Shown here piece after piece: positions 1-64,000 of a stretch of 64,000 nucleotides of DNA. The first letter of the stretch is position 1. The number at the start of each line of letters is the position of its first letter. The stretch is from Methyloceanibacter sp. wino2 (GTDB lineage: Bacteria; Pseudomonadota; Alphaproteobacteria; Rhizobiales; Methyloligellaceae), in contig NZ_CP028960.1 in assembly GCF_003071365.1 (NCBI RefSeq), positions 2,276,501 to 2,340,500 on the forward strand, given 5' to 3'. Made by a program: the position numbers and the translations under genes. The notes under the pieces were generated by a model that was given only the letters and a program-made list of their open reading frames with translations, was not told where the DNA came from and did not search any database.

Positions 1-2
1 AA

Positions 3-407
3 GGCGAGCGGCAGGCGGCCATCCTGGAGGCCGAGGGCACAAAGCAAGCACAGATTCTGGCGGCCGAGGGCCGGCGCGAAGCAGCCTACCGCGATGCCGA
101 GGCGCGTGAACGCGAAGCCGAGGCCGAAGCGCGGGCGACGGCGATGGTGAGCGAGGCGATCGCGTCGGGAAACGTCCAGGCGATCAATTACTTCGTCGCC
201 AACAACTATGTGGACGCGCTGAAGGCGTTGGCCGCGGCGCCAAATCAGAAGGTCATGCTTATGCCGCTCGAAGCCTCCTCCGTGATCGGTTCGGTAGCGG
301 GCGTCGCCGAGATTGCGCGGGAAGCTTTCGCCAGAGACTCGTCCGAAGCCACGCCGTCACCCAACAGCCCGCGGCCGCCGCGCGGCGGTTCGGTGCCCAG
401 GGTCTAG
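3..407 (+). CDS. SPFH/band-7 family membrane protease-associated protein, C-terminal part
   Basis: The reading frame is open from the left edge, so the start lies outside the window. The visible part begins with an Ala/Glu/Arg-rich heptad-like coiled coil (AAILEAEGTKQAQILAAEG), typical of the region after the SPFH (stomatin/prohibitin/flotillin) domain in the QmcA/YbbK group. It continues with a segment on Asn-Tyr-Phe-Val and Leu-Met-Pro-Leu-Glu-Ala-Ser, also usual there, and ends in a Pro/Arg-rich tail. An NfeD-type gene follows 26 bases downstream, the classic partner of this family. Such proteins form membrane microdomain scaffolds; the exact role is not shown by the sequence. Confidence 0.85.
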   Translation, partial: GERQAAILEAEGTKQAQILAAEGRREAAYRDAEAREREAEAEARATAMVSEAIASGNVQAINYFVANNYVDALKALAAAPNQKVMLMPLEASSVIGSVAGVAEIAREAFARDSSEATPSPNSPRPPRGGSVPRV

Positions 408-433
408 GGACAAGGCGCTAGGGACGCTCCACG

Positions 434-889
434 ATGATGGAAACAATTGTCACTCTCGGTCCTTGGATTTGGTTGATCCTGGCGGCTGCGCTGCTTGTGT
501 TCGAAATGCTCGCGCCAGGAATTTTCTTCATGTGGTTCGGGCTCGCCGCGCTCGTGACCGGGGTCATTGCCTTGCGCTACGAGGTGGCGTGGCAGTGGCA
601 GCTCATCTGGTTTTGCGGCCTGTCTCTCGTCACAGTGATTCTGGTCAACCGATACTTACGGAAGAACCCGACCGAGACGGATGCGCCCCTTCTCAATCAG
701 CGTGCGGCGCAACTCATCGGTGAGACCCACGAACTGGTGGACCCGATCGCAAACGGCCGCGGCAGCGTGCGCGTGGGCGACACGATCTGGCGCGTCGAGG
801 GACCTGCCTTGCCCAAGGGCGCGCAGGTCACGGTGGTCGGCGCGGACGGGTCCATATTGAAAGTGGAGCCGGCGAAAACCGGCGCCTAA
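434..889 (+). CDS. NfeD-family membrane protein
   Basis: A 151-residue protein with two or three hydrophobic segments in residues 5-75 and a C-terminal soluble beta-barrel (OB-fold) domain at about 90-150. The segment GRGSVRVGDTIWRVEG and the later VVGADGSILKVEP are typical of NfeD C-terminal domains. The gene follows an SPFH protein on the same strand, the conserved SPFH-NfeD (YbbK-YbbJ) operon. The start has AGGGA seven to eleven bases upstream. Its role, inferred from the family, is to support the SPFH oligomer at the inner membrane. Confidence 0.9.
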   Translation: MMETIVTLGPWIWLILAAALLVFEMLAPGIFFMWFGLAALVTGVIALRYEVAWQWQLIWFCGLSLVTVILVNRYLRKNPTETDAPLLNQRAAQLIGETHELVDPIANGRGSVRVGDTIWRVEGPALPKGAQVTVVGADGSILKVEPAKTGA

Positions 890-900
890 GCCGCAAGCGT

Positions 901-1134
901 CTAGGCCAGCGCCGAAATCTCTGAAATTTCGTCCGGGATCGGACCTGTGACGGTGTCTTTGTCCCAGAGCGCGGTAGCGATCCGGGTGCTGCCCGAACCG
1001 GTGACATGCACATCGCTGAAGCCAGCCTCGATCAGATGGCCCGCGACCATCTCGTTGGAGGCGAAGCTCTGGAGCAATCCAAGTGTAATCGTCGCGCGGT
1101 AGCGCTTGCCCTTCTCGACCGTAAACTCAGACAT
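901..1134 (-). CDS. Small protein of unknown function, tandem paralog A
   Basis: A 77-residue protein without signal peptide or membrane segment. It closely matches the next gene (1241-1471, minus strand): both share GKRYRA, FAS/WASN, GFSDV, VTGSG-TRI and a C-terminal Asp-Thr plus Pro-x-Pro, roughly half of positions by eye. I chose the internal ATG at 1134 because a GGGGGA stretch precedes it and because it aligns with the paralog start. The shared motifs across two copies show it is a real gene. I do not recognise the family. Alternating polar/hydrophobic stretches suggest a small alpha-beta fold. Confidence 0.75.
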   Translation of the reverse strand: MSEFTVEKGKRYRATITLGLLQSFASNEMVAGHLIEAGFSDVHVTGSGSTRIATALWDKDTVTGPIPDEISEISALA

Positions 1135-1240
1135 CAATCCCCCGAAGCTGCATGGCACGCATGGCCAGATTCCAGGTCATGTCCTAGTTCGTGGCGACGC
1201 GGGCATCAACTGCCTGGGGTGGGGCGAGGGCACGAAACGC

Positions 1241-1471
1241 TTAGATTTCGATTGGGTTCTGGATCCTGCTCGGCAACGGGACGGTCATTGTATCGTTCGA
1301 CCACGTCGCCTTGCCGATCCGTGTTCCGCCCGAGCCCGTGACCTCCACATCCGAGAAGCCGACCTTCTCGACTTCGGTCGCGACCCGGTCGTTGGAGGCC
1401 CATTTTTCGAAGAACTTGAGCTTGATCTCGGCCCTGTAGCGTTTGCCCTGTTCCAGCCTGAAGTTGGGCAT
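1241..1471 (-). CDS. Small protein of unknown function, tandem paralog B
   Basis: A 76-residue soluble protein, upstream (in transcription order) of paralog A with a 106-base gap. Conservation between the two covers the whole length (GKRYRAEI, WASND, GFSDVEVTGSG, TRI, Trp, DT, PLP), so the pair arose by tandem duplication. A GGGGGACC ribosome-binding site directly precedes the ATG. The gene starts about 40 bases after the glpD stop on the same strand, so it could be co-transcribed with glpD. No function can be assigned from the sequence. Confidence 0.75.
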   Translation of the reverse strand: MPNFRLEQGKRYRAEIKLKFFEKWASNDRVATEVEKVGFSDVEVTGSGGTRIGKATWSNDTMTVPLPSRIQNPIEI

Positions 1472-1509
1472 GGTCCCCCCGGCGCTAGAGTGTGGTGCGA
1501 CACCTCACT

Positions 1510-3009
1510 TTAGTTGTACAAGAACCATTCTTCAACCTTATCGTGTGATGGCTGGTCCAGAGACAGCTCCAGCTTGGTGCGGCGCCAGAGGAAGTCTTCG
1601 GCCGTGCTTGCGTCCTCAACTGTCGCAACATGCTCCAACTCCACCCGCGGGACGCCCGGAGCGATTTCTTCGGCAACGGCCGGGTCCTTTTCAAGCGCCG
1701 CGTACAGATCGTCGATCTTATCGCCATAGGTGAAGGCCCAGCGCTGACGCGTTTGCGGTGCAATCGCCGCCGGACCTTCTTCCGCGCGGGTACGCAGCGC
1801 GTCTCGATCCAGCGTCCCGCCATATTGAGGCACGCCCTTGGTCCAGGGCGGCCCCATGTCCAACCCCATCGATTGAAGCTTGGCCAGCACCCGCTCGGCC
1901 GTGGCGCGGTGGGTGGTGAGCTTGCCGCCCACCAGCGACAGAAACCCTCCGTTCCCTTGGGGCGCCGTCTCCAGCGTTACCTCCCGGGTTATGCGGCTGG
2001 GATCTTCGTCCGGGCGCCCGTGCAGCGTTCGCAAGCCTGCCCAATCGAAAACGATATCGCTTTCGGTTGCCGGCCCACCGGTCCGGGCGAAATAGCGGTT
2101 GTACGCGTCAAGCAGGTATTTCTTCTCGTCGGGGGAGCAGGCGGCATGGCCGGGCGCGCCGCCCTGGGGAATGTCGGTGGTGCCGATCATGAGGAACTTC
2201 CCCGCGAGCCAGGGAATGGAGAAGATGATGCGTTCGCCCTCGTCCTGGAGTGTGTAGGCGCACGTCTCCGGCGGGTCCGGCATGGGCAGCACGACATGGC
2301 TGCCCCGCACGAAACGGACGTCCTGAGGTGAGGGGCCGTCGGTGATCATGGCATCCACCTCGCCGACGAAGGGCCCCGCCGTGTTGACGATGAAGCGGGC
2401 GTCGATCTCTTTGGTCTGCCCACCCTCGCTGATCGTGACCCCGTAGCCGCTCTCGCGGGGCGCGATCGCCGTCACCGCGCGGCGATTGGCGACGTCGGCG
2501 CCGCGCGCCCGCGCGTCGAGGGCCGCGCTCAGGGTCAGCCTCGCGTCATCCGCATGGGCATCGTGATAATGCAGCACGGCCTTGAGATGGTCCTGGCGCA
2601 AATGCGGCAGGGCCTCGACGTCGCTTTGCGATAGACGGCCACTTCCCGGCATTTCGCCGCCGAGCGAGAGCAGGTCGTAGAGCGCCAGGCCCGTATGGAC
2701 GAACCAGGCGCTGCGCTTCTGCCAGTCGAAAATGGGCAGGAGGAACTTCAGGGGCGAGACCAAATGCGGCGCGGTCTTCAATAGGCCGGCGCGTTCGCTT
2801 AAGGACTCGCGCACGAGTCCGAACTCCATGTGCTCCAGGTAGCGCAAGCCGCCATGCGCCAGCTTCGAGGAGGCCGAGGACGTGAAACTGGCATAATCCT
2901 CGCGTTCCGCCAGCATGACCTTGAGGCCGCGGCCTGCTGCGTCGCGCGCGATCGCAGCGCCATGAATTCCGCCACCAACAATCACAATATCGACGGAACT
3001 TGAGGGCAT
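1510..3009 (-). CDS. glpD: Aerobic glycerol-3-phosphate dehydrogenase
   Basis: A 499-residue FAD-dependent enzyme that oxidises sn-glycerol 3-phosphate to dihydroxyacetone phosphate and passes electrons to quinone at the inner membrane. The N-terminus carries the dinucleotide-binding motif GGGIHGAAIARDAAGRG, followed by the GlpD signatures SSASSKLAHGGLRYLE and, later, GGKLTTHRATAERV. The C-terminal DAO_C domain is present (EDFLWRRTKLEL). Length is usual for GlpD. No glpK, glpF or glpR lies next to it; two small unknown genes follow on the same strand. Confidence 0.95.
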   Translation of the reverse strand: MPSSSVDIVIVGGGIHGAAIARDAAGRGLKVMLAEREDYASFTSSASSKLAHGGLRYLEHMEFGLVRESLSERAGLLKTAPHLVSPLKFLLPIFDWQKRSAWFVHTGLALYDLLSLGGEMPGSGRLSQSDVEALPHLRQDHLKAVLHYHDAHADDARLTLSAALDARARGADVANRRAVTAIAPRESGYGVTISEGGQTKEIDARFIVNTAGPFVGEVDAMITDGPSPQDVRFVRGSHVVLPMPDPPETCAYTLQDEGERIIFSIPWLAGKFLMIGTTDIPQGGAPGHAACSPDEKKYLLDAYNRYFARTGGPATESDIVFDWAGLRTLHGRPDEDPSRITREVTLETAPQGNGGFLSLVGGKLTTHRATAERVLAKLQSMGLDMGPPWTKGVPQYGGTLDRDALRTRAEEGPAAIAPQTRQRWAFTYGDKIDDLYAALEKDPAVAEEIAPGVPRVELEHVATVEDASTAEDFLWRRTKLELSLDQPSHDKVEEWFLYN

Positions 3010-3155
3010 TATCCCTGAGCCTTGATTTGGGTCAGCGCGCCGGCCGAAAATCGGTTATGGTCGCCCGGAACAGTCTAGGGGGGCGACTGTTGTTTCCCCG
3101 TATCACTAGACCAGTATCAAGTAGAAGAGAGAATCGCTCGCATTAGAAGGACATC

Positions 3156-4805
3156 ATGGCCGATATCGTCATCGTCAATCCGCGCTTCGACATCTCTTTC
3201 TGGGGGTTCGAGCACTGTATGCCGCTCTTTGGCAAGAAGGCCAATTTGCCGGTCGCCTGCCTGGCACTGCTGGCCGCTCTTGTGCCCGACCACCATGACG
3301 TGACGCTGGTGGACGAGAATGTCGAGGACATCGACTTCGACCGTCTGGCGCGTGCCGACCTCGTCTGTTTGACCGGCATGAGCATCCAAGGGACCCGGCT
3401 CCTCGAGATTCTCGAAGAAGTTCGCGCTCGCGGCGTGATGACGGTCGTCGGCGGCCCCATGGCCACGGTCGAGCCCGAAGCCCTGGAAGGACTGACGGAT
3501 GTGATCTTTTTGGGCGAAGCGGACGAGACTTGGCCGGCGTTCCTTGAGGCGTGGGAAAAAGGCGAGCACAAGTCCCGCTACGAACAGCCCGAAAAAACCA
3601 AACTCGAAACGCTGCCCTTGCCGCGCGCCGATCTACTCAAAGCGGAGCGCTATATGTTCGGCAGCATGCAGATCTCGCGGGGCTGTCCGTTTACGTGTGA
3701 ATTCTGCGACATCATCGTGACCTTCGGCCGCCGCCCGCGTCTTAAGACGAGCGAGCAAGTCATCGCCGAGCTTGAATCGTTTCTTGAGGTCGGCTTGAAG
3801 ATCGTCTTCGTGGTGGATGACAACCTCATCGGCAACAAGAAGGCCATCAAGCCCATTCTGCGCGACATCATCGAGTGGCAGCAGGCGCGCGCCTATCCGT
3901 TGACGCTCTTCACGGAGGCCTCGCTCGATCTCGCCGAGGACGACGAGCTCATGGAGCTCATGGGCCTTGCGGGCTTCCAGAACGTCTTTATCGGTATCGA
4001 GACGCCGAACGAGGAGTCGCTCAAGGAGACGAAGAAGCTGCAAAACGTGCGGCCCAACGCGGGTTCGTTGATCGACCGCGTACATCGCATCCAGGACAAT
4101 GGCATCGATGTGTGGTGCGGCATGATCGTCGGCTTCGATCACGACGACACGACCATTTTTCCCGCCGTGCCGGAGTTTCTGTCCCGTGCCCGAATTTCGA
4201 CCGCTCTCGTGGGGATGCTGCACGCAATCCCGACCACGCCGCTCTTCAAGCGTCTTAAGGAGGAAGGACGCCTGAACAACGACGAGGACGCCGACCTATA
4301 CGGCACGAATGTCGTGCCGCTGGGCATGTCGTCGACGGAACTGCGGGACGGCTTCATCGAGGTGATGCAGGAGACCTATTCAGCGGACGCCTATTTCAGC
4401 CGCCTCGATTCACAGTTCTTCGATCAAGACTTCAAGTTCACGGTGCACCAACTCCCGTACTGGGACGACTGGCGCTGGGCGTGGGCCAAGCGCGCCTCCT
4501 ACAATTATGTGCGCTTTGGTGTGATCGCTTCGCGTCTCCTGAGCGCCGTGAAGGATCCGGATCTTCGTGCCCGCTACCGTCAGCAATTAACGCAGGTGGT
4601 GAAGAAGCGCTGGCGCGAGCCCCATATCCTGTTCATCTACGCCTTGAAGGTGGCGACGCACTATCACTATGCGGAGCTCGTTCGCTCCATCGCCGATGTC
4701 GATCCCGAGACAGGTGCGATGTCGAATGCCGGCCGCTCGTTCTCGCGTGTGCGTAAGGACGAAGCGGTGGCGGACAAAAAGGACAAGGAAGCGATCGCTG
4801 CTTAG
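3156..4805 (+). CDS. B12-binding domain radical SAM protein (DUF4070 type, HpnP-related)
   Basis: A 549-residue protein: a cobalamin-binding Rossmann-like domain at about 1-150 (VTLVDENV, VGGPMATVEPE), a radical SAM core with the cluster motif CxxxCxxC at Cys177, Cys181 and Cys184, and a C-terminal DUF4070-like region. This arrangement is shared with the hopanoid C-2 methylase HpnP, but the N-terminus (NPRFDISFWGFEH, KKANLPVACL) differs from HpnP, so it is probably a paralog acting on an unknown substrate, possibly by methylation. It stands alone between two minus-strand genes. The tail after residue 520 is Lys/Asp/Ala-rich and likely disordered. Confidence 0.85.
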   Translation: MADIVIVNPRFDISFWGFEHCMPLFGKKANLPVACLALLAALVPDHHDVTLVDENVEDIDFDRLARADLVCLTGMSIQGTRLLEILEEVRARGVMTVVGGPMATVEPEALEGLTDVIFLGEADETWPAFLEAWEKGEHKSRYEQPEKTKLETLPLPRADLLKAERYMFGSMQISRGCPFTCEFCDIIVTFGRRPRLKTSEQVIAELESFLEVGLKIVFVVDDNLIGNKKAIKPILRDIIEWQQARAYPLTLFTEASLDLAEDDELMELMGLAGFQNVFIGIETPNEESLKETKKLQNVRPNAGSLIDRVHRIQDNGIDVWCGMIVGFDHDDTTIFPAVPEFLSRARISTALVGMLHAIPTTPLFKRLKEEGRLNNDEDADLYGTNVVPLGMSSTELRDGFIEVMQETYSADAYFSRLDSQFFDQDFKFTVHQLPYWDDWRWAWAKRASYNYVRFGVIASRLLSAVKDPDLRARYRQQLTQVVKKRWREPHILFIYALKVATHYHYAELVRSIADVDPETGAMSNAGRSFSRVRKDEAVADKKDKEAIAA

Positions 4806-4849
4806 GCGGTTCTTGTCCTGCCCTTCGCTTTTGTGAGGCGACGCTCGTC

Positions 4850-5908
4850 CTAGGCCACGCCCGCGCGCAGAAGATCATGGATGTGGACGATGCCGACGGG
4901 CCGTCCGTCCTCCACGACGAACAGCGCCGTGATGGCCGAGGCATTGATGATCTCCAGCGCCGCGCTCGCCATGATGTCGCGCGTCACGGTCTTCGGCGCA
5001 GGCGTCATGATTTCTACCGCACGCCGATCCAGCAGGCCGTTGCCCATATGCCGGCGCAGATCGCCGTCGGTGATGATGCCCTGCAGTTCGCCGTTTTGAT
5101 TGACGACGCCAAGGCAGCCAAGCGCCTTTTCGGTCATGACAACGATGGCTTCGGACATCACCGTGTCGGCGTCGGTCAGCGGAAGATCGGTCTCCCCGTG
5201 CATCAGATCGGCCACGAACTTCAGCCGGGCCCCGAGCTGGCCGCCGGGATGCAGTACGCCGAAGTCGAGCGCCGTGAAGCCCTTGCTTTCCAGCAGCGCG
5301 ATGGCGATGCAGTCGCCCAGAGCGAGCTGCATCATGGTGGACGTGGTCGGGGCGAGCCCGTGCGGACAGGCCTCCTTCGTGCGAGGGAGAGCCAGAACCA
5401 CTTCCGCAGCTTTTGCGAGCGTGGATTCGGCGTTGGACGTAATCGCCACCAGCGGTACGGCGAAACGGCGCGAATAGGAGAGGATATTCTCGAGTTCGAC
5501 CGTCTCTCCCGACCAGGAAAATGCCAAAATCGCATCATCCGGGGTGATCATGCCGAGGTCGCCATGGCTCGCCTCGCTCGGGTGCACGAAATAGGCGGGT
5601 GTCCCCGTAGAGGCCAGGGTGGCGGAGACCTTCAGGCCCACATGGCCGCTCTTGCCCATGCCGGTCACGATGACGCGGCCGCGGCAGCCCCGCAAAATGC
5701 CGAGCGCGGCGGCAAAGTTCGCCGAAAGTTCGCCGGAGAGCGCTTCCTGAAGGGCGCTCAGACCTTGGGCTTCGAGCTGCAGCGTTCGCGTGGCCGAGGC
5801 GACGGCCTCGCTGTGGTCTTCGGCTGTAACTAGATCCTGTTTCAAACCAACGGACATCGGCTCGTATTCCCCCTCTGCGGCGCGCAATTCTAGCATGGAA
5901 TAAGGCAT
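4850..5908 (-). CDS. kdsD: D-arabinose 5-phosphate isomerase, KpsF/GutQ family
   Basis: A 352-residue protein with an N-terminal SIS sugar-isomerase domain (VTGMGKSGHVGLK, ASTGTPAYFVHPSEASHGDLG, SGETVE) and two C-terminal CBS domains (about residues 220-350). It converts ribulose 5-phosphate to arabinose 5-phosphate, the first committed step to Kdo of lipopolysaccharide. Length and domain order match KdsD. An alternative start at 5857 (MSVGLKQDL) would remove 17 poorly conserved residues and may be the true one. No kdsC, lptA or lptB lies beside it, unlike in enterobacteria. Confidence 0.9.
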   Translation of the reverse strand: MPYSMLELRAAEGEYEPMSVGLKQDLVTAEDHSEAVASATRTLQLEAQGLSALQEALSGELSANFAAALGILRGCRGRVIVTGMGKSGHVGLKVSATLASTGTPAYFVHPSEASHGDLGMITPDDAILAFSWSGETVELENILSYSRRFAVPLVAITSNAESTLAKAAEVVLALPRTKEACPHGLAPTTSTMMQLALGDCIAIALLESKGFTALDFGVLHPGGQLGARLKFVADLMHGETDLPLTDADTVMSEAIVVMTEKALGCLGVVNQNGELQGIITDGDLRRHMGNGLLDRRAVEIMTPAPKTVTRDIMASAALEIINASAITALFVVEDGRPVGIVHIHDLLRAGVA

Positions 5909-6050
5909 TGAAACGTCAAGCCAAGCCTCTTTCCCAAACCCAGTGCCCAGGACCGTTTTGGGACGCCGATAAACGCCTCGTTAACCCTGTTTCCCCTAGG
6001 CTCGATAGGTCAACGGGTCCAGGTGCGGAACTCTCGCTGCCGAGAGCTCT

Positions 6051-7799
6051 TTGCACAAGCCCAAGTCCGATCGAGGTGCGTCCTTGCCGCGTCGCCAAAC
6101 GTCCAGCGCAGCGGGCGTGCTCGCTGCCACTATGCTTGCCGCCTCTCTTGCGCCGGCTGTGGCGCAGGACACGCCAGGCTTGCGCGGCAGCATCGGCACG
6201 CCTTCGTCGGGCATTTCCACCGGTACAGGGACGGCCGCGCCGACGGCTCGCTCGCTCGGGCTTCCGCTGAGGGGCGGCCTCGTCGAGGATTCGGCCGGGG
6301 ACGGTTTGGGCGACGACGGCTCAACGACCGGTCTCGGCACAGATGCTGAGGACACCGACCCTCTCGGCGGACTCGGTGACGACGCCACTTCGGGCGGGAC
6401 GGCGCAAGCCCCCGATGTCACCGTCAGCCGTCAGCTCAGACCCTCGACGGTGGATCCCGGCCTTCGGGGTACGGTCGTGGCGGACGAGGCGGTTCCGGGC
6501 TTCGGCATCGACGAGGGCAGGGCGGAAGCGCCGGGCGAAGTCGATCCCTTCGGCGATCCCGTGGAAACGCCGCTGCGGGATGACATCGTGGATATCGACC
6601 CGGCCGACGATCCGCTTGGACTGCGCGTGCGCCAGCTCGATCCCTACGAACCGCTCGGCACCCGCCTCGGCAGCTTTTTGCTCTTCGCCGAGGCTGATGT
6701 CGGCATGATCTTCACGGACAACGTGCTGGGCACGCCGAACGGAAACTCGGCCTACGCCTTCGAGTTCGCACCGGAAGTCCGCCTTGAATCGGATTGGGAG
6801 CGGCACGCCTTCGAGGCCGAGTTTACTGCCGACCGAAGCTGGTTCAACCGGTTCTCCGTGGAGGACGACAAGATCTACGCGGCGCTGCTGCGCGGCCGGC
6901 TCGACGTCGGCGCGCGGACCAATGTGCAGCTCGAACTGGGCAAGGCCCAAACTCAGGACGGCCGCAACGCGGTCGACATCACCAACATCGCCGGGTTCCA
7001 GACGAATGTGCAGGAGGAGCAGATCTCACTGTCGGCCGAGCACAATTTCAATCGGCTGACGGTCGAGGTCGAGGGCAGCATCTCGACGTTCGACTACCAA
7101 GACCTGACCGGCGTGCAGCAGGCGCTGGCGGAGACCGTCACGGGACAGTTCATCCCGCTCGTCGATGTCCGGGACTATCGCGAGAACGAACTCACCCTGC
7201 GCGGTACCTACGAGTTCAACCCGGGTCTGTCCCTCTATCTGGAAGGGGAGATCAGCGAGGACGTGTACAAGCAGCCGGTCACGGTCTCGGGCCTCACGCG
7301 GGATTCGAACGGGTTCGCGACGCTCGCCGGCATGACGTTCTCAGTCAGCAACGCCTTCTATGGCGACATTAGTCTCGGCTGGGGCGAGCAAAGCTCGATC
7401 GCCGACGATACCGCACCGGTCGAAGGGTTCTTGTTGAACGCGGACGTCGTTTGGATGCCGACCCCAATGACGCTTGTCGAGTTCCTCGCCAACTCGCAGA
7501 TCGCGACCGCCAATACGGTTGATTCGCTCGGCGCCGTCTCGCGGAGCTACCGCCTGTCGCTGCAGCACGCGTTTTGGCGCTATCTCGTGGTGGGCGGCTA
7601 TCTGAGCTACGAAACGGCGGACTATGCGGACAATCCGCTCGTCGACGAGCGGCTGCGCGAGGGCCTCACCATGGAGTACTTCTTCAACCCGAACATGTCC
7701 GTGTACACCCAATATGAGCATACGGACTTCATGTCGACGGATCGTTTCAACGAATATGCCGAAAACGAGATCCGCGTCGGCCTCCGTATCCGCAACTAG
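6051..7799 (+). CDS. Outer-membrane beta-barrel protein (BBP2-like porin)
   Basis: A 582-residue secreted protein. The N-terminus contains a signal peptide ending near AVAQDTPG. Residues about 50-200 are a low-complexity Gly/Asp/Thr-rich linker. From about residue 205 to the end come repeated amphipathic strands rich in Tyr, Glu and aromatic residues, ending in VGLRIRN, which resembles an outer-membrane barrel C-terminus. This matches putative beta-barrel porin 2 proteins often found near polysaccharide genes; galU follows on the other strand. The start codon is TTG and the true start is uncertain. Substrate unknown. Confidence 0.75.
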   Translation: MHKPKSDRGASLPRRQTSSAAGVLAATMLAASLAPAVAQDTPGLRGSIGTPSSGISTGTGTAAPTARSLGLPLRGGLVEDSAGDGLGDDGSTTGLGTDAEDTDPLGGLGDDATSGGTAQAPDVTVSRQLRPSTVDPGLRGTVVADEAVPGFGIDEGRAEAPGEVDPFGDPVETPLRDDIVDIDPADDPLGLRVRQLDPYEPLGTRLGSFLLFAEADVGMIFTDNVLGTPNGNSAYAFEFAPEVRLESDWERHAFEAEFTADRSWFNRFSVEDDKIYAALLRGRLDVGARTNVQLELGKAQTQDGRNAVDITNIAGFQTNVQEEQISLSAEHNFNRLTVEVEGSISTFDYQDLTGVQQALAETVTGQFIPLVDVRDYRENELTLRGTYEFNPGLSLYLEGEISEDVYKQPVTVSGLTRDSNGFATLAGMTFSVSNAFYGDISLGWGEQSSIADDTAPVEGFLLNADVVWMPTPMTLVEFLANSQIATANTVDSLGAVSRSYRLSLQHAFWRYLVVGGYLSYETADYADNPLVDERLREGLTMEYFFNPNMSVYTQYEHTDFMSTDRFNEYAENEIRVGLRIRN

Positions 7800-7836
7800 G
7801 CGGTCGCGGACGCGCCCCGTCGATCTGCGTTGGCGA

Positions 7837-8712
7837 TCAGAGCAGCTTCTTGATCTCGACAACGACATCGTCACGCAAGTCGGGCCGTTCGAGCGCGTAG
7901 GCGACATTGGCCGCGAGGAAGCCGGACTTCGATCCGCAATCGAAGGCGCGGCCTTCATATTCGACCGCATAGAAGGGCTGCGTGGTCAGGAGCTTCAGCA
8001 TGGAATCCGTAAGCTGGATCTCGCCGCCCGAGCCGGCCCCCTGTTCGGACAAGAGATCGAAGATTTCGGGCTGCAGGATGTAGCGGCCGAGGATGGTTAG
8101 ATTGGAGGGCGCGGTGCCGGGCGCGGGCTTCTCGACCATGCCAGTGACGGGAAAGACATTTCCTTCCGCATCGCCTGTCGCGACCACGCCGTAGTTCTTC
8201 GTTTGGTCATCGGGGACAGGTTCGACCGCGAGAATATTGCCGCCATGCTTGTTGTAGACGTCGAGCATCTGCGCAAGGCATCCCTTGCCCGGCGCCTGCA
8301 CCAGAACGTCCGGCAGGATCACGGCGAAGGGCTCGTGGCCGACGATCTCACGGGCGCACCAGACCGCGTGGCCCAGTCCCAAGGGCGCCTGCTGGCGGAC
8401 GAAGCTCGCCTCGCCGGCGTCGGGCAGGCAATCGGCGAGGATCTCGAGCGCTTCGGTCTTGCCGCGCGCGGCTAGCGTCTCCTCGAGTTCCGGCTGTCGG
8501 TCGAAATGGTCTTCGATGGCGCCCTTGTTGCGTCCGGTGACGAAGATCAAATGCTCGATGCCGGCTTCGCGCGCCTCGTCTACAACGTGTTGGATCAACG
8601 GCCGATCCACCACGGTGAGCATTTCTTTGGGCATTGCTTTGGTAGCGGGTAGAAATCGTGTGCCGAGTCCTGCGACGGGAAATACGGCTTTGCGAATGCG
8701 GGCAGGCATCAA
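7837..8712 (-). CDS. galU: UTP-glucose-1-phosphate uridylyltransferase
   Basis: A 291-residue nucleotidyltransferase making UDP-glucose from UTP and glucose 1-phosphate. The nucleotide-binding signature GLGTRFLPATKAMPKEML lies near residue 16, followed by VDRPLIQHVVDEA, the mid-protein LGLGHAVWCA and the C-terminal FDCGSKSGFLAANVAYAL. Length is standard. It is transcribed divergently from galE (8868), leaving a 155-base promoter region between them; together they supply UDP-glucose and UDP-galactose for envelope polysaccharides. Confidence 0.95.
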   Translation of the reverse strand: MMPARIRKAVFPVAGLGTRFLPATKAMPKEMLTVVDRPLIQHVVDEAREAGIEHLIFVTGRNKGAIEDHFDRQPELEETLAARGKTEALEILADCLPDAGEASFVRQQAPLGLGHAVWCAREIVGHEPFAVILPDVLVQAPGKGCLAQMLDVYNKHGGNILAVEPVPDDQTKNYGVVATGDAEGNVFPVTGMVEKPAPGTAPSNLTILGRYILQPEIFDLLSEQGAGSGGEIQLTDSMLKLLTTQPFYAVEYEGRAFDCGSKSGFLAANVAYALERPDLRDDVVVEIKKLL

Positions 8713-8867
8713 ATCCTCTCTCAGAGCTGCGGGCTGGGCCCGGAGGCGAAACGGGCACAGGGATAACGAGCCAGACAGACCAAACGATGGCGTTTAGCAG
8801 TCTCTAAACCACCTCTGCGATAGCACAAATACAGCGCTTGACGTGCGGATTTTCGGGAAACGATCCA

Positions 8868-9860
8868 ATGAGTGTACTTGTCACGGGTGGGGCCGGTTAT
8901 ATCGGCAGCCATATGGTCTTGGAGCTGTTGGCCGCCGGCAACGACGTCATCGTTCTCGACGATCTGTCGACGGGATTCCGATCTGCCGTGCCGGAAGCAG
9001 CCCGGTTCGTGGAGGGCAATGTCGGCGACATGGAGCTGGTCGGACAGCTTCTGCGCGATTACCCCATCGACACGATCATGCATTTCGCCGCGTGGGTCGT
9101 TGTGCCGGACTCGGTCGTCGATCCGTTGGGCTATTACGGCAACAACACCTCTAATTCCCGAAATCTGTTGGCGTGCGCGGTTGATGCCGGTGTGCCGCAT
9201 TTCGTCTTTTCGTCCTCGGCAGCCGTTTACGGTGAACCCGAGCACTCGCCGGTCGACGAGGATGCACCGCTGCACCCCATTTCGCCGTACGGCAGCTCGA
9301 AGCTCATGACGGAGACAATGCTCGCCGACACGGCGCGGGCGCATCCGCTGCGTTACGTGGCCTTGCGGTACTTCAACGTGGCCGGGGCGGATCCTCAATG
9401 CAGGATCGGACAATCCACGCCTCGGGCCACGCATCTCATCAAGGTCGCGTGCGAGGCGGCGATGGGAGTCCGGCCTAAGATCGACGTGTACGGAACGGAT
9501 TATCCGACTCCGGATGGAACATGCGTGCGCGACTACATCCACGTCAGTGATTTGGTTCGGGCACATCTCGACGCTCTGCGTTACCTGCGGGCCGGCGGCG
9601 AGAGTGTGGTCCTGAATTGTGGCTACGGCCGGGGCTTCTCGGTCCTGGACGTCGTGGAGACCGTCAAACGGCTTTCGGGCGTCGACTTTCCTGTCCAAAT
9701 GGCCGATCGCCGTCCCGGTGACCCGCCCGCGCTCGTCGCAGGCGCAGACCGCATCCACAAGGTGCTCGGCTGGGAACCGCAGCTCAACGATCTCGATGCC
9801 ATCGTCGGTCATGCCCTTGCCTGGGAACGGCATCTCAAGGACCAGGGCGGACCGGCCTAG
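8868..9860 (+). CDS. galE: UDP-glucose 4-epimerase
   Basis: A 330-residue short-chain dehydrogenase/reductase-fold epimerase interconverting UDP-glucose and UDP-galactose. It has the NAD-binding motif TGGAGYIGS at residues 6-14, the catalytic Ser in FSSSAAVYGEP, the YxxxK pair at Tyr141 and Lys145, and the family signature RYFNVAGADP. I chose the ATG at 8868 instead of an upstream TTG because the Rossmann motif then begins at the usual position. It lies divergent from galU. Confidence 0.93.
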   Translation: MSVLVTGGAGYIGSHMVLELLAAGNDVIVLDDLSTGFRSAVPEAARFVEGNVGDMELVGQLLRDYPIDTIMHFAAWVVVPDSVVDPLGYYGNNTSNSRNLLACAVDAGVPHFVFSSSAAVYGEPEHSPVDEDAPLHPISPYGSSKLMTETMLADTARAHPLRYVALRYFNVAGADPQCRIGQSTPRATHLIKVACEAAMGVRPKIDVYGTDYPTPDGTCVRDYIHVSDLVRAHLDALRYLRAGGESVVLNCGYGRGFSVLDVVETVKRLSGVDFPVQMADRRPGDPPALVAGADRIHKVLGWEPQLNDLDAIVGHALAWERHLKDQGGPA

Positions 9861-9960
9861 CGTCCGTTCTGGCAGCGCGATGTCCATCACGCCTTTTCAA
9901 GGTCATAGAGGCCCGCCACACTCTGCGTCGGGATTCGTTTGGAAGCTTGAAGGATCGTCT

Positions 9961-11268
9961 ATGGCGGCCGCACAGCTCACTCGGACGTGCTTGGCGTTCG
10001 CATTGTTGTTCGCACTCGCGCTCACTTCACGGCCCGGAGCCGGCGTTGCCGACCCCGCGTCCGACTACAAGCGGGCAGTCGAAACCAGTTTCGCGCAGTG
10101 GCTCGAAGGCTTGTGGCCGGAGGCGGAAGCTGCCGGCGTTTCGCGCGCGACCTTCGATAAGCAGCTTAAAGGGCTCAAGCTCGATTGGTCGCTGCCGCAA
10201 CTGACGCCGCCCGACCCCGCCTATCCCGGCGGCCCGGCCTTGCCCGCCTCCATGAAGCCGAAGCCCAAGCCGCAGGCCGAGTTCGGCGTGCCCCAGAACT
10301 ATTTCAAAGCCAGCAGCCTGAATGCACTCGCCGGCAGCGGCAGGGCCAAGTACCGGCAACTCGCCCCGACCCTGAAGGCTATCGAGGAGCAGTACGGCGT
10401 CCCGGCCAGCATCGTGCTCGCCATCTGGGGGCGCGAAACCGGATTTGGCCGCGCGGCGCTGCCTTACGATGCGGTCACGGCGATCGCATCGCAGGCCTTC
10501 ATGGGCCGGCGTGCCGACGAATTCCGTCCGCAATTGATCGGTGCGCTTCAGATCATCGAACTCGGTCATGCGACCCGTCAGATGATGAAGAGCTCCTGGG
10601 CCGGCGCGATGGGGCATGTTCAATTTCTACCGGGCGACTTCGAGGAACATGCCGTGGATTTCGACGGCGACGGGCGGCGTGACATCTGGGCGTCGGTTCC
10701 GGACGCCCTGGCCAGTGCCGGCAACGCGCTGCGAAGCCAGGGATGGGACGGGAACCAGCCCTGGGCCTACGAGGTGACGCTCCCCAAGAATTTCGACTGC
10801 ACACTGCAGGGGCCGGATCAATCGCTGCCCATCAAGGAATGGATCGATCTCGGGGTCCGGCGCGTCAACGGCCGCGAATTCCCGCAAGACCGGCTCGGAG
10901 ACTGGACCTTCCTCGTGCTCCCCGCCGGGATGAAGGGGCCGGCCTTCCTCGCCACGACCAATTTCTCGGTCCTGAAGCTCTACAACAACTCGGACGTCTA
11001 CGCGATTTTCGTCGGACACGTGGCCGACATGATCGCCTACAACACGCCCGTCCAGTTTGTCGGCACATGGCAGCCGGTGGAGCGCTTCACCCGCGACCGC
11101 ATTCTGAAGTTCCAGGAAGTGCTTGTTTCCCAAGGCCATGACGTCGGGAAGGTCGACGGGCTGGTCGGCTTCAAGACCCGGCAGACGATCGGCAAGGAGG
11201 AAAAGGCGCGGGGGCTGCCTCTGACCTGCTACCCGAGCCACGCGTTGATTAACCAGGTGCTAAAGTAG
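9961..11268 (+). CDS. Lytic murein transglycosylase (MltB-like) with peptidoglycan-binding domain, copy 1
   Basis: A 435-residue exported protein. A signal peptide spans about residues 1-30 (cleavage near GAGVADP). The SLT_2/MltB-type catalytic domain follows, with the putative catalytic Glu159 in IWGRETGFG and conserved SWAGAMGHVQFLP. A calcium-like DFDGDGRRDIW loop and a C-terminal PG_binding_1 domain (about 370-435) complete it. It cleaves glycan strands with formation of 1,6-anhydromuropeptides. The frame is open further upstream, but the signal peptide fixes the start at 9961. It is followed by a second transglycosylase of the same architecture. Confidence 0.92.
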   Translation: MAAAQLTRTCLAFALLFALALTSRPGAGVADPASDYKRAVETSFAQWLEGLWPEAEAAGVSRATFDKQLKGLKLDWSLPQLTPPDPAYPGGPALPASMKPKPKPQAEFGVPQNYFKASSLNALAGSGRAKYRQLAPTLKAIEEQYGVPASIVLAIWGRETGFGRAALPYDAVTAIASQAFMGRRADEFRPQLIGALQIIELGHATRQMMKSSWAGAMGHVQFLPGDFEEHAVDFDGDGRRDIWASVPDALASAGNALRSQGWDGNQPWAYEVTLPKNFDCTLQGPDQSLPIKEWIDLGVRRVNGREFPQDRLGDWTFLVLPAGMKGPAFLATTNFSVLKLYNNSDVYAIFVGHVADMIAYNTPVQFVGTWQPVERFTRDRILKFQEVLVSQGHDVGKVDGLVGFKTRQTIGKEEKARGLPLTCYPSHALINQVLK

Positions 11269-11284
11269 GGTCTGTCATTCTAGG

Positions 11285-11338
11285 CAAATGGGTAACGGCG
11301 GGTTTGCCACGGTTTTGCCCGCCCCATTTGTTATTTTC
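11285..11338 (+). terminator. Rho-independent terminator-like stem-loop between the two transglycosylase genes
   Basis: Outer arms CAAATGG (11285-11291) and CCATTTG (11324-11330) enclose an inner GGCGGG/CCCGCC pairing, followed by TTATTTT. The structure sits 16 bases after the first transglycosylase and ends only a few bases before the annotated start of the second, so it could end the first transcript or act as an attenuator. Confidence 0.65.
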
Positions 11339-11343
11339 CCGGG

Positions 11344-13053
11344 ATGAGATCCATGAACTGTCCTAAGATATTGATATCGTCTGCCTTTTCGGCTGGTCTG
11401 GCCTGCGTCTCCGTCGCGGCCATTCCAAGCGTGGCGTACGCGGACAAGTTTCAGACCTGCGTCAAGAGCTTCTGGCCCGCCGCGAAGCGTAGCGGCGTCA
11501 GCTGGGAGACGTTCGAGAGGGCGACCGCTGGCATCTCGCACGACCAAGAAGTGATCGAGTCCGCCAAGTACCAACCCGAATACAAGAAGCCGATGGGCGA
11601 GTACGTGGAACGTGCGATCTCACCGAAGCGGCTGACGATGGGGCAGCAGATGCTCATCGAGTATGGGCCGCTGCTCCAGCAGGTCGAGGCCAAGTACGGC
11701 GTCGACAAACACATCGTTCTGGCCATCTGGGGCGTGGAATCGAACTACGGCACCAACAAGGGCGACAAGCAGGTCATCCAGTCGCTCATGACCTTGGCCT
11801 GTTCGGGGGTCAAATCCAAGTTCGCCCGCGGGCAGATCGTTTCGGCACTGAAGATCCTGCAGCACGGCGATACGGACCCGGCGCATTTCAACGGGTCCTG
11901 GGCCGGCGCCATGGGCCACACGCAGTTCATTCCCACCACCTATTCGGCCTATGCGGTCGATTTCGACGGTGATGGGCGCCGCGATATTTGGGACACGATC
12001 CCCGATGCTCTTGGCTCGACGGCTGCCTATTTGAGGAAGTCGAAATGGATTCCGGGGCAGACCTGGGGTTACGAGGTCAAACTGCCCTCGAGTTACACCG
12101 CCAAGAGCTACAAGCGCGGGACCTACCGGACGCTTGCGAGCTGGCAGGCCGCGGGCATCACCCGCGCCAACGGTAAGCCTTTCCCGCGGCCCGGCGACAA
12201 GGCGCAGCTTTTGTCGCCTGACGGACGCAATGGGCCGTCCTTTCTGGTCCTGAACAATTTCCGCTCGATCCTGCGCTACAACAACGCCGATTCCTACGCG
12301 CTTGCCGTCGGACATCTGGCGGACCGGCTCGCAGGCTACGGACCCTTCATCCAGTCCTGGCCCACGAGCGAGAACCGGCTGTCCATGGATCAGCGCATGG
12401 AGCTGCAGCGCCATCTGATTGCGCTTGGGCATCTGGAAGGCGAGGTGGACGGCATCATCGGCAGCGGCACGCTCGAGGGCGTGCGGTCCTATCAACGCGC
12501 CAAGGGTATGGCCGTCGACGGCTACCCGACGCAGACGATTTTGAAGAAGCTGAGAGCAGAGGCGCCTGCGCTGCCGCCGGCAGTGCCCGAATCGACGGCG
12601 TCCATTCCGGGGGCCCAACCGGCTCCGGGACAGGCGGCGCAGCCTCAGAACGGCATGCAGCCTCAATATGTGCCGCAGCAAGCGGTCGCCCCGGCTCAGC
12701 CCGGCGCGGCGAATAGCGTGCAGCCGCAATACATCCATCCTCAAGGGGCAGTCCCACAAGCCAACAGCCAGCAGCTTCTAGCTCCGGCGCAGCCCCCGAT
12801 GGCTCAGCCGCAAGCGGCTCAGCCTCAAGCCGTGCCGTCTCAGCCTGTGCAGCCGCAAGCCGCTCAGCAGCAGCAGGTAGCCGCCGAATATTCGCCGCCG
12901 GGCCAGATGAATGCTTACGCGATCATTCCAATCCACCCGCAGCCTGCGCAACAGGCGCAGCCGGCCCAGGCTTTGCCCTGGCAGTCCGGGCAGGCAGGTG
13001 CGTCGTCCTATTCGCGCAGCGCTTCCGACGTGCCTCCTGCACAGGCGAATTAG
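11344..13053 (+). CDS. Lytic murein transglycosylase (MltB-like) with long Gln/Pro/Ala-rich tail, copy 2
   Basis: A 569-residue exported protein. Signal peptide about residues 1-33; SLT_2-type domain with the putative catalytic Glu132 in IWGVESNYG; conserved SWAGAMGHTQFIP and DFDGDGRRDIW; PG_binding_1 domain to about residue 400. It then extends by about 165 residues of Gln/Pro/Ala-rich low-complexity sequence with repeated Gln-Pro-Gln units, absent from copy 1. Starts at 11344 and 11353 are both possible; the latter has a GGGATGAGA stretch upstream. The two copies are ancient paralogs in tandem. Confidence 0.92.
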   Translation: MRSMNCPKILISSAFSAGLACVSVAAIPSVAYADKFQTCVKSFWPAAKRSGVSWETFERATAGISHDQEVIESAKYQPEYKKPMGEYVERAISPKRLTMGQQMLIEYGPLLQQVEAKYGVDKHIVLAIWGVESNYGTNKGDKQVIQSLMTLACSGVKSKFARGQIVSALKILQHGDTDPAHFNGSWAGAMGHTQFIPTTYSAYAVDFDGDGRRDIWDTIPDALGSTAAYLRKSKWIPGQTWGYEVKLPSSYTAKSYKRGTYRTLASWQAAGITRANGKPFPRPGDKAQLLSPDGRNGPSFLVLNNFRSILRYNNADSYALAVGHLADRLAGYGPFIQSWPTSENRLSMDQRMELQRHLIALGHLEGEVDGIIGSGTLEGVRSYQRAKGMAVDGYPTQTILKKLRAEAPALPPAVPESTASIPGAQPAPGQAAQPQNGMQPQYVPQQAVAPAQPGAANSVQPQYIHPQGAVPQANSQQLLAPAQPPMAQPQAAQPQAVPSQPVQPQAAQQQQVAAEYSPPGQMNAYAIIPIHPQPAQQAQPAQALPWQSGQAGASSYSRSASDVPPAQAN

Positions 13054-13071
13054 TGCTATGATGGGTGCCAG

Positions 13072-14286
13072 ATGTCCCGCCTAAGGAATATTTGCACCCG
13101 CATGCCTCGTTTGATCGGCTCGATCGTGCTGCTGCTGGCAGCGCTTCTCGTGTCCACGGCCTCGACGCCCGTGGCCGCGCAAGATGCGCTCGCGCACCGC
13201 AGCTACATCACACCGTTCCCCAATGGCGACCGCTACCGCGTGGTGGTGCTCGGCGACGGGGATGCGGACGGGCTCTGGAGTGGGCTCTACCGCACTTTCG
13301 AAGAAGATCTCACCGTAGACGTCCTGAACCAGTCCAAGAAGTGGACCGGCTTCACGGATCCCACGCGCTACGACTGGAACGGCAAGATCGACCAGATCCT
13401 GAACGATGGGACCTATCACGTCGCCGTCGTTCAGTTCGGCCTTGGCGAGCACAAGGCGATCCGGGAGAACGGCAAGGTGCTCAATGTAGGCACCGAAGAA
13501 TGGCGCCAGGCCTATGGTGCCCGCGTCGAGACGTTCATTCGGAAATTGCGAGCCGCGGGGCTCGGCGTTTACTGGGTCGGGCTGCCGGTGATGCGCTCGG
13601 CCGGCCAACGGGCCGCCGCCGAACGTCTCAACGACGTGTTTCGCGAGAAAGCCTTCGTGAACGGCGCCAAGTTCATCGATACATGGAGCGAGTTCGCCGA
13701 CGAGAACGGCCAATACACGCTGGTGGGTACCGACGAGGACGGGCGGAAGCAACACATGCGCAGTGGCGACGGTTTCACGTCGCGCGGCGATCTGAAACTG
13801 GCCCAGCTCGTGAACAAGGAACTGCGCCAGGACATCGAACTTGCGAAGAAGGAACGCGACATTCCGCTCGCCGGCGATCCCGAGGAGCAGGAAAAGGTGG
13901 CGACGGGACTGACATCGCCTGAGCCTGCCACCCGGACAGCTGTCGCGGGCGATACGGCGGACGGCGAGGGAGGCGATGCCCTGCGGGAGGATCAGGTCGG
14001 AGATGTCAGCGTGGTGCGCCCGAATCGCGGCGCGGCTGCGCCGATCAACGATCCCGATGGAGACACGGGGTCCGGCGGGGCGCCCGATCCGCAGGTCATC
14101 ACGTCCAATCTGCCCGGCGGCTATACGGCGATTTCTTCGATTTCGGCGGTGTCCGACGTGACGCTGTCCTCGTCGCGGCCGCAGCTCCCGCTCGCGCAAC
14201 GGCCCTACTACCGGGTGCTAGTACGTGGCGAGCAGCTCGAGCCGAAATCCGGGCGCGCCGACGACTTCGCCTGGCCGCCCAGCTAA
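13072..14286 (+). CDS. Exported SGNH-hydrolase-fold protein (DUF459), probably not catalytic
   Basis: A 404-residue protein with a signal peptide ending near VAAQDALA (about residue 40) and a DUF459/SGNH-type domain at about 55-260. Expected block I Ser is replaced (VVLGDGDADGLW), the block III Gly-x-Asn-Asp is GLGEHKAIR, and the usual Asp-x-x-His near the domain end reads MRSGDGFTSRGD without His. So the catalytic Ser, Asn and His all appear absent. The last 140 residues are a disordered Gly/Asp/Ser/Pro-rich tail. It begins 18 bases after the second transglycosylase, likely the same operon, suggesting a peptidoglycan-related binding or scaffold role. Confidence 0.75.
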   Translation: MSRLRNICTRMPRLIGSIVLLLAALLVSTASTPVAAQDALAHRSYITPFPNGDRYRVVVLGDGDADGLWSGLYRTFEEDLTVDVLNQSKKWTGFTDPTRYDWNGKIDQILNDGTYHVAVVQFGLGEHKAIRENGKVLNVGTEEWRQAYGARVETFIRKLRAAGLGVYWVGLPVMRSAGQRAAAERLNDVFREKAFVNGAKFIDTWSEFADENGQYTLVGTDEDGRKQHMRSGDGFTSRGDLKLAQLVNKELRQDIELAKKERDIPLAGDPEEQEKVATGLTSPEPATRTAVAGDTADGEGGDALREDQVGDVSVVRPNRGAAAPINDPDGDTGSGGAPDPQVITSNLPGGYTAISSISAVSDVTLSSSRPQLPLAQRPYYRVLVRGEQLEPKSGRADDFAWPPS

Positions 14287-14314
14287 GAGCGGCTTGAGCT
14301 AAGAACCCCGCCGC

Positions 14315-15730
14315 TTAGCGCGGCAGCGTGGTCGATCCCATCAGGAATTTGTCGATTGAGTGGGCGGCTTGCCGTCCTTCGCGGATGGCCCAGACCACGA
14401 GCGACTGGCCACGGCGCATGTCGCCCGCGACGAAGATCTTGCTCCGCGAGGTCTGGTAGTCGACGTCGTTCGCTTTGACGTTGCCGCGCTGGTCGAGCTC
14501 GACCTTGAGGTCCGCGATCATGCCCTCGTGCACCGGGTGCAGGAAGCCCATGGCGAGGAAGACGAGATCAGCCGGGATCGTGAATTCGCTCCCCTCGATC
14601 GGCTTCATCTGCTCGTCGAGGCGCACGCACTCCAGCTTCTCGACCTTGCCGTCGCCGAGGAATCGGTTCGTGGCCACACTGAAGTCGCGGACGGCGCCTT
14701 CGGCCTGGCTCGATGAGGTGCGGAACTTGAGCGGCCAGTGCGGCCAGGTCAGCGCCTTGTTCTCCTGCTCGGGCGGCTCCGGCATGATCTCAAGCTGCGT
14801 CACGGCGGTCGCGCCCTGCCGGAACGACGTGCCGATGCAGTCCGAGCCCGTATCGCCGCCACCGATCACGACCACGCGCTTGCCTTCGGCCGTGATGGAG
14901 TCGACATCGCCCAACGGCTCTCCCGACACACGGCGGTTCTGCTGCGGCAAGAAGGTCATCGCGAAGTGAACGCCGTCGAGATCGCGCCCCGGCACGGCGA
15001 GGTCGCGCGGATGCTCCGATCCGCCGGCCAGCAGAACGGCGTCGTGCTTGCGCTCCAGGTCACGGATGTCGACATCCTTGCCCACTTCCACATTGCAGTG
15101 GAACGTGACGCCCTCGGCCTCCATCTGCGTCACGCGACGCTCGATGATGAACTTCTCCATCTTGAAGTCGGGAATGCCGTAGCGGAGCAGCCCGCCGGGA
15201 TGGGCGTGCTTTTCGTACACATGCACGTCGTGGCCGGCGCGGGCCAGTTGCTGGGCGGCCGCAAGCCCCGCGGGCCCCGATCCGACAACGGCGACGCTCT
15301 TGCCGGTCTTCTTCTCGGGCGGCTGCGGCACGATCCAGCCTTGGTCAAAGGCGCGGTCCGCGATGGCGCGCTCGATGGATTTGATCGTCACCGGCTCGTC
15401 GATGATGTTCAGCGTACACGCCGCCTCGCAGGGCGCCGGACAGATGCGACCCGTCACTTCCGGGAAGTTGTTCGTGGAGTGCAGGTTCAGCGCGGCGTCC
15501 TGCCAATCGTCGTGATAGACGAGGTCGTTCCAGTCGGGGATCTGGTTGTTGATTGGGCAGCCCGTGTGACAATAGGGGATGCCGCAATCCATGCAGCGCG
15601 CAGCCTGTTTCGTGATGTCCGCTTCACTCGGATCGATCACGAACTCCTTGAAATGGCGCACGCGGTCGGCGGCCGGCTGATAGGACCGGTCTTCCCGCTC
15701 GATTTCCAGAAACCCTGTAACTTTGCCCAT
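14315..15730 (-). CDS. gltD: Glutamate synthase (NADPH) small subunit
   Basis: A 471-residue flavoprotein delivering NADPH electrons to GltB for synthesis of two glutamates from glutamine and 2-oxoglutarate. The N-terminus holds two cysteine groups for 4Fe-4S clusters ([14 protein letters not shown] and [12 protein letters not shown]), followed by an FAD-binding motif ([18 protein letters not shown]) and an NADPH-binding motif ([15 protein letters not shown]). Length is standard. It lies 86 bases downstream of gltB on the same strand, so gltB-gltD form one operon. Confidence 0.96.
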
Positions 15731-15816
15731 TCGATTAGGATCTCCGCCCTAACTCATCTCATCCGTGCCAGTGCCTCGGCAGTACCGAAGCCCGGCTCTC
15801 ATGCCCGCATTGTGGC

Positions 15817-20535
<4,719 letters not shown>

Positions 20536-21043
20536 GAATTCTCGGCCTCGCCGCCTGGGCGAGCATGTTGGGGTTGGGCCAAAAGCCCTCTACCTCACCA
20601 ATGTGACCGTTAAGGCAATAGTGAAGATCGGGCCCTGGTAGGCTAGCGTGCCTCTACGCTAGCGTACGCGGCGATTTATGGCAGCAGACCACCTCAAGTA
20701 AGGCGGTGTGAAGAGCTCCGCGCCGCAGACTCTAGTACAAAGGTCAGCAAGCCTGTCCTATTTCGCCCCAAAATGCCAGATTTCCGAGGCGTACACAAGC
20801 GCAAGATTCACGGTCCGGCGCGCCGCCACAGGGCGTGCATCCGGGGGTTGTTGCAGTGGATACAGGCCTTCCGATAGGCGGTCGCCGGATCACAAAAGGC
20901 TGGCGGAGGCGTGATTTGACCGGAGCGGAAAATCGCGGCCCACTTGGCGCCGCAAATCCGGCGGCGGGTGAGCGTTTCGCCGGCCGTCACGACCAGGAAC
21001 CACTTGAACCCCTGATCCACTTGAGCCCTTAGAAGGACCCAAT
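20536..21043. other. Intergenic region between gltB and the bufferin operon
   Basis: About 500 bases with no convincing gene; open frames here have biased composition and no recognisable domain. It holds a perfect 8-base inverted repeat GCTAGCGT/ACGCTAGC (20642-20649 and 20656-20663), about 107 bases upstream of gltB, and an 8-base direct repeat CCACTTGA (21000-21007 and 21017-21024), 17 bases apart, just upstream of the bufA ribosome-binding site AGAAGGA (21031-21037). Confidence 0.5.
20642..20663. promoter_or_regulatory. Perfect inverted repeat upstream of gltB, possible operator
   Basis: The arms GCTAGCGT and ACGCTAGC are separated by six bases and there is no T-tract, so an operator is more likely than a terminator. 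It lies in the divergent region and could control gltBD, the bufferin operon or neither. No regulator is identified. Confidence 0.35.
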
Positions 21044-21352
21044 ATGACCCATCACTCCAAGTCACTCTCCGGCGTCGCCGTGGCCAGCGCCTTTGCTGCC
21101 GCGCTTGGCATGGCCGCAACCACCACGCCGGCTGCCGCCGAGGATGAGCAAGAGAAATGTTTCGGCGTCGCCAAGGCCGGCGAGAACGACTGTGCCGCGG
21201 GCGCCGGCACGACCTGCGCCGGCACGGCGACGATCGATTATCAGGGGAATGCCTGGAAGCTCGTACCCAAGGGGACTTGCACCACCATGAAACTGCCGGG
21301 CGACCGCGAGGGCAGCCTTACGGCGCTCGAGCGCGACATGCCGCCTGCGTAA
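21044..21352 (+). CDS. bufA1: DUF2282 bufferin-type precursor peptide
   Basis: A 102-residue precursor with a long signal peptide (about residues 1-32, ending TPAAAE) and a core holding four cysteines in the DUF2282 pattern: [13 protein letters not shown], then TTCAG, then KGTC. In the bufferin family these Cys residues are modified by the partner DUF692 enzyme to heterocycles that bind copper, protecting the periplasm from excess metal. The next two genes are the expected DUF692 and DUF2063 partners. A clear AGAAGGA ribosome-binding site precedes the ATG. The gene symbol follows the family name; the copper role is inferred. Confidence 0.88.
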
Positions 21353-21356
21353 GGCG

Positions 21357-22247
21357 ATGGCGCATCCGGCGAATTTTGGCACAAGCCCGATTCCGCGAAA
21401 AGGCGGGGTCGGGCTCAAGCCTGAGCATTATCGCGACATTCTCGACGGCGCTCCCAAGATCGGCTGGTTCGAAATCCACGCCGAGAACTACATGGGCGCG
21501 GGCGGGCCGCCTCATGCCTATTTGACGGCGATCCGGGAGCGCTATCCCCTGTCGCTGCACGGTGTGGGGCTTTCCATTGGCGGCGCGGGGCCGCTCGATG
21601 CGGATCATCTTGCGCGCCTGCGCGCACTTGCCGACCGTTACCAGCCCGCTCTGTTTTCCGAGCATCTGGCTTGGTCCAGCCACGACACGGTCTATCTGAA
21701 CGATCTCCTGCCGTTGCCGTATACGCAGGAAACGCTTGCGCGGGTCTGCGACCACATCGATCAAGTGCAAAACGCCATGAACCGGCAGATGCTGCTCGAG
21801 AACCCGTCCACCTATGTCGCCTATGCCGAGACGACGATGCGCGAGGTCGACTTCCTGCGCGAAGTTGTACGGCGGACCGGCTGCGGGCTCTTGCTCGATG
21901 TGAACAACGTCTTTGTGCAGGCGGCCAATCACGGCTTTAAGCCCGCCGACTATCTCGACATTTTTCCGATGGAGCATGTAGGCGAGATTCATCTCGGCGG
22001 GCACGCGGAGGATGCGGACGAGGACGGTTCGCTTCTGCTCATCGACGATCACGGCCGCGAGGTGGCCGACCCCGTCTGGACGCTTTACGCGCGGGCGCTC
22101 GCGCGCACGGGGCCGGTGCCGACGCTGATCGAATGGGACAACGACGTTCCCGACTGGCCCGTGCTGTTTGCCGAGGCCAAGCGAGCCGATGATCTGCTGG
22201 CGTCGTGCACGGTGTCCGCCGCTCCCGAGCTCGCGGCCGTCACATGA
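21357..22247 (+). CDS. bufB: DUF692 multinuclear iron oxidase, bufferin-modifying enzyme
   Basis: A 296-residue TIM-barrel protein of the MNIO (DUF692) family, related to methanobactin MbnB. Family signatures are present: GLKPEHY near the start, [45 protein letters not shown] and LIEWDND, which together carry the His/Asp/Glu ligands of the iron cluster. It would oxidise cysteines of the DUF2282 precursor encoded four bases upstream. Its stop overlaps the start of the next gene (ATGA), so the two are translationally coupled. Confidence 0.92.
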
Positions 22248-23008
22248 CGACGGACGCGGCCCAGCGCCAGGGAGCCTTTGCGAAGGCGCTTCTGGATCAG
22301 GACGCGGGTGTCCCGGATGCGGTGAAGGGGCGCGACGGCAGCGGCCCCGCGCGGCGCTTTGCAGTCTACCGGAACAATGTTTACGCCAGCCTCATCGACG
22401 CGCTTGCAGGCCGCTTCCCGGCAACGGCGAAGCTCGTGGGAGAAGAGTTCTTCCGGGCGATGGCGCGGGACTACGTGGAGAAGGCGCCACCGCGGTCGGC
22501 CGTTCTGCTGCAGTATGGCGGTGACTTCCCCGATTTCATCGGCGCATTTCCGCCCGCCTCGGCGGTTCCGTATCTCGCCGACGTGGCGCGGCTCGAATGG
22601 GCCTGGCACCAGGCCTATCACGCCGCCGATGCCGAGCCGTTGTCGCAAGAGGCGCTGACGGCGCTCGGTGAACGCGCCGAGGATATCGGCTTCGTGTTCC
22701 ATCCCTCGGCGAGTGTCGTCCGATCCGAATATCCGGTGATCACCATCTGGGAGCTCACGCTGCGGGACGGCGAAGACGAACCGGGACGCCTGCCTGCCGG
22801 CGGGGAGGATGCGCTCGTGCTGCGTCCCGCGCTTCAAGTGACTGTTCGCCGATTGCCGGCTGGAGGCGCAGCCTTCGCCGAGGCGCTCATGGCGGGGGAG
22901 AAGTTACCAGCTGCGGCAGGCATCGCGTCGGACCTGGAACCAGCTTTCGACCTTGCGGCCAACCTCGGGGGCCTCATGCGAAGCGGCGCATTTGTCGGAA
23001 CGCGGTAA
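22244..23008 (+). CDS. bufC: DUF2063 partner protein of the DUF692 enzyme
   Basis: A 254-residue protein of the DUF2063 family (labelled putative DNA-binding in databases, but in RiPP operons the likely peptide-recognition partner, like MbnC). The N-terminus shows family features: [37 protein letters not shown] and [14 protein letters not shown], then [15 protein letters not shown] and [21 protein letters not shown] chose ATG 22244, which overlaps the bufB stop by four bases. A terminator-like hairpin lies 95 bases downstream, and no DoxX-type fourth gene follows. Confidence 0.88.
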
Positions 23009-23102
23009 ACCTACTTTAAGTTGTTATTGGTGTAGACTACGCACTTCGCAAGGCTCCCGCGCCACGACTCTCCCAACCGGCGTGATCGAGTGCGAAACAG
23101 GG

Positions 23103-23136
23103 AAGGGCGCCCCTCATAAAAGGAGCGCCCTTCTTT
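23103..23136. terminator. Rho-independent terminator-like hairpin between bufC and hsp20
   Basis: Perfect 8-base arms AAGGGCGC (23103-23110) and GCGCCCTT (23125-23132) with a 14-base loop and a short T-rich run after it. It lies between two convergent genes and may end both transcripts. Confidence 0.7.
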
Positions 23137-23181
23137 GCTTTCGTCTGCTCTAGCGGGACCGATAGCGGCCCCGTGTCGGGC

Positions 23182-23658
23182 TTACGCCGCCTGGCTGTCG
23201 ATCGTCTTGTCGTCGATCGTCTTCGGGGCGTCCGACTTGGTCGTGATCTCGATGGTGCGCGGCTTCATGGCCTCGGGCAGCACACGCTCGAGATCCACAT
23301 GCAGAAGGCCGTTCTCGAGGCTCGCACCCTTCACGACTACGTGGTCGGCGAGCTGGAAGCGGCGCTCGAAGCTGCGGGCGGCGATGCCGCGATGCAGGTA
23401 GGTCGAGTTCTCCTGCTCGACGCGCTTCTCACCGCGAACGGACAGCGTGTGCTCCTTGACCTCGATCTCGAGATCGGCGTCGCTGAAGCCGGCGACGGCC
23501 ATGCTGATGCGATAGTCGTTCTCGCTCACCCGCTCGATGTTGTAGGGCGGGTAGGCCGGGGCGTCGCCTTCGTACGTGTTCAACGTATCGAGCAACGAGC
23601 CGAGCCGGTCGAAACCGACAGTGGAGCGATAAAGGGGGGTCAAATCGAAATGCCTCAT
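23182..23658 (-). CDS. Small heat-shock protein, Hsp20/IbpA family
   Basis: A 158-residue alpha-crystallin-type chaperone that holds unfolding proteins in soluble complexes. It starts MRHFDLTPLYRSTVGFDRLG, as rhizobial class A Hsp20 proteins do, followed by the crystallin domain (YRISMAVAGFSDADLEIEV, LSVRGEK, FERRFQLADHV, LENGLLHVDLER). The frame is open far upstream, but the ATG at 23658 has an AGGAGG site and fits the family. The leader has a predicted ROSE-like thermometer and an RpoH-like promoter, both listed separately, so heat induction is expected. Confidence 0.93.
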   Translation of the reverse strand: MRHFDLTPLYRSTVGFDRLGSLLDTLNTYEGDAPAYPPYNIERVSENDYRISMAVAGFSDADLEIEVKEHTLSVRGEKRVEQENSTYLHRGIAARSFERRFQLADHVVVKGASLENGLLHVDLERVLPEAMKPRTIEITTKSDAPKTIDDKTIDSQAA

Positions 23659-23749
23659 GTCACATCCTCCTGATGAAGCGATATGGTGGGTGACCCGCTC
23701 CTCATGCGGAGCCGGGCTCTGAGACGCAAAGCCCGAAGGCCTTTGCGCA
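23659..23749 (-). promoter_or_regulatory. ROSE-like RNA thermometer in the hsp20 leader
   Basis: Read on the minus strand, the roughly 90-base leader can form three hairpins. The last (23664-23682) pairs UCGCUUC with the ribosome-binding site GGAGGA around a 4-base AUCA loop, leaving one bulged G. This is the hallmark U(U/C)GCU anti-Shine-Dalgarno geometry of ROSE elements in rhizobial hsp20 genes. The upstream hairpins are GCUCC-GCAUGA-GGAGC and a GCAAAG/CUUUGC stem. Warming would open the site. Structure was judged by eye only. Confidence 0.6.
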
Positions 23750-23755
23750 AAATCG

Positions 23756-23785
23756 CATATAGGATTGGCTCCGGGGCGCTTCAAG
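23756..23785 (-). promoter_or_regulatory. RpoH (sigma-32)-like promoter of hsp20
   Basis: On the minus strand the -35 element CTTGAAG (23785-23779) and -10 element CCTATATG (23763-23756) are 15 bases apart, close to the alphaproteobacterial heat-shock consensus CTTGAA and CCATNT. Transcription would begin near 23749, giving the leader with the ROSE-like element. Confidence 0.6.
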
Positions 23786-23958
23786 AGCTGTAGGGCGCTG
23801 AATTCAAACAGTAAATTCAGTAACCTGTCAGGGCTGCGTCCCTCTTGCGGCGCCCGCGAAGTTGCATGTTCTGTTGTCGGCGGCGCCATAGCGGCTGTAA
23901 GAAAGAGCGGCGGACCAATCCTCCCGCGTTGCGGGATTGCGGAATATCCTGAATCTCG

Positions 23959-24914
23959 ATGACTCTCGTTTCGACACCCAAGAACCCTGTCCCTCTCGGC
24001 GCCAACGCGGGCTATCTCGATGTGCGTAAGGGGGTCAAAGTCCGCTATGCGAGCTGGCAGTCGGCCTTGCAGCAGCGCGGCGGCACCGTCTGCATCTTTC
24101 CGGGCCGGAACGAGTACATCGAGAAATACTTCGAGGTGGTCGGCGAATTACGCCGCCGCGGTTTCGCCGTCGCGATTATCGATTGGCGCGGGCAGGGCGG
24201 GTCGACACGGTTGGTGCGCGGCTCCTCGCGCGGACACATCCGCAGCTTCATCGACTACGAGCAGGACATCTATCATTTCATGAAGGGCGTGGTGCTTCCC
24301 GACTGCCCCATGCCGTATTACGCGCTGGCCCATTCCATGTCCGCGCCGATCCTCTTCAATGCCGCGACTAAGCGCGGGTGTTGGTTCCACCGCCTGATCA
24401 CGACCTCGCCGATGGTTGCGCTCGCCGGGCTGCCGGTGCCACAGGACGTTTGCGCCGGGCTCGCGACCGGACTGTCTTGGATGGGGCTCGGCAAGCAGGC
24501 CGTGCCCGGTGATCAGTCCGTGTGGTCGAGCGATGTCTTCGAGGGCAATCCGCTCACCTCGGACCGGGAACGCTTCTACCGGAACGTCGAAGTGCTGAAC
24601 GCCGCGCCGGGCCTTGCGGCGGGCCCCCGACCATCGGCTGGCTGCATGCGGCCTTCGACGCCATGTCGCGCTTGGAAGGCGAGAAATACGCGCCGAAGAT
24701 TCGCGTGCCCTCGCTGCTGGTCGTTGCCGGCGACGACAAGATCGTCTCCAACAAGGCGATCGAGGCGTTGTCGTCGCGGTTGCGCGCGGGCACGCAGATC
24801 GTGCTGCGCGGTGCGCGGCACGAAATCCTGCAAGAACGGGATTCGATCCGCGAGCAGTTCTGGGCGGCGTTCGATGCCTTCGCGCCCGGCGTTGCGGTGC
24901 GCAAGACGGCTTAA
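23959..24914 (+). pseudogene. Alpha/beta hydrolase (monoacylglycerol lipase/PldB-like), frameshifted
   Basis: An S33-type lysophospholipase-like hydrolase split over two frames. The first frame gives FPGRNEYIEKY, IDWRGQGGS and the nucleophile elbow AHSMSA (Ser126), and is coherent to about LAAG. The continuation in the next frame (from about 24622) gives PPTIGWLHAAFDAM, the acid-loop GDDKIVS and the His region GARHEILQE. Restoring one C in the run at 24624-24628 joins both halves into LAAGPPTIGW, giving about 318 residues. A sequencing deletion or a true recent mutation would look the same. Confidence 0.8.
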
Positions 24915-24926
24915 CGGCAAGACACC

Positions 24927-25723
24927 CTAAGCGGAGAGGATCTCCAAAGCGGCGGCGTGTACGGCGCGATCGCCGGCGGCCACGATGCGTCCGCCTTGGC
25001 TCGGGTCGCCGCCCTCCCACGTCGTCACGACGCCGCCGGCGCGTTCGATGATCGGCACGAGCGGCATGATGTCGAACGGCTTGAGCCCCGCCTCAACCAC
25101 GAGGTCGATCTGACCCATCGCGAGCAGGCAATAGTTGTAGCAATCGCCGCCGAAGCGCCGCAGGCGCACCGCGCGTGACAAGGCCTCGAACCGGATGATT
25201 TCGGACGCGTCGAAAAGTTCCGGCGCGGTGCTTGCCAAAATTGCGTTGTCGAGCACGGGGCATGGCCGAACGCGGATGGGCCGCGTCTCGCCGGCGCGTG
25301 TGAAATAGCTTTCCGTTTCGCCGCACCAGAAGCGTTCGCCGGTATAAGGCTGGTTCATCATGCGAGCACGGGTGCGCCGTGTGCGGTCAGGCCGATGAGC
25401 GTGCCCCAGAGAGGCTGGCCCATGATGAAGGCGCGTGTGCCGTCGATCGGGTCGATGATCCAGCAAATGTCGGCGTCGGGTTGGGTGTCGTCGAATTCCT
25501 CGCCCACGATGCCGTGCCCGGGATGGGTCTGCGACAAGATCTTGCGAATGGCGGCTTCCGCGTCCCGGTCCGCCGCGGTGACGGGATCGAAGCCGGAGCC
25601 GCCCTTGTCGTCGACGGCCAAGACGTTACGGAAATGCGGCAATATGACCTCGCCAGCCCTCTCGGCGAGAGCGTGCGCTGTCGCTATATAGCTCTGGAAA
25701 TCGAGTTGAACGGTTTTGGTCAC
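24927..25723 (-). pseudogene. hisN: Inositol monophosphatase-family phosphatase, histidinol-phosphatase type, frameshifted
   Basis: The N-terminal half (25723 to about 25361) has the metal-binding motifs GIVGEEF and DPIDGTRAFIMGQPLWG and ends abruptly at APVLA. The rest is in another frame: MMNQPYTGERFWCG to LKPFDIMPLVPIIERAGGVVTTWEGG. One missing base in the Gly codon before Met-Met (near 25362-25365) explains the break and would yield APVLGMMNQPYTGE, about 265 residues. The motif KPFDIMPLVPIIE suits HisN histidinol-phosphatases better than SuhB; assignment is by resemblance. Confidence 0.8.
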
Positions 25724-25897
25724 GGTACAAGGCTTGGCGGTGTTTGCCGTTGAGAGTCAAGGCTTCCGAGCCTTAAGGACGAGGGTTACTCCCTGGTCCC
25801 GGGCCTGTCCGGCGTATGCGGGTATGGCGGACAACGCCCGGTAGCGTGACTTTGCGGCACCACTGTTTCAGTTCTGTCGTCAATTTCCGGCTACACC

Positions 25898-25926
25898 TTG
25901 ATTTTTGTGCATTGCAATGACATATT
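25898..25926 (+). promoter_or_regulatory. Sigma-70-type promoter of the small RNA
   Basis: TTGATT (25898-25903) and CATATT (25921-25926) with a 17-base spacer; start expected near 25933, just before the first stem of the sRNA. Confidence 0.5.
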
Positions 25927-25932
25927 GTTGCA

Positions 25933-26027
25933 ATGCGATATGGCTCTCCAGGCCATATCGCTGCCCTCCTTGGGCGTTTCCTCCCTAGACTTGGGCCGTT
26001 CGTTCAATCGGACGGCCCCTTTTTTTG
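25933..26027 (+). ncRNA. Putative trans-acting small RNA with CCUCC motifs (suhB/MmgR, alpha-r8-like)
   Basis: About 95 nt. Stem 1 has perfect 10-base arms GCGATATGGC (25935-25944) and GCCATATCGC (25952-25961) with loop TCTCCAG. A second small stem GCCC/GGGC shows CCTCCTT in its loop, and an unpaired TTTCCTCCC follows. A terminator GGGCCGT (25993-25999) and ACGGCCC (26012-26018) with a run of T ends it. Exposed CCUCC motifs are typical of alphaproteobacterial sRNAs that pair with ribosome-binding sites; the segment resembles the suhB/MmgR family from memory. No open frame covers it. Confidence 0.65.
25993..26027 (+). terminator. Rho-independent terminator of the small RNA
   Basis: Arms GGGCCGT and ACGGCCC around a 12-base loop, followed by C and about seven T. 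No protein gene on this strand ends here, which supports a stand-alone short transcript. Confidence 0.75.
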
Positions 26028-26039
26028 GATCGGCGGGGC

Positions 26040-26939
26040 CTATTCGGCCGCGGCGCGGGGGACGATGAGATCGGAAATGCCGGGCATCAGTCCCCGGATC
26101 ACCGTCTCCAGCTTTTCCCTCAAGATGTCGAAACGCTCGGTTCGTTCGAACGTCGTCTCGTCCATATACAGCGCCCGGTTGATCTCCATCTGCAGGACAT
26201 GCTGTGCCTTGTGCGGGCGTCCATAATGCTCGGTGATGTAACCGCCCGCATAAGGCTTGTTGAGCGCGACGCCAAAGCCCAGCGCCTCGAGGGATCTCGC
26301 GGCCATGCGCGTCAGCTCGCTGCTGCAGGAGGTTCCGAAGCGGTCGCCCAGCACGAAGTCGGCGCGGGTTGACTGTTTGTCGGCACTCGGGCTCGAGGGC
26401 ATGGAATGGCAGTCGATCAGCACGGCGAAGCCGAATTCCCTCTTCGCTTCCATCAGCAGAGCCGCGAGGGTCTCGTGGTAGGGAATGTAGAGGCGGTTGA
26501 TCCGTTCCAGCGCCGTCTCGACCGAAAGAGGCTCCCGGTAGATCTCCTCGGACTCCGACACGATCCGCGCGATCGTTCCGAGGCCGCCGACGACCCTGAC
26601 CGATTGGGTGTTGGCATAATGGGGTAGCCCGTCGCGAAACAGGATCGGGTCCAGCTCATAGGGCTCGCGGTTCACGTCGAGATAGGCGCGCGGGAAGTGG
26701 GCATGAAGCAGCGGGGCCCCGAGCGCGGCGGCGAAGCTGAAAAGCTCATCCACATAGGCATCTTCCGACCGCCGCAAGGTGAGCGCGTCGAGCTTCGAGG
26801 CGGCCAGGAATGTGCTGGGATAGACCCGGCCCGAGTGGGGCGAGTTGAAGACGAGGGGAAGCGCCAGTTTCGCGGGCCGCACCACGGTGAAGGGCGGTGA
26901 CAGTTCCCGCTCGATCGCCTCAGCCTCTTGTTGCTTCAT
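26040..26939 (-). CDS. N-formylglutamate amidohydrolase family protein, copy 1
   Basis: A 299-residue metal-dependent amidohydrolase. Motifs: NSPHSGRVYP (first metal site), DLL-type EDAYVDELF, HFPRAYLDVNREPYELDP, then FAVLIDCHSMPS and NKPYAGGYITEHYG, ending near QMEINRALYMDE. The family hydrolyses N-formylglutamate to glutamate and formate in histidine breakdown, but many members stand outside hut operons and this one also has no hut neighbours. ATG 26939 was chosen over an upstream frame opening because the family core starts shortly after it. A more distant family member lies at 53300. Confidence 0.88.
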   Translation of the reverse strand: MKQQEAEAIERELSPPFTVVRPAKLALPLVFNSPHSGRVYPSTFLAASKLDALTLRRSEDAYVDELFSFAAALGAPLLHAHFPRAYLDVNREPYELDPILFRDGLPHYANTQSVRVVGGLGTIARIVSESEEIYREPLSVETALERINRLYIPYHETLAALLMEAKREFGFAVLIDCHSMPSSPSADKQSTRADFVLGDRFGTSCSSELTRMAARSLEALGFGVALNKPYAGGYITEHYGRPHKAQHVLQMEINRALYMDETTFERTERFDILREKLETVIRGLMPGISDLIVPRAAAE

Positions 26940-27183
26940 ACGCCAAACCTGGGTTCTGCGGTTCCGGGAGCGGCGCCTGCCGGGCGGCGGCGCACCGGCG
27001 TTAACTCTGCCAACGACCGGAGGCACTGTCCAGGCGTGTTCCGGCTTGTGCCGTGGCTCAATAGCGGCAATGATTGCAGGGCCTACCCGATGGGGCCGCG
27101 CCAAACGTTCAAGAATAAGGCAAGCGGTCGTTTACCATATTCGTGTAGGCGATACAGGGTGAGTGTTGAGGGGGACGAGGATT

Positions 27184-27573
27184 ATGGAGGCGAACGACCC
27201 GCGCGTGCGCAGCGTTCAGCGTATTCTTCTTGCCGAAGACGATGACGATATGCGCCGTTTCCTGGTGAAGGCGCTGGAGAAGGCCGGTTACGACGTGGTT
27301 TCGTTCGGCAACGGCATGGAGGCTTATGAACGGCTTCAGGAAGAGCCCTTCATGCTGCTCCTGACCGATATTGTGATGCCCGAGATGGACGGAATCGAAC
27401 TGGCGCGCAAAGCCGCCGAACTCGATCCGGACCTCCGGATCATGTTCATCACCGGTTTCGCGGCCGTGGCGCTCAATCCGGACAACAACGCGCCGAAAGA
27501 TGCCAAGATTCTGTCGAAGCCCTTCCACCTGCGCGATTTGGTCGATCAGGTGGAGCGCATGCTGGCGGCTTGA
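27184..27573 (+). CDS. cpdR: CpdR-like single-domain response regulator
   Basis: A 129-residue receiver domain without output domain. Phosphoacceptor Asp62 is in LLTDIVMPEMDG, the acidic pair in LLAEDDDDM, Thr90 in FITGFAAV and Lys112 in LSKPF. The sequence is typical of CpdR, which in unphosphorylated form directs ClpXP to degrade CtrA and other targets, controlling the alphaproteobacterial cell cycle. A GGGGGACGAGG stretch precedes ATG 27184. A tRNA gene follows 73 bases downstream. Confidence 0.9.
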   Translation: MEANDPRVRSVQRILLAEDDDDMRRFLVKALEKAGYDVVSFGNGMEAYERLQEEPFMLLLTDIVMPEMDGIELARKAAELDPDLRIMFITGFAAVALNPDNNAPKDAKILSKPFHLRDLVDQVERMLAA

Positions 27574-27646
27574 GGAAAAGCACCGGAATCCGCCGCTTGC
27601 CTTCTGGCGCCGCCACCCATATAGAAGGCGCCTTGCCACACAGACC

Positions 27647-27721
<75 letters not shown>

Positions 27722-27812
27722 TTCCAAGCGACTTGAATGTACCCGGGGTCCGGGACCTAACGAATCGCCTTTTGGGGCAGGCTCCCGCGTGCGAACGGGC
27801 TCGCCTTGGGGC

Positions 27813-28112
27813 CTAGTCGTAGAGTTCCTGACAGCTCAAATATTGGCGGAATACCCAGCGGTTCTTCGCCGAGCCCGGTGGCGTGATCCGCGCCCAGAGC
27901 TTGCCCTGCACACTGTGGATTGCCCACGCATTCACCGGCGTGCCGTTCTTTAGCGTGCCCACGATGCGCCCGTTCGGCTTACTGCGCACATTCAGAGGCG
28001 TGCCGGTCGGGTCATTGACCGTACATTTCATTTGCGCCGCCGCCGCGCCCGTCATGGCGAGGAGAATGATTGCGGCTGTGAGGGGTGTTCGGACTTGCAT
28101 GCACGTGTCCAT
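27813..28112 (-). CDS. Exported SH3-like domain protein
   Basis: A 99-residue protein with a signal peptide (cleavage near GAAAAQMKC) and one bacterial SH3 (SH3_3-type) domain: GTPLNVRSKPNGRIVGTLKNGTPVNAW and later WVFRQYLSC. Two conserved-looking Cys (MKC and LSC) could form a disulphide. ATG codons at 28112 and 28100 are both plausible; the signal peptide fits either. Such domains often bind peptidoglycan; the function here is unknown. It is divergent from the sterol cluster. Confidence 0.8.
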   Translation of the reverse strand: MDTCMQVRTPLTAAIILLAMTGAAAAQMKCTVNDPTGTPLNVRSKPNGRIVGTLKNGTPVNAWAIHSVQGKLWARITPPGSAKNRWVFRQYLSCQELYD

Positions 28113-28348
28113 AGGCGCTGCCGCCCATAGCCTCATTGATACGCGTCAAAGCTGGAACTTCCTACATCGCGGGCGGTTTGTCCGATGGCGGGCCAAGCGG
28201 CTCTGGGCCGGGTTCGCGGGATGGTCAAATCCGCCCCAACCCGTTACGATTCAAACGAGAGTCCGGATCGGCGATCACGCCGGCACCGGACGGGACAGGG
28301 CGCCCTTCCGCCCGTGTTTGCGCGCTTCTGACAGCCGGTGGGACCTTG

Positions 28349-29671
28349 GTGCGAACGGATCATGACGTTGCGGTGATTGGTGCGGGTCCGATCGGATGTG
28401 CCGCGGCGATCGCGTTTGCCCAGCGCGGGGAGACCGTCCTGCTGCTCGAGGCCAATCCGCGCGCCGCTGAGCGGTTCGCGGGCGAGTGGATTCACCCGTC
28501 CGGTGTCAAGATCCTCGAGAAGCTTGGATTGGGCGGCCTTGCGGCGTTTACGGAGAACGGCCCGCGGCGGGGTTTCGTCGCCCATCCCGGCGACGGCGCC
28601 GACCCGATCGTCTTGTCCTATCCGGACGGCATGACGGGCGTCAGCTTCGAGCATCACAAGCTCGTCGACGAGCTGCGCCGCCGGGCCGTCTCAATGCCCG
28701 AGATCGACTATGTCGCGCCGGCGAAGCTGAGCAAGCTCGAGCCGGTGCCGGTCTATATGGATGGAGATACGGGCGCCGAGGTCGCGATCAACGCGAAGCG
28801 GATCGTGGCGGCCGATGGGCGCCGGTCGGGAACGCGCCGTCTTCTCGGTCTGCCTGACGGCTCGGTCGGTATCTCCTTCATGGCCGGCATTGTCCTCGCC
28901 GACGTGGAACTGCCCGTTGAAGGCTACGGCCATGTGTTGAGCGGTCTGGCCGGCCCCATCCTGTCGTACCGGATCGGTGCCGACCAGGTGCGCCTGTGTC
29001 TCGACGTGCCCGCGTCGGCCACGGAGCTGCGGCGAGACACGGATGCCCTCTACGCGGCGGTCGCCCCGGCTCTACCGGCACCGATGGCGAAGGCGCTTGC
29101 TGTCTCCTTGAAGACCCGCAAGCCCGCCTGGATGGAGACGCGGTTCCAGACCCGAACCGCCTACGGGCGCGGCAACGTCGCCTTGGTGGGCGATGCGGTC
29201 GGCTGCACGCATCCGCTTACGGCTGTCGGCATCTCGCTGGGACTGAAGGACGTGGAGGCCCTGCTCGACATTACCGACGCTGCGGACTACGCACGCCGGC
29301 AGAAGGCGCGCGCGCGGGTGCCCGAGATGCTTTCGAACGCGCTCTATCAGGTCTTTTCCGATCCCCGCTACGATGCCCGCGCCATCCGGCAGTCGATGTT
29401 CGATACGTGGCGTACGAGTGCCGCGGAGCGGCGCCGCACGATGGCGCTGCTCGCCGCGACGGACGTGCGCGGGAGCACGTTCGCGACGTCGTTCTTCCGC
29501 ATCGGATTCCGTGCCGCGCGAAAGACCGTCGGCGCGGAAATGCGCGAGGGACACTGGAGCCGGACGCGGCAAACGTTGGCGCGGTTCGCGTCGTGGAGCA
29601 CCTGGCCGATCGCCGGTCTTCTTCCCGGCTACCGGAAGATACCGGCCCATCTCAAGGCCGCGGGACATTGA
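28349..29671 (+). CDS. Squalene monooxygenase (squalene epoxidase)
   Basis: A 440-residue FAD monooxygenase that would convert squalene with O2 to (S)-2,3-oxidosqualene at the membrane. It has the FAD motif VAVIGAGPIGCAAA at the N-terminus, an Arg/Glu region AERFAGEWIHPSGVKILEKLGL in the place where squalene epoxidases have GELLQPGG, the second FAD segment VGDAVGCTHPLTAVGISLGLKDVEALL, and a hydrophobic-basic C-terminus. The GTG at 28349 puts the FAD motif at the usual distance; TTG 28346 is an alternative. Its stop overlaps the start of the oxidosqualene cyclase gene, which fixes the substrate assignment. First gene of the sterol cluster. Confidence 0.85.
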   Translation: MRTDHDVAVIGAGPIGCAAAIAFAQRGETVLLLEANPRAAERFAGEWIHPSGVKILEKLGLGGLAAFTENGPRRGFVAHPGDGADPIVLSYPDGMTGVSFEHHKLVDELRRRAVSMPEIDYVAPAKLSKLEPVPVYMDGDTGAEVAINAKRIVAADGRRSGTRRLLGLPDGSVGISFMAGIVLADVELPVEGYGHVLSGLAGPILSYRIGADQVRLCLDVPASATELRRDTDALYAAVAPALPAPMAKALAVSLKTRKPAWMETRFQTRTAYGRGNVALVGDAVGCTHPLTAVGISLGLKDVEALLDITDAADYARRQKARARVPEMLSNALYQVFSDPRYDARAIRQSMFDTWRTSAAERRRTMALLAATDVRGSTFATSFFRIGFRAARKTVGAEMREGHWSRTRQTLARFASWSTWPIAGLLPGYRKIPAHLKAAGH

Positions 29672-31656
29672 ACCATTGGGCAGCGCAGAAGGACCTGTCG
29701 CAGGCTGTCGATCTGGCGCTGCGGCACGTGCGGGACACGCAGGCGCCTGACGGAAGCTGGCACGGCGACTACGGCGGTCCCGTTTTTCTGCTGCCGACCC
29801 TGATCGTCGCGACGCACATTGTCGGTGCGCCCTTCGATTCCGAGACCGAGCAGGACTTCATTCGCTTCTTCAAGCATCACCAGAACGAAGATGGCGGCTG
29901 GCCGCTCCATATCCAAGGCGAGAGCTACGCCTATGCCACGGCGCTTTGCTACGTGGCTCAGCGGCTGCTGGGAGTGCCGGCGGACGATCCCGATCTGCAG
30001 CGGGGGCGGGCTTGGCTGCTCGAACGCGGAGGTGCAGCCAATCTGCCGCCGTGGGGCAAGTTTCTGCTCGCACTCCTCAATTTGTACGACTACGACGGCG
30101 TCATGCCTGTCCCGCCGGAACTCTGGCTACTCCCGACGTCGCTACCGGCCCATCCGTCCCGCTTCTGGTGCCACAGCCGCATGATCTTCCTGCCCATGAG
30201 TTATCTCTATGGGATCAGGGCGCAGGCGCCGTTGACGCCGGTCGTGCGCGCGTTGCGCGACGAGATCTTCTGCGAGCCCTATGAAGCGTTGGACTTCCGC
30301 GCCAGCCAGATGCAGTGCGCGCCCGATGATATCTACGCGCCGCTGTCGCGGGGCTACCGGTTCCTGAACGGTCTTCTGAACGGCTACGAATCCATTGCCG
30401 GCAAGAGCTTGCGTGCCCGCGCGACCGCGTTCGTGTTGGATCAAGTGCGCCGGGAGGACGAGAACACGAACAACATCTGCATCGGGCCCATCAACAAGGT
30501 GCTCAACATGCTGTGCTGGCACTATGCCGAACCTGACGGAGAACGCGTCGCCGCGCATCGGCGGCAGTTGCCTGAGTATCTGTGGAAGGGCGAGCACGGC
30601 ACGCATATGCAGGGCTACAATTCCTCGCGGCTTTGGGACACGGCGTTCGCCGTCCAGGCGATTGCCGCGTCCGGCCGTGCAGGAAAAGCAAAGCCGATGT
30701 TGGAGTCGGCCCACGCCTATATCGAAGCCAACCAGGTGCTCGAAGACACGCCGGAGCGGGAGCGCTATTTCCGCGACCCCTCCAAAGGCGGTTGGCCGTT
30801 CTCGAACAGGAAGCACGGCTGGCCGATTTCGGACTGCACCGCGGAGGGTTTGAAAAGCGCGATCGCGTTGCGCGCCGTTGTCGACGAGCCCATTTCCGAC
30901 GAGCGTCTCGACGACGCGGCCGAACTGATCCTCGGTTGGCAGAACGCCGACGGCGGCTGGCCAACTTACGAGAAGGCGCGGACGCCGGCCTGGATGGAGG
31001 CCCTTAATCCGTCGCTCGTGTTCGCCGACATCATGGTGGACCACTCTTATGTGGAATGCACATCGGCCTGCGTCCAGGCGCTGATCCGCTATCGTGCGCA
31101 GGGCGTCGATCCGGCGCGGGTCCGGCGCATCGACAAGGCGATCGAGGGCGGCCGCGATTTTCTGTTGGCTCGGCAACGCGCCGACGGCGCCTGGATGGGC
31201 GCCTGGGGTATCTGCTTCACCTACGGGACTTGGTTCGCGGTCTCGGCCCTCCGGGCCGCTGGGCTTTCCGCCGACAGCGCCCCCGTTCGCCGCGCGGCTG
31301 CGTTTCTCGTCTCCCATCAACTTCCCGATGGCGGCTGGGGCGAAACCATCGAGAGCTGCCGGCGCGGGACCTATGCGAGCACCCCGGAGGGCCAGGTGGT
31401 GATGACGTCCTGGGCCGTGCTCAGCCTGCTTCAGAGCGACATGGCCGACAGCGAGCCGGTACGTGCCGGGCTGCGCTTCCTGCAGGACCGGCAACGCGCG
31501 GATGGCAGCTGGCCCGAGGAAACCATCGCCGGCGTGTTCAACCGGACCTGCGCGATCACCTACGACAATTACCGCAAGATTTTCGGACTGTGGGCGCTGG
31601 CGGCGGCGGAGGCGGGCCTCGACGCGGATGCAGATGTCCAAGGATTGGCGCAATGA
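29668..31656 (+). CDS. Oxidosqualene cyclase, predicted cycloartenol synthase
   Basis: A 662-residue triterpene cyclase with QW repeats (DGSWHGDYGG, DGGWPLHIQG, DGGWPTYEKA, DGAWMGAWG, DGGWGETIES, DGSWPEETIAG). The catalytic motif is DCTAE (Asp389-Glu393), the oxidosqualene cyclase form; the DXDD motif of squalene-hopene cyclases is absent. VECTSA and GVFNRTCAITY also follow the eukaryotic-type pattern. Residues matching Arabidopsis CAS1 Tyr410, His477 and Ile481 are Tyr317 (MQGYN), His383 and Ile387 (HGWPISD), the combination of cycloartenol synthases, not lanosterol synthases. It starts with TTG, overlapping the epoxidase stop by four bases, and its own stop overlaps the next start. Confidence 0.93.
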   Translation: MNHWAAQKDLSQAVDLALRHVRDTQAPDGSWHGDYGGPVFLLPTLIVATHIVGAPFDSETEQDFIRFFKHHQNEDGGWPLHIQGESYAYATALCYVAQRLLGVPADDPDLQRGRAWLLERGGAANLPPWGKFLLALLNLYDYDGVMPVPPELWLLPTSLPAHPSRFWCHSRMIFLPMSYLYGIRAQAPLTPVVRALRDEIFCEPYEALDFRASQMQCAPDDIYAPLSRGYRFLNGLLNGYESIAGKSLRARATAFVLDQVRREDENTNNICIGPINKVLNMLCWHYAEPDGERVAAHRRQLPEYLWKGEHGTHMQGYNSSRLWDTAFAVQAIAASGRAGKAKPMLESAHAYIEANQVLEDTPERERYFRDPSKGGWPFSNRKHGWPISDCTAEGLKSAIALRAVVDEPISDERLDDAAELILGWQNADGGWPTYEKARTPAWMEALNPSLVFADIMVDHSYVECTSACVQALIRYRAQGVDPARVRRIDKAIEGGRDFLLARQRADGAWMGAWGICFTYGTWFAVSALRAAGLSADSAPVRRAAAFLVSHQLPDGGWGETIESCRRGTYASTPEGQVVMTSWAVLSLLQSDMADSEPVRAGLRFLQDRQRADGSWPEETIAGVFNRTCAITYDNYRKIFGLWALAAAEAGLDADADVQGLAQ

Positions 31657-33952
31657 CGGCGGGGTTCGGCCTCGAAAAGCTGGGACTGCTGGCGCAGCGT
31701 TTCCCGCGGATCACCCTGCTGATCATCGCAGCACTGACCATTCCGCTGGCGTTTGCCGCGGCGAAAGTCGAGTTCTCCAGCGACATTCGTGAGATTTTCC
31801 GCTCCGGGACGGAGGACTTCCGCAATCTCCAAATGGTGGAGAAGCAGTACCCGCAGACCGGCGAGGACGTGCTGTTGCTGGTGCAGGCGCCGGATCTCTT
31901 CAGCCGCGAAAATCTCGAACACTTACGCGATCTGCATCTGAACCTCCATTTCGTCGAGGGCGTGAAGCACGTCACGTCGATGTTCTCGGCCCACGACGCG
32001 CCGGATGCCTCCGGCAATGCTGAGGCCGTGTTCCCGATGGAACTCGAGGGTGTGGATATTCCCGGCTTGCGCGACACCATGCTGGCGCACCCCTTTGTCT
32101 CAGAAAAACTCTTGTCGGCGGACGCCACGACCGCGCTGTTCGTCGTCGCGATCGAGCCGCGGCCGAAGATCGACGATCTTCGCGTCGTCGCGGATGATTT
32201 GCGGCAGGTGACGGACGAAGCGCTGGCGGGCACGGACATGCAAGCCGAACTCAGCGGCGTGGCGTTCTTCCGGCTCGAGATCGTCGGCGCCTTGATCCGC
32301 GATCAGCGCCTCCTGATCGGGGCGGGCTTCACAGTATCGCTGATCATCTGCCTGCTGTTCTTCCGCAGCCCTATTTACGCCCTGCTTGCCGGTGTGCCGG
32401 CGGGGATTGCGGTGCTGTGGACCTTAGGGATCACAGAGTTGCGCGGGCAGGAGATCACCGTCCTCACCGGCGTGGTGCCGGGGCTGGTCACGGTGCTGGT
32501 GTTCGCAAGCTCGCTGCATCTGATGTTCGGCATCAAGCGCAAAGTGGTCGCGGGGGAGGGCGCGCGCGAGGCGGTCGTGTCGTCGGTGCGGGACATCGGC
32601 CCCGCTTGCGTGCTCGCGGCCATGACGACCGCGATCGCGCTGCTGTCGCTCACGCTCGTGCCTCACACGCTTGTGTCCGGGTTCGGACTCACAGCTGCCA
32701 TCGGCACGGCTGTCGCCTTTCTGGCGACGATCACGGTTCTGCCGGCGCTGGGGACGCTGCTGCTGGGGCGGCGTGGCCGAAAGGAAAACGCGGACCACAC
32801 CCTCGACCGCATCTTCACCGCCACGAGCACTGCCTGCCGGCGGCTGGGCCGCGCCATCCTCGGCAATCCCACGGCTTTTCTTGCCGCCGGGCTCATCGTC
32901 GCGATCGGTGCCGGCATTCTCTACGCCACGATCAGCCCAAGCTATCAGTATAGGGACTATCTGCCGGCGAACAGTCAGTCCTCACGGGTCATGGACGTGG
33001 TCGACAAGGAGTTCGGCGGCACCGAGGCTATCCTCCTCCATATCCAATGGCCGAAAGACAAGCCGCTCGATTCTGCCGAGGTCCTCACCGTGGTCGGGGA
33101 CGCGCACAAGACCCTGGAGACGCTGCCGCTCGTGACGCGCGCGGTGTCCCTGCACAGCATCGAGACCTGGATGCTGGAGGGCGGGCTCAAGCAGGCGCAA
33201 GTCTTGGACTTCCTGGAGGAGTCCAAGTCGCCTTTCCTCGAGCGCATGATGTCGGTGGACGATCATTCGGCGCTCGTGTCCGGCTACTTCCCCGCGGTGG
33301 ACGCCTCCGAGTTGGTGCCCGTGCTGGACGCGCTCGAAACGGACATCGAAGCCCTGCGCGCGGCGCATCCGGGTGTGCGTTTCATCGCGACCGGAATCGC
33401 GCCCCATTCCGCCCGGGCGAGTTACGACATGATCATCGAGCTCAACCGCAGCCTGTTGATCGCAATCGGGCTCAACATTCTGCTGATCGGCCTGGTCTTC
33501 TGGTCGTTGAGAGCCGGGCTCTACAGCATGGTGACCAACGTTCTGCCGATCGCCGTGGCGGGCGCGATCCTCCATCTTACGGGCGCAGGACTGCAATTCA
33601 CCTGCGTGGTTGCCTTCACCATCGGGTTTGGCATCGCGGTGGACAATGCTATTCACATCCTGAACTACTATCGTTTGATGCGGTCCAACGGCGAAGCTGT
33701 AAAGCCGGCCCTCGAGGAGACGATCGCCACCATCGGCCCGGCGCTCGCCGTCGGGTGTCTGGTGCTGATCGTCGGGTTCGGGGCACAATACTCAGCGAGC
33801 TTCCCAGCCTGCGTCTGTTTGGAGAAGTCGTGATAATGCTCTTGGCAACGGCGCTGCTGGCGAACCTTTTGGTGCTGCCGGCGTTGATCGCGTTTGTTGA
33901 AGGGCGGGCCTGGCGGACGGACGTGCCGCGGCCACCGGTCAAAGGCAGCTAG
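31653..33952 (+). CDS. RND/MMPL-family lipid transporter (HpnN/BstA-like), frameshifted near the end
   Basis: About 766 residues if intact: an N-terminal membrane helix, a large periplasmic loop, membrane helices at about 220-370, a second helix plus loop, and helices at about 600-765. GFGIAVDNAIHILNYYR is the RND signature in the second half. Frame 31653 stops at 33833 after AQYSASF; the true C-terminus (ILSELPSLRLFGEVVIMLLATALLANLLVLPAL) continues one frame over. Restoring one G in the run 33780-33783 joins them. Overlap with the cyclase gene (ATGA) implies export of its product. HpnN (hopanoids) and BstA (sterols) are the known relatives. Confidence 0.85.
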
Positions 33953-33978
33953 GCAAGGCGCTGCCAGGGAGGATCTCT

Positions 33979-34368
33979 ATGAGAAGCCTGATTTCGCTAT
34001 GCGCCGTCCTGTTCGTGGCGATGATCTCGCCGCTTCAGGCGGAACCACTAGCGCTTGAAGGGACGTGGAACGGCAGCGGCACGATGCAGGCCATGGACAA
34101 CCCGCCCCAAAAGCTGACCTGCCGCATCAAGTACAAGCGCGAGACCGAGAAGGTGTTCAAACTCGCCGCGAAATGCGTGACCATCTCGACCGCCATCAAC
34201 CAGACGGGGCAGCTCCTGAAAGTCAATCCAGGGGTGTATGTCGGGGAATTTCACGTCGCGTCCTACGACATCTCCGGACGGGTGCGGGTCGTGATCGACG
34301 GAGACGTCCAAACCATGTCGTTCAAGAGTTCCCGGGCCAATGGGAGCGTTACCCTGACAAAGTCGTGA
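33979..34368 (+). CDS. Small exported protein of the sterol cluster, unknown function
   Basis: A 129-residue protein with a signal peptide (cleavage near LQAEPLA) and an all-beta-looking remainder (LEGTWNGSGTMQ, CRIKYKRETEKVFKLAAKC, YVGEFHVASYDISGRVRVVIDG, MSFKSSRANGSVTLTKS). Two Cys after the signal may form a disulphide. AGGGAGGATCTCT gives a strong ribosome-binding site. It begins 26 bases after the transporter, so it is probably in the same operon. The Gly-Thr-Trp start of the beta part recalls small lipocalin-like or lipid-binding folds, but I do not recognise the family. Confidence 0.75.
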   Translation: MRSLISLCAVLFVAMISPLQAEPLALEGTWNGSGTMQAMDNPPQKLTCRIKYKRETEKVFKLAAKCVTISTAINQTGQLLKVNPGVYVGEFHVASYDISGRVRVVIDGDVQTMSFKSSRANGSVTLTKS

Positions 34369-34629
34369 ACCGGCTGGGTGGCCTGTGTGTTAGGATGAGG
34401 CGGCGTCCGGAAGCTCGTGGCTTTGTGGACGTGATCTGAGGGATTTCAGACCCGCTATCGGCTGCTTCCAGGCGTTTTGCGCGGGCTTTCTGTGCATGAA
34501 ATCGGGCAGCAGCCATAATCGGCCAGGGATTGGCGGCTATGCTGTCGATGGCGCCGCGTGATTCCTCGTTTGGCGCCTAAGACTTAGGGTGGCGATCCTG
34601 GGTCGAGCAGATCGGATGACCGATCTTCT

Positions 34630-35709
34630 GTGTTGCGCGCCAAACGCGCCAAAACTGTGGGGGCTAAGAGCAAGATCGTGTTGGATAGGACCGTCGGCAA
34701 CGAAGAGCTTCCGCTACTGCTGGTGCCCCAGCTGTCGCGCACCTTCGCGCTGACCATTCCAAGGCTGCCGTCCGACCTGCGGTCAACGGTGGGTACGGCC
34801 TACCTGCTGTGCCGCGCCGCGGACACGATCGAGGATTCGCAACTCCCGGATCGCGACAGGAAGATCGCTCAACTCGACATGTTCCTTGCCGGGGTCGACC
34901 GGACGGAGTCTTGGGATGAGGTTTCCAGGCGTCTTGCGGCCGAGCTGTCGGGAGAAATCGGCCCGGAGGAGCTCGAGCTCATCGATAGTTTGCCGGGCCT
35001 GATCGATATCTTGAATACCCGTCCTGTAAGACAGCAGGAGGCGGTCCGCACCTGTCTCAAGAAAATGGCATCGGGCATGAAGTCCTTCGTCAACCGTCCG
35101 ACGGGATTGGCCGACATGGCCGAGCTCGACAACTATTGCTACGTGGTGGCGGGCGTCGTCGGCGAGATGCTCACCGAGCTTTTCTGCGACCATGCCGCGG
35201 ATATCGACGAGCACCGAGAAAAGCTCGAGAAGCTTTCGGCAAGTTTCGGCCAGGGCCTGCAGATGACGAACATTCTGAAGGATATCTGGGACGACCGGCG
35301 GCAAGGGCGCTGCTACCTGCCGCAAAGTCTCTTCTGTTCCGCGAGCCTCGATCTGCGCGATCTCGACGGCGCCGCCCAGGAGCCCGCTTTCCGTCCGACG
35401 ATCCACCGGCTCGCACGGATTGCGTTGGGTCATTTGGGCAATGCCGTCGAGTACACGCTGACGATCCCGCGCCGGCACACCGGCATTCGGCAATTCTGCT
35501 TGCTCGCGATCGGCATGGCCTACGCCACCCTCAATCGGGTCGTGCAGGTGTCGCAGTTCTCCTCGGACTATCGGCCGAAAATCTCACGCTCGACGGTCAA
35601 GAGCGTGATGCTCGCGGCACCGGTGATCTGCCGAAGCGATTCGCTGACGCGCTGGACCATGTCCGGCATGGCGAGTCTTTGCGAGGCCAACGCCATTCGT
35701 CAGCCCTGA
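34630..35709 (+). CDS. Squalene synthase (farnesyl-diphosphate farnesyltransferase)
   Basis: A 359-residue class-I terpene synthase joining two farnesyl diphosphates to squalene with NADPH. Substrate-binding motifs: LSRTFALTIPRLP, first Asp motif DTIED, YCYVVAGVVGEMLTELF and second Asp motif LQMTNILKDIWDDRRQGRCYLP. The single-protein form, unlike the HpnC/HpnD/HpnE route of hopanoid producers, matches squalene synthases of sterol makers. A phytoene synthase cannot be fully excluded but the neighbouring epoxidase and cyclase argue for squalene. GTG 34630 is taken as start; GTG 34678 is possible. Confidence 0.85.
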   Translation: MLRAKRAKTVGAKSKIVLDRTVGNEELPLLLVPQLSRTFALTIPRLPSDLRSTVGTAYLLCRAADTIEDSQLPDRDRKIAQLDMFLAGVDRTESWDEVSRRLAAELSGEIGPEELELIDSLPGLIDILNTRPVRQQEAVRTCLKKMASGMKSFVNRPTGLADMAELDNYCYVVAGVVGEMLTELFCDHAADIDEHREKLEKLSASFGQGLQMTNILKDIWDDRRQGRCYLPQSLFCSASLDLRDLDGAAQEPAFRPTIHRLARIALGHLGNAVEYTLTIPRRHTGIRQFCLLAIGMAYATLNRVVQVSQFSSDYRPKISRSTVKSVMLAAPVICRSDSLTRWTMSGMASLCEANAIRQP

Positions 35710-35782
35710 CGGATCGGAGGCGGCCGCGCCGTCGATGTCTCGGGCCCTTGACAGTGCTAGAGCAAATCAAGAGTTTTGCGCC

Positions 35783-36322
35783 ATGCAGACTTTGGAGAAA
35801 GTCATTCTCGTCGACGATTGCGATCGCGAGATCGGCACCGGCGAGAAGCACGAGGTGCACAGACAGGGCTCTCTGCATCGCGCATTCTCGGTGATCATCT
35901 GGGACGATGCGGACCGGATGCTGCTGCAGCAGCGGAGTTCCGGGAAGTACCATTCCGGCGGTCTTTGGACGAATGCCTGTTGTGGGCACCCGCGCCCGGG
36001 GGAGGCGTGCGATGCGGCGGCGCGGCGCCGGTTGCAGCAGGAAATGGGCTTTGTCTGCCCGTTGGACGGGCTGGGTACGATCCGCTACCGGGCGGAACTC
36101 GACCACGACATGATCGAGCACGAGATTGTCCACGTTTTTCACGGCGTTCATGACGGCGCGATTGTGCCGAACCCAGACGAGGCGCAGGCCTATCGCTGGG
36201 CGGCCGTGGAAGATGTCCAGGCCGATGCGCTGGAAGCGCCCGAGCGATACACCGCCTGGTTCCGCAAATATCTGAAGGCGGAATGGCCCGTCAGGCGCGC
36301 CGTGCCGGAGAATTCCGGCTGA
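35783..36322 (+). CDS. idi: Isopentenyl-diphosphate delta-isomerase, type I
   Basis: A 179-residue Nudix-fold enzyme interconverting isopentenyl and dimethylallyl diphosphate. Characteristic sequences: EVHRQGSLHRAFSVIIWD, WTNACCGHPRPGE with the catalytic Cys, RRRLQQEMGF, and EHEIVHVFHG with metal-binding Glu/His. ATG 35783 is used because the family begins shortly after (ILVDDCDREIG). Located 73 bases after squalene synthase, it completes supply of C5 units for the sterol pathway. Confidence 0.93.
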   Translation: MQTLEKVILVDDCDREIGTGEKHEVHRQGSLHRAFSVIIWDDADRMLLQQRSSGKYHSGGLWTNACCGHPRPGEACDAAARRRLQQEMGFVCPLDGLGTIRYRAELDHDMIEHEIVHVFHGVHDGAIVPNPDEAQAYRWAAVEDVQADALEAPERYTAWFRKYLKAEWPVRRAVPENSG

Positions 36323-36433
36323 GCGGCGCCGTCCGGCATCGGACGGGACCGGCGCTTGAACAGAGTGTCCTTAACCAAGCTCACGGCCTCGTCACTTGAC
36401 GCAAAGGGCGCCCGGGACGAAATTCAGGTGCAT

Positions 36434-36841
36434 ATGGCCAAGCTCAGAACCATCGTTACGGCTCTCATCGTTTGCGCGCTCGCGGTATTGCCGGCGGCAA
36501 GCGCCAGCGCGGCCATGCATATGGCAGGCACAATGGGCTCGGCGGTTTCCGCCGAACATGGCGGGGGCGAGCCGGTTTCGATGCATGGCGACTGCGAGAA
36601 CCATGCGACGATGGCAGCCGCCGAAAAGGATACCGCATCCGCGCCGTCCTCCCGCGATCATGGGCCATGTCACGGCGGCAGTTGCGGCAAATGCCCGTGC
36701 ATGGGGCTTGCCGTGACGGGCGTGCTGGCCATGGGGCCCGCCACGCCGACTTTTGTCTTTACGGCCATCCCCACAGGCTGGGCAACGCCGAGCCTGCAGG
36801 CGCCGTCCATTCGGCTGCCGTCTCCGCCTCCACGCGTCTAA
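36434..36841 (+). CDS. Cys/His/Met-rich exported protein, probable metal binder
   Basis: A 135-residue protein with a signal peptide (to about ASASAAM). The mature part carries many Met, His and Cys (MHMAGTMG, MHGDCENHATM, DHGPCHGGSCGKCPCMG), fitting copper binding, then a hydrophobic stretch and the tail PPPRV. It lies 124 bases upstream of cusB on the same strand. CopL-like or similar Cu-responsive proteins share this layout, but no family is recognised with certainty. A copper chaperone or sensor role is inferred from composition and position. Confidence 0.75.
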   Translation: MAKLRTIVTALIVCALAVLPAASASAAMHMAGTMGSAVSAEHGGGEPVSMHGDCENHATMAAAEKDTASAPSSRDHGPCHGGSCGKCPCMGLAVTGVLAMGPATPTFVFTAIPTGWATPSLQAPSIRLPSPPPRV

Positions 36842-36965
36842 CTCTCCACAGAACTAACTGCACACCCGCTCCGCGCTCGGAATCCGCTTGCGCGTGAGCC
36901 CGTGCACTGAGGTCTCTCGCGATTGAACCGCGGGGACGACGCAACGATCATTGGAGAGGCGCATC

Positions 36966-38222
36966 ATGACGCGTCTGACGAGCGCCGCGATGCTTGCGGC
37001 GGGACTTTTGGCGGGAGCCGGGAGCGCCTATTGGTACTTCCACGCAACGGTCGGAGAGCACGCCGCGCCGGGCGAGATGGCGATGTCCGCCGACGCGGGC
37101 AAGAGCGCCGAGCGCAAAGTGCTCTACTACCGCAACCCGATGGGTCTTCCCGACACCTCGCCGGTGCCGAAGAAGGACTCCATGGGCATGGACTACATTC
37201 CGGTCTATGCGGATGAAGACGCCGACGACGGCACCGTCTCGATCAGCCCGGGAAAGGTCCAGCGAAGCGGCGTGCGCACGGCAAGAGCGGAAAAGCGCGT
37301 CGTCTCGCGCGACGTTCGCTCCGCCGGAACCGTGGAGCATGACGAGTCTCTGCTCACCATCGTGACCGTCCGGTCGGACGGCTACATCGAAGATCTTTTC
37401 GTCGACAAGACGGGCCAAGAGGTGACGAAGGGCGAACCTCTCTTCCGCTTCTACAGCTCGCAAATTCAGCTCGCCCAGGCGGACCTTCTCGTAGCCTTGC
37501 GTGCGCAAGGACGTGGCCGCCGCGATCTCGACGGCGCGATCCAGAAAATGCGCAATCTCGGCGTGCCCCAGAGCCGCATCGACGAGGTGCAACAGACGAA
37601 GGAAAATCCGCGCACCCTGGATTGGCCCTCGCCTACGACCGGCGACGTGACCTCCAAGAGCGCCATCAACGGCCAGTTCGTCGAGGCGGGTGAGGAGTTG
37701 TTCCGCATCGCCGATCACACACGCATGTGGGTGATCGCGGAGGTCGCGGAAGCAGATATCGGCGACATCGCGGTCGGGACTCCGGTCACCGTCACCTTGC
37801 GCGCCTTTCCCAACGAGCCCATCGAGGCGGAAGTGGGCTTCATCTATCCGGAGATGCGGAAGCTCGAGACCCGCACGATTCCCGTTCGCATCGTCTTGCC
37901 CAACGAAGACGGCCGCATCAGGCCCGGCATGTACGCCGACGTGGTGTTTCACCCCGGCGAGAAGACGGGTCCCGTCACGGCCGTTCCCACAAGCGCCGTC
38001 ATCGACAGCGGCACCAGAAAGACGGTCCTCATTGCCAAGGGCGACGGGAAATTCGAGCCGCGCGCAGTGAAGCTCGGGCGCCGCGGTGACGGCTATGTGG
38101 AGGTGCTCGACGGCGTCGCCGACGGCGACGAAGTGGTTACGTCCGCGACCTTCCTGATCGACTCCGAGAGCAATCTCAAAGCCGCGCTCCGGAACCTCGA
38201 ACCTCAGGAGGCGGGACAATGA
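36966..38222 (+). CDS. cusB: Periplasmic adaptor of copper/silver RND efflux (CusB-like)
   Basis: A 418-residue membrane-fusion protein. A membrane anchor occupies about residues 3-22, followed by a heavy-metal-binding segment (YYRNPMGLPDTSPVPKKDSM and GMDYIPVY, residues about 53-80) and the adaptor domains: barrel-sandwich hybrid (VRSDGYIEDLFVDKTGQEVTKG), alpha-hairpin, beta-barrel and membrane-proximal domain. A GGAGAGGCG site precedes the ATG at 36966. The stop overlaps the cusA start (ATGA). No outer-membrane channel gene (cusC) is present, so a TolC-type protein from elsewhere must be used. Confidence 0.92.
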   Translation: MTRLTSAAMLAAGLLAGAGSAYWYFHATVGEHAAPGEMAMSADAGKSAERKVLYYRNPMGLPDTSPVPKKDSMGMDYIPVYADEDADDGTVSISPGKVQRSGVRTARAEKRVVSRDVRSAGTVEHDESLLTIVTVRSDGYIEDLFVDKTGQEVTKGEPLFRFYSSQIQLAQADLLVALRAQGRGRRDLDGAIQKMRNLGVPQSRIDEVQQTKENPRTLDWPSPTTGDVTSKSAINGQFVEAGEELFRIADHTRMWVIAEVAEADIGDIAVGTPVTVTLRAFPNEPIEAEVGFIYPEMRKLETRTIPVRIVLPNEDGRIRPGMYADVVFHPGEKTGPVTAVPTSAVIDSGTRKTVLIAKGDGKFEPRAVKLGRRGDGYVEVLDGVADGDEVVTSATFLIDSESNLKAALRNLEPQEAGQ

Positions 38223-41200
38223 TCGCGCGCATCATCCGCTGGTCGGCGCGGAACGTCGTCCTGGTGAGCATCGCCACGGTGTTCGTGACGCTGCTGGGAC
38301 TCTACGCGGTTCAGAAGGTGCCGCTGGATGCGATCCCCGACCTGTCCGACGTGCAGGTCATCGTCTACACCGAGTATCCGGGACAGGCGCCGCAGGTCGT
38401 CGAGGATCAAGTCACCTATCCGCTGACCACCGCCATGTTGACCGTGCCAAAGGCGCGCACCGTGCGCGGCTTCTCGTTCTTCGGCGTGTCGTTCGTCTAT
38501 GTGATCTTCGACGACGGCACGGACGTCTATTGGGCGCGCTCGCGCGTAATGGAATCGTTGAGCGCGGCCGCCGGCGATCTCCCCACCGAGGTGACGCCGG
38601 AACTGGGGCCCGACGCGACGGGCGTCGGCTGGGTATACCAATATGTCTTGAAAGGCGGCGATCAAAGTCTCGCCGACCTGCGCACGCTGCAGGATTGGTA
38701 TGTGCGCTATGGCCTGTCTCAGGCGCCCGGCGTCGCCGAGGTTGCGAGCGTCGGCGGCTTCGTGAAGCAATACAGCGTCGTGGTCGACCCGCGCCGGCTG
38801 CAGGCCCTCGGTATTCCGCTGTCCAAGGTCACGAGCGCCATCCGCGACAGCAACACGGATGTCGGTGGGCGCACGCTCGAACTGTCCGAGCGCGAATACA
38901 TGGTGCGCGGCCGCGGCTACATCACGAACCTCGAGGATATCGAATCCATCGTGCTCAAGAACGATACGGGCGTGCCCGTCCTGCTCAAGGACGTCGCCCG
39001 CGTCGAACTGGTTCCGGACGAACGCCGGGGACTCTCGGAAGTGAACGGCAACGGGGAAGCCGTCTCGGGGATTGTTCTGCAGCGCTACGGCGAGAACGCA
39101 CTCTCCGTTATCGACAGTGTGAAGGAACGCCTTGCGGAGATCGCCCCCAGCCTGCCGGAAGGTGTGACCGTCGAGACCGTTTATGACCGGTCGGCGCTGA
39201 TCTATCGGGCCATCGATACGCTGAAGCGCACGCTCATCGAGGAGAGCCTCATCGTGGCCGTGGTCTGCGTGATCTTCCTCATGCATGCGCGGAGCGCGCT
39301 CGTCGCGATCATCACGCTGCCGCTGGGCGTGCTCATCGCCTATATCTGCATGTGGGCCTTGGGTCTGTCGTCGAACATCATGAGCCTTGGCGGCATCGCC
39401 ATCGCCATCGGCGCCATGGTGGACGCCTCGATCGTCATGATCGAGAACGCGCACAAGCGGCTCGAGCACGCGCCGCCCGGAAAGTCTCGCACTGAGACCA
39501 TCGTCGAGGCGGCGGTCGAGGTCGGGCCTGCGCTGTTCTTCAGTCTACTGATCATAACCGTGTCGTTTCTGCCGATCTTCGCGCTGGAGGCGCAAGAAGG
39601 GCGCTTGTTCAAGCCGCTGGCCTATACGAAGACGTTCTCCATGGCGGCGGCCGCACTTCTGTCCATCTTCGTGGTACCGGCGCTGATGATCTTGTTCGTG
39701 CGCGGCCGGATTCTGCCCGAGCACAAGAACCCGCTGAACCGAGCGCTGACTTGGATCTATCGGCCTGTCATCGAGTTCGTCCTGCGCTTCCGGGTCTCTA
39801 CGGTCCTGGTTGCTGTCGCGGTGTTCGGCGCCACGCTTTGGCCCGCGTCGAAGATCGGCAGCGAGTTCATGCCGGCCCTCAACGAGGGCACGTTGTTCTA
39901 CATGCCGACGACGTTGCCGGGCGTGTCCGTCACGGAGGCGAGCAAGTTGCTGCAGACCCAGAACAAGATCATCAAGAGCTTTCCGGAAGTGGAGTCCGTG
40001 TGGGGCAAGGCAGGGCGCGCCGCAACGGCCACCGACCCCGCGCCGATGAGCATGTTCGAGACGGTCATCAATCTGAAGCCGGAAAGCGAATGGCGGGACG
40101 GCATGACCATCGATGCGCTGACGGCGGAGATGGACAAGGCTCTGCAGTTTCCGGGCGTCTCGAATTCGTGGACCATGCCGATCAAGGCGCGCACCGACAT
40201 GCTCTCGACCGGCATCCGCACGCCGGTCGGCATTAAGGTAATCGGGCGCGATCTCGGCGAGATGGAGAACCTCGCTCGCAAGATCGAGGCGGCAGTGCGG
40301 GACGTACCGGGCACGACGAGCGCCTATGCGGAACGCGCGACTGGTGGCTACTACATCAACATTGACCCCGACCGTGCGCGTCTTGCGCGCTACGGACTCA
40401 TGGTCGGCGACGTGCAGGCGGTGATCGCGACGGCGCTCGGCGCGAACGCGGTCACCACCACGGTGGAGGGGCGCGAGCGCTACAAGGTCGCTGTCCGCTA
40501 TCCGCGCGACTATCGCAACGATCCGCAAGCCATTGCGAACGAGGTGCTGATCCCGACACCGGCAGGCGGCACGGTACCCTTGAGCGAGGTGGCGACGGTT
40601 ACGGTCGCGCAAGGCCCCTCGATGATCCGCACGGAGAACGCGCAGCTTGCGCTGTACATCTTCGTTGACTTTCGCGACCGCGATATCGGCAGCTATGTCG
40701 CGGACGCGCAGAAGGCCGTGGCTGAGAGCGTGGACTTCCCGCCGGGTTATTACGTCACCTGGAGCGGTCAGTTCGAGTATCTGCAGCGCGCCGAGATGCG
40801 CCTGCAAATCGTCGTGCCGCTCACCGCGCTCGTCATCTTCGTGCTGCTCTATCTCAATTTCGGGCGTCTGACCGAGACACTTATCGTGATGTTGTCCGTA
40901 CCGTTCGCCCTGGTCGGCGGCGTTTGGTTCATGTGGTGGCTCGATTTCAATTTCTCGGTGGCAGCCGTCACGGGCTTCATTGCTCTGGCGGGCGTCGCCG
41001 CCGAGACGGGTGTCGTGATGCTCATCTATCTCGACAACGCGTTGAAGGAGCGAATCGCGGCGTCCGCGCAAGAAGGCCGCACGCTGAAGCCCAGCGATCT
41101 TCATGCGGCGATTGTTTCCGGTGCGGCGGGCCGCGTGCGTCCCAAGATCATGACCGTGGCTGCGATCATGGCCGGTCTGCTCCCCATACTCTGGGCGCAT

Positions 41201-41383
41201 GGTGCCGGCAGCGAAGTCATGCAGCGCATTGCCGTGCCGATGATCGGCGGCATGGCCTCGTCGACGCTTCTCACCTTGGTGGTGATTCCGGCCATCTACA
41301 GCCTGGTCAAGAGCTTCGAGTTGCGACGAACGGTAATGCGCACAAAGTCACACCATTCCGAGGTTGCACCGCACGGGGTGTAG
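38219..41383 (+). CDS. cusA: Copper/silver RND efflux pump CusA
   Basis: A 1054-residue heavy-metal RND transporter exporting Cu(I)/Ag(I) from the periplasm and cytoplasm. The Cu/Ag methionine triad of E. coli CusA (Met573, Met623, Met672) aligns with Met562 (FYMPTTLPG), Met612 (APMSMFET) and Met661 (TDMLSTG). The flanking Asp617 and Glu625 equivalents are also kept; Lys678 is Arg. Transmembrane signatures such as SLGGIAIAIGAMVDASIVMIE and GFIALAGVAAETGVVMLIYLD are present. The gene forms an operon with cusB. Confidence 0.96.
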   Translation: MIARIIRWSARNVVLVSIATVFVTLLGLYAVQKVPLDAIPDLSDVQVIVYTEYPGQAPQVVEDQVTYPLTTAMLTVPKARTVRGFSFFGVSFVYVIFDDGTDVYWARSRVMESLSAAAGDLPTEVTPELGPDATGVGWVYQYVLKGGDQSLADLRTLQDWYVRYGLSQAPGVAEVASVGGFVKQYSVVVDPRRLQALGIPLSKVTSAIRDSNTDVGGRTLELSEREYMVRGRGYITNLEDIESIVLKNDTGVPVLLKDVARVELVPDERRGLSEVNGNGEAVSGIVLQRYGENALSVIDSVKERLAEIAPSLPEGVTVETVYDRSALIYRAIDTLKRTLIEESLIVAVVCVIFLMHARSALVAIITLPLGVLIAYICMWALGLSSNIMSLGGIAIAIGAMVDASIVMIENAHKRLEHAPPGKSRTETIVEAAVEVGPALFFSLLIITVSFLPIFALEAQEGRLFKPLAYTKTFSMAAAALLSIFVVPALMILFVRGRILPEHKNPLNRALTWIYRPVIEFVLRFRVSTVLVAVAVFGATLWPASKIGSEFMPALNEGTLFYMPTTLPGVSVTEASKLLQTQNKIIKSFPEVESVWGKAGRAATATDPAPMSMFETVINLKPESEWRDGMTIDALTAEMDKALQFPGVSNSWTMPIKARTDMLSTGIRTPVGIKVIGRDLGEMENLARKIEAAVRDVPGTTSAYAERATGGYYINIDPDRARLARYGLMVGDVQAVIATALGANAVTTTVEGRERYKVAVRYPRDYRNDPQAIANEVLIPTPAGGTVPLSEVATVTVAQGPSMIRTENAQLALYIFVDFRDRDIGSYVADAQKAVAESVDFPPGYYVTWSGQFEYLQRAEMRLQIVVPLTALVIFVLLYLNFGRLTETLIVMLSVPFALVGGVWFMWWLDFNFSVAAVTGFIALAGVAAETGVVMLIYLDNALKERIAASAQEGRTLKPSDLHAAIVSGAAGRVRPKIMTVAAIMAGLLPILWAHGAGSEVMQRIAVPMIGGMASSTLLTLVVIPAIYSLVKSFELRRTVMRTKSHHSEVAPHGV

Positions 41384-41471
41384 GCGGCATGGTGTCGGGC
41401 GTTGTGTGAGGTCCCGCCAAGCCTATTGGCGCATTGTTCCCCTCGCAGCGATTTGGGGCCAACGAGGGAGT

Positions 41472-42929
41472 ATGCCGGTGCGGAAGGTCTTGGGAATCTT
41501 GGCGCTCGTCTTGGGCGTTGCGGCGCTGTGTTGGTTTGGCGCTAAGCATCATGCCAAGCGAATCGAGCAGACCGTAGCGGATGGTGCCAACGGCGCCGTC
41601 GCCGCTGCAGTGCATGGCCTCAAGACGTCCGTCGGGGGCCGCGACATCGAGGTGAGCGGTCTCGCCGATAGCAACGCGGAACGCAAACACATTCTCGAGA
41701 CGCTCGATATTGTTCAAGGGCGTCGCGTCGTTCGCGACAAGATGAAGGTGTTGGAGTCGGTTGCTCCCTACACATTCTCGGCGGTGAAAACCGACAAAGG
41801 CATCACGGTTTCCGGCCACGTGCCGACCGAGGCCGCGCGCGCAGGTATCGCCGTCATTCTCGACCACGATGCGTCCTCGCTTAAGCTGGCGTCGGGCGCA
41901 CCGGGGGGCTGGACGATGGTCGCTCAGGACGGCCTCAGCGCTCTCGCCAAGCTCAACAAGGGCAAACTCACCATGTCGGACAAGTCGCTGACCCTTTCGG
42001 GTGAGGCGACGACGCCGACCGCCGGGGAGGCGGCGCTGGCCGAACTCAAGGACGTGCCGCCAGGCTACATGGTGGACACGTCGCTCACTTATCTCGACGA
42101 CGGCAAGCCAGCTGCATTCGAGCTCGTCTATTCCGCTTCAGATGGCGCTTCGGCGAGCGGCAAGCTTCCGGCTGGAATGACGACCCACGAAATCGCCAGC
42201 GCGCTCGGCCTCGACTGGGTCTCCGGTGAACCCGCCAATTCAGTGTCGGGAGACTCCGGCCCTTCGCTCGGCATCATTAGGAAGCTTGGCTCCTGGCTGC
42301 CGGAATTCGAGACGCTGAAACTGGCGTTCGGCGGCGACAACGATTTCGAGCTGAACGGCAACGCCTCCCCGGGGGCGGATATTGAGCTTCTGGAGACGGG
42401 GCTGTCCAATGATCTCGGCGACACGGTCGCCGTGAGCGTCGAGGCGGCGACGGAGTTGCCGCCCGACGGCACCAGCCGCAAGAACGTGGCGACGGGCGAG
42501 ACCGAGGTGATGACGGCCGGATATTGGCTGCCGCAGATGGACTTCGTGGCGAGCCGCGATCAGTGCAGCGACAAGGCCAACGCTCTCCTGTCCAAGCGGG
42601 ACGTGAATTTTGTGACCGGCTCGGCGCGGCTCGATGCGCGCTCCTTGCAGGTCATCAACGCGATGACGGCGCTTGTTATGAAATGTGTCCAGTCCGGCGA
42701 TCTACGCGTGGAGGTTGGCGGCCATACGGACAGCCAGGGCGACAGCGGCTTCAACATGGACCTGAGCCAGAAGCGGGCCGATGCGGTGGTCGACGCCCTC
42801 AAGAAGCGCGGTATCCCGGCGGATGCGATCACGGCGGCGGGCTACGGCGACACGGAACCGCTGGCCGACAACGACACGGAAGAGGGCCGGGCGGCGAACC
42901 GACGCGTGACCTTGGCGTTCACTCAGTAA
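41472..42929 (+). CDS. OmpA-family protein with BON-like region
   Basis: A 485-residue protein: one N-terminal membrane helix (VLGILALVLGVAALCWFGA), repeated BON-type segments (VGGRDIEVSGLADSNAERK and KTDKGITVSGHVPTEAARA, about 30-150), a long middle region, and a C-terminal OmpA peptidoglycan-binding domain (VEVGGHTDSQGDSGFNMDLSQKRADAV, GYGDTEPLADN, NRRVTLAF). It anchors to the inner membrane and binds peptidoglycan noncovalently. ACGAGGGAGT precedes ATG 41472. The next gene lies 33 bases downstream in the same direction. Confidence 0.9.
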   Translation: MPVRKVLGILALVLGVAALCWFGAKHHAKRIEQTVADGANGAVAAAVHGLKTSVGGRDIEVSGLADSNAERKHILETLDIVQGRRVVRDKMKVLESVAPYTFSAVKTDKGITVSGHVPTEAARAGIAVILDHDASSLKLASGAPGGWTMVAQDGLSALAKLNKGKLTMSDKSLTLSGEATTPTAGEAALAELKDVPPGYMVDTSLTYLDDGKPAAFELVYSASDGASASGKLPAGMTTHEIASALGLDWVSGEPANSVSGDSGPSLGIIRKLGSWLPEFETLKLAFGGDNDFELNGNASPGADIELLETGLSNDLGDTVAVSVEAATELPPDGTSRKNVATGETEVMTAGYWLPQMDFVASRDQCSDKANALLSKRDVNFVTGSARLDARSLQVINAMTALVMKCVQSGDLRVEVGGHTDSQGDSGFNMDLSQKRADAVVDALKKRGIPADAITAAGYGDTEPLADNDTEEGRAANRRVTLAFTQ

Positions 42930-42962
42930 CTGGCCCAGACGGCACACAAAGGGGATTGTTCG

Positions 42963-43595
42963 ATGTTCAAGAATTGGGGCTTCCTGCTCGGAGAAATCTG
43001 GTTCCTGATCCTGCTCGCTGCGCTTCTGGGACTGTTCGTGGGATGGCTCATTTGGGGCGGCCGCCGCAAGACCGTCTACAAGACGTCGGGCGAAGAGCTC
43101 GGGACATTGCGCACGCAGCTCGAAGACTGCCGGGCAAGCTGCAGGGAAAAGGACGATTTAATCGGGCGCCTCGAGGGTCGGCTCGAAGGCCGCGGGGAAG
43201 CCAAGGAGGCCCGGCCCGCGACGCCGGCGACAGCCGCGGCGCCTGCCAATCTTGCCGCCGTGAGCGCACCGGTTGTCGAGAGCGCCAACGAGGGCATCAA
43301 ACCCAAGACGCTCGATGCGCCTCTCGAGGGAAAGCCCGACAACCTCAAGAAAATCAAAGGTGTCGGGCCGAAACTCGAGCAGCTCTGCAACCGGCTGGGC
43401 TTTTGGCATTTCGACCAGATCGCCAATTGGTCCGATGCCGAGGTGGCCTGGGTCGACGCCAATCTCGAAGGCTTCAAGGGACGGGTCACGCGCGACGACT
43501 GGGTGGCGCAGGCCAAGCTGTTGGCGGAAGGCCGCACGACCGAGTTTTCCAAGCGTGTCGAGGCCGGCGAAGTCTACGAAAAGGACAAAGACTAG
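42963..43595 (+). CDS. Membrane-anchored helix-hairpin-helix protein
   Basis: A 210-residue protein with an N-terminal transmembrane helix (about 6-31), a charged coiled-coil-like segment, an Ala/Pro linker and a C-terminal helix-hairpin-helix domain (DNLKKIKGVGPKLEQLCNRLG to about residue 195). The same domain is fused to NADH dehydrogenase subunit E in some alphaproteobacteria. It begins 33 bases after the OmpA/BON gene and likely forms one operon with it, ended by the hairpin at 43623. Function unknown; the domain could bind DNA or protein. Confidence 0.8.
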   Translation: MFKNWGFLLGEIWFLILLAALLGLFVGWLIWGGRRKTVYKTSGEELGTLRTQLEDCRASCREKDDLIGRLEGRLEGRGEAKEARPATPATAAAPANLAAVSAPVVESANEGIKPKTLDAPLEGKPDNLKKIKGVGPKLEQLCNRLGFWHFDQIANWSDAEVAWVDANLEGFKGRVTRDDWVAQAKLLAEGRTTEFSKRVEAGEVYEKDKD

Positions 43596-43622
43596 GCGCC
43601 AGCCGCATCACCGAGGATTATT

Positions 43623-43656
43623 CGGCGGCGGAGAACTTCTCCGCCGCCGTTTATGT
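43623..43656 (+). terminator. Rho-independent terminator after the HhH gene
   Basis: Perfect 12-base arms CGGCGGCGGAGA (43623-43634) and TCTCCGCCGCCG (43638-43649) with a three-base loop, then TTTATGTTT. Confidence 0.85.
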
Positions 43657-43822
43657 TTCGATCCGCGCGTTGCACGCAACTCCTCCGCCGTTTCCTCCTG
43701 CAGCACGAAACTTCAAGTTGACCGTCGCCCCGCTCTGCTAAAGATTCGTGCCGCGCCGAAAAAAACGCCGGCAAAGGCTGGCGCGGAGACCGGGACAAAG
43801 AACGGCACACGGGAGGGAAACC

Positions 43823-44515
43823 ATGGCGACGGAAGAAGACCAATCGATACCCAATCCGGACGAGTTCTACTCGCCGCAACAGCGCGCGTTGCAAGACGAG
43901 CTGCAGACGCGGCCGCTCGCCAACGCCGTGGTCTTTGCGGTGGTTCGCGACGAGCTCGACCCCGAGATGGCGGGTTTCATCGCCAGCCGCGACTACTTCT
44001 TTCTGTCCACGGTGAACGACGAGGGCGAGCCCACGGTGTCCTACAAGGGCGGCAATGTGGGCGTCGCGCATGTGGCGGACAACAAGACCATCGTGTTCCC
44101 GAGCTACAACGGCAACGGCATGTATTTCTCGGCGGGCAATATCTCCGCCACGGGGAAGGTCGGTATGCTGTTCATCGACATGTGCACGCCCCATCGTGTT
44201 CGGGTGCAAGGCACCGCGGCCCTGTCTCAGAACGAAGAACACATGAAGCTCTTCCCCGGCGCCGAGTTCGTGATCGAGGTCACGGTCGACAAGGCCTTCA
44301 TCAATTGCGCCCGCTACATCCACAAGCATGAGCGGGTCGAGACCACGAACCGATACGTGCCGGATGCGAACGGCGAGGCGCCGCTGCCGGCTTGGAAGCG
44401 GATCGACATGATTCAGGAGGCCCTCCCTGACGCCGATGCCGGCCGGGTCGCCGAGAGTGGCGGCACGATCACCGAGGACGAGTACAAGCGAAAGGTGATG
44501 GACGGGACGTCCTAG
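43823..44515 (+). CDS. Pyridoxamine 5'-phosphate oxidase-family flavin-binding protein
   Basis: A 230-residue protein with the split-barrel fold: DYFFLSTVNDEGEPTVSYKGG, IVFPSYNGNGMYFSAGNISATGKVGMLFID, RVRVQGTAAL and VEVTVDKAFINC. These are typical of the PNPOx-like group that binds FMN, F420 or heme; no true PdxH substrate motif is seen, so pyridoxal metabolism is unlikely. A GGGAGGGAAACC site precedes ATG 43823. It stands apart from its neighbours. Confidence 0.85.
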   Translation: MATEEDQSIPNPDEFYSPQQRALQDELQTRPLANAVVFAVVRDELDPEMAGFIASRDYFFLSTVNDEGEPTVSYKGGNVGVAHVADNKTIVFPSYNGNGMYFSAGNISATGKVGMLFIDMCTPHRVRVQGTAALSQNEEHMKLFPGAEFVIEVTVDKAFINCARYIHKHERVETTNRYVPDANGEAPLPAWKRIDMIQEALPDADAGRVAESGGTITEDEYKRKVMDGTS

Positions 44516-44635
44516 GCCTGTCTCCTCACCCCAAATTGACTTGCGGCCACGATCCATGCCCAAACCGGGTGCGGACGATTTCTGCGGTGGCCCGAAAACG
44601 CTTCGCGGCACTTGAGCGAAAGGCGGTCGCGCAAC

Positions 44636-46096
44636 ATGCTTGAGCCCGACGAAGGCGGGGCCGGACGCAAGCTGCACCAACTGGTGGGCCTTGTTCTCGG
44701 ACCGGCGGCTTCTGCTGCGTGTGTCCTCAGCTCGGCGCCGGAAGGTTTGTCGGCCACGGGCTGGTCCGTAGCGGCTCTCGCAATATGGATGGCCATATGG
44801 TGGGCGACGGAGGCGGTCCCGCTCTTCGTCACGGCTCTGCTGCCGCTCGCGGTCTTGCCGCTTCTCGGCGTCGAGGGCATTGACGGCGCCGCCGCGCCGT
44901 TCGCCCATCCCGTCGTGTTCCTGCTGCTGGGCGGGTTTCTCATCGGGCTCGCGCTCGAAAAATGGAATCTCCACCGGCGGATCGCCTTCCACATCATCCT
45001 GGCCGTCGGCAGCCGTCCACTCAGTCTCATCGCGGGCAAGATGCTGGCGACCGCGTTCCTGAGCATGTGGATCACGAACACGGCGACGACCATCATGGTG
45101 CTCCCGATCGCGATGTCGCTCATTGCCGTCGTCACGCCGGACAGGAAGCGCGGTCATGGCGAAGCGGCTAATTTCGGCACGGCCATGATGCTCGGCATCG
45201 CCTATGCGGCCTCTATCGGCGGGATGGCCTCGCTCGTCGGGTCGCCGACAAACTTGCTGGCGGCGAGCTATCTGGAAGAAGTCTTCGGCATCGAGATGAC
45301 GTTCCTCGACTGGATGCTGTTCGCCCTGCCGATCTCCGCCATGCTGCTGGGCTGCGCCTATCTCATCCTGACCCGGATCGCATTTCCCGTGTCCAACAAG
45401 CTCGGCAAGGTCGACCCGGGCCTTGTCGAAGGGATGCTGCGTGAGATGGGTCCGATGACGGGCCCTGAAAAGCGCGTCTGCGCCGTGTTCACCGCGGTTG
45501 CGCTGTGCTGGATCTTTTCGCCGTTGGTGGAAGACCGTCTCGGCTTCGACATCTCCGACACCGGCATCGCGCTCATCGGCGCCATCGCCCTCTTCGCCAT
45601 TCCGGCGCACTGGCCGGACCGCACCTTCCTGTTGGATGTGACGGCGGTACGCCGGATTCCCTGGGAGGTTCTGATCCTGTTCGGTGGCGGGTTGAGCCTC
45701 GCCAAGGCGATCGACATAACCGGTCTCGCCGTCTGGATCGGCAACGGCCTGTCGTTCTTGAATGCAATGCCGTTGCTTGTGGTGATCTTCGGCGTGACGC
45801 TGCTCGTGGTCCTGCTGACGGAGTTGATGAGCAATACGGCCACGGTCGCCGCCTTTCTTCCCATCGCCGGCAGTCTTGCGCTCGGGACGGACGTGGCGCC
45901 GCTTCTGTTCGTGATGCCGATCGCGCTCGCGGCATCGTCGGCCTTCATGCTGCCGGTCGCCACGCCGCCGAACACGCTTGTCTTCGGCACGGGCTACGTG
46001 ACCCTGCCGCAGATGATGCGCGCAGGTGCGCTGCTGAATTTGTTTGGAACGGCCATCATCGCGGTCGCCGTGACGCTGGCCGCGCGTTTCTTGTAG
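44636..46096 (+). CDS. DASS/SLC13-family sodium-coupled anion transporter
   Basis: A 486-residue polytopic membrane protein (about 11-12 hydrophobic segments). The two Ser/Thr-Asn-Thr signatures of the divalent anion:sodium symporter family are present (MWITNTATTIMVLP and LMSNTATVAAFLP), as are EAVPLFVTALLPL and GGASLVGSPTNL-like GGMASLVGSPTNLLAA. Members import C4-dicarboxylates, citrate or sulfate; substrate cannot be told. Start: ATG 44636, with a TTG in frame eight codons earlier. Confidence 0.9.
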   Translation: MLEPDEGGAGRKLHQLVGLVLGPAASAACVLSSAPEGLSATGWSVAALAIWMAIWWATEAVPLFVTALLPLAVLPLLGVEGIDGAAAPFAHPVVFLLLGGFLIGLALEKWNLHRRIAFHIILAVGSRPLSLIAGKMLATAFLSMWITNTATTIMVLPIAMSLIAVVTPDRKRGHGEAANFGTAMMLGIAYAASIGGMASLVGSPTNLLAASYLEEVFGIEMTFLDWMLFALPISAMLLGCAYLILTRIAFPVSNKLGKVDPGLVEGMLREMGPMTGPEKRVCAVFTAVALCWIFSPLVEDRLGFDISDTGIALIGAIALFAIPAHWPDRTFLLDVTAVRRIPWEVLILFGGGLSLAKAIDITGLAVWIGNGLSFLNAMPLLVVIFGVTLLVVLLTELMSNTATVAAFLPIAGSLALGTDVAPLLFVMPIALAASSAFMLPVATPPNTLVFGTGYVTLPQMMRAGALLNLFGTAIIAVAVTLAARFL

Positions 46097-46204
46097 TCGC
46101 GCGAGTGTAGCATCACACCAAATACGAGCTAAGAAAAGTGACTCGACTCATGGTTGAAACGTCAATAGCGTCCGATCTCCCAGCAAAGAATGGGGAGATC
46201 AATT

Positions 46205-46411
46205 GTGCGAAAATCATTTTTGATAGCTTTGGGAGTTACCGTGCTGCTGGCCAGCGCGGCTTCAGCCTACATAGCCGGTGAGCGTGAACCCGTCGTCTTC
46301 TATGCAGGCCACACACATATCAACGACACGACGCAGGGAGCGCCGTCACACAGTGGCGGTCTGGACCGCAACGGTTGCCACAACGGTTCGGTCCCATATC
46401 ACTGCCACTAG
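46205..46411 (+). CDS. Small exported YHYH/His-Cys motif protein
   Basis: A 68-residue protein with a signal peptide (LIALGVTVLLASAASA) and a short mature part ending HSGGLDRNGCHNGSVPYHCH, a His/Cys motif of YHYH-like proteins. Starting with GTG at 46205 gives the ribosome-binding site GGGGAG at good spacing; ATG 46190 is the alternative. The motif could bind metal. A strong terminator follows at 46444. Confidence 0.7.
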   Translation: MRKSFLIALGVTVLLASAASAYIAGEREPVVFYAGHTHINDTTQGAPSHSGGLDRNGCHNGSVPYHCH

Positions 46412-46443
46412 AGCGCGCTTCTGATCATCGCACTCTTGTTTCA

Positions 46444-46501
46444 GGCGTTAAGTGGCCCGGCCAGGAGCCCATTCCTGTCCGGGCCGAAACGCCTTTATTT
46501 G
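46444..46501 (+). terminator. Rho-independent terminator after the small YHYH-like gene
   Basis: Outer arms GGCGTT/AACGCC (46444-46449 and 46488-46493), inner GGCCCGG/CCGGGCC pairing and CAGGA/TCCTG, followed by TTTATTTG. Confidence 0.8.
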
Positions 46502-46702
46502 TTAACTTCCCGTTCGGTTTTGAGCCCTAAAACGCTAGCCTCCCAATTCTTAACGAGGTGTTAACGCCGAGCGTTCGTCCACGGCATTCGTCCGGACGGT
46601 AAATTGCCGGCGGGCTACCCCGCTGATGCTGGCCTTCGGTTTTGCGCGTGTGTGGCATTGGGTTAGGCTCGCGGCACTTCAACCGTGGCAGCTTGTTTCC
46701 CC

Positions 46703-49498
46703 ATGAGCCTTCAATCGTTTCTTCGGACGATCCTCCAAGTCGGCTTCGTTTTGCTTCTGATCCTCGCTGTTCCGGTGGCGGGACTTTTGCTGATTTCAGC
46801 TGGACCGTTCGAAGAGGTGCGGCGGAAGGCGGCCGAGCATTTCCTCAGCGAGGCCATCGACGTGCCGGTCGAGATCAAAGGGCCCGTCGAGATCGGCTTT
46901 AGCCTCGAACCCGAAGTCACCATGCAAGACATCGTGGCGGTGGAAAGCCGACTCCCGTCCGACATGACGGATTTGTCGGTCAAGTCCGTCGCTGTGGAAA
47001 TTCCATTGCTGCCGCTGCTGACGGGCCATTTGGATCTCAATGGCTTGAAGATCGACGGGCTCGAGGTTGCGATCAATATTCCGCCCGGCCGGGATACCGA
47101 ATACGAGGGCGTCGCAGCCATTGCCGGTTTCGTCGGCAATGTGGTGCACTCGGCCGTCTCGAGCAATTTCGAGCTTGAGAACACGAGCTTCAATCTCACG
47201 GATCAGGAAAGCGGCTTCACGCTGCGCTACGGCTTCGACGCCGTGGTCAGCAAGGCCAAGGCCGACGGGTCGATCCGGGTGGACGCCAAGGGGGATCTCA
47301 ATGACGAACCTTGGCAGTTCGCCGGCGATGTGAAACCGCGCGACGCCGACAACAAACGAACGTTCGATTTCACGATCGAACATGCGGGCGTATCGGCGGC
47401 GTTCGCTGGAGACTATGCGTTCGGTTCTGTCGGGGATGTGGTTGATTTCAAGCTGACGGCCAGTTCTCCGTCCTTGGAGAAGATCCTCACGATCTACGAG
47501 ATCAAGGGAGAGCTGGACGGCACGGGCGATCTCTCCGCTCAGATCTCCGGGCCGCTGGAAGCGCTGAAACTGTCCGATCTCATGTTCAAGCTGTCGTTCG
47601 TATCGGGCGATGTCTATACGCTGTCCGGCGGCATCGATGATCTCACGGCCGGGACGGGGCTCAACCTCGGCCTAGACGGCAAGATCAAGCCGCGTGAGAC
47701 CCCTGACGACCAGGTCTGGCCGTTTCTGAGGGTCGGTATTGCCGGCTTCTCCGGCAAGCTCAAAGGCTCGCACGACCGGGTTGTGGTGCGCGACCTCAGC
47801 ATCGACACCACGGCTATCGATACTACTCTGAGCACGCTCGGTCCGATCACGGCAGAACGCTTGTACAAGGACAAGGAGGGCCGTCTCGGCATCTACGACC
47901 TCGTTGTCTTGGCGGGTGACGCGGAGCATCCGGGTCTGCGCATCACCGGGGACGTGAAGGACGTCATCGACTTCAAAGGCGTGGACTTGAAGGGCGTGAT
48001 CGATATTCCGACCACAGAGTTCTTGGATCTCGCTGTGAAGAAGGAGGTGGCCGGGCTCGGCCACTTCAGCGGAGACTTTGCGGTGTCCGATGCTGATGGA
48101 TCGCTCGGGCTCGAGGCCCTTACGGCAAAAGTGACGGACAGCAAGCTGCTGGCATTGTCGCTCAACCTTTCGTTCGACGACGTGAAGGCGGGCGACGACT
48201 TCAAGCTCGCCACGCAACTCGACATCCCGAGCTTTGAAGCCTTGGCGGCCGCGCTCGGCTCGACGGTGGCCGATGTGGGCCAGGTCAAGTTCGACGGTAC
48301 CGTGTCGGGCGGCAAGAACCGACTCGATCTCACCGGGACGGCGCTGGCAGGCGACACCACGATCAAAGGCGTGCTCAGCGGCGTCGTCACGGATGGAAAG
48401 CCGTCGCTGTCAGGCAGTCTGTCCTCGCCGCTGCTGCACCTGGCGGACATGGAGAAGCTTCATGCGGTCGGCACGACCTATCTGCAGAAGGTCGACGACA
48501 AGGACCTCGACGTCGTCGACTACAGCGACATGTGGAACGACCTGCCGGTCGACGTCGAGATCGATGTCGCCAAGATCGCGGGCGGCGGAACCGATGCGAG
48601 CAACATCAAGGGCCAAGTGACGTATCTTGCGGGTGTCGTGGGGCTCGACCCGCTGGCTCTCACCTATCTTGGCGGCCGGGCGACGGCGTCGGGCAAGATC
48701 GACACGGCCAAGAAGCCGACCAGCTTTGCGCTGAAGGGCAACGTGGACAGCTTGGCGATCGGCACGATCCTGAAAGAGATGAAGGTGAACTTCCCGGTCC
48801 GCGGCACGCTCTTCGTCGACTACGACCTAACAGGCGCGGGCGATAGCGTCGCCGAGATTCCCCGCACACTCGGCGGATCGGTGAGTTCGTCCCTGCGCGA
48901 CGGCTGGGTGGGAACGGACCTGATCAATCTGACGGGGATGAGCATTCCGGCCTGGCTTCTGTCGCGGGGGCACGACGGCGGCGGTGCCGAGCTCGTTTGC
49001 GTTGTGGCTCCCTTTGCCTTCAACGAGGGGCGCGGCACCACCCGCGGCCTTGTCTTCGAAACGCGCGAGGTTCAGATCGCCGGCGTCGGTTACGTGAACC
49101 TCCGGCGCGAGACCATCGATCTGCGTTTCAAGCCCCAGCCCTTGCGGCAGGAACTCATCAAGGTCACCCAGCCTTTCGCCATCCAGGGCAACCTCTATCA
49201 TCCCACGCTCCATCTCGAAGGCGCGCCGGTGCTGAACGCGCTGGCCGGATCGCTCGCCTTTCCGTTTAATGCACTCGACCACATCATCCAGCCGAAGCTC
49301 GGGGAGGTGCGCCACCGGCCTTGCCAGGTGATTCATACGGCGATGCCCGAAGAGCGCGGGAGGGAGCAGCGCGAAGGCGCCCGCGGCCCGCTAGGACTGG
49401 GAATATTCGGACGCGAAGGGGAGGCGGGGCGTGCGCGCGAAGAGAGCCGCGAACGGCCTCCCGCCCGCGAGGGTCTCTTCGGCCGAGAGAGGCGCTAG
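46703..49498 (+). CDS. AsmA-family envelope protein
   Basis: A 931-residue protein with one N-terminal membrane helix (residues about 7-30) followed by the AsmA N-terminal domain (FLSEAIDVPVEIKGPVEIGFSLEPEVTMQDI, LPLLTGHLDLNGLKIDGLEVAI) and long beta-rich repeats. The C-terminal AsmA_2 region appears in YVNLRRETIDLRFKPQPLRQE and FAIQGNLYHPTLHLEGAP. The last 50 residues are charged and Arg/Glu/Gly-rich. Family members are large periplasmic bridge-like proteins acting in phospholipid transport or outer-membrane biogenesis. ATG 46703 is preferred to GTG 46685. Confidence 0.9.
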   Translation: MSLQSFLRTILQVGFVLLLILAVPVAGLLLISAGPFEEVRRKAAEHFLSEAIDVPVEIKGPVEIGFSLEPEVTMQDIVAVESRLPSDMTDLSVKSVAVEIPLLPLLTGHLDLNGLKIDGLEVAINIPPGRDTEYEGVAAIAGFVGNVVHSAVSSNFELENTSFNLTDQESGFTLRYGFDAVVSKAKADGSIRVDAKGDLNDEPWQFAGDVKPRDADNKRTFDFTIEHAGVSAAFAGDYAFGSVGDVVDFKLTASSPSLEKILTIYEIKGELDGTGDLSAQISGPLEALKLSDLMFKLSFVSGDVYTLSGGIDDLTAGTGLNLGLDGKIKPRETPDDQVWPFLRVGIAGFSGKLKGSHDRVVVRDLSIDTTAIDTTLSTLGPITAERLYKDKEGRLGIYDLVVLAGDAEHPGLRITGDVKDVIDFKGVDLKGVIDIPTTEFLDLAVKKEVAGLGHFSGDFAVSDADGSLGLEALTAKVTDSKLLALSLNLSFDDVKAGDDFKLATQLDIPSFEALAAALGSTVADVGQVKFDGTVSGGKNRLDLTGTALAGDTTIKGVLSGVVTDGKPSLSGSLSSPLLHLADMEKLHAVGTTYLQKVDDKDLDVVDYSDMWNDLPVDVEIDVAKIAGGGTDASNIKGQVTYLAGVVGLDPLALTYLGGRATASGKIDTAKKPTSFALKGNVDSLAIGTILKEMKVNFPVRGTLFVDYDLTGAGDSVAEIPRTLGGSVSSSLRDGWVGTDLINLTGMSIPAWLLSRGHDGGGAELVCVVAPFAFNEGRGTTRGLVFETREVQIAGVGYVNLRRETIDLRFKPQPLRQELIKVTQPFAIQGNLYHPTLHLEGAPVLNALAGSLAFPFNALDHIIQPKLGEVRHRPCQVIHTAMPEERGREQREGARGPLGLGIFGREGEAGRAREESRERPPAREGLFGRERR

Positions 49499-49708
49499 AT
49501 CAATTCCTGCGGCGGTAGTGCGCCGTCATGACCTCGATACTCTCCAGCGCCGTACCAAAAAGTATTCGCGCTATGCCGGAACACAGCGCTGCCAATTACG
49601 TTAATGCAGACATGTTGTTCGGGAAATATTCAGCGTTGTTTTAGGAAAGACTTCTACAACTGAGGTGCAAACCCCATATTGGGGACTGGCCAAAAGGAGG
49701 AACGACCT

Positions 49709-49966
49709 ATGCGAATTTTGATTACGGCATTTGCTTTGATGTTTGCCATGACGACGACATCGTTCGCTGCCGACGAGGCGCTCACTGAGGAACAGATCGA
49801 GGGCGTCGAGATGGCGATCAAGGCGATGGGATGTACCGTCGAAGATACGAATATCGAGATGGAGAACGATGGCTACGAGGCCGACGATGTCATCTGCGAG
49901 GACGACAAGCAGTTCGACGTCTACCTCGACAAGGACTTCAAGGTCACGAAGAAGGTCGCGGAGTAA
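49709..49966 (+). CDS. PepSY-like small exported protein
   Basis: An 85-residue protein with a signal peptide (cleavage near TSFAADEA) and a PepSY-like acid-rich domain (AIKAMGCTVEDTNIEMENDGYEADDVICEDDKQFDVYLD, cited in part as positions 29-68). AAAAGGAGGAACGACCT gives a very strong ribosome-binding site. Two Cys may form a disulphide. A stable terminator follows at 49993. It may be highly expressed; function unknown. Confidence 0.85.
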   Translation: MRILITAFALMFAMTTTSFAADEALTEEQIEGVEMAIKAMGCTVEDTNIEMENDGYEADDVICEDDKQFDVYLDKDFKVTKKVAE

Positions 49967-49992
49967 TATCCGGACCCGTTTTGAAGCAGATG

Positions 49993-50020
49993 CCCCGGCG
50001 ACACGTGCGCCGGGGTTTTC
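49993..50020 (+). terminator. Rho-independent terminator after the PepSY gene
   Basis: Arms CCCCGGCG (49993-50000) and CGCCGGGG (50008-50015), 7-base loop, then TTTTC. Confidence 0.9.
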
Positions 50021-50151
50021 TGTGTCTCGGTCCAAGCGCGCCGGCAAGTTGACAGCAGGACGGTGTCTTCTTATGGTCCGGCTCAAATTTCGGGCGGCTC
50101 TTATCCAAGGGCCGCCCGGACTGTTTTTTCAGCCGAAATGGATGGCGTGAG

Positions 50152-50277
50152 ATGAAAATCAAGAATTCTTTGAAGGCCCTGGTCAAGCGCCACCGGGACA
50201 ACCGGGTGGTTCGCCGCCGTGGCCGGCTCTATGTTATCAACAAGACCAACCGCCGCTTCAAGGCGCGCCAAGGCTAG
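50152..50277 (+). CDS. rpmJ: Ribosomal protein bL36 (YkgO-type, C-minus form)
   Basis: A 41-residue basic protein beginning [15 protein letters not shown] and ending [12 protein letters not shown], the second-class L36 sequence that lacks the four zinc-binding residues of the short 38-residue form. It is a component of the large ribosomal subunit. It has its own upstream and downstream terminators and stands alone, as usual in alphaproteobacteria. Confidence 0.97.
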
Positions 50278-50360
50278 CCTTCGGCTAACCCCAGGCTGCG
50301 TCCTCCATGGATTTGCGCCCTTTCCTGACGGTTTGGGGGCGCCGATGCGGAAAAGCTTTG

Positions 50361-50390
50361 ACGGGGCCCTATCGGGCCCCGTAATTTTTT
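50361..50390 (+). terminator. Rho-independent terminator of rpmJ
   Basis: Perfect 9-base arms ACGGGGCCC (50361-50369) and GGGCCCCGT (50374-50382), 4-base loop, AA and six T. Confidence 0.9.
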
Positions 50391-50394
50391 GCCT

Positions 50395-51177
50395 ATGAGA
50401 CTTCCGGGCCAAAAACTAGGTCTATGTTTGCTGGGCGTGGCGTTGCTCGTGCCGGCGCCGGTTCTCGCCGGTCCGCCCACCGTGCTCGCGCAGTTCTTCG
50501 AGGAATTCGACGACGAGGCGGGGGTTCCGCCCGCGGAGGATCCGGGGCTCGGGGGCCTTGATTTCGAGGACATGGAGGAGAACGACCTCGGCGCCGGGCC
50601 GGAACGCGTCCCGGGCTGGGCGTCGGGTGAAGCGCCGGGTGACGGCGAAGGAGCCCTCGCGGGCGCCGTCCCGCCCGCGTTCGATCCCGCCGAGCGGCCG
50701 GTATTGCTGGAAGGCCTTTATGAGCGCCTCGCGCAGGCCAAGAGCCCGACGGAGGCCGCGCCGATCACCGAGGCGATCGAGGAGCTGTGGTCCATGAGCG
50801 GCAGCGACACGGTCGATCTTCTGATGAGCCGCGCCACACTATTCGCCAACGAGTCGGATGTGGATCTATCGCTCGCGGTTCTGGACGCCGTCGTGGACAT
50901 CGCGCCGGAGGAGGCGGAAGCCTGGTATCTGCGCGCCAAGGTCAACGTCCTCGCGGGCAAGCCGGAGCGGGCGCTGGCCGATCTGCGGCAGGCCCTGAAT
51001 CTGGACGACAAGCACTACCGGGCGATCACGGATCTCGGGTTGGTCTTGGAGCAGCTCGGGGCGAAGAAGGAAGCGCTGAAGGCCTACCGACAGGCGCTAG
51101 CGGTCAATCCCTATATGGACGACGCCCAGGCCGGGGTCGACGCGCTCTCCCGCGAAGTCGAAGGCCAGGATATCTGA
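50395..51177 (+). CDS. Exported tetratricopeptide repeat protein
   Basis: A 260-residue protein with a signal peptide (about 1-25, ending PVLAGPP), an acidic disordered stretch to about residue 95 and at least three TPR-like repeats at about 100-255 (VDLLMSRATLFAN, AWYLRAKVNVLAGKPERALADLRQALNLD, AITDLGLVLEQLGAKKEALKAYRQALAVNP). It probably mediates protein contacts in the periplasm. ATG 50395 starts five bases after the rpmJ terminator T-run. No partner is apparent. Confidence 0.85.
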   Translation: MRLPGQKLGLCLLGVALLVPAPVLAGPPTVLAQFFEEFDDEAGVPPAEDPGLGGLDFEDMEENDLGAGPERVPGWASGEAPGDGEGALAGAVPPAFDPAERPVLLEGLYERLAQAKSPTEAAPITEAIEELWSMSGSDTVDLLMSRATLFANESDVDLSLAVLDAVVDIAPEEAEAWYLRAKVNVLAGKPERALADLRQALNLDDKHYRAITDLGLVLEQLGAKKEALKAYRQALAVNPYMDDAQAGVDALSREVEGQDI

Positions 51178-51228
51178 CGAGATGTCCAGCCACGTCCACT
51201 AGACGAGCTCTCTAGCCAGCAAGCGGTC

Positions 51229-52668
51229 CTACGGGATCTCGATATCGTCGGTGGGATCGACCTCGGCGATGCGCAAGAGATTCGTCGCGCCCGACTTCCC
51301 AAGCGGGACGCCAGCGGTGACGATCACTTGCTCGCCGGCTTTGGCGAAGCCTTCCTGATACGCAATGCGGCAGGCCTTGGCGACCATGTCGTCGAGACTG
51401 ATCGGGTCGTCGGCGAGAACGCAGTGCTGGCCCCACACAATGGTCAGCTTCCGCGCTGTCCGAGGGATCGGCGTCAAGGCCAGGATCGGCTGTTGCGGCC
51501 GCTCGCGCGCGGCGCGTAGCGCCGTGGCGCCCGTGGCGGTGTAACAAACGATGGCCGCGAGATTGAGGGTCTCGGCGACGGTCCGGGCGGCCGCTGAAAT
51601 CGCGTCCGCGCCCGTCGCTTTCGGGTCGATACGTTGCGCATGGATGATCGCTGCATGAAGCGGATCGTGTTCCACCTCGATGGCGATCCTGTTCATGGTG
51701 GCCACGGCATCGACCGGGTATTTGCCGACAGCCGATTCCGCCGACAGCATCACGGCGTCGGCGCCTTCGAACACAGCGGTCGCGACATCGGAGACTTCGG
51801 CCCGCGTCGGAACGGGGGCGTAGATCATCGATTCCAGCATTTGCGTTGCGACCACCACCGGCTTGCCCGCGTTGCGCGCGGCCCGGCTGATCTGCTTCTG
51901 GAGACCGGGGACCTTCTCGACGGGCATCTCAACACCGAGATCGCCGCGCGCCACCATGATCCCGTCGGCCAGATCGACGATTTCCTTCAGGTAGTGGATC
52001 GCCGTGGGCTTCTCGATCTTCGCCATGATGGCGGTACGTCCGCGGCTCAGCGTGCGCGCTTCTTCGATGTCGGCGGGGCGCTGCACGAACGAAAGTGCGA
52101 GCCAGGAGACGCCAATGGAATTGGCGCATTCGATGTCGGACCGGTCCTTGTCGGTCAGCGCGCCGAACGGCAGGACCGTATCGGGCATGCTGATGCCCTT
52201 GCGGCTACCGAGAAGACCCGAGTTCAAGACCTCGGCGTCGATGCGGACGTCGGACGCTTCCACCACGCGCAGCCTGAGCTTGCCGTCGTCGAGCAGCATC
52301 GTGTGGCCGGCTTCGACGGATTCGAAGATCTCCGGATGGGGCAGATGAATGCGGCCCAGACCGCCAACATCCTCGCGGCGGACGAAGCTCACGACATCGC
52401 CTTTGGTCAGGCGCATCGTCCCGGATTCGATCTTGCCGATGCGAAGCTTCGGACCCTGAAGATCGACGAGAATGCCGATAGGACGCGAGAACTCCGATTC
52501 CAGCTTGCGGACAATCCCGTGGACTTCGCGCAAGCCGTCGTGGGTCGCGTGGCTCATGTTCACGCGAAAGACATCGGCGCCCGCTTCGAACAGGCGCCGC
52601 ATCGTATCTTCGTTGGTGGATGCAGGACCGAGCGTGGCGACGATCTTGACTCGTCGGTTGCGCCTCAT
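51229..52668 (-). CDS. pykA: Pyruvate kinase
   Basis: A 479-residue enzyme converting phosphoenolpyruvate and ADP to pyruvate and ATP. Signatures: KIVATLGPASTN, FRVNMSHATHDG, ILVDLQGPKLRIG, IMAKIEKPTAI and MVARGDLGVEMP, with the C-terminal allosteric domain intact. The start ATG (52668) overlaps the DUF1036 stop by four bases (ATGA), so translation is coupled. The upstream frame extension to 52713 is not family-like. Confidence 0.95.
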   Translation of the reverse strand: MRRNRRVKIVATLGPASTNEDTMRRLFEAGADVFRVNMSHATHDGLREVHGIVRKLESEFSRPIGILVDLQGPKLRIGKIESGTMRLTKGDVVSFVRREDVGGLGRIHLPHPEIFESVEAGHTMLLDDGKLRLRVVEASDVRIDAEVLNSGLLGSRKGISMPDTVLPFGALTDKDRSDIECANSIGVSWLALSFVQRPADIEEARTLSRGRTAIMAKIEKPTAIHYLKEIVDLADGIMVARGDLGVEMPVEKVPGLQKQISRAARNAGKPVVVATQMLESMIYAPVPTRAEVSDVATAVFEGADAVMLSAESAVGKYPVDAVATMNRIAIEVEHDPLHAAIIHAQRIDPKATGADAISAAARTVAETLNLAAIVCYTATGATALRAARERPQQPILALTPIPRTARKLTIVWGQHCVLADDPISLDDMVAKACRIAYQEGFAKAGEQVIVTAGVPLGKSGATNLLRIAEVDPTDDIEIP

Positions 52669-53162
52669 TGGTTCTTTGCTTCGCCTTCTGGGTCCGTCAG
52701 ACGCACTGTCCAATCCCTCTCTTCGCCCGTGTCGACCTCGAAGAAGCCGGTGCGCTTATGCCCGCGCTTTTCGCAGTCCGTTGTATTGCGGATGGTGAAG
52801 GACTTGTCGTCCGTGCACATGTAGAGGCCGCCCGCCCATTCACCGCCCCGGTCATAGTCCACCGCGTGGATGTAGTAGTAGCGGCCTATCAGCACACCCT
52901 TGAGCAAAGTCTCGCAGGTATGGGAGGCGATGTTCCACCAGCCCTCGCTGGCCCAGCCCTCGGTATCCTTGTAACCGATCGCGACGCCGACACGGCTGGC
53001 GGTCGTGTTGCACAACTTCAGGTCCGCGTTCGCGGGCGAAACGCCGGTCCCCGTCAAGATGCCGAGCGCCGTGAGGCCGGCCGCCATCGTGGCCGCGGCG
53101 GACCAGCGGCGTAGGGTGGCCCAAACGGGCATGGCGTTTCGGATCACGTTAGAGGTAAACAT
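52665..53162 (-). CDS. Exported DUF1036-domain protein
   Basis: A 165-residue protein with a signal-peptide-like N-terminus (hydrophobic to about ANADLKLC) and the DUF1036 domain: LCNTTASRVGVAIGYKD, WASEGWWNIASHTCETLLKG, YYYIHAVDYDRGGEW and CTDDKSFTI. The pairing with pykA is conserved in many Hyphomicrobiales. Starts at 53162 or 53132 are both possible. Function unknown; several Cys suggest disulphides in the periplasm. Confidence 0.88.
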   Translation of the reverse strand: MFTSNVIRNAMPVWATLRRWSAAATMAAGLTALGILTGTGVSPANADLKLCNTTASRVGVAIGYKDTEGWASEGWWNIASHTCETLLKGVLIGRYYYIHAVDYDRGGEWAGGLYMCTDDKSFTIRNTTDCEKRGHKRTGFFEVDTGEERDWTVRLTDPEGEAKNQ

Positions 53163-53299
53163 CAAAATCTCGGGGTCTGAAGTGGCGTTTGACCAACGCC
53201 GGACAGTAGCGTCGAATAGGTTGCATTTCTCTGACTGGCAGGGCTCGATTATAAAGCTGAGGCCTCGCCCATAAAACACCGCCCAACTTTGAGGTAAAT

Positions 53300-54160
53300 G
53301 TGTCGCGGCCCTGTCGTCGTGTGGTTGGGCCCTACCGCTTTCAGGAGTTCAGTCTGGATACTTTGATACAAGAAGATTTGAGCGAGAAGCCATACCGGAC
53401 CATCGAAGGGGATGTAAAGCTTGGTCTTTTGCTCCTTTGTGATCATGCCCAGAATCGCGTGCCCGAGGACTTACACACCCTTGGACTAAAGCCCGAGGAC
53501 CTCCACCGGCATATCGCCTTCGACCTTGGCGCGGAGGGCGTCACCCGCTTCCTGGCCGAGATGCTGGGGGCCCCTGCGGTCATCAGCCAGTTCTCCCGGC
53601 TCCTCATAGATCCGAACCGTGGTCTCGACGATCCGACGCTCATCATGGAGGTCGCCGACGGGCTCGTGGTGCCCGGCAATGTGAGGCTGAGCGCGGAGGC
53701 GCGCGAAGAGCGGCTCGACCGCTTCTACCGCCCCTACGACGCCGCCATCGGGCGGGCCGTCGACGCCGGGATCGAGGCGGGCAAGCCGCCGGTCATCCTG
53801 TCGATCCATAGTTTCACCCAGGCCTGGAAAGGGCACCCGAGGCCCTGGCACGCCTCCGTGCTGTGGGACAAGGATCCGCGGGTACCGCTGCCGCTGCTCG
53901 AGAAGCTGGGGACCATCCCCGACGCGGTCATCGGCGACAACGAGCCGTATTCCGGACAGCTCAAGGGCGACACGCTCTACCGGCATGCCACCTCCCGGGG
54001 GCTTGCTCATGCACTGATCGAAGTTCGCCAGGACCTGATCCTCGGCGAAGAGGGGCAGGCGGAGTGGGCGGCGCATCTTGCGCGCGCGGTTTCGGACGTG
54101 CTCCAGTCCGCGGAGGGGCTGCATCGGATCGAAACCCACGGCTCCCACACAGGCGACTGA
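53300..54160 (+). CDS. N-formylglutamate amidohydrolase family protein, copy 2
   Basis: A 286-residue metal hydrolase: LLLLCDHAQNRVPEDL (first metal site), FDLGAEGVTRFLAEML, SRLLIDPNRGLDDPTLI, ILSIHSFTQAW and a C-terminal region with ALIEVRQDLI. The Glu/His pattern follows the HutG-2-like group. A GTG start at 53300 is used. It is followed within 15 bases by DUF1244. The second copy at 26040 is only distantly similar, so these are not recent duplicates. Confidence 0.88.
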   Translation: MSRPCRRVVGPYRFQEFSLDTLIQEDLSEKPYRTIEGDVKLGLLLLCDHAQNRVPEDLHTLGLKPEDLHRHIAFDLGAEGVTRFLAEMLGAPAVISQFSRLLIDPNRGLDDPTLIMEVADGLVVPGNVRLSAEAREERLDRFYRPYDAAIGRAVDAGIEAGKPPVILSIHSFTQAWKGHPRPWHASVLWDKDPRVPLPLLEKLGTIPDAVIGDNEPYSGQLKGDTLYRHATSRGLAHALIEVRQDLILGEEGQAEWAAHLARAVSDVLQSAEGLHRIETHGSHTGD

Positions 54161-54174
54161 GAGGCAGGTGCGCG

Positions 54175-54420
54175 ATGGACGAGAAGACGAAAACAGAAAT
54201 CGAGGCCGCAGCCTTCCGGCGGCTGGTGGAGCACCTGCAGGAGCGGACCGATGTCCAGAACATCGATCTGATGAACCTTGCGGGCTTTTGCCGGAACTGC
54301 GTGTCCGGCTGGTATCTGGAGGCGGCTGACGAGCGGGGTGTGCCGGTCAGTAAGGACGAAGCCCGGGAGATGGTCTACGGCATGCCGTATGACGAGTGGA
54401 AGGCGAAATACCAGACCTAG
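54175..54420 (+). CDS. DUF1244 protein
   Basis: An 81-residue acidic protein with the DUF1244 signatures EAAAFRRLVEHLQERTDVQNIDLMNLAGFCRNC and YLEAADERGV, ending MPYDEWKAKYQT. GAGAGGCAGGTGCGCG precedes the ATG. It follows the amidohydrolase gene by 14 bases, probably in one operon. The family is widespread in proteobacteria; its role is unknown. Confidence 0.9.
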   Translation: MDEKTKTEIEAAAFRRLVEHLQERTDVQNIDLMNLAGFCRNCVSGWYLEAADERGVPVSKDEAREMVYGMPYDEWKAKYQT

Positions 54421-54591
54421 CGCCTCCCGTCTGCGCCGGAATCAACAGCAAGATTAATGGCTTAGCCCGCCGCGTCGCGCACGGCTTTGGATAAGCGGGA
54501 AAAGCCGCGTCTTCTGCCTTGCCGCTCATTCCGATTCGGCCCCAAGCTCGCGACTTCATCGAACCATCATAAAAGCCTTGAGGAACAAACC

Positions 54592-54855
54592 GTGCAGCTT
54601 CAGACATCGGCCAAAGATCAGCTTCGTGCCTTCGTATCCCGTATCGAGCGGCTGGAGGAAGAAAAGGCGGCGCTGTCCGCGGATCTGAAAGAGGTCTACG
54701 CGGAGGCCAAGGGCAATGGATTCGACGTCAAGGCGTTGCGCAAGCTCATCAGCATCAGGAAGCAGGATGATAATAAGCGCCGCGAAGAGGAAATGATCCT
54801 TACGACCTATCTCCATGCGCTCGGCATGGATGACGAGGAGTCCGAGGCGGCTTAA
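54592..54855 (+). CDS. gapR: GapR nucleoid-associated protein (DUF2312)
   Basis: An 87-residue protein with the DUF2312 signature: [39 protein letters not shown] and [17 protein letters not shown]. In Caulobacter GapR binds AT-rich overtwisted DNA ahead of forks and helps topoisomerases. The start is GTG 54592 with TTGAGGAAC upstream; the longer open frame from 54487 adds non-family residues. An essential or near-essential housekeeping gene in alphaproteobacteria. Confidence 0.93.
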
Positions 54856-54905
54856 ATCCCGCACGTAACGGGCTGGCGTGCGTCAGCCCTTCATGCGGCC
54901 TTCGA

Positions 54906-56255
54906 CTAGCGGGAGGCGAGGCGCGTGGGGCCTTCCTTCGGGGCGGCGGCATAGAGGCGCGGCACGGCCGGTCCCGTCAGAGTCCGAATGCTGGCGAGGC
55001 CGAGATAGCCTGAGCTGGGGCGCAGCCCGAAGCGGCTGGAGCCTTCCATGTCGCGGAACATGTAGTTGATATCGCCCTGTTCCGGATGGGACATCGGGGC
55101 GACCTCGCGGTCGTGCGCCATCGAGGGGACGGCCATCAGTCGCGCGGTCTCGACCGCGACATAGGTCAGCTCGTCCGGATGGTCGTCGTCGAACGCGGGG
55201 GCATCGACGGGCTTGGCTTCCTGATAGCTCGGCACCTTTGCCCGGGCCGTGGTGGAGGCGGCGTCCGGCTGCTGGCTCTGAGGCGGGATGGGCCGGCTGG
55301 CTTCGGCCGAACGGGAGGTCTCGCGAGCCCAGGGCAGGGTGCCGCCAAGGCTTGCCAGCACGACGCCGTTAGACGGCTTGTCTTGATCGGGAATCTCCGC
55401 ATCCGCCGGTGCGAGCGCCATCGGCTTGAATTGGGTGTCCGACGCGGAGGCGACCACCGGCATGGCCGCCGGCGGTTCGGAAAGCTGCGCCATGACCCGG
55501 ACCGGGTTCGGTGTGGGCGGTGGCGTGAAGGAGGCGACCGCCGTGCCGGTCAGCCCTTGCGCCTGCGCGATCAGGACGTGGTCGACCATGCCCTTGGACT
55601 CGGCGCGGTCATAGTCTGCCTTGGTGATCCGCCGTCCGTCGGACGGCACGTAATCGGTCTTGCCGTCCGGAAACAGAGCTGCGAGTTCGAGGCGCGGCAT
55701 GCGCGGCCACATGCGGACGTTGCCGACGTCCACATGGACGAATGGAATGCCGGACTTCGGGTAATAGCCCACGCCACCGATCTCTTGGATGAGGGCGGAA
55801 GCCCGAAGCTTCGCCACCGGAATATCCGGGAAATGAATGTCGGAGGCCTTGCCGAGCGTGTGCTGGCTGCGCCGTGCCTGGCCGCCACCGGCGCGGCGGA
55901 GCTTTTCGTTGGTCTTCGAGCTGCGATAGGCCGAAATCAGGTGGATGGGCTCTTTGGAGCCTAGTCTCGTGTGCAGGGTCCAGATCAGATCGATCAGTTC
56001 CCGGTCCATCGTCGTGGGCTCTTTGGCGCGCCAATCGCGCATGAACCAGTTGAGCTTCTTGAGCGCTTCTTCGTCCCACACGCCATCGCGCTTGTACGTG
56101 ACGGTGATCGTCTCGTGGGTATGGATCTCATACATGGAAAGAGTACGGTCTTCGGCGGAGGCAACCGTCGCGTGACCGATGAGGCCTGCGGCGCCCATCG
56201 TCGCGATTGCAGCGCGCAGCATGGCGCGGCGTACAAGACTCCCCCGAAAACGCAT
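54906..56255 (-). CDS. DUF882 (YcbK-like, peptidase M15-type) exported protein
   Basis: A 449-residue protein with a twin-arginine-like or Sec signal (LVRRAMLRAAIATMG, cleavage near ASAEDRT) and the DUF882 domain at about 38-210: ELIDLIWTLHTRLGS, AYRSSKTNEKLRRAGGG, SQHTLGKASDIHFPD and VHVDVGNVRMWPR, holding the zinc-site His/Asp residues of M15 peptidases. A Pro/Ala-rich tail (about 230-449) is not domain-like. It lies 310 bases from the L,D-transpeptidase in the same direction, the order seen in E. coli (ycbB-ycbK), indicating peptidoglycan editing. Confidence 0.9.
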   Translation of the reverse strand: MRFRGSLVRRAMLRAAIATMGAAGLIGHATVASAEDRTLSMYEIHTHETITVTYKRDGVWDEEALKKLNWFMRDWRAKEPTTMDRELIDLIWTLHTRLGSKEPIHLISAYRSSKTNEKLRRAGGGQARRSQHTLGKASDIHFPDIPVAKLRASALIQEIGGVGYYPKSGIPFVHVDVGNVRMWPRMPRLELAALFPDGKTDYVPSDGRRITKADYDRAESKGMVDHVLIAQAQGLTGTAVASFTPPPTPNPVRVMAQLSEPPAAMPVVASASDTQFKPMALAPADAEIPDQDKPSNGVVLASLGGTLPWARETSRSAEASRPIPPQSQQPDAASTTARAKVPSYQEAKPVDAPAFDDDHPDELTYVAVETARLMAVPSMAHDREVAPMSHPEQGDINYMFRDMEGSSRFGLRPSSGYLGLASIRTLTGPAVPRLYAAAPKEGPTRLASR

Positions 56256-56564
56256 CCCCGTCTTTCCGTATACCCTCGCCGGCGTTGTCAGCCGACTTTC
56301 CCCAGTGACACCAAGCCCTTAAGGCCATCCTGTGCCAGGGTCGCGTGTGCCCCACTGCGACCTATAAGCAACAGTAAACAAATAAAATGAGCGAAAAACA
56401 AGGCAAAGCCCTTAACCGTAAACACGCACTTCCGAGCGTAGTTAACGATTTCTGATCGGCCAAATAGCGCGGTTTTTCGGAAGGTTGCGTGGCCGCCGGT
56501 GCTGGCGGCCAGGCGTGCTCCGCCCCGATGGGCGAAGAGAGTCTTAAAGGTCAGGCGCGATTGG
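56256..56564. other. Intergenic region between DUF882 and L,D-transpeptidase genes
   Basis: About 310 bases without a gene. An AT-richer stretch (56370-56450) probably holds the DUF882 promoter. A perfect hairpin TGGCCGCC/GGCGGCCA (56490-56497 and 56504-56511) lies 53 bases after the transpeptidase stop; there is no T-tract on either strand, so it is a weak terminator candidate. Confidence 0.4.
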
Positions 56565-58466
56565 TCAGAAGCCGGTCCGCGCGAAGCGCGTGCCGGCGCG
56601 TCTCGGCGCCATCTCCGCCTGCTGCTCTTTCTTGGCCGCTGCGGCAGGGCGCTTCACCGCGGCGTAGTCCCGGCCGTTCTTGAGCAGGGCCGTGCGCATG
56701 CGGCGGTCGTGCCCATACAGGTCGCCATAGGTCTTGATAGACCCATCCTCGTTCACCCACAGCGTGAAGTAGGTGATGTAGACGGGGATCGCGTTGTTCA
56801 GCGGCACGTGCTTGTCGTAGCCGGTGTTGAAGGCGTCTCTCGTCTTCTCGGCGCTCCAGTTGCGGTCGTACTTCAAGAGCACGGCGGCGAACTCGTCCGG
56901 GTTCTGCACGCGCATGCAGCCATGGCTCTCGGCGCGGACGGTCTTGTTGAAGAAGTGCTTCTCCTGCGTGTCGTGCATGTAGACGTCATGCTTGTTGGGG
57001 AACACGAACTTCACGCGACCCAGCACGTTCTTGGGGCTCGGCGGCTGGTAGAAGTGCAGCTTGCGGATGTCCACGCGACTCCAGTCGATGGTCTGCGGGT
57101 CGATTTCCTGACCGTTGTACTTGATGCGCAGTTCGTGCTGCGCCAGCACGCGGGTGTCCCAGCGGCGCCCATACCAGCCTCCGCCATAGGGGCGGATATA
57201 GGGACGGATCTCGCCGGTCTTGATGGAGTTCGGCACATTCCAATAGGGACCGAACACCACCGACTTCATGTCGTTGGAGAAGACCGGCGTCGGCGTCTTG
57301 GTTTTGCCGACCACGACGCGGGTCGTGTAGACGGCCTCGTCGTCCTTCACCACGCGCAGCATGAACTCCGGCACGTTTACGGTGACGTAGAACCGGCCCT
57401 GGTCCTGGGGCAGCCAGCGCCAGCGCTCCATGTTCAGAAGGATCTTCTCGATGTCCGCCGGGTTGCCGGCGTTGCGCAGATGCGGCTTGTTCAAGAGCAG
57501 CCGCGTGCCCGGGCCGACCACGCCGTCGGCCGCGGTGTTGTGCGCCGTCTGGAAGCGCTTCACCGCCTCGCCGACCGTCTCGTCATAGAGCTCGGGGTCG
57601 CTTCCTTGGGGCACGCCGAGCCGCGTCCGCAGCAGAGCGACTTGAGGGTCGGCGTCGCCGAACCGGAGCAGCGGCCCGCTCGGGATCTGAATTTCGGGTT
57701 CCTTGGCAGCCGTATCGGTATTGCCGCCGCGCAGGTCGATGAGCTTCCGGCGCAAGGCTTCGAATTGCGGATGCTGCGGCTGGAAGCTACGCAAATACGC
57801 GCCTGCATCCGACCGGTAGGCGATCGACTGGATGACCTCGGCGGGCTTCGGCAACGCAAGGGTCGGATCGAGATTGCGCGAGATACGCCGGGGGTCGACG
57901 CGGCCGCCGCGTGCGTCGCGCGCGTAAGCGAGCACGGCATGGCTGATCTGAATTTCCGCCACCGCGAGTGCGTCCGGTGAGGTCTTATCGAGTTCGCTCA
58001 GGCGCGGCAGCTTGTAGTCCACCGCGTCCAGGCCGTAGTCGTCCGCGCGTTGGATCTCGGCCATCGCGGACTTGCCGCGAGCGGTCAGCCCGCGTCCGTT
58101 GACCCACAGCAGCGGAAGGTCCGGATCGGCGTAGTAGTCCACGAGCGCGGTCTTCTCGTCGGCTCTGAGGTTGTCCGTGGCCGCACCGCCTTCTGACAGC
58201 TGTGCCTGTACCGCCTTGCGAAGAGGATCGGCGGGCTTGGTCGGTTCGGCGCGCTGGACCGTATCGACGGCAGGCGCGTCCATCACGGTGTCGGGCGTGA
58301 CGGTGCTCTCGCTCGAGTCGAACATCTGTATACGGAGGAACTCGGTGCTGCGCGGATCGGCGCCCAGCATCGCAGTGCTGGTCGTCCCGTCTTCCGCGGC
58401 AGCTGCGGGCAGACCCGGCAGAGTCGCGCAAAGAAGCGTCAGTGCGGTTGCGTAAGTAGCCTTCAT
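56565..58466 (-). CDS. L,D-transpeptidase, YcbB/LdtD family
   Basis: A 633-residue exported enzyme forming 3-3 peptidoglycan cross-links. A signal peptide (to about PAAAAED) is followed by a long N-terminal scaffold region, a PG_binding_1 domain (residues about 290-350, LRTRLGVPQGSDPELYDETV and FQTAHNTAADGVVGPGTRLLL), then the YkuD catalytic domain with catalytic Cys517 in HGCMRVQNP. The Arg/Lys-rich tail may lie close to the membrane. It is the largest of the cell-wall genes here, likely co-transcribed with the downstream-oriented sigma-54 regulator gene upstream of it. Confidence 0.93.
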   Translation of the reverse strand: MKATYATALTLLCATLPGLPAAAAEDGTTSTAMLGADPRSTEFLRIQMFDSSESTVTPDTVMDAPAVDTVQRAEPTKPADPLRKAVQAQLSEGGAATDNLRADEKTALVDYYADPDLPLLWVNGRGLTARGKSAMAEIQRADDYGLDAVDYKLPRLSELDKTSPDALAVAEIQISHAVLAYARDARGGRVDPRRISRNLDPTLALPKPAEVIQSIAYRSDAGAYLRSFQPQHPQFEALRRKLIDLRGGNTDTAAKEPEIQIPSGPLLRFGDADPQVALLRTRLGVPQGSDPELYDETVGEAVKRFQTAHNTAADGVVGPGTRLLLNKPHLRNAGNPADIEKILLNMERWRWLPQDQGRFYVTVNVPEFMLRVVKDDEAVYTTRVVVGKTKTPTPVFSNDMKSVVFGPYWNVPNSIKTGEIRPYIRPYGGGWYGRRWDTRVLAQHELRIKYNGQEIDPQTIDWSRVDIRKLHFYQPPSPKNVLGRVKFVFPNKHDVYMHDTQEKHFFNKTVRAESHGCMRVQNPDEFAAVLLKYDRNWSAEKTRDAFNTGYDKHVPLNNAIPVYITYFTLWVNEDGSIKTYGDLYGHDRRMRTALLKNGRDYAAVKRPAAAAKKEQQAEMAPRRAGTRFARTGF

Positions 58467-58488
58467 GGCGCTTGTCCCCCTTTCCGTC

Positions 58489-59997
<1,509 letters not shown>

Positions 59998-60306
59998 GAC
60001 GCAAAACTCACTGGTTACGCAAACAACTACTGGAGCAGGCGCCAATGAGGCCGATACACTTGAGGCAACGTGACCCCTGCTGTGCCAAAACAGTGCACTC
60101 GAAGGGTAAACATGTTCTTTATCGCAGTTCGATTTTGGGGAAACTGTTGCGAATGCGTAAGTTTGCGTCCCACAACAAAGCGTTCTTAAGCCCTTGCGGG
60201 CGGCGCGGACGCTACCCAAACTAGGCGTAAGGAATCGACGCATTCGGGTGATAGCGAATCGCCTCCGGCACCACTCGCACCCCGCCAAAGAGGATTTTCA
60301 AGACTG
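59998..60306. other. Divergent intergenic region between the sigma-54 regulator and pepF
   Basis: About 310 bases with no gene. No clear -24/-12 sigma-54 promoter (TGGC-N-TGC) was seen by eye. It must carry promoters for both genes; nothing specific can be assigned. Confidence 0.4.
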
Positions 60307-62208
60307 ATGCTGCCCCCCTGCTTTGCCCCTGGCCTGTTTCCCCATTTCTCAGCAACGTTCTCGCCCAAGGCGCTCGAAAAAGCCGGCGCCAAGCCGGGCG
60401 AGGGCGCCGCGCTCGGCGACCTGCCGGAATGGAACCTCGGCGATCTCTACGATGCCCCCGAGGCCCCCGCGCTCAAGGCCGATCTGGAAAAGGCCCGGCA
60501 CGACGCCGAGGCCATGCACGAGCGCTATGCGGGCAAGCTCGAAGGGCTCCTCGACGGCGGCGCGGGCGGTGAGGCGCTTGCCGAGGCCGTGCGCAGCTTC
60601 GAGGCTCTGAACGACGTGCTTGGACGGGTGGCCTCCTATGCGAGCCTGCTCTACGCCGCCGACACCACCGATCCGCGGCGCCAGAAGTTCTACGGCGACA
60701 TTCAGGAAACGATCACGGCGATCTCCTCGCAGCTTCTGTTCTTCCCCTTGGAGCTGAACCGCCTCGACGATGCGGCGATCGAAAAGGCGCTCGCCACGCC
60801 GTCTTTCGGCCACTACCGGCCCTGGGTGGAGGACTTGCGGAAAGAAAAGCCCTACCAGCTCGAGGACAAGCTGGAGCAGCTGTTCCACGAAAAGGCGGTG
60901 AGCGGGCGCGGGGCGTGGGACCGGCTTTTCAACGAGACCATGGCTAATCTGCGCTTCGACGTGGACGGTCAGGACCTGAGCCTGGAGCCGACCCTCAACC
61001 TGCTTCTCGATCCGAAAGAGAAGAACCGCAAGCACGCCGCCAAGGCGCTCGCGAAGGTGTTCAAGGACAACATCCGGCTGTTCACGCTGATCACCAACAC
61101 ACTCGCCAAGGACAAGGAGATCTCGGATCGCTGGCGCGGCTTCGAGGACGTGGCCGACAGCCGCCACCTGTCCAACCGCGTGGAGCGCGACGTGGTCGAT
61201 GCGCTGGTGGCCGCCGTACGCGATGCGTACCCGAAGCTGTCGCATCGCTACTACGCCATGAAAGCCAAGTGGCTCGGCATGGACACCCTGAAATACTGGG
61301 ACCGCAACGCGCCGCTGCCCGAAGAGCCCAAGCAGATCATCGGCTGGAACGATGCACGGGAGACGGTGCTCACAGCCTATGGCGATTTCTCGCCGCGCAT
61401 GGCGGAGATCGCCGGGCGCTTCTTCGCCGATGGCTGGATCGACGCGCCGGTCCGCGAGGGCAAGCAGCAGGGTGCCTTCTCGCATCCGACCGTGCCGAGC
61501 GCGCATCCTTACGTTCTGCTCAACTACCAGGGCAAGCCGCGGGACGTGATGACGCTGGCCCACGAGCTGGGCCATGGCGTGCACCAGGTGCTGGCGGGCA
61601 AGCAGGGCGCGCTGATGGCGCCGACGCCGCTGACGCTCGCGGAAACCGCAAGCGTGTTCGGCGAAATGCTGACCTTCCGGAAGCTGCTCGACCAGGCGCC
61701 GAGCCCCCGCGAGCGCAAGGCACTGCTCGCCGCGAAGGTCGAGGACATGCTCAACACGGTCGTGCGGCAGATCGCGTTCTACAGCTTCGAGCGGCAGGTC
61801 CATACGGAGCGCCGCGAGGGCGAACTGACGAGCGACCGCCTCGGCGAGATCTGGATGGACGTGCAGCGCGAGAGCCTGGGCCCGGCTATCGAGCTCAAGC
61901 CGGAATACGAGACCTTCTGGTCCTACATCCCGCACTTCATTCACGCGCCGTTCTACGTCTACGCCTATGCGTTCGGCGATTGCTTAGTGAATTCGCTCTA
62001 CGCCGTGTACGAAAAAGCCGATGCGGGCTTCGCGGAGCGGTATCTCGAGATGCTTTCCGCGGGCGGCACGAAGCATCACAGGGAACTTTTGAAGCCTTTC
62101 GGTCTTGATGCATCGGAGCCCCATTTCTGGTCCATGGGTCTCAAGGTGATTGAGGGCTTTATCGACGAGCTCGAAGAGATGGACCGGGCGGTGGTCGCGG
62201 AGGCCTAG
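60307..62208 (+). CDS. pepF: Oligoendopeptidase F, M3 family
   Basis: A 633-residue zinc peptidase degrading short peptides in the cytoplasm. The HExxH zinc motif lies at His419-Glu420 to His423 (HELGHGVHQ), followed by the third ligand region LAETASVFGEM. Length, N-terminal helical region and the C-terminal AYAFGDCLVNSLY are typical of PepF. It is followed by a DUF6790 gene only five bases downstream. Confidence 0.93.
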   Translation: MLPPCFAPGLFPHFSATFSPKALEKAGAKPGEGAALGDLPEWNLGDLYDAPEAPALKADLEKARHDAEAMHERYAGKLEGLLDGGAGGEALAEAVRSFEALNDVLGRVASYASLLYAADTTDPRRQKFYGDIQETITAISSQLLFFPLELNRLDDAAIEKALATPSFGHYRPWVEDLRKEKPYQLEDKLEQLFHEKAVSGRGAWDRLFNETMANLRFDVDGQDLSLEPTLNLLLDPKEKNRKHAAKALAKVFKDNIRLFTLITNTLAKDKEISDRWRGFEDVADSRHLSNRVERDVVDALVAAVRDAYPKLSHRYYAMKAKWLGMDTLKYWDRNAPLPEEPKQIIGWNDARETVLTAYGDFSPRMAEIAGRFFADGWIDAPVREGKQQGAFSHPTVPSAHPYVLLNYQGKPRDVMTLAHELGHGVHQVLAGKQGALMAPTPLTLAETASVFGEMLTFRKLLDQAPSPRERKALLAAKVEDMLNTVVRQIAFYSFERQVHTERREGELTSDRLGEIWMDVQRESLGPAIELKPEYETFWSYIPHFIHAPFYVYAYAFGDCLVNSLYAVYEKADAGFAERYLEMLSAGGTKHHRELLKPFGLDASEPHFWSMGLKVIEGFIDELEEMDRAVVAEA

Positions 62209-62213
62209 AAGAC

Positions 62214-62807
62214 ATGAGTCAGGTTGCGCTGGTTCCCCTTCTTGCTTGGGTTGCCGCGTTAGCCTGTTGGGGTATCGCGTTGTGGCGCGCTCCCCGGCCC
62301 CTGCTGCGCTGGTTCGTACTGGACCGGGCTCTGCGCTACGTCTTCATCTTTCCGCTCGGGCTGCTCGGGATTTGGGCGTTCATTGGTCACGTCATGTTTC
62401 CCGCCCAGTCCGCCGCCGCAATCGGCTGGCCGCCGAGCCCGTTCCAGTTCGAGGTGGGCTACGCGAATCTCGGGCTCGGCCTTGCGAGCCTCTATGCGGC
62501 CTTCACGACGTTCTATGCGCGGGTCGCCGTGGCGATTGCCGCTTCCTGCTTCCTGGTCGGCGCGGGCATCGGCCATGTGCACGACATCATGGCGTACAAC
62601 AACCTAACACCGGGCAACGCGGGGCCGATCCTCGTAACGGATTTTCTGACGCCGATGGCGGTGCTGGCCCTGTTGATCGCGTCCGCGCGGCGGCCGAAGC
62701 AGCGGCCTCGTTCGCCGGACTCCGCGGCGCTGGAAGCCGAGATAGAAGTGGCGCGCGACGCCATGCGCTCCTATCGCGAAGCGCTCGACAGATTCGTCAA
62801 AAGCTAG
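62214..62807 (+). CDS. DUF6790 integral membrane protein
   Basis: A 197-residue protein with four or five membrane segments (about 5-25, 45-70, 80-115, 120-135, 145-165) and a charged helical tail. Motifs: VFIFPLGLLGIWAFIGHVMFP, SPFQFEVGYANLGLGLASL and GIGHVHDIMAYNN. This matches the DUF6790 family. The ATG follows the pepF stop by five bases, so the two are cotranscribed. Function unknown. Confidence 0.88.
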   Translation: MSQVALVPLLAWVAALACWGIALWRAPRPLLRWFVLDRALRYVFIFPLGLLGIWAFIGHVMFPAQSAAAIGWPPSPFQFEVGYANLGLGLASLYAAFTTFYARVAVAIAASCFLVGAGIGHVHDIMAYNNLTPGNAGPILVTDFLTPMAVLALLIASARRPKQRPRSPDSAALEAEIEVARDAMRSYREALDRFVKS

Positions 62808-62833
62808 GGCCTAAGGCCGAGCGCAGCAGGCGA

Positions 62834-63304
62834 TCAGTGCTGCGCGAAGACTTCCGTGCTGCCGTCCTTCTTCACGAGAAGAACCTCATAGGGATCCGTC
62901 TTGCCGTCCGGCTGCTCCATGCCGGGGGAACCGAGCGGCATGTCGGGCACGGCGAGGCCGATGGCGTCGGGGCGCTCCTCGAGAAGCCGCTTGATATCGC
63001 CGGCGGGGACGTGACCTTCGATCGTATAGCCGTCGATTTGCGCCGTGTGGCATGAGGCGAGTTTCGGTCCGATGCCGGCCTGGGCTTTGATGCGATTGAG
63101 CATGCCCTGGGTCGTGTTCTTCGTCGAAACCGTGAACCCGTTCTCGGTGAGATAGTCGGCCCATTTCTGACAACAGCCGCAGGTCGGCGATTTCCAGACC
63201 TCGATCGCGGGGCTCGCTTCCGATGACGCATGGGCGGGCAGGGCGGCGGCAAGCGCGCTTACGAACAGTGTGGCGGCAATGATGAGAGGACGTGTCAAAA
63301 TCAT
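62834..63304 (-). CDS. Exported DUF411 metal-binding protein
   Basis: A 156-residue protein with a signal peptide (cleavage near PAHASSEA) and a DUF411 domain: VWKSPTCGCCQKWADYL with two adjacent CGCC cysteines, SCHTAQIDGYTIEGHVPAGDIKRLL and GLAVPDMPLGSPGME. DUF411 proteins are often found with copper resistance genes and probably bind Cu or Zn. AAGGAGCCC precedes the ATG at 63304. Its genomic neighbours here are not copper genes. Confidence 0.9.
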   Translation of the reverse strand: MILTRPLIIAATLFVSALAAALPAHASSEASPAIEVWKSPTCGCCQKWADYLTENGFTVSTKNTTQGMLNRIKAQAGIGPKLASCHTAQIDGYTIEGHVPAGDIKRLLEERPDAIGLAVPDMPLGSPGMEQPDGKTDPYEVLLVKKDGSTEVFAQH

Positions 63305-63346
63305 CACGGGCTCCTTGAGCAGAAACGGGGCCAAGCGGCCCGCATC

Positions 63347-64000
63347 CTAGTCCACGAAAGCGATATCGGCGACCACGGGCAGGTGGTCGGATTCGAGCCG
63401 GTTCGCAACCGTCAGATCGATCTTCGACAGTTGCGGGGAGACGAAGACATTGTCGATGGGCAGCACCGGCACGAGGGGCAGCGCCTTCCAACGCGCGGGC
63501 CATGTGGGCACGAACGTGTTGAACCTGCCCAATCCCGTCGCGGCGGAGAACTTGTGGGCCTTGTGTGTCCACGGCGCGGCGTTGAAGTCGCCTGCGACGA
63601 TGACGGGGCCGGTAAGGCTCTGCACGAACTTGGTCAGGTGCTCGTAATCGTTCTTCTGCTGCGACGCATAGAACGGCCGCGACATGTGTGCGCCGACGAT
63701 GTTGACCTCGCGGCCTTCCACGTCGAGCTTCGCCCAGGCCACGATCAGCGATTGCCAATAGGGTTGGTCCGGACGATCCAGGCGGCTCTTTTCCACGATG
63801 GGATATTTGGACAGGATCACAAGGCCGTGCTTGCCCGCCTGGTGGGGGTAGGTCTCTTGCATGTCCCGAAGGAAGCCCTCGTGCTTCCAGCGGATTTCTT
63901 CCAGCACCACGACGTCCGGCTCAGTCTCGGCCAGAAACGCTTCGACCTTTTGCAGGTGAAGATCACCCTTGCCCCACATGTTGAACGTCGCCACGCGCAA
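63347..64000 (-). CDS. Endonuclease/exonuclease/phosphatase-fold protein, partial at right edge
   Basis: At least 217 residues of the EEP fold: LRVATFNMWGKG at the start of the fold, PDVVVLEEIRW, YHAIL-type HGLVILSKYPI, NIVGAHMSRP, VIVAGDFNAAPWT and ESDHLPVVADIAF, which hold the Asn, Glu, Asp and His active-site residues. The open frame reaches the right edge with a TTG-coded residue, so the gene very probably continues outside, where membrane helices often precede this domain. Substrate unknown: nucleic acid, phosphoinositide or phosphodiester are options for the family. Confidence 0.9.
   Translation of the reverse strand: MRVATFNMWGKGDLHLQKVEAFLAETEPDVVVLEEIRWKHEGFLRDMQETYPHQAGKHGLVILSKYPIVEKSRLDRPDQPYWQSLIVAWAKLDVEGREVNIVGAHMSRPFYASQQKNDYEHLTKFVQSLTGPVIVAGDFNAAPWTHKAHKFSAATGLGRFNTFVPTWPARWKALPLVPVLPIDNVFVSPQLSKIDLTVANRLESDHLPVVADIAFVD

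What the first reader, a model, noticed from the sequence alone, without database searches (positions are those of the whole stretch)
28349..36322. A compact sterol biosynthesis cluster in an alphaproteobacterium
Six co-oriented genes encode squalene epoxidase, oxidosqualene cyclase, an RND lipid transporter, a small exported protein, squalene synthase and isopentenyl-diphosphate isomerase. The first three overlap by four bases each. De novo sterols are rare in bacteria, and the grouping of precursor supply, cyclisation and export in one cluster is notable. C-14 and C-4 demethylation genes are not in the window, so the end product may be a 4,4,14-trimethyl sterol or be finished elsewhere. Direct observation: motifs and gene order; inference: pathway product.
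Basis: partly seen in the sequence, partly recalled or inferred. Interest (0 to 1): 0.95.

Follow-up and report, generated by a model that had tools for sequence, protein, structure and literature searches.

The report
Sterol cluster with captured lipid exporter
A Methyloceanibacter genome carries a compact set of genes that would make a plant-type sterol (likely cycloartenol, which a close relative is already known to make), side by side with genes for a transporter and a small, predicted barrel-shaped protein that would move the sterol out of the inner membrane.

Summary
The genome is a complete 3.21-Mb Methyloceanibacter. The biosynthetic half is known: M. caenitepidi (92% identical OSC) makes cycloartenol and nothing further (Wei 2016). 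Here the OSC has the full cycloartenol-synthase triad (Y317/H383/I387). No squalene-hopene cyclase, CYP51-like P450 or SdmA-sized Rieske gene was found, so the likely end product is unmodified cycloartenol. New points: (1) The cluster was probably gained once in this genus, beside tRNA-Val; five OSC genomes form a clade whose OSC-free sister has other DNA there. (2) RND plus small protein is a separate two-gene module. It stays next to OSC in 6 of 6 OSC genomes and also occurs as paralogous pairs without OSC, in this genome and in five other families of the order. (3) The small protein is predicted to be an eight-stranded barrel, unlike BstB/BstC. I infer that a pre-existing lipid-export pair was duplicated and captured by a sterol cluster. 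Transport is untested.

The parts
27647..27721 (+). tRNA-Val(gac), left border of the acquired segment
   Evidence: ARAGORN. Homology to the OSC-free sister genome G008 ends at 27724.
28349..29671 (+). squalene epoxidase
   Evidence: PF08491 85 bits; best solved structure is squalene monooxygenase 6c6n, 93.6 bits
29668..31656 (+). oxidosqualene cyclase, predicted cycloartenol synthase
   Evidence: TIGR01787 above cut-off; lanosterol synthase 1w6k 596 bits; DCTAE motif; Y317, H383, I387
31653..33833 (+). RND/MMPL (HAE3-like) transporter, candidate sterol exporter
   Evidence: PF03176 120.8 bits; TIGR00921 164.7 bits (below cut-off 351.9); Sterol-sensing PF12349 24.5 bits, just over its cut-off 22.3, but the 591-kb paralogue scores the same (25.1); overlaps OSC by ATGA
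33979..34368 (+). secreted, predicted eight-stranded beta-barrel protein, candidate periplasmic sterol carrier
   Evidence: AlphaFold2 model mean pLDDT 87.3 (about 95 over the barrel); two invariant cysteines; paired with RND in OSC and non-OSC loci
34630..35709 (+). squalene synthase
   Evidence: PF00494 187.6 bits, TIGR01559 117 bits (below cut-off 286.75)
35783..36322 (+). isopentenyl-diphosphate isomerase (type I, Nudix)
   Evidence: NF002995 and TIGR02150 above cut-off
36380..36517 (+). right border: homology to the OSC-free sister genome resumes here, upstream of the HlyD/AcrB efflux genes
   Evidence: blastn against G008, 73.9% over 138 bases

Best explanation
This is a Methyloceanibacter gene cluster, probably acquired, that likely makes cycloartenol and lies next to a transporter gene and a small-protein gene whose products are predicted to carry the sterol from the inner membrane toward the outer membrane. 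Steps. The squalene synthase and IDI would supply squalene (family match, untested). The epoxidase would make 2,3-oxidosqualene (family match, untested). The OSC would cyclise it to cycloartenol (residue triad here; product measured in M. caenitepidi in print). With no hopene cyclase, CYP51-like P450 or SdmA-sized gene found, cycloartenol would be the end product and the cell's polycyclic triterpenoid. The RND transporter would extract it from the inner membrane and hand it to the small periplasmic barrel (inferred from linkage and predicted fold). The RND-barrel pair looks older than its link to OSC: this genome holds two further paralogous pairs away from OSC. The OSC copy reads as a duplicate recruited into the cluster.
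For: Gene families and overlaps. OSC alignment to lanosterol synthase with Y, H and I at positions 381, 449 and 453 of human numbering (positions 317/383/387; the numbering of the human sequence is recalled). Wei 2016 passages: Y/H/I suggests CAS, I453 matched cycloartenol in the bacteria they tested, and M. caenitepidi made only cycloartenol. OSC is 92% identical to M. caenitepidi. The only PF13243 place in the genome is this OSC. P450s, Rieske and ERG24. An RND orthologue (81-98% by aligned piece) directly follows OSC in 6 of 6 OSC genomes (window included), and the small protein directly follows RND in 6 of 6. Paralogous RND-small pairs: own genome at 591 kb and 802 kb, and OSC-free G008 and G013. 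RND tree: OSC-linked clade 100/100, its sister being the 591-kb type. Barrel model and fold matches, which include ligand-binding barrels. Five OSC genomes form a clade (100/99) with OSC-free G008 as sister.
Confidence: 0.65

Rival explanations
1. The enzymes make cycloartenol, but the RND-barrel pair carries something else (for example a phospholipid or a toxic hydrophobic compound) and its place beside OSC is historical.
For: Paralogous pairs occur without OSC in G008, G013 and other families. One own pair sits beside a patatin-like phospholipase gene and another beside a DegT aminotransferase. The four-base OSC/RND overlap is not kept in G006 and G015.
Against: The linkage survives relocation: G016 has the same block in another context. 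The four-base overlap is kept in 4 of 6 OSC loci, and the linked RNDs form their own clade, found here only in OSC genomes.
Confidence: 0.3
2. The small barrel is a protease-inhibitor-like protein or a minute outer-membrane barrel, not a soluble lipid carrier.
Against: The weak Pfam matches are scattered over 8 families with best E 0.012, none shared by more than 2 of 17 members, and none of the six genes matched a protease family. In 13 of 30 places RND lies directly upstream in the same direction.
Confidence: 0.22
3. The cluster's product is modified further by enzymes elsewhere in the genome (for example a C-4 or C-14 demethylated sterol).
For: Two P450 genes and one PF04116 gene exist; vitamin D hydroxylase and a CYP125 ancestor are among the second P450's 60 best solved relatives.
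Against: None of the 60 best listed solved relatives of either P450 is named CYP51. Only two short Rieske genes. M. caenitepidi made cycloartenol alone.
Confidence: 0.09

Closest known systems
Methyloceanibacter caenitepidi cycloartenol synthesis (Wei et al. 2016, PMC4919349; passages read)
   Same: Same genus.
   Different: The paper reports epoxidase and OSC loci and the lipid. The words RND, transporter and operon do not occur in its text, so the export pair and the site were not treated.
Bst sterol transport system of Methylococcus (Zhai et al. 2024, PMC10942540; passages read)
   Same: RND-superfamily protein encoded beside sterol genes, proposed to move sterols out of the inner membrane.
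   Different: The partners there are a PF12974 periplasmic protein (BstB) and BstC. Here the partner is a 129-aa predicted beta-barrel, and no PF12974 match appeared among the 18 window frames scanned.
HpnN hopanoid transporter
   Same: MMPL/RND membrane protein tied to a polycyclic triterpenoid pathway.
   Different: Scores 67.6 bits against the HpnN cut-off of 751.85; 726 aa against an 862-position model; no hopene cyclase in this genome.
Myxococcota OSCs of the cycloartenol type (Stigmatella, Cystobacter, Corallococcus)
   Same: Bacterial OSCs with the Y/H/I triad; Stigmatella and Cystobacter OSCs 53% identical. In Corallococcus loci an epoxidase and a squalene synthase lie beside OSC.
   Different: No small-protein match in any of the 78 OSC loci outside Methyloceanibacter; 7 of the 78 have a weak RND-like stretch. 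Many of these loci are cut short by contig ends.

Membership tests
Oxidosqualene cyclase, cycloartenol-synthase type | DCTAE catalytic motif instead of the DxDD of squalene-hopene cyclases | tested here: met
   DCTAE at 389 in the window protein; the two hopene-type cyclases of G009 and G002 read DDTAV and DDAAV
Oxidosqualene cyclase, cycloartenol-synthase type | Y381/H449/I453 (human numbering) | tested here: met
   Y317, H383, I387. The meaning of the triad is from Wei 2016 passages.
Oxidosqualene cyclase, cycloartenol-synthase type | curated model cut-off reached | tested here: inconclusive
   Broad TIGR01787: 619.5 of 322.7, met. Narrow TIGR03463: 781.3 of 851, not met, though it is the best match.
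Oxidosqualene cyclase, cycloartenol-synthase type | makes cycloartenol from 2,3-oxidosqualene | not testable with these tools
   In the passages seen, shown for cultures of M. caenitepidi, not for this enzyme
Squalene epoxidase | PF08491 domain above its cut-off | tested here: met
   85 bits, cut-off 20.1; squalene monooxygenase 6c6n is the best solved relative
HpnN hopanoid transporter | NCBIfam HpnN model cut-off reached | tested here: not met
   TIGR03480 67.6 of 751.85 bits; NF052374 34.5 of 1100
HpnN hopanoid transporter | genome makes hopanoids (squalene-hopene cyclase present) | tested here: not met
   Only PF13243 place in the genome is the OSC
Bst sterol transport system | RND/MMPL protein beside sterol genes | tested here: met
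   PF03176 120.8 bits, overlapping OSC
Bst sterol transport system | BstB (PF12974) and BstC encoded alongside | tested here: not met
   No PF12974 among the 18 window frames scanned. The rest of the genome was not searched for it, and BstC was not searched for as such.
Bst sterol transport system | components bind C-4 methylated sterols | not testable with these tools
   Needs binding assay
Lipocalin/FABP-like ligand barrel (fold class) | eight-stranded antiparallel barrel | tested here: met
   Predicted strands 28-38 to 120-128, pLDDT about 95; nitrobindin, FABP and lipocalin among Foldseek matches
Lipocalin/FABP-like ligand barrel (fold class) | belongs to that superfamily rather than to another eight-stranded barrel | tested here: inconclusive
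   Designed barrels, a quinohemoprotein domain, OmpW and OmpA rank high as well; no Pfam family at E below 0.01

The most novel reading that the evidence does not exclude
RND transporter plus a secreted eight-stranded barrel is a previously undescribed two-part lipid-export machine, spread across several families of this alphaproteobacterial order. In Methyloceanibacter one duplicated copy was captured by an incoming sterol cluster and turned into a dedicated cycloartenol exporter, independent of both the HpnN and the Bst systems.
Probability: 0.33. Interest if true: 0.72.

Novelty: new variant of a known kind. Interest (0 to 1): 0.52.

Why it matters
How bacteria sort sterols between membranes is an open question, with only the Methylococcus Bst proteins proposed in the papers I found. 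This cluster offers a second, smaller and separately evolved candidate in relatives that have been cultured (M. caenitepidi, M. methanicus), in cells that appear to have a sterol and no hopanoid. An OSC-free sister genome places the gain within one genus. That makes it a natural experiment on what sterols do in a bacterial membrane.

Tried and rejected
Squalene-hopene cyclase reading of the cyclase: rejected by motif, scores and tree. HpnN identity of the RND: rejected.

A third gene downstream of the paralogous RND-small pairs: the two candidate frames (257 and 299 aa) share no similarity (BLASTP E 0.20), and the gene caller prefers frames on the other strand there.

tRNA-directed integration with flanking repeats: no exact direct repeat longer than a 10-mer between the tRNA region and the right border. 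So I claim only that the border lies at the tRNA, not an integrase mechanism. Integrase genes were not searched for.

RND structure: predicted from one sequence only, mean pLDDT 41.9, useless; not used. I should have given it an alignment.

Strand-face hydrophobicity of the barrel: no consistent hydrophobic interior from alternation alone.

The Y/H/I count of 89 of 97 OSC rows is biased: the collection scan's own pattern, HGWPI[ST]DC, contains the H and I. It is not used as evidence.

RND tree: the grouping of G002's small-paired RND with the Methyloceanibacter pairs has 92/86 support and is not starred. In 6 of 8 other-genus loci checked, an RND of a different branch sits beside the same tRNA-Val; G020 and G021 have none there. 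Descent of the OSC-linked RND from such a resident gene is disfavoured, not excluded.

Absence of ERG24: the control rang nowhere, so it is weak. SdmB, BstB and BstC were not searched in the genome.

Papers: PMC4919349, PMC10942540, PMC12583986, PMC13277303 and PMC7660913 were seen as passages only; others as listings only. 'Not in print' for the RND-barrel pair rests in an open-access library without preprints.
Full report
What is there. The window lies at 2,276,501-2,340,500 of a one-contig 3.21-Mb genome, 99.99% complete. Six co-oriented genes, 28349-36322, encode squalene epoxidase, OSC, an RND/MMPL transporter, a small secreted protein, squalene synthase and IPP isomerase. The first three overlap by four bases each. 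Gaps follow: 145 bases before the small gene and 261 before squalene synthase.

Who it is. The OSC is 92% identical to that of Methyloceanibacter caenitepidi. The genus set contains G006, whose 450,927-base contig matches M. methanicus R-67174, and G004, whose 3,424,964 bases match the M. caenitepidi contig. So this is a Methyloceanibacter.

Product. Against lanosterol synthase 1w6k (596 bits) the protein keeps DCTAE and has Y, H and I at the three product-steering positions. Its best NCBIfam match is the narrow oxidosqualene-cyclase model, below that model's cut-off (781.3 of 851), while the broad squalene/oxidosqualene-cyclase model is passed. Wei et al. 2016 (PMC4919349, passages) state that Y381/H449/I453 suggests cycloartenol synthase. 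They report that I453 went with cycloartenol in the organisms they tested, and that M. caenitepidi made only cycloartenol. In the whole genome, PF13243 occurs only at this OSC, so no hopene cyclase was found. Two P450 genes exist; none of the 60 best-listed solved relatives of either is named CYP51, though vitamin D hydroxylase and a CYP125 ancestor are among those of the second. Only two Rieske genes were found, with frames of 204 and 222 aa, too short for an SdmA-type oxygenase (the SdmA domain type is recalled). One PF04116 gene exists. The predicted end product is therefore cycloartenol itself. A 2025 survey (PMC12583986, passages) lists Methyloceanibacter among genera without shc. In the set searched here one genus member, G009, has a hopene-type cyclase, and G011 has a 30%-identical fragment.

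Distribution and origin. OSC occurs in 6 of 17 genomes of the genus, window included (one partial at a contig edge, one in frameshifted pieces), and as a 62% piece in 1 of 13 genomes of other genera of the family. Genus genomes were 77-100% complete, so some absences may be gaps. A tree of eight flanking proteins from 21 genomes places the five OSC genomes of this genus that had those markers in one clade (100/99), with OSC-free G008 (100% complete) as sister; G015 had no such locus. In G000, G004 and G018 the block starts 0.6-0.8 kb after tRNA-Val(gac). In G006 it stands at the same site behind about 3.3 kb more DNA. In G016 the tRNA-Val flank is without it and it sits in another context. In G008 the same flanks, CpdR and HlyD, enclose 2.2 kb: homology to the window ends at 27724, three bases past the tRNA, and resumes at 36380, with about 1.4 kb between that has no significant match to this window segment. 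The simplest history is one gain in this genus after the split from G008, then one relocation. G002's OSC would be a separate event (two changes on the tree). In the OSC tree the window falls in a clade of 12 rows of Methyloceanibacter and metagenomic proteins (SH-aLRT 100), next to four rows, one of them an uncultured proteobacterium (97), apart from most Myxococcota (quick method; 97 rows).

The transport pair. An RND orthologue (81-98% by aligned piece) follows OSC in 6 of 6 OSC genomes, window included, and the small protein follows RND in 6 of 6. The OSC/RND overlap is four bases in 4 of 6 (ATGA in three, GTGA in G016), one base in G015 and absent in G006. The same two genes also occur as pairs without OSC. 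They lie at 591 kb (RND 55%) and 802 kb (RND 30%) of this chromosome, in OSC-free G008 and G013, and, in opposite orientations, at a second place in G002. The RND tree has the OSC-linked copies as one clade (100/100) whose sister is the 591-kb type, which reads as a duplication. In a sample of 199 genomes of the order, 67 match the small-protein profile. Of the 30 best places examined (one per genome), 14 have an RND within 1.5 kb, 13 of them directly upstream in the same direction; 3 of the 30 are OSC loci. Nine of the 14 lie in five other families. So the pairing is recurrent but not universal.

Reading. The enzymes and the likely product are those of a known sterol producer in the same genus, so the headline of the finding is not new. 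What appears new, within, is that a pre-existing RND-barrel pair has been built into the sterol cluster. It differs from HpnN and from Bst, whose partners are of other families (passages). Of the 78 OSC loci outside Methyloceanibacter, none has a small-protein match, and 7 have a weak RND-like stretch (L041, L053, L054, L059, L065, L101, L106); many of these loci are short. Transport of cycloartenol is the inference I commit to. It is untested.

Limits. The 80 OSC loci were the best of 140 and came from patterns biased to this OSC type. Eukaryotic OSCs were not in the tree. Several genus genomes are fragmented, and OSC or RND genes of G018 and G006 are split by frameshifts, which look like assembly errors. 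A second squalene/phytoene-synthase-family gene exists at 204 kb, and similar single genes are found in many OSC-free genomes.

Noticed in passing
window 21357-23008 (+): MbnB/TglH/ChrH-family gene (PF05114, 372 bits) followed by a DUF2063 gene, with a 102-aa frame just upstream (21044-21352): looks like a RiPP-type operon.
   Followed up: no
P0048 (metagenomic protein): A 1146-aa protein with both squalene epoxidase (PF08491) and cyclase domains: an apparent natural epoxidase-OSC fusion, on a 14-kb contig.
   Followed up: partly
L166, L167, L168, L169, L170, L181 near tRNA-Val: In 6 of 8 other-genus loci of the family an RND of a different branch (44-45% identical) sits next to, or within 2 kb of, the same tRNA-Val, without the small protein; L172 and L173 have none. 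Whether this shared address is coincidence is unexplained.
   Followed up: partly
G002 contigs C61 and C205 (L122, L123): A family member of another genus holds both a hopene-type cyclase and an epoxidase-OSC piece (OSC 62%), so both cyclase types may coexist there; its contamination is given as 5%.
   Followed up: partly
L056, L063, L089 (OSC loci): Methylothermaceae MAGs and a Bradyrhizobiaceae MAG have OSCs reading DCTAL instead of DCTAE, with the Y/H/I triad.
   Followed up: no
own genome 794.5-808.5 kb (L220): Third RND-small pair lies beside a patatin-like phospholipase gene, a hint that such pairs may handle lipids.
   Followed up: partly
L117 (G018) and L115 (G006): OSC (G018) and RND (both) are split by frameshifts in otherwise very similar loci; RND paralogues of these two genomes are split too, so assembly error is likely.
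   Followed up: no
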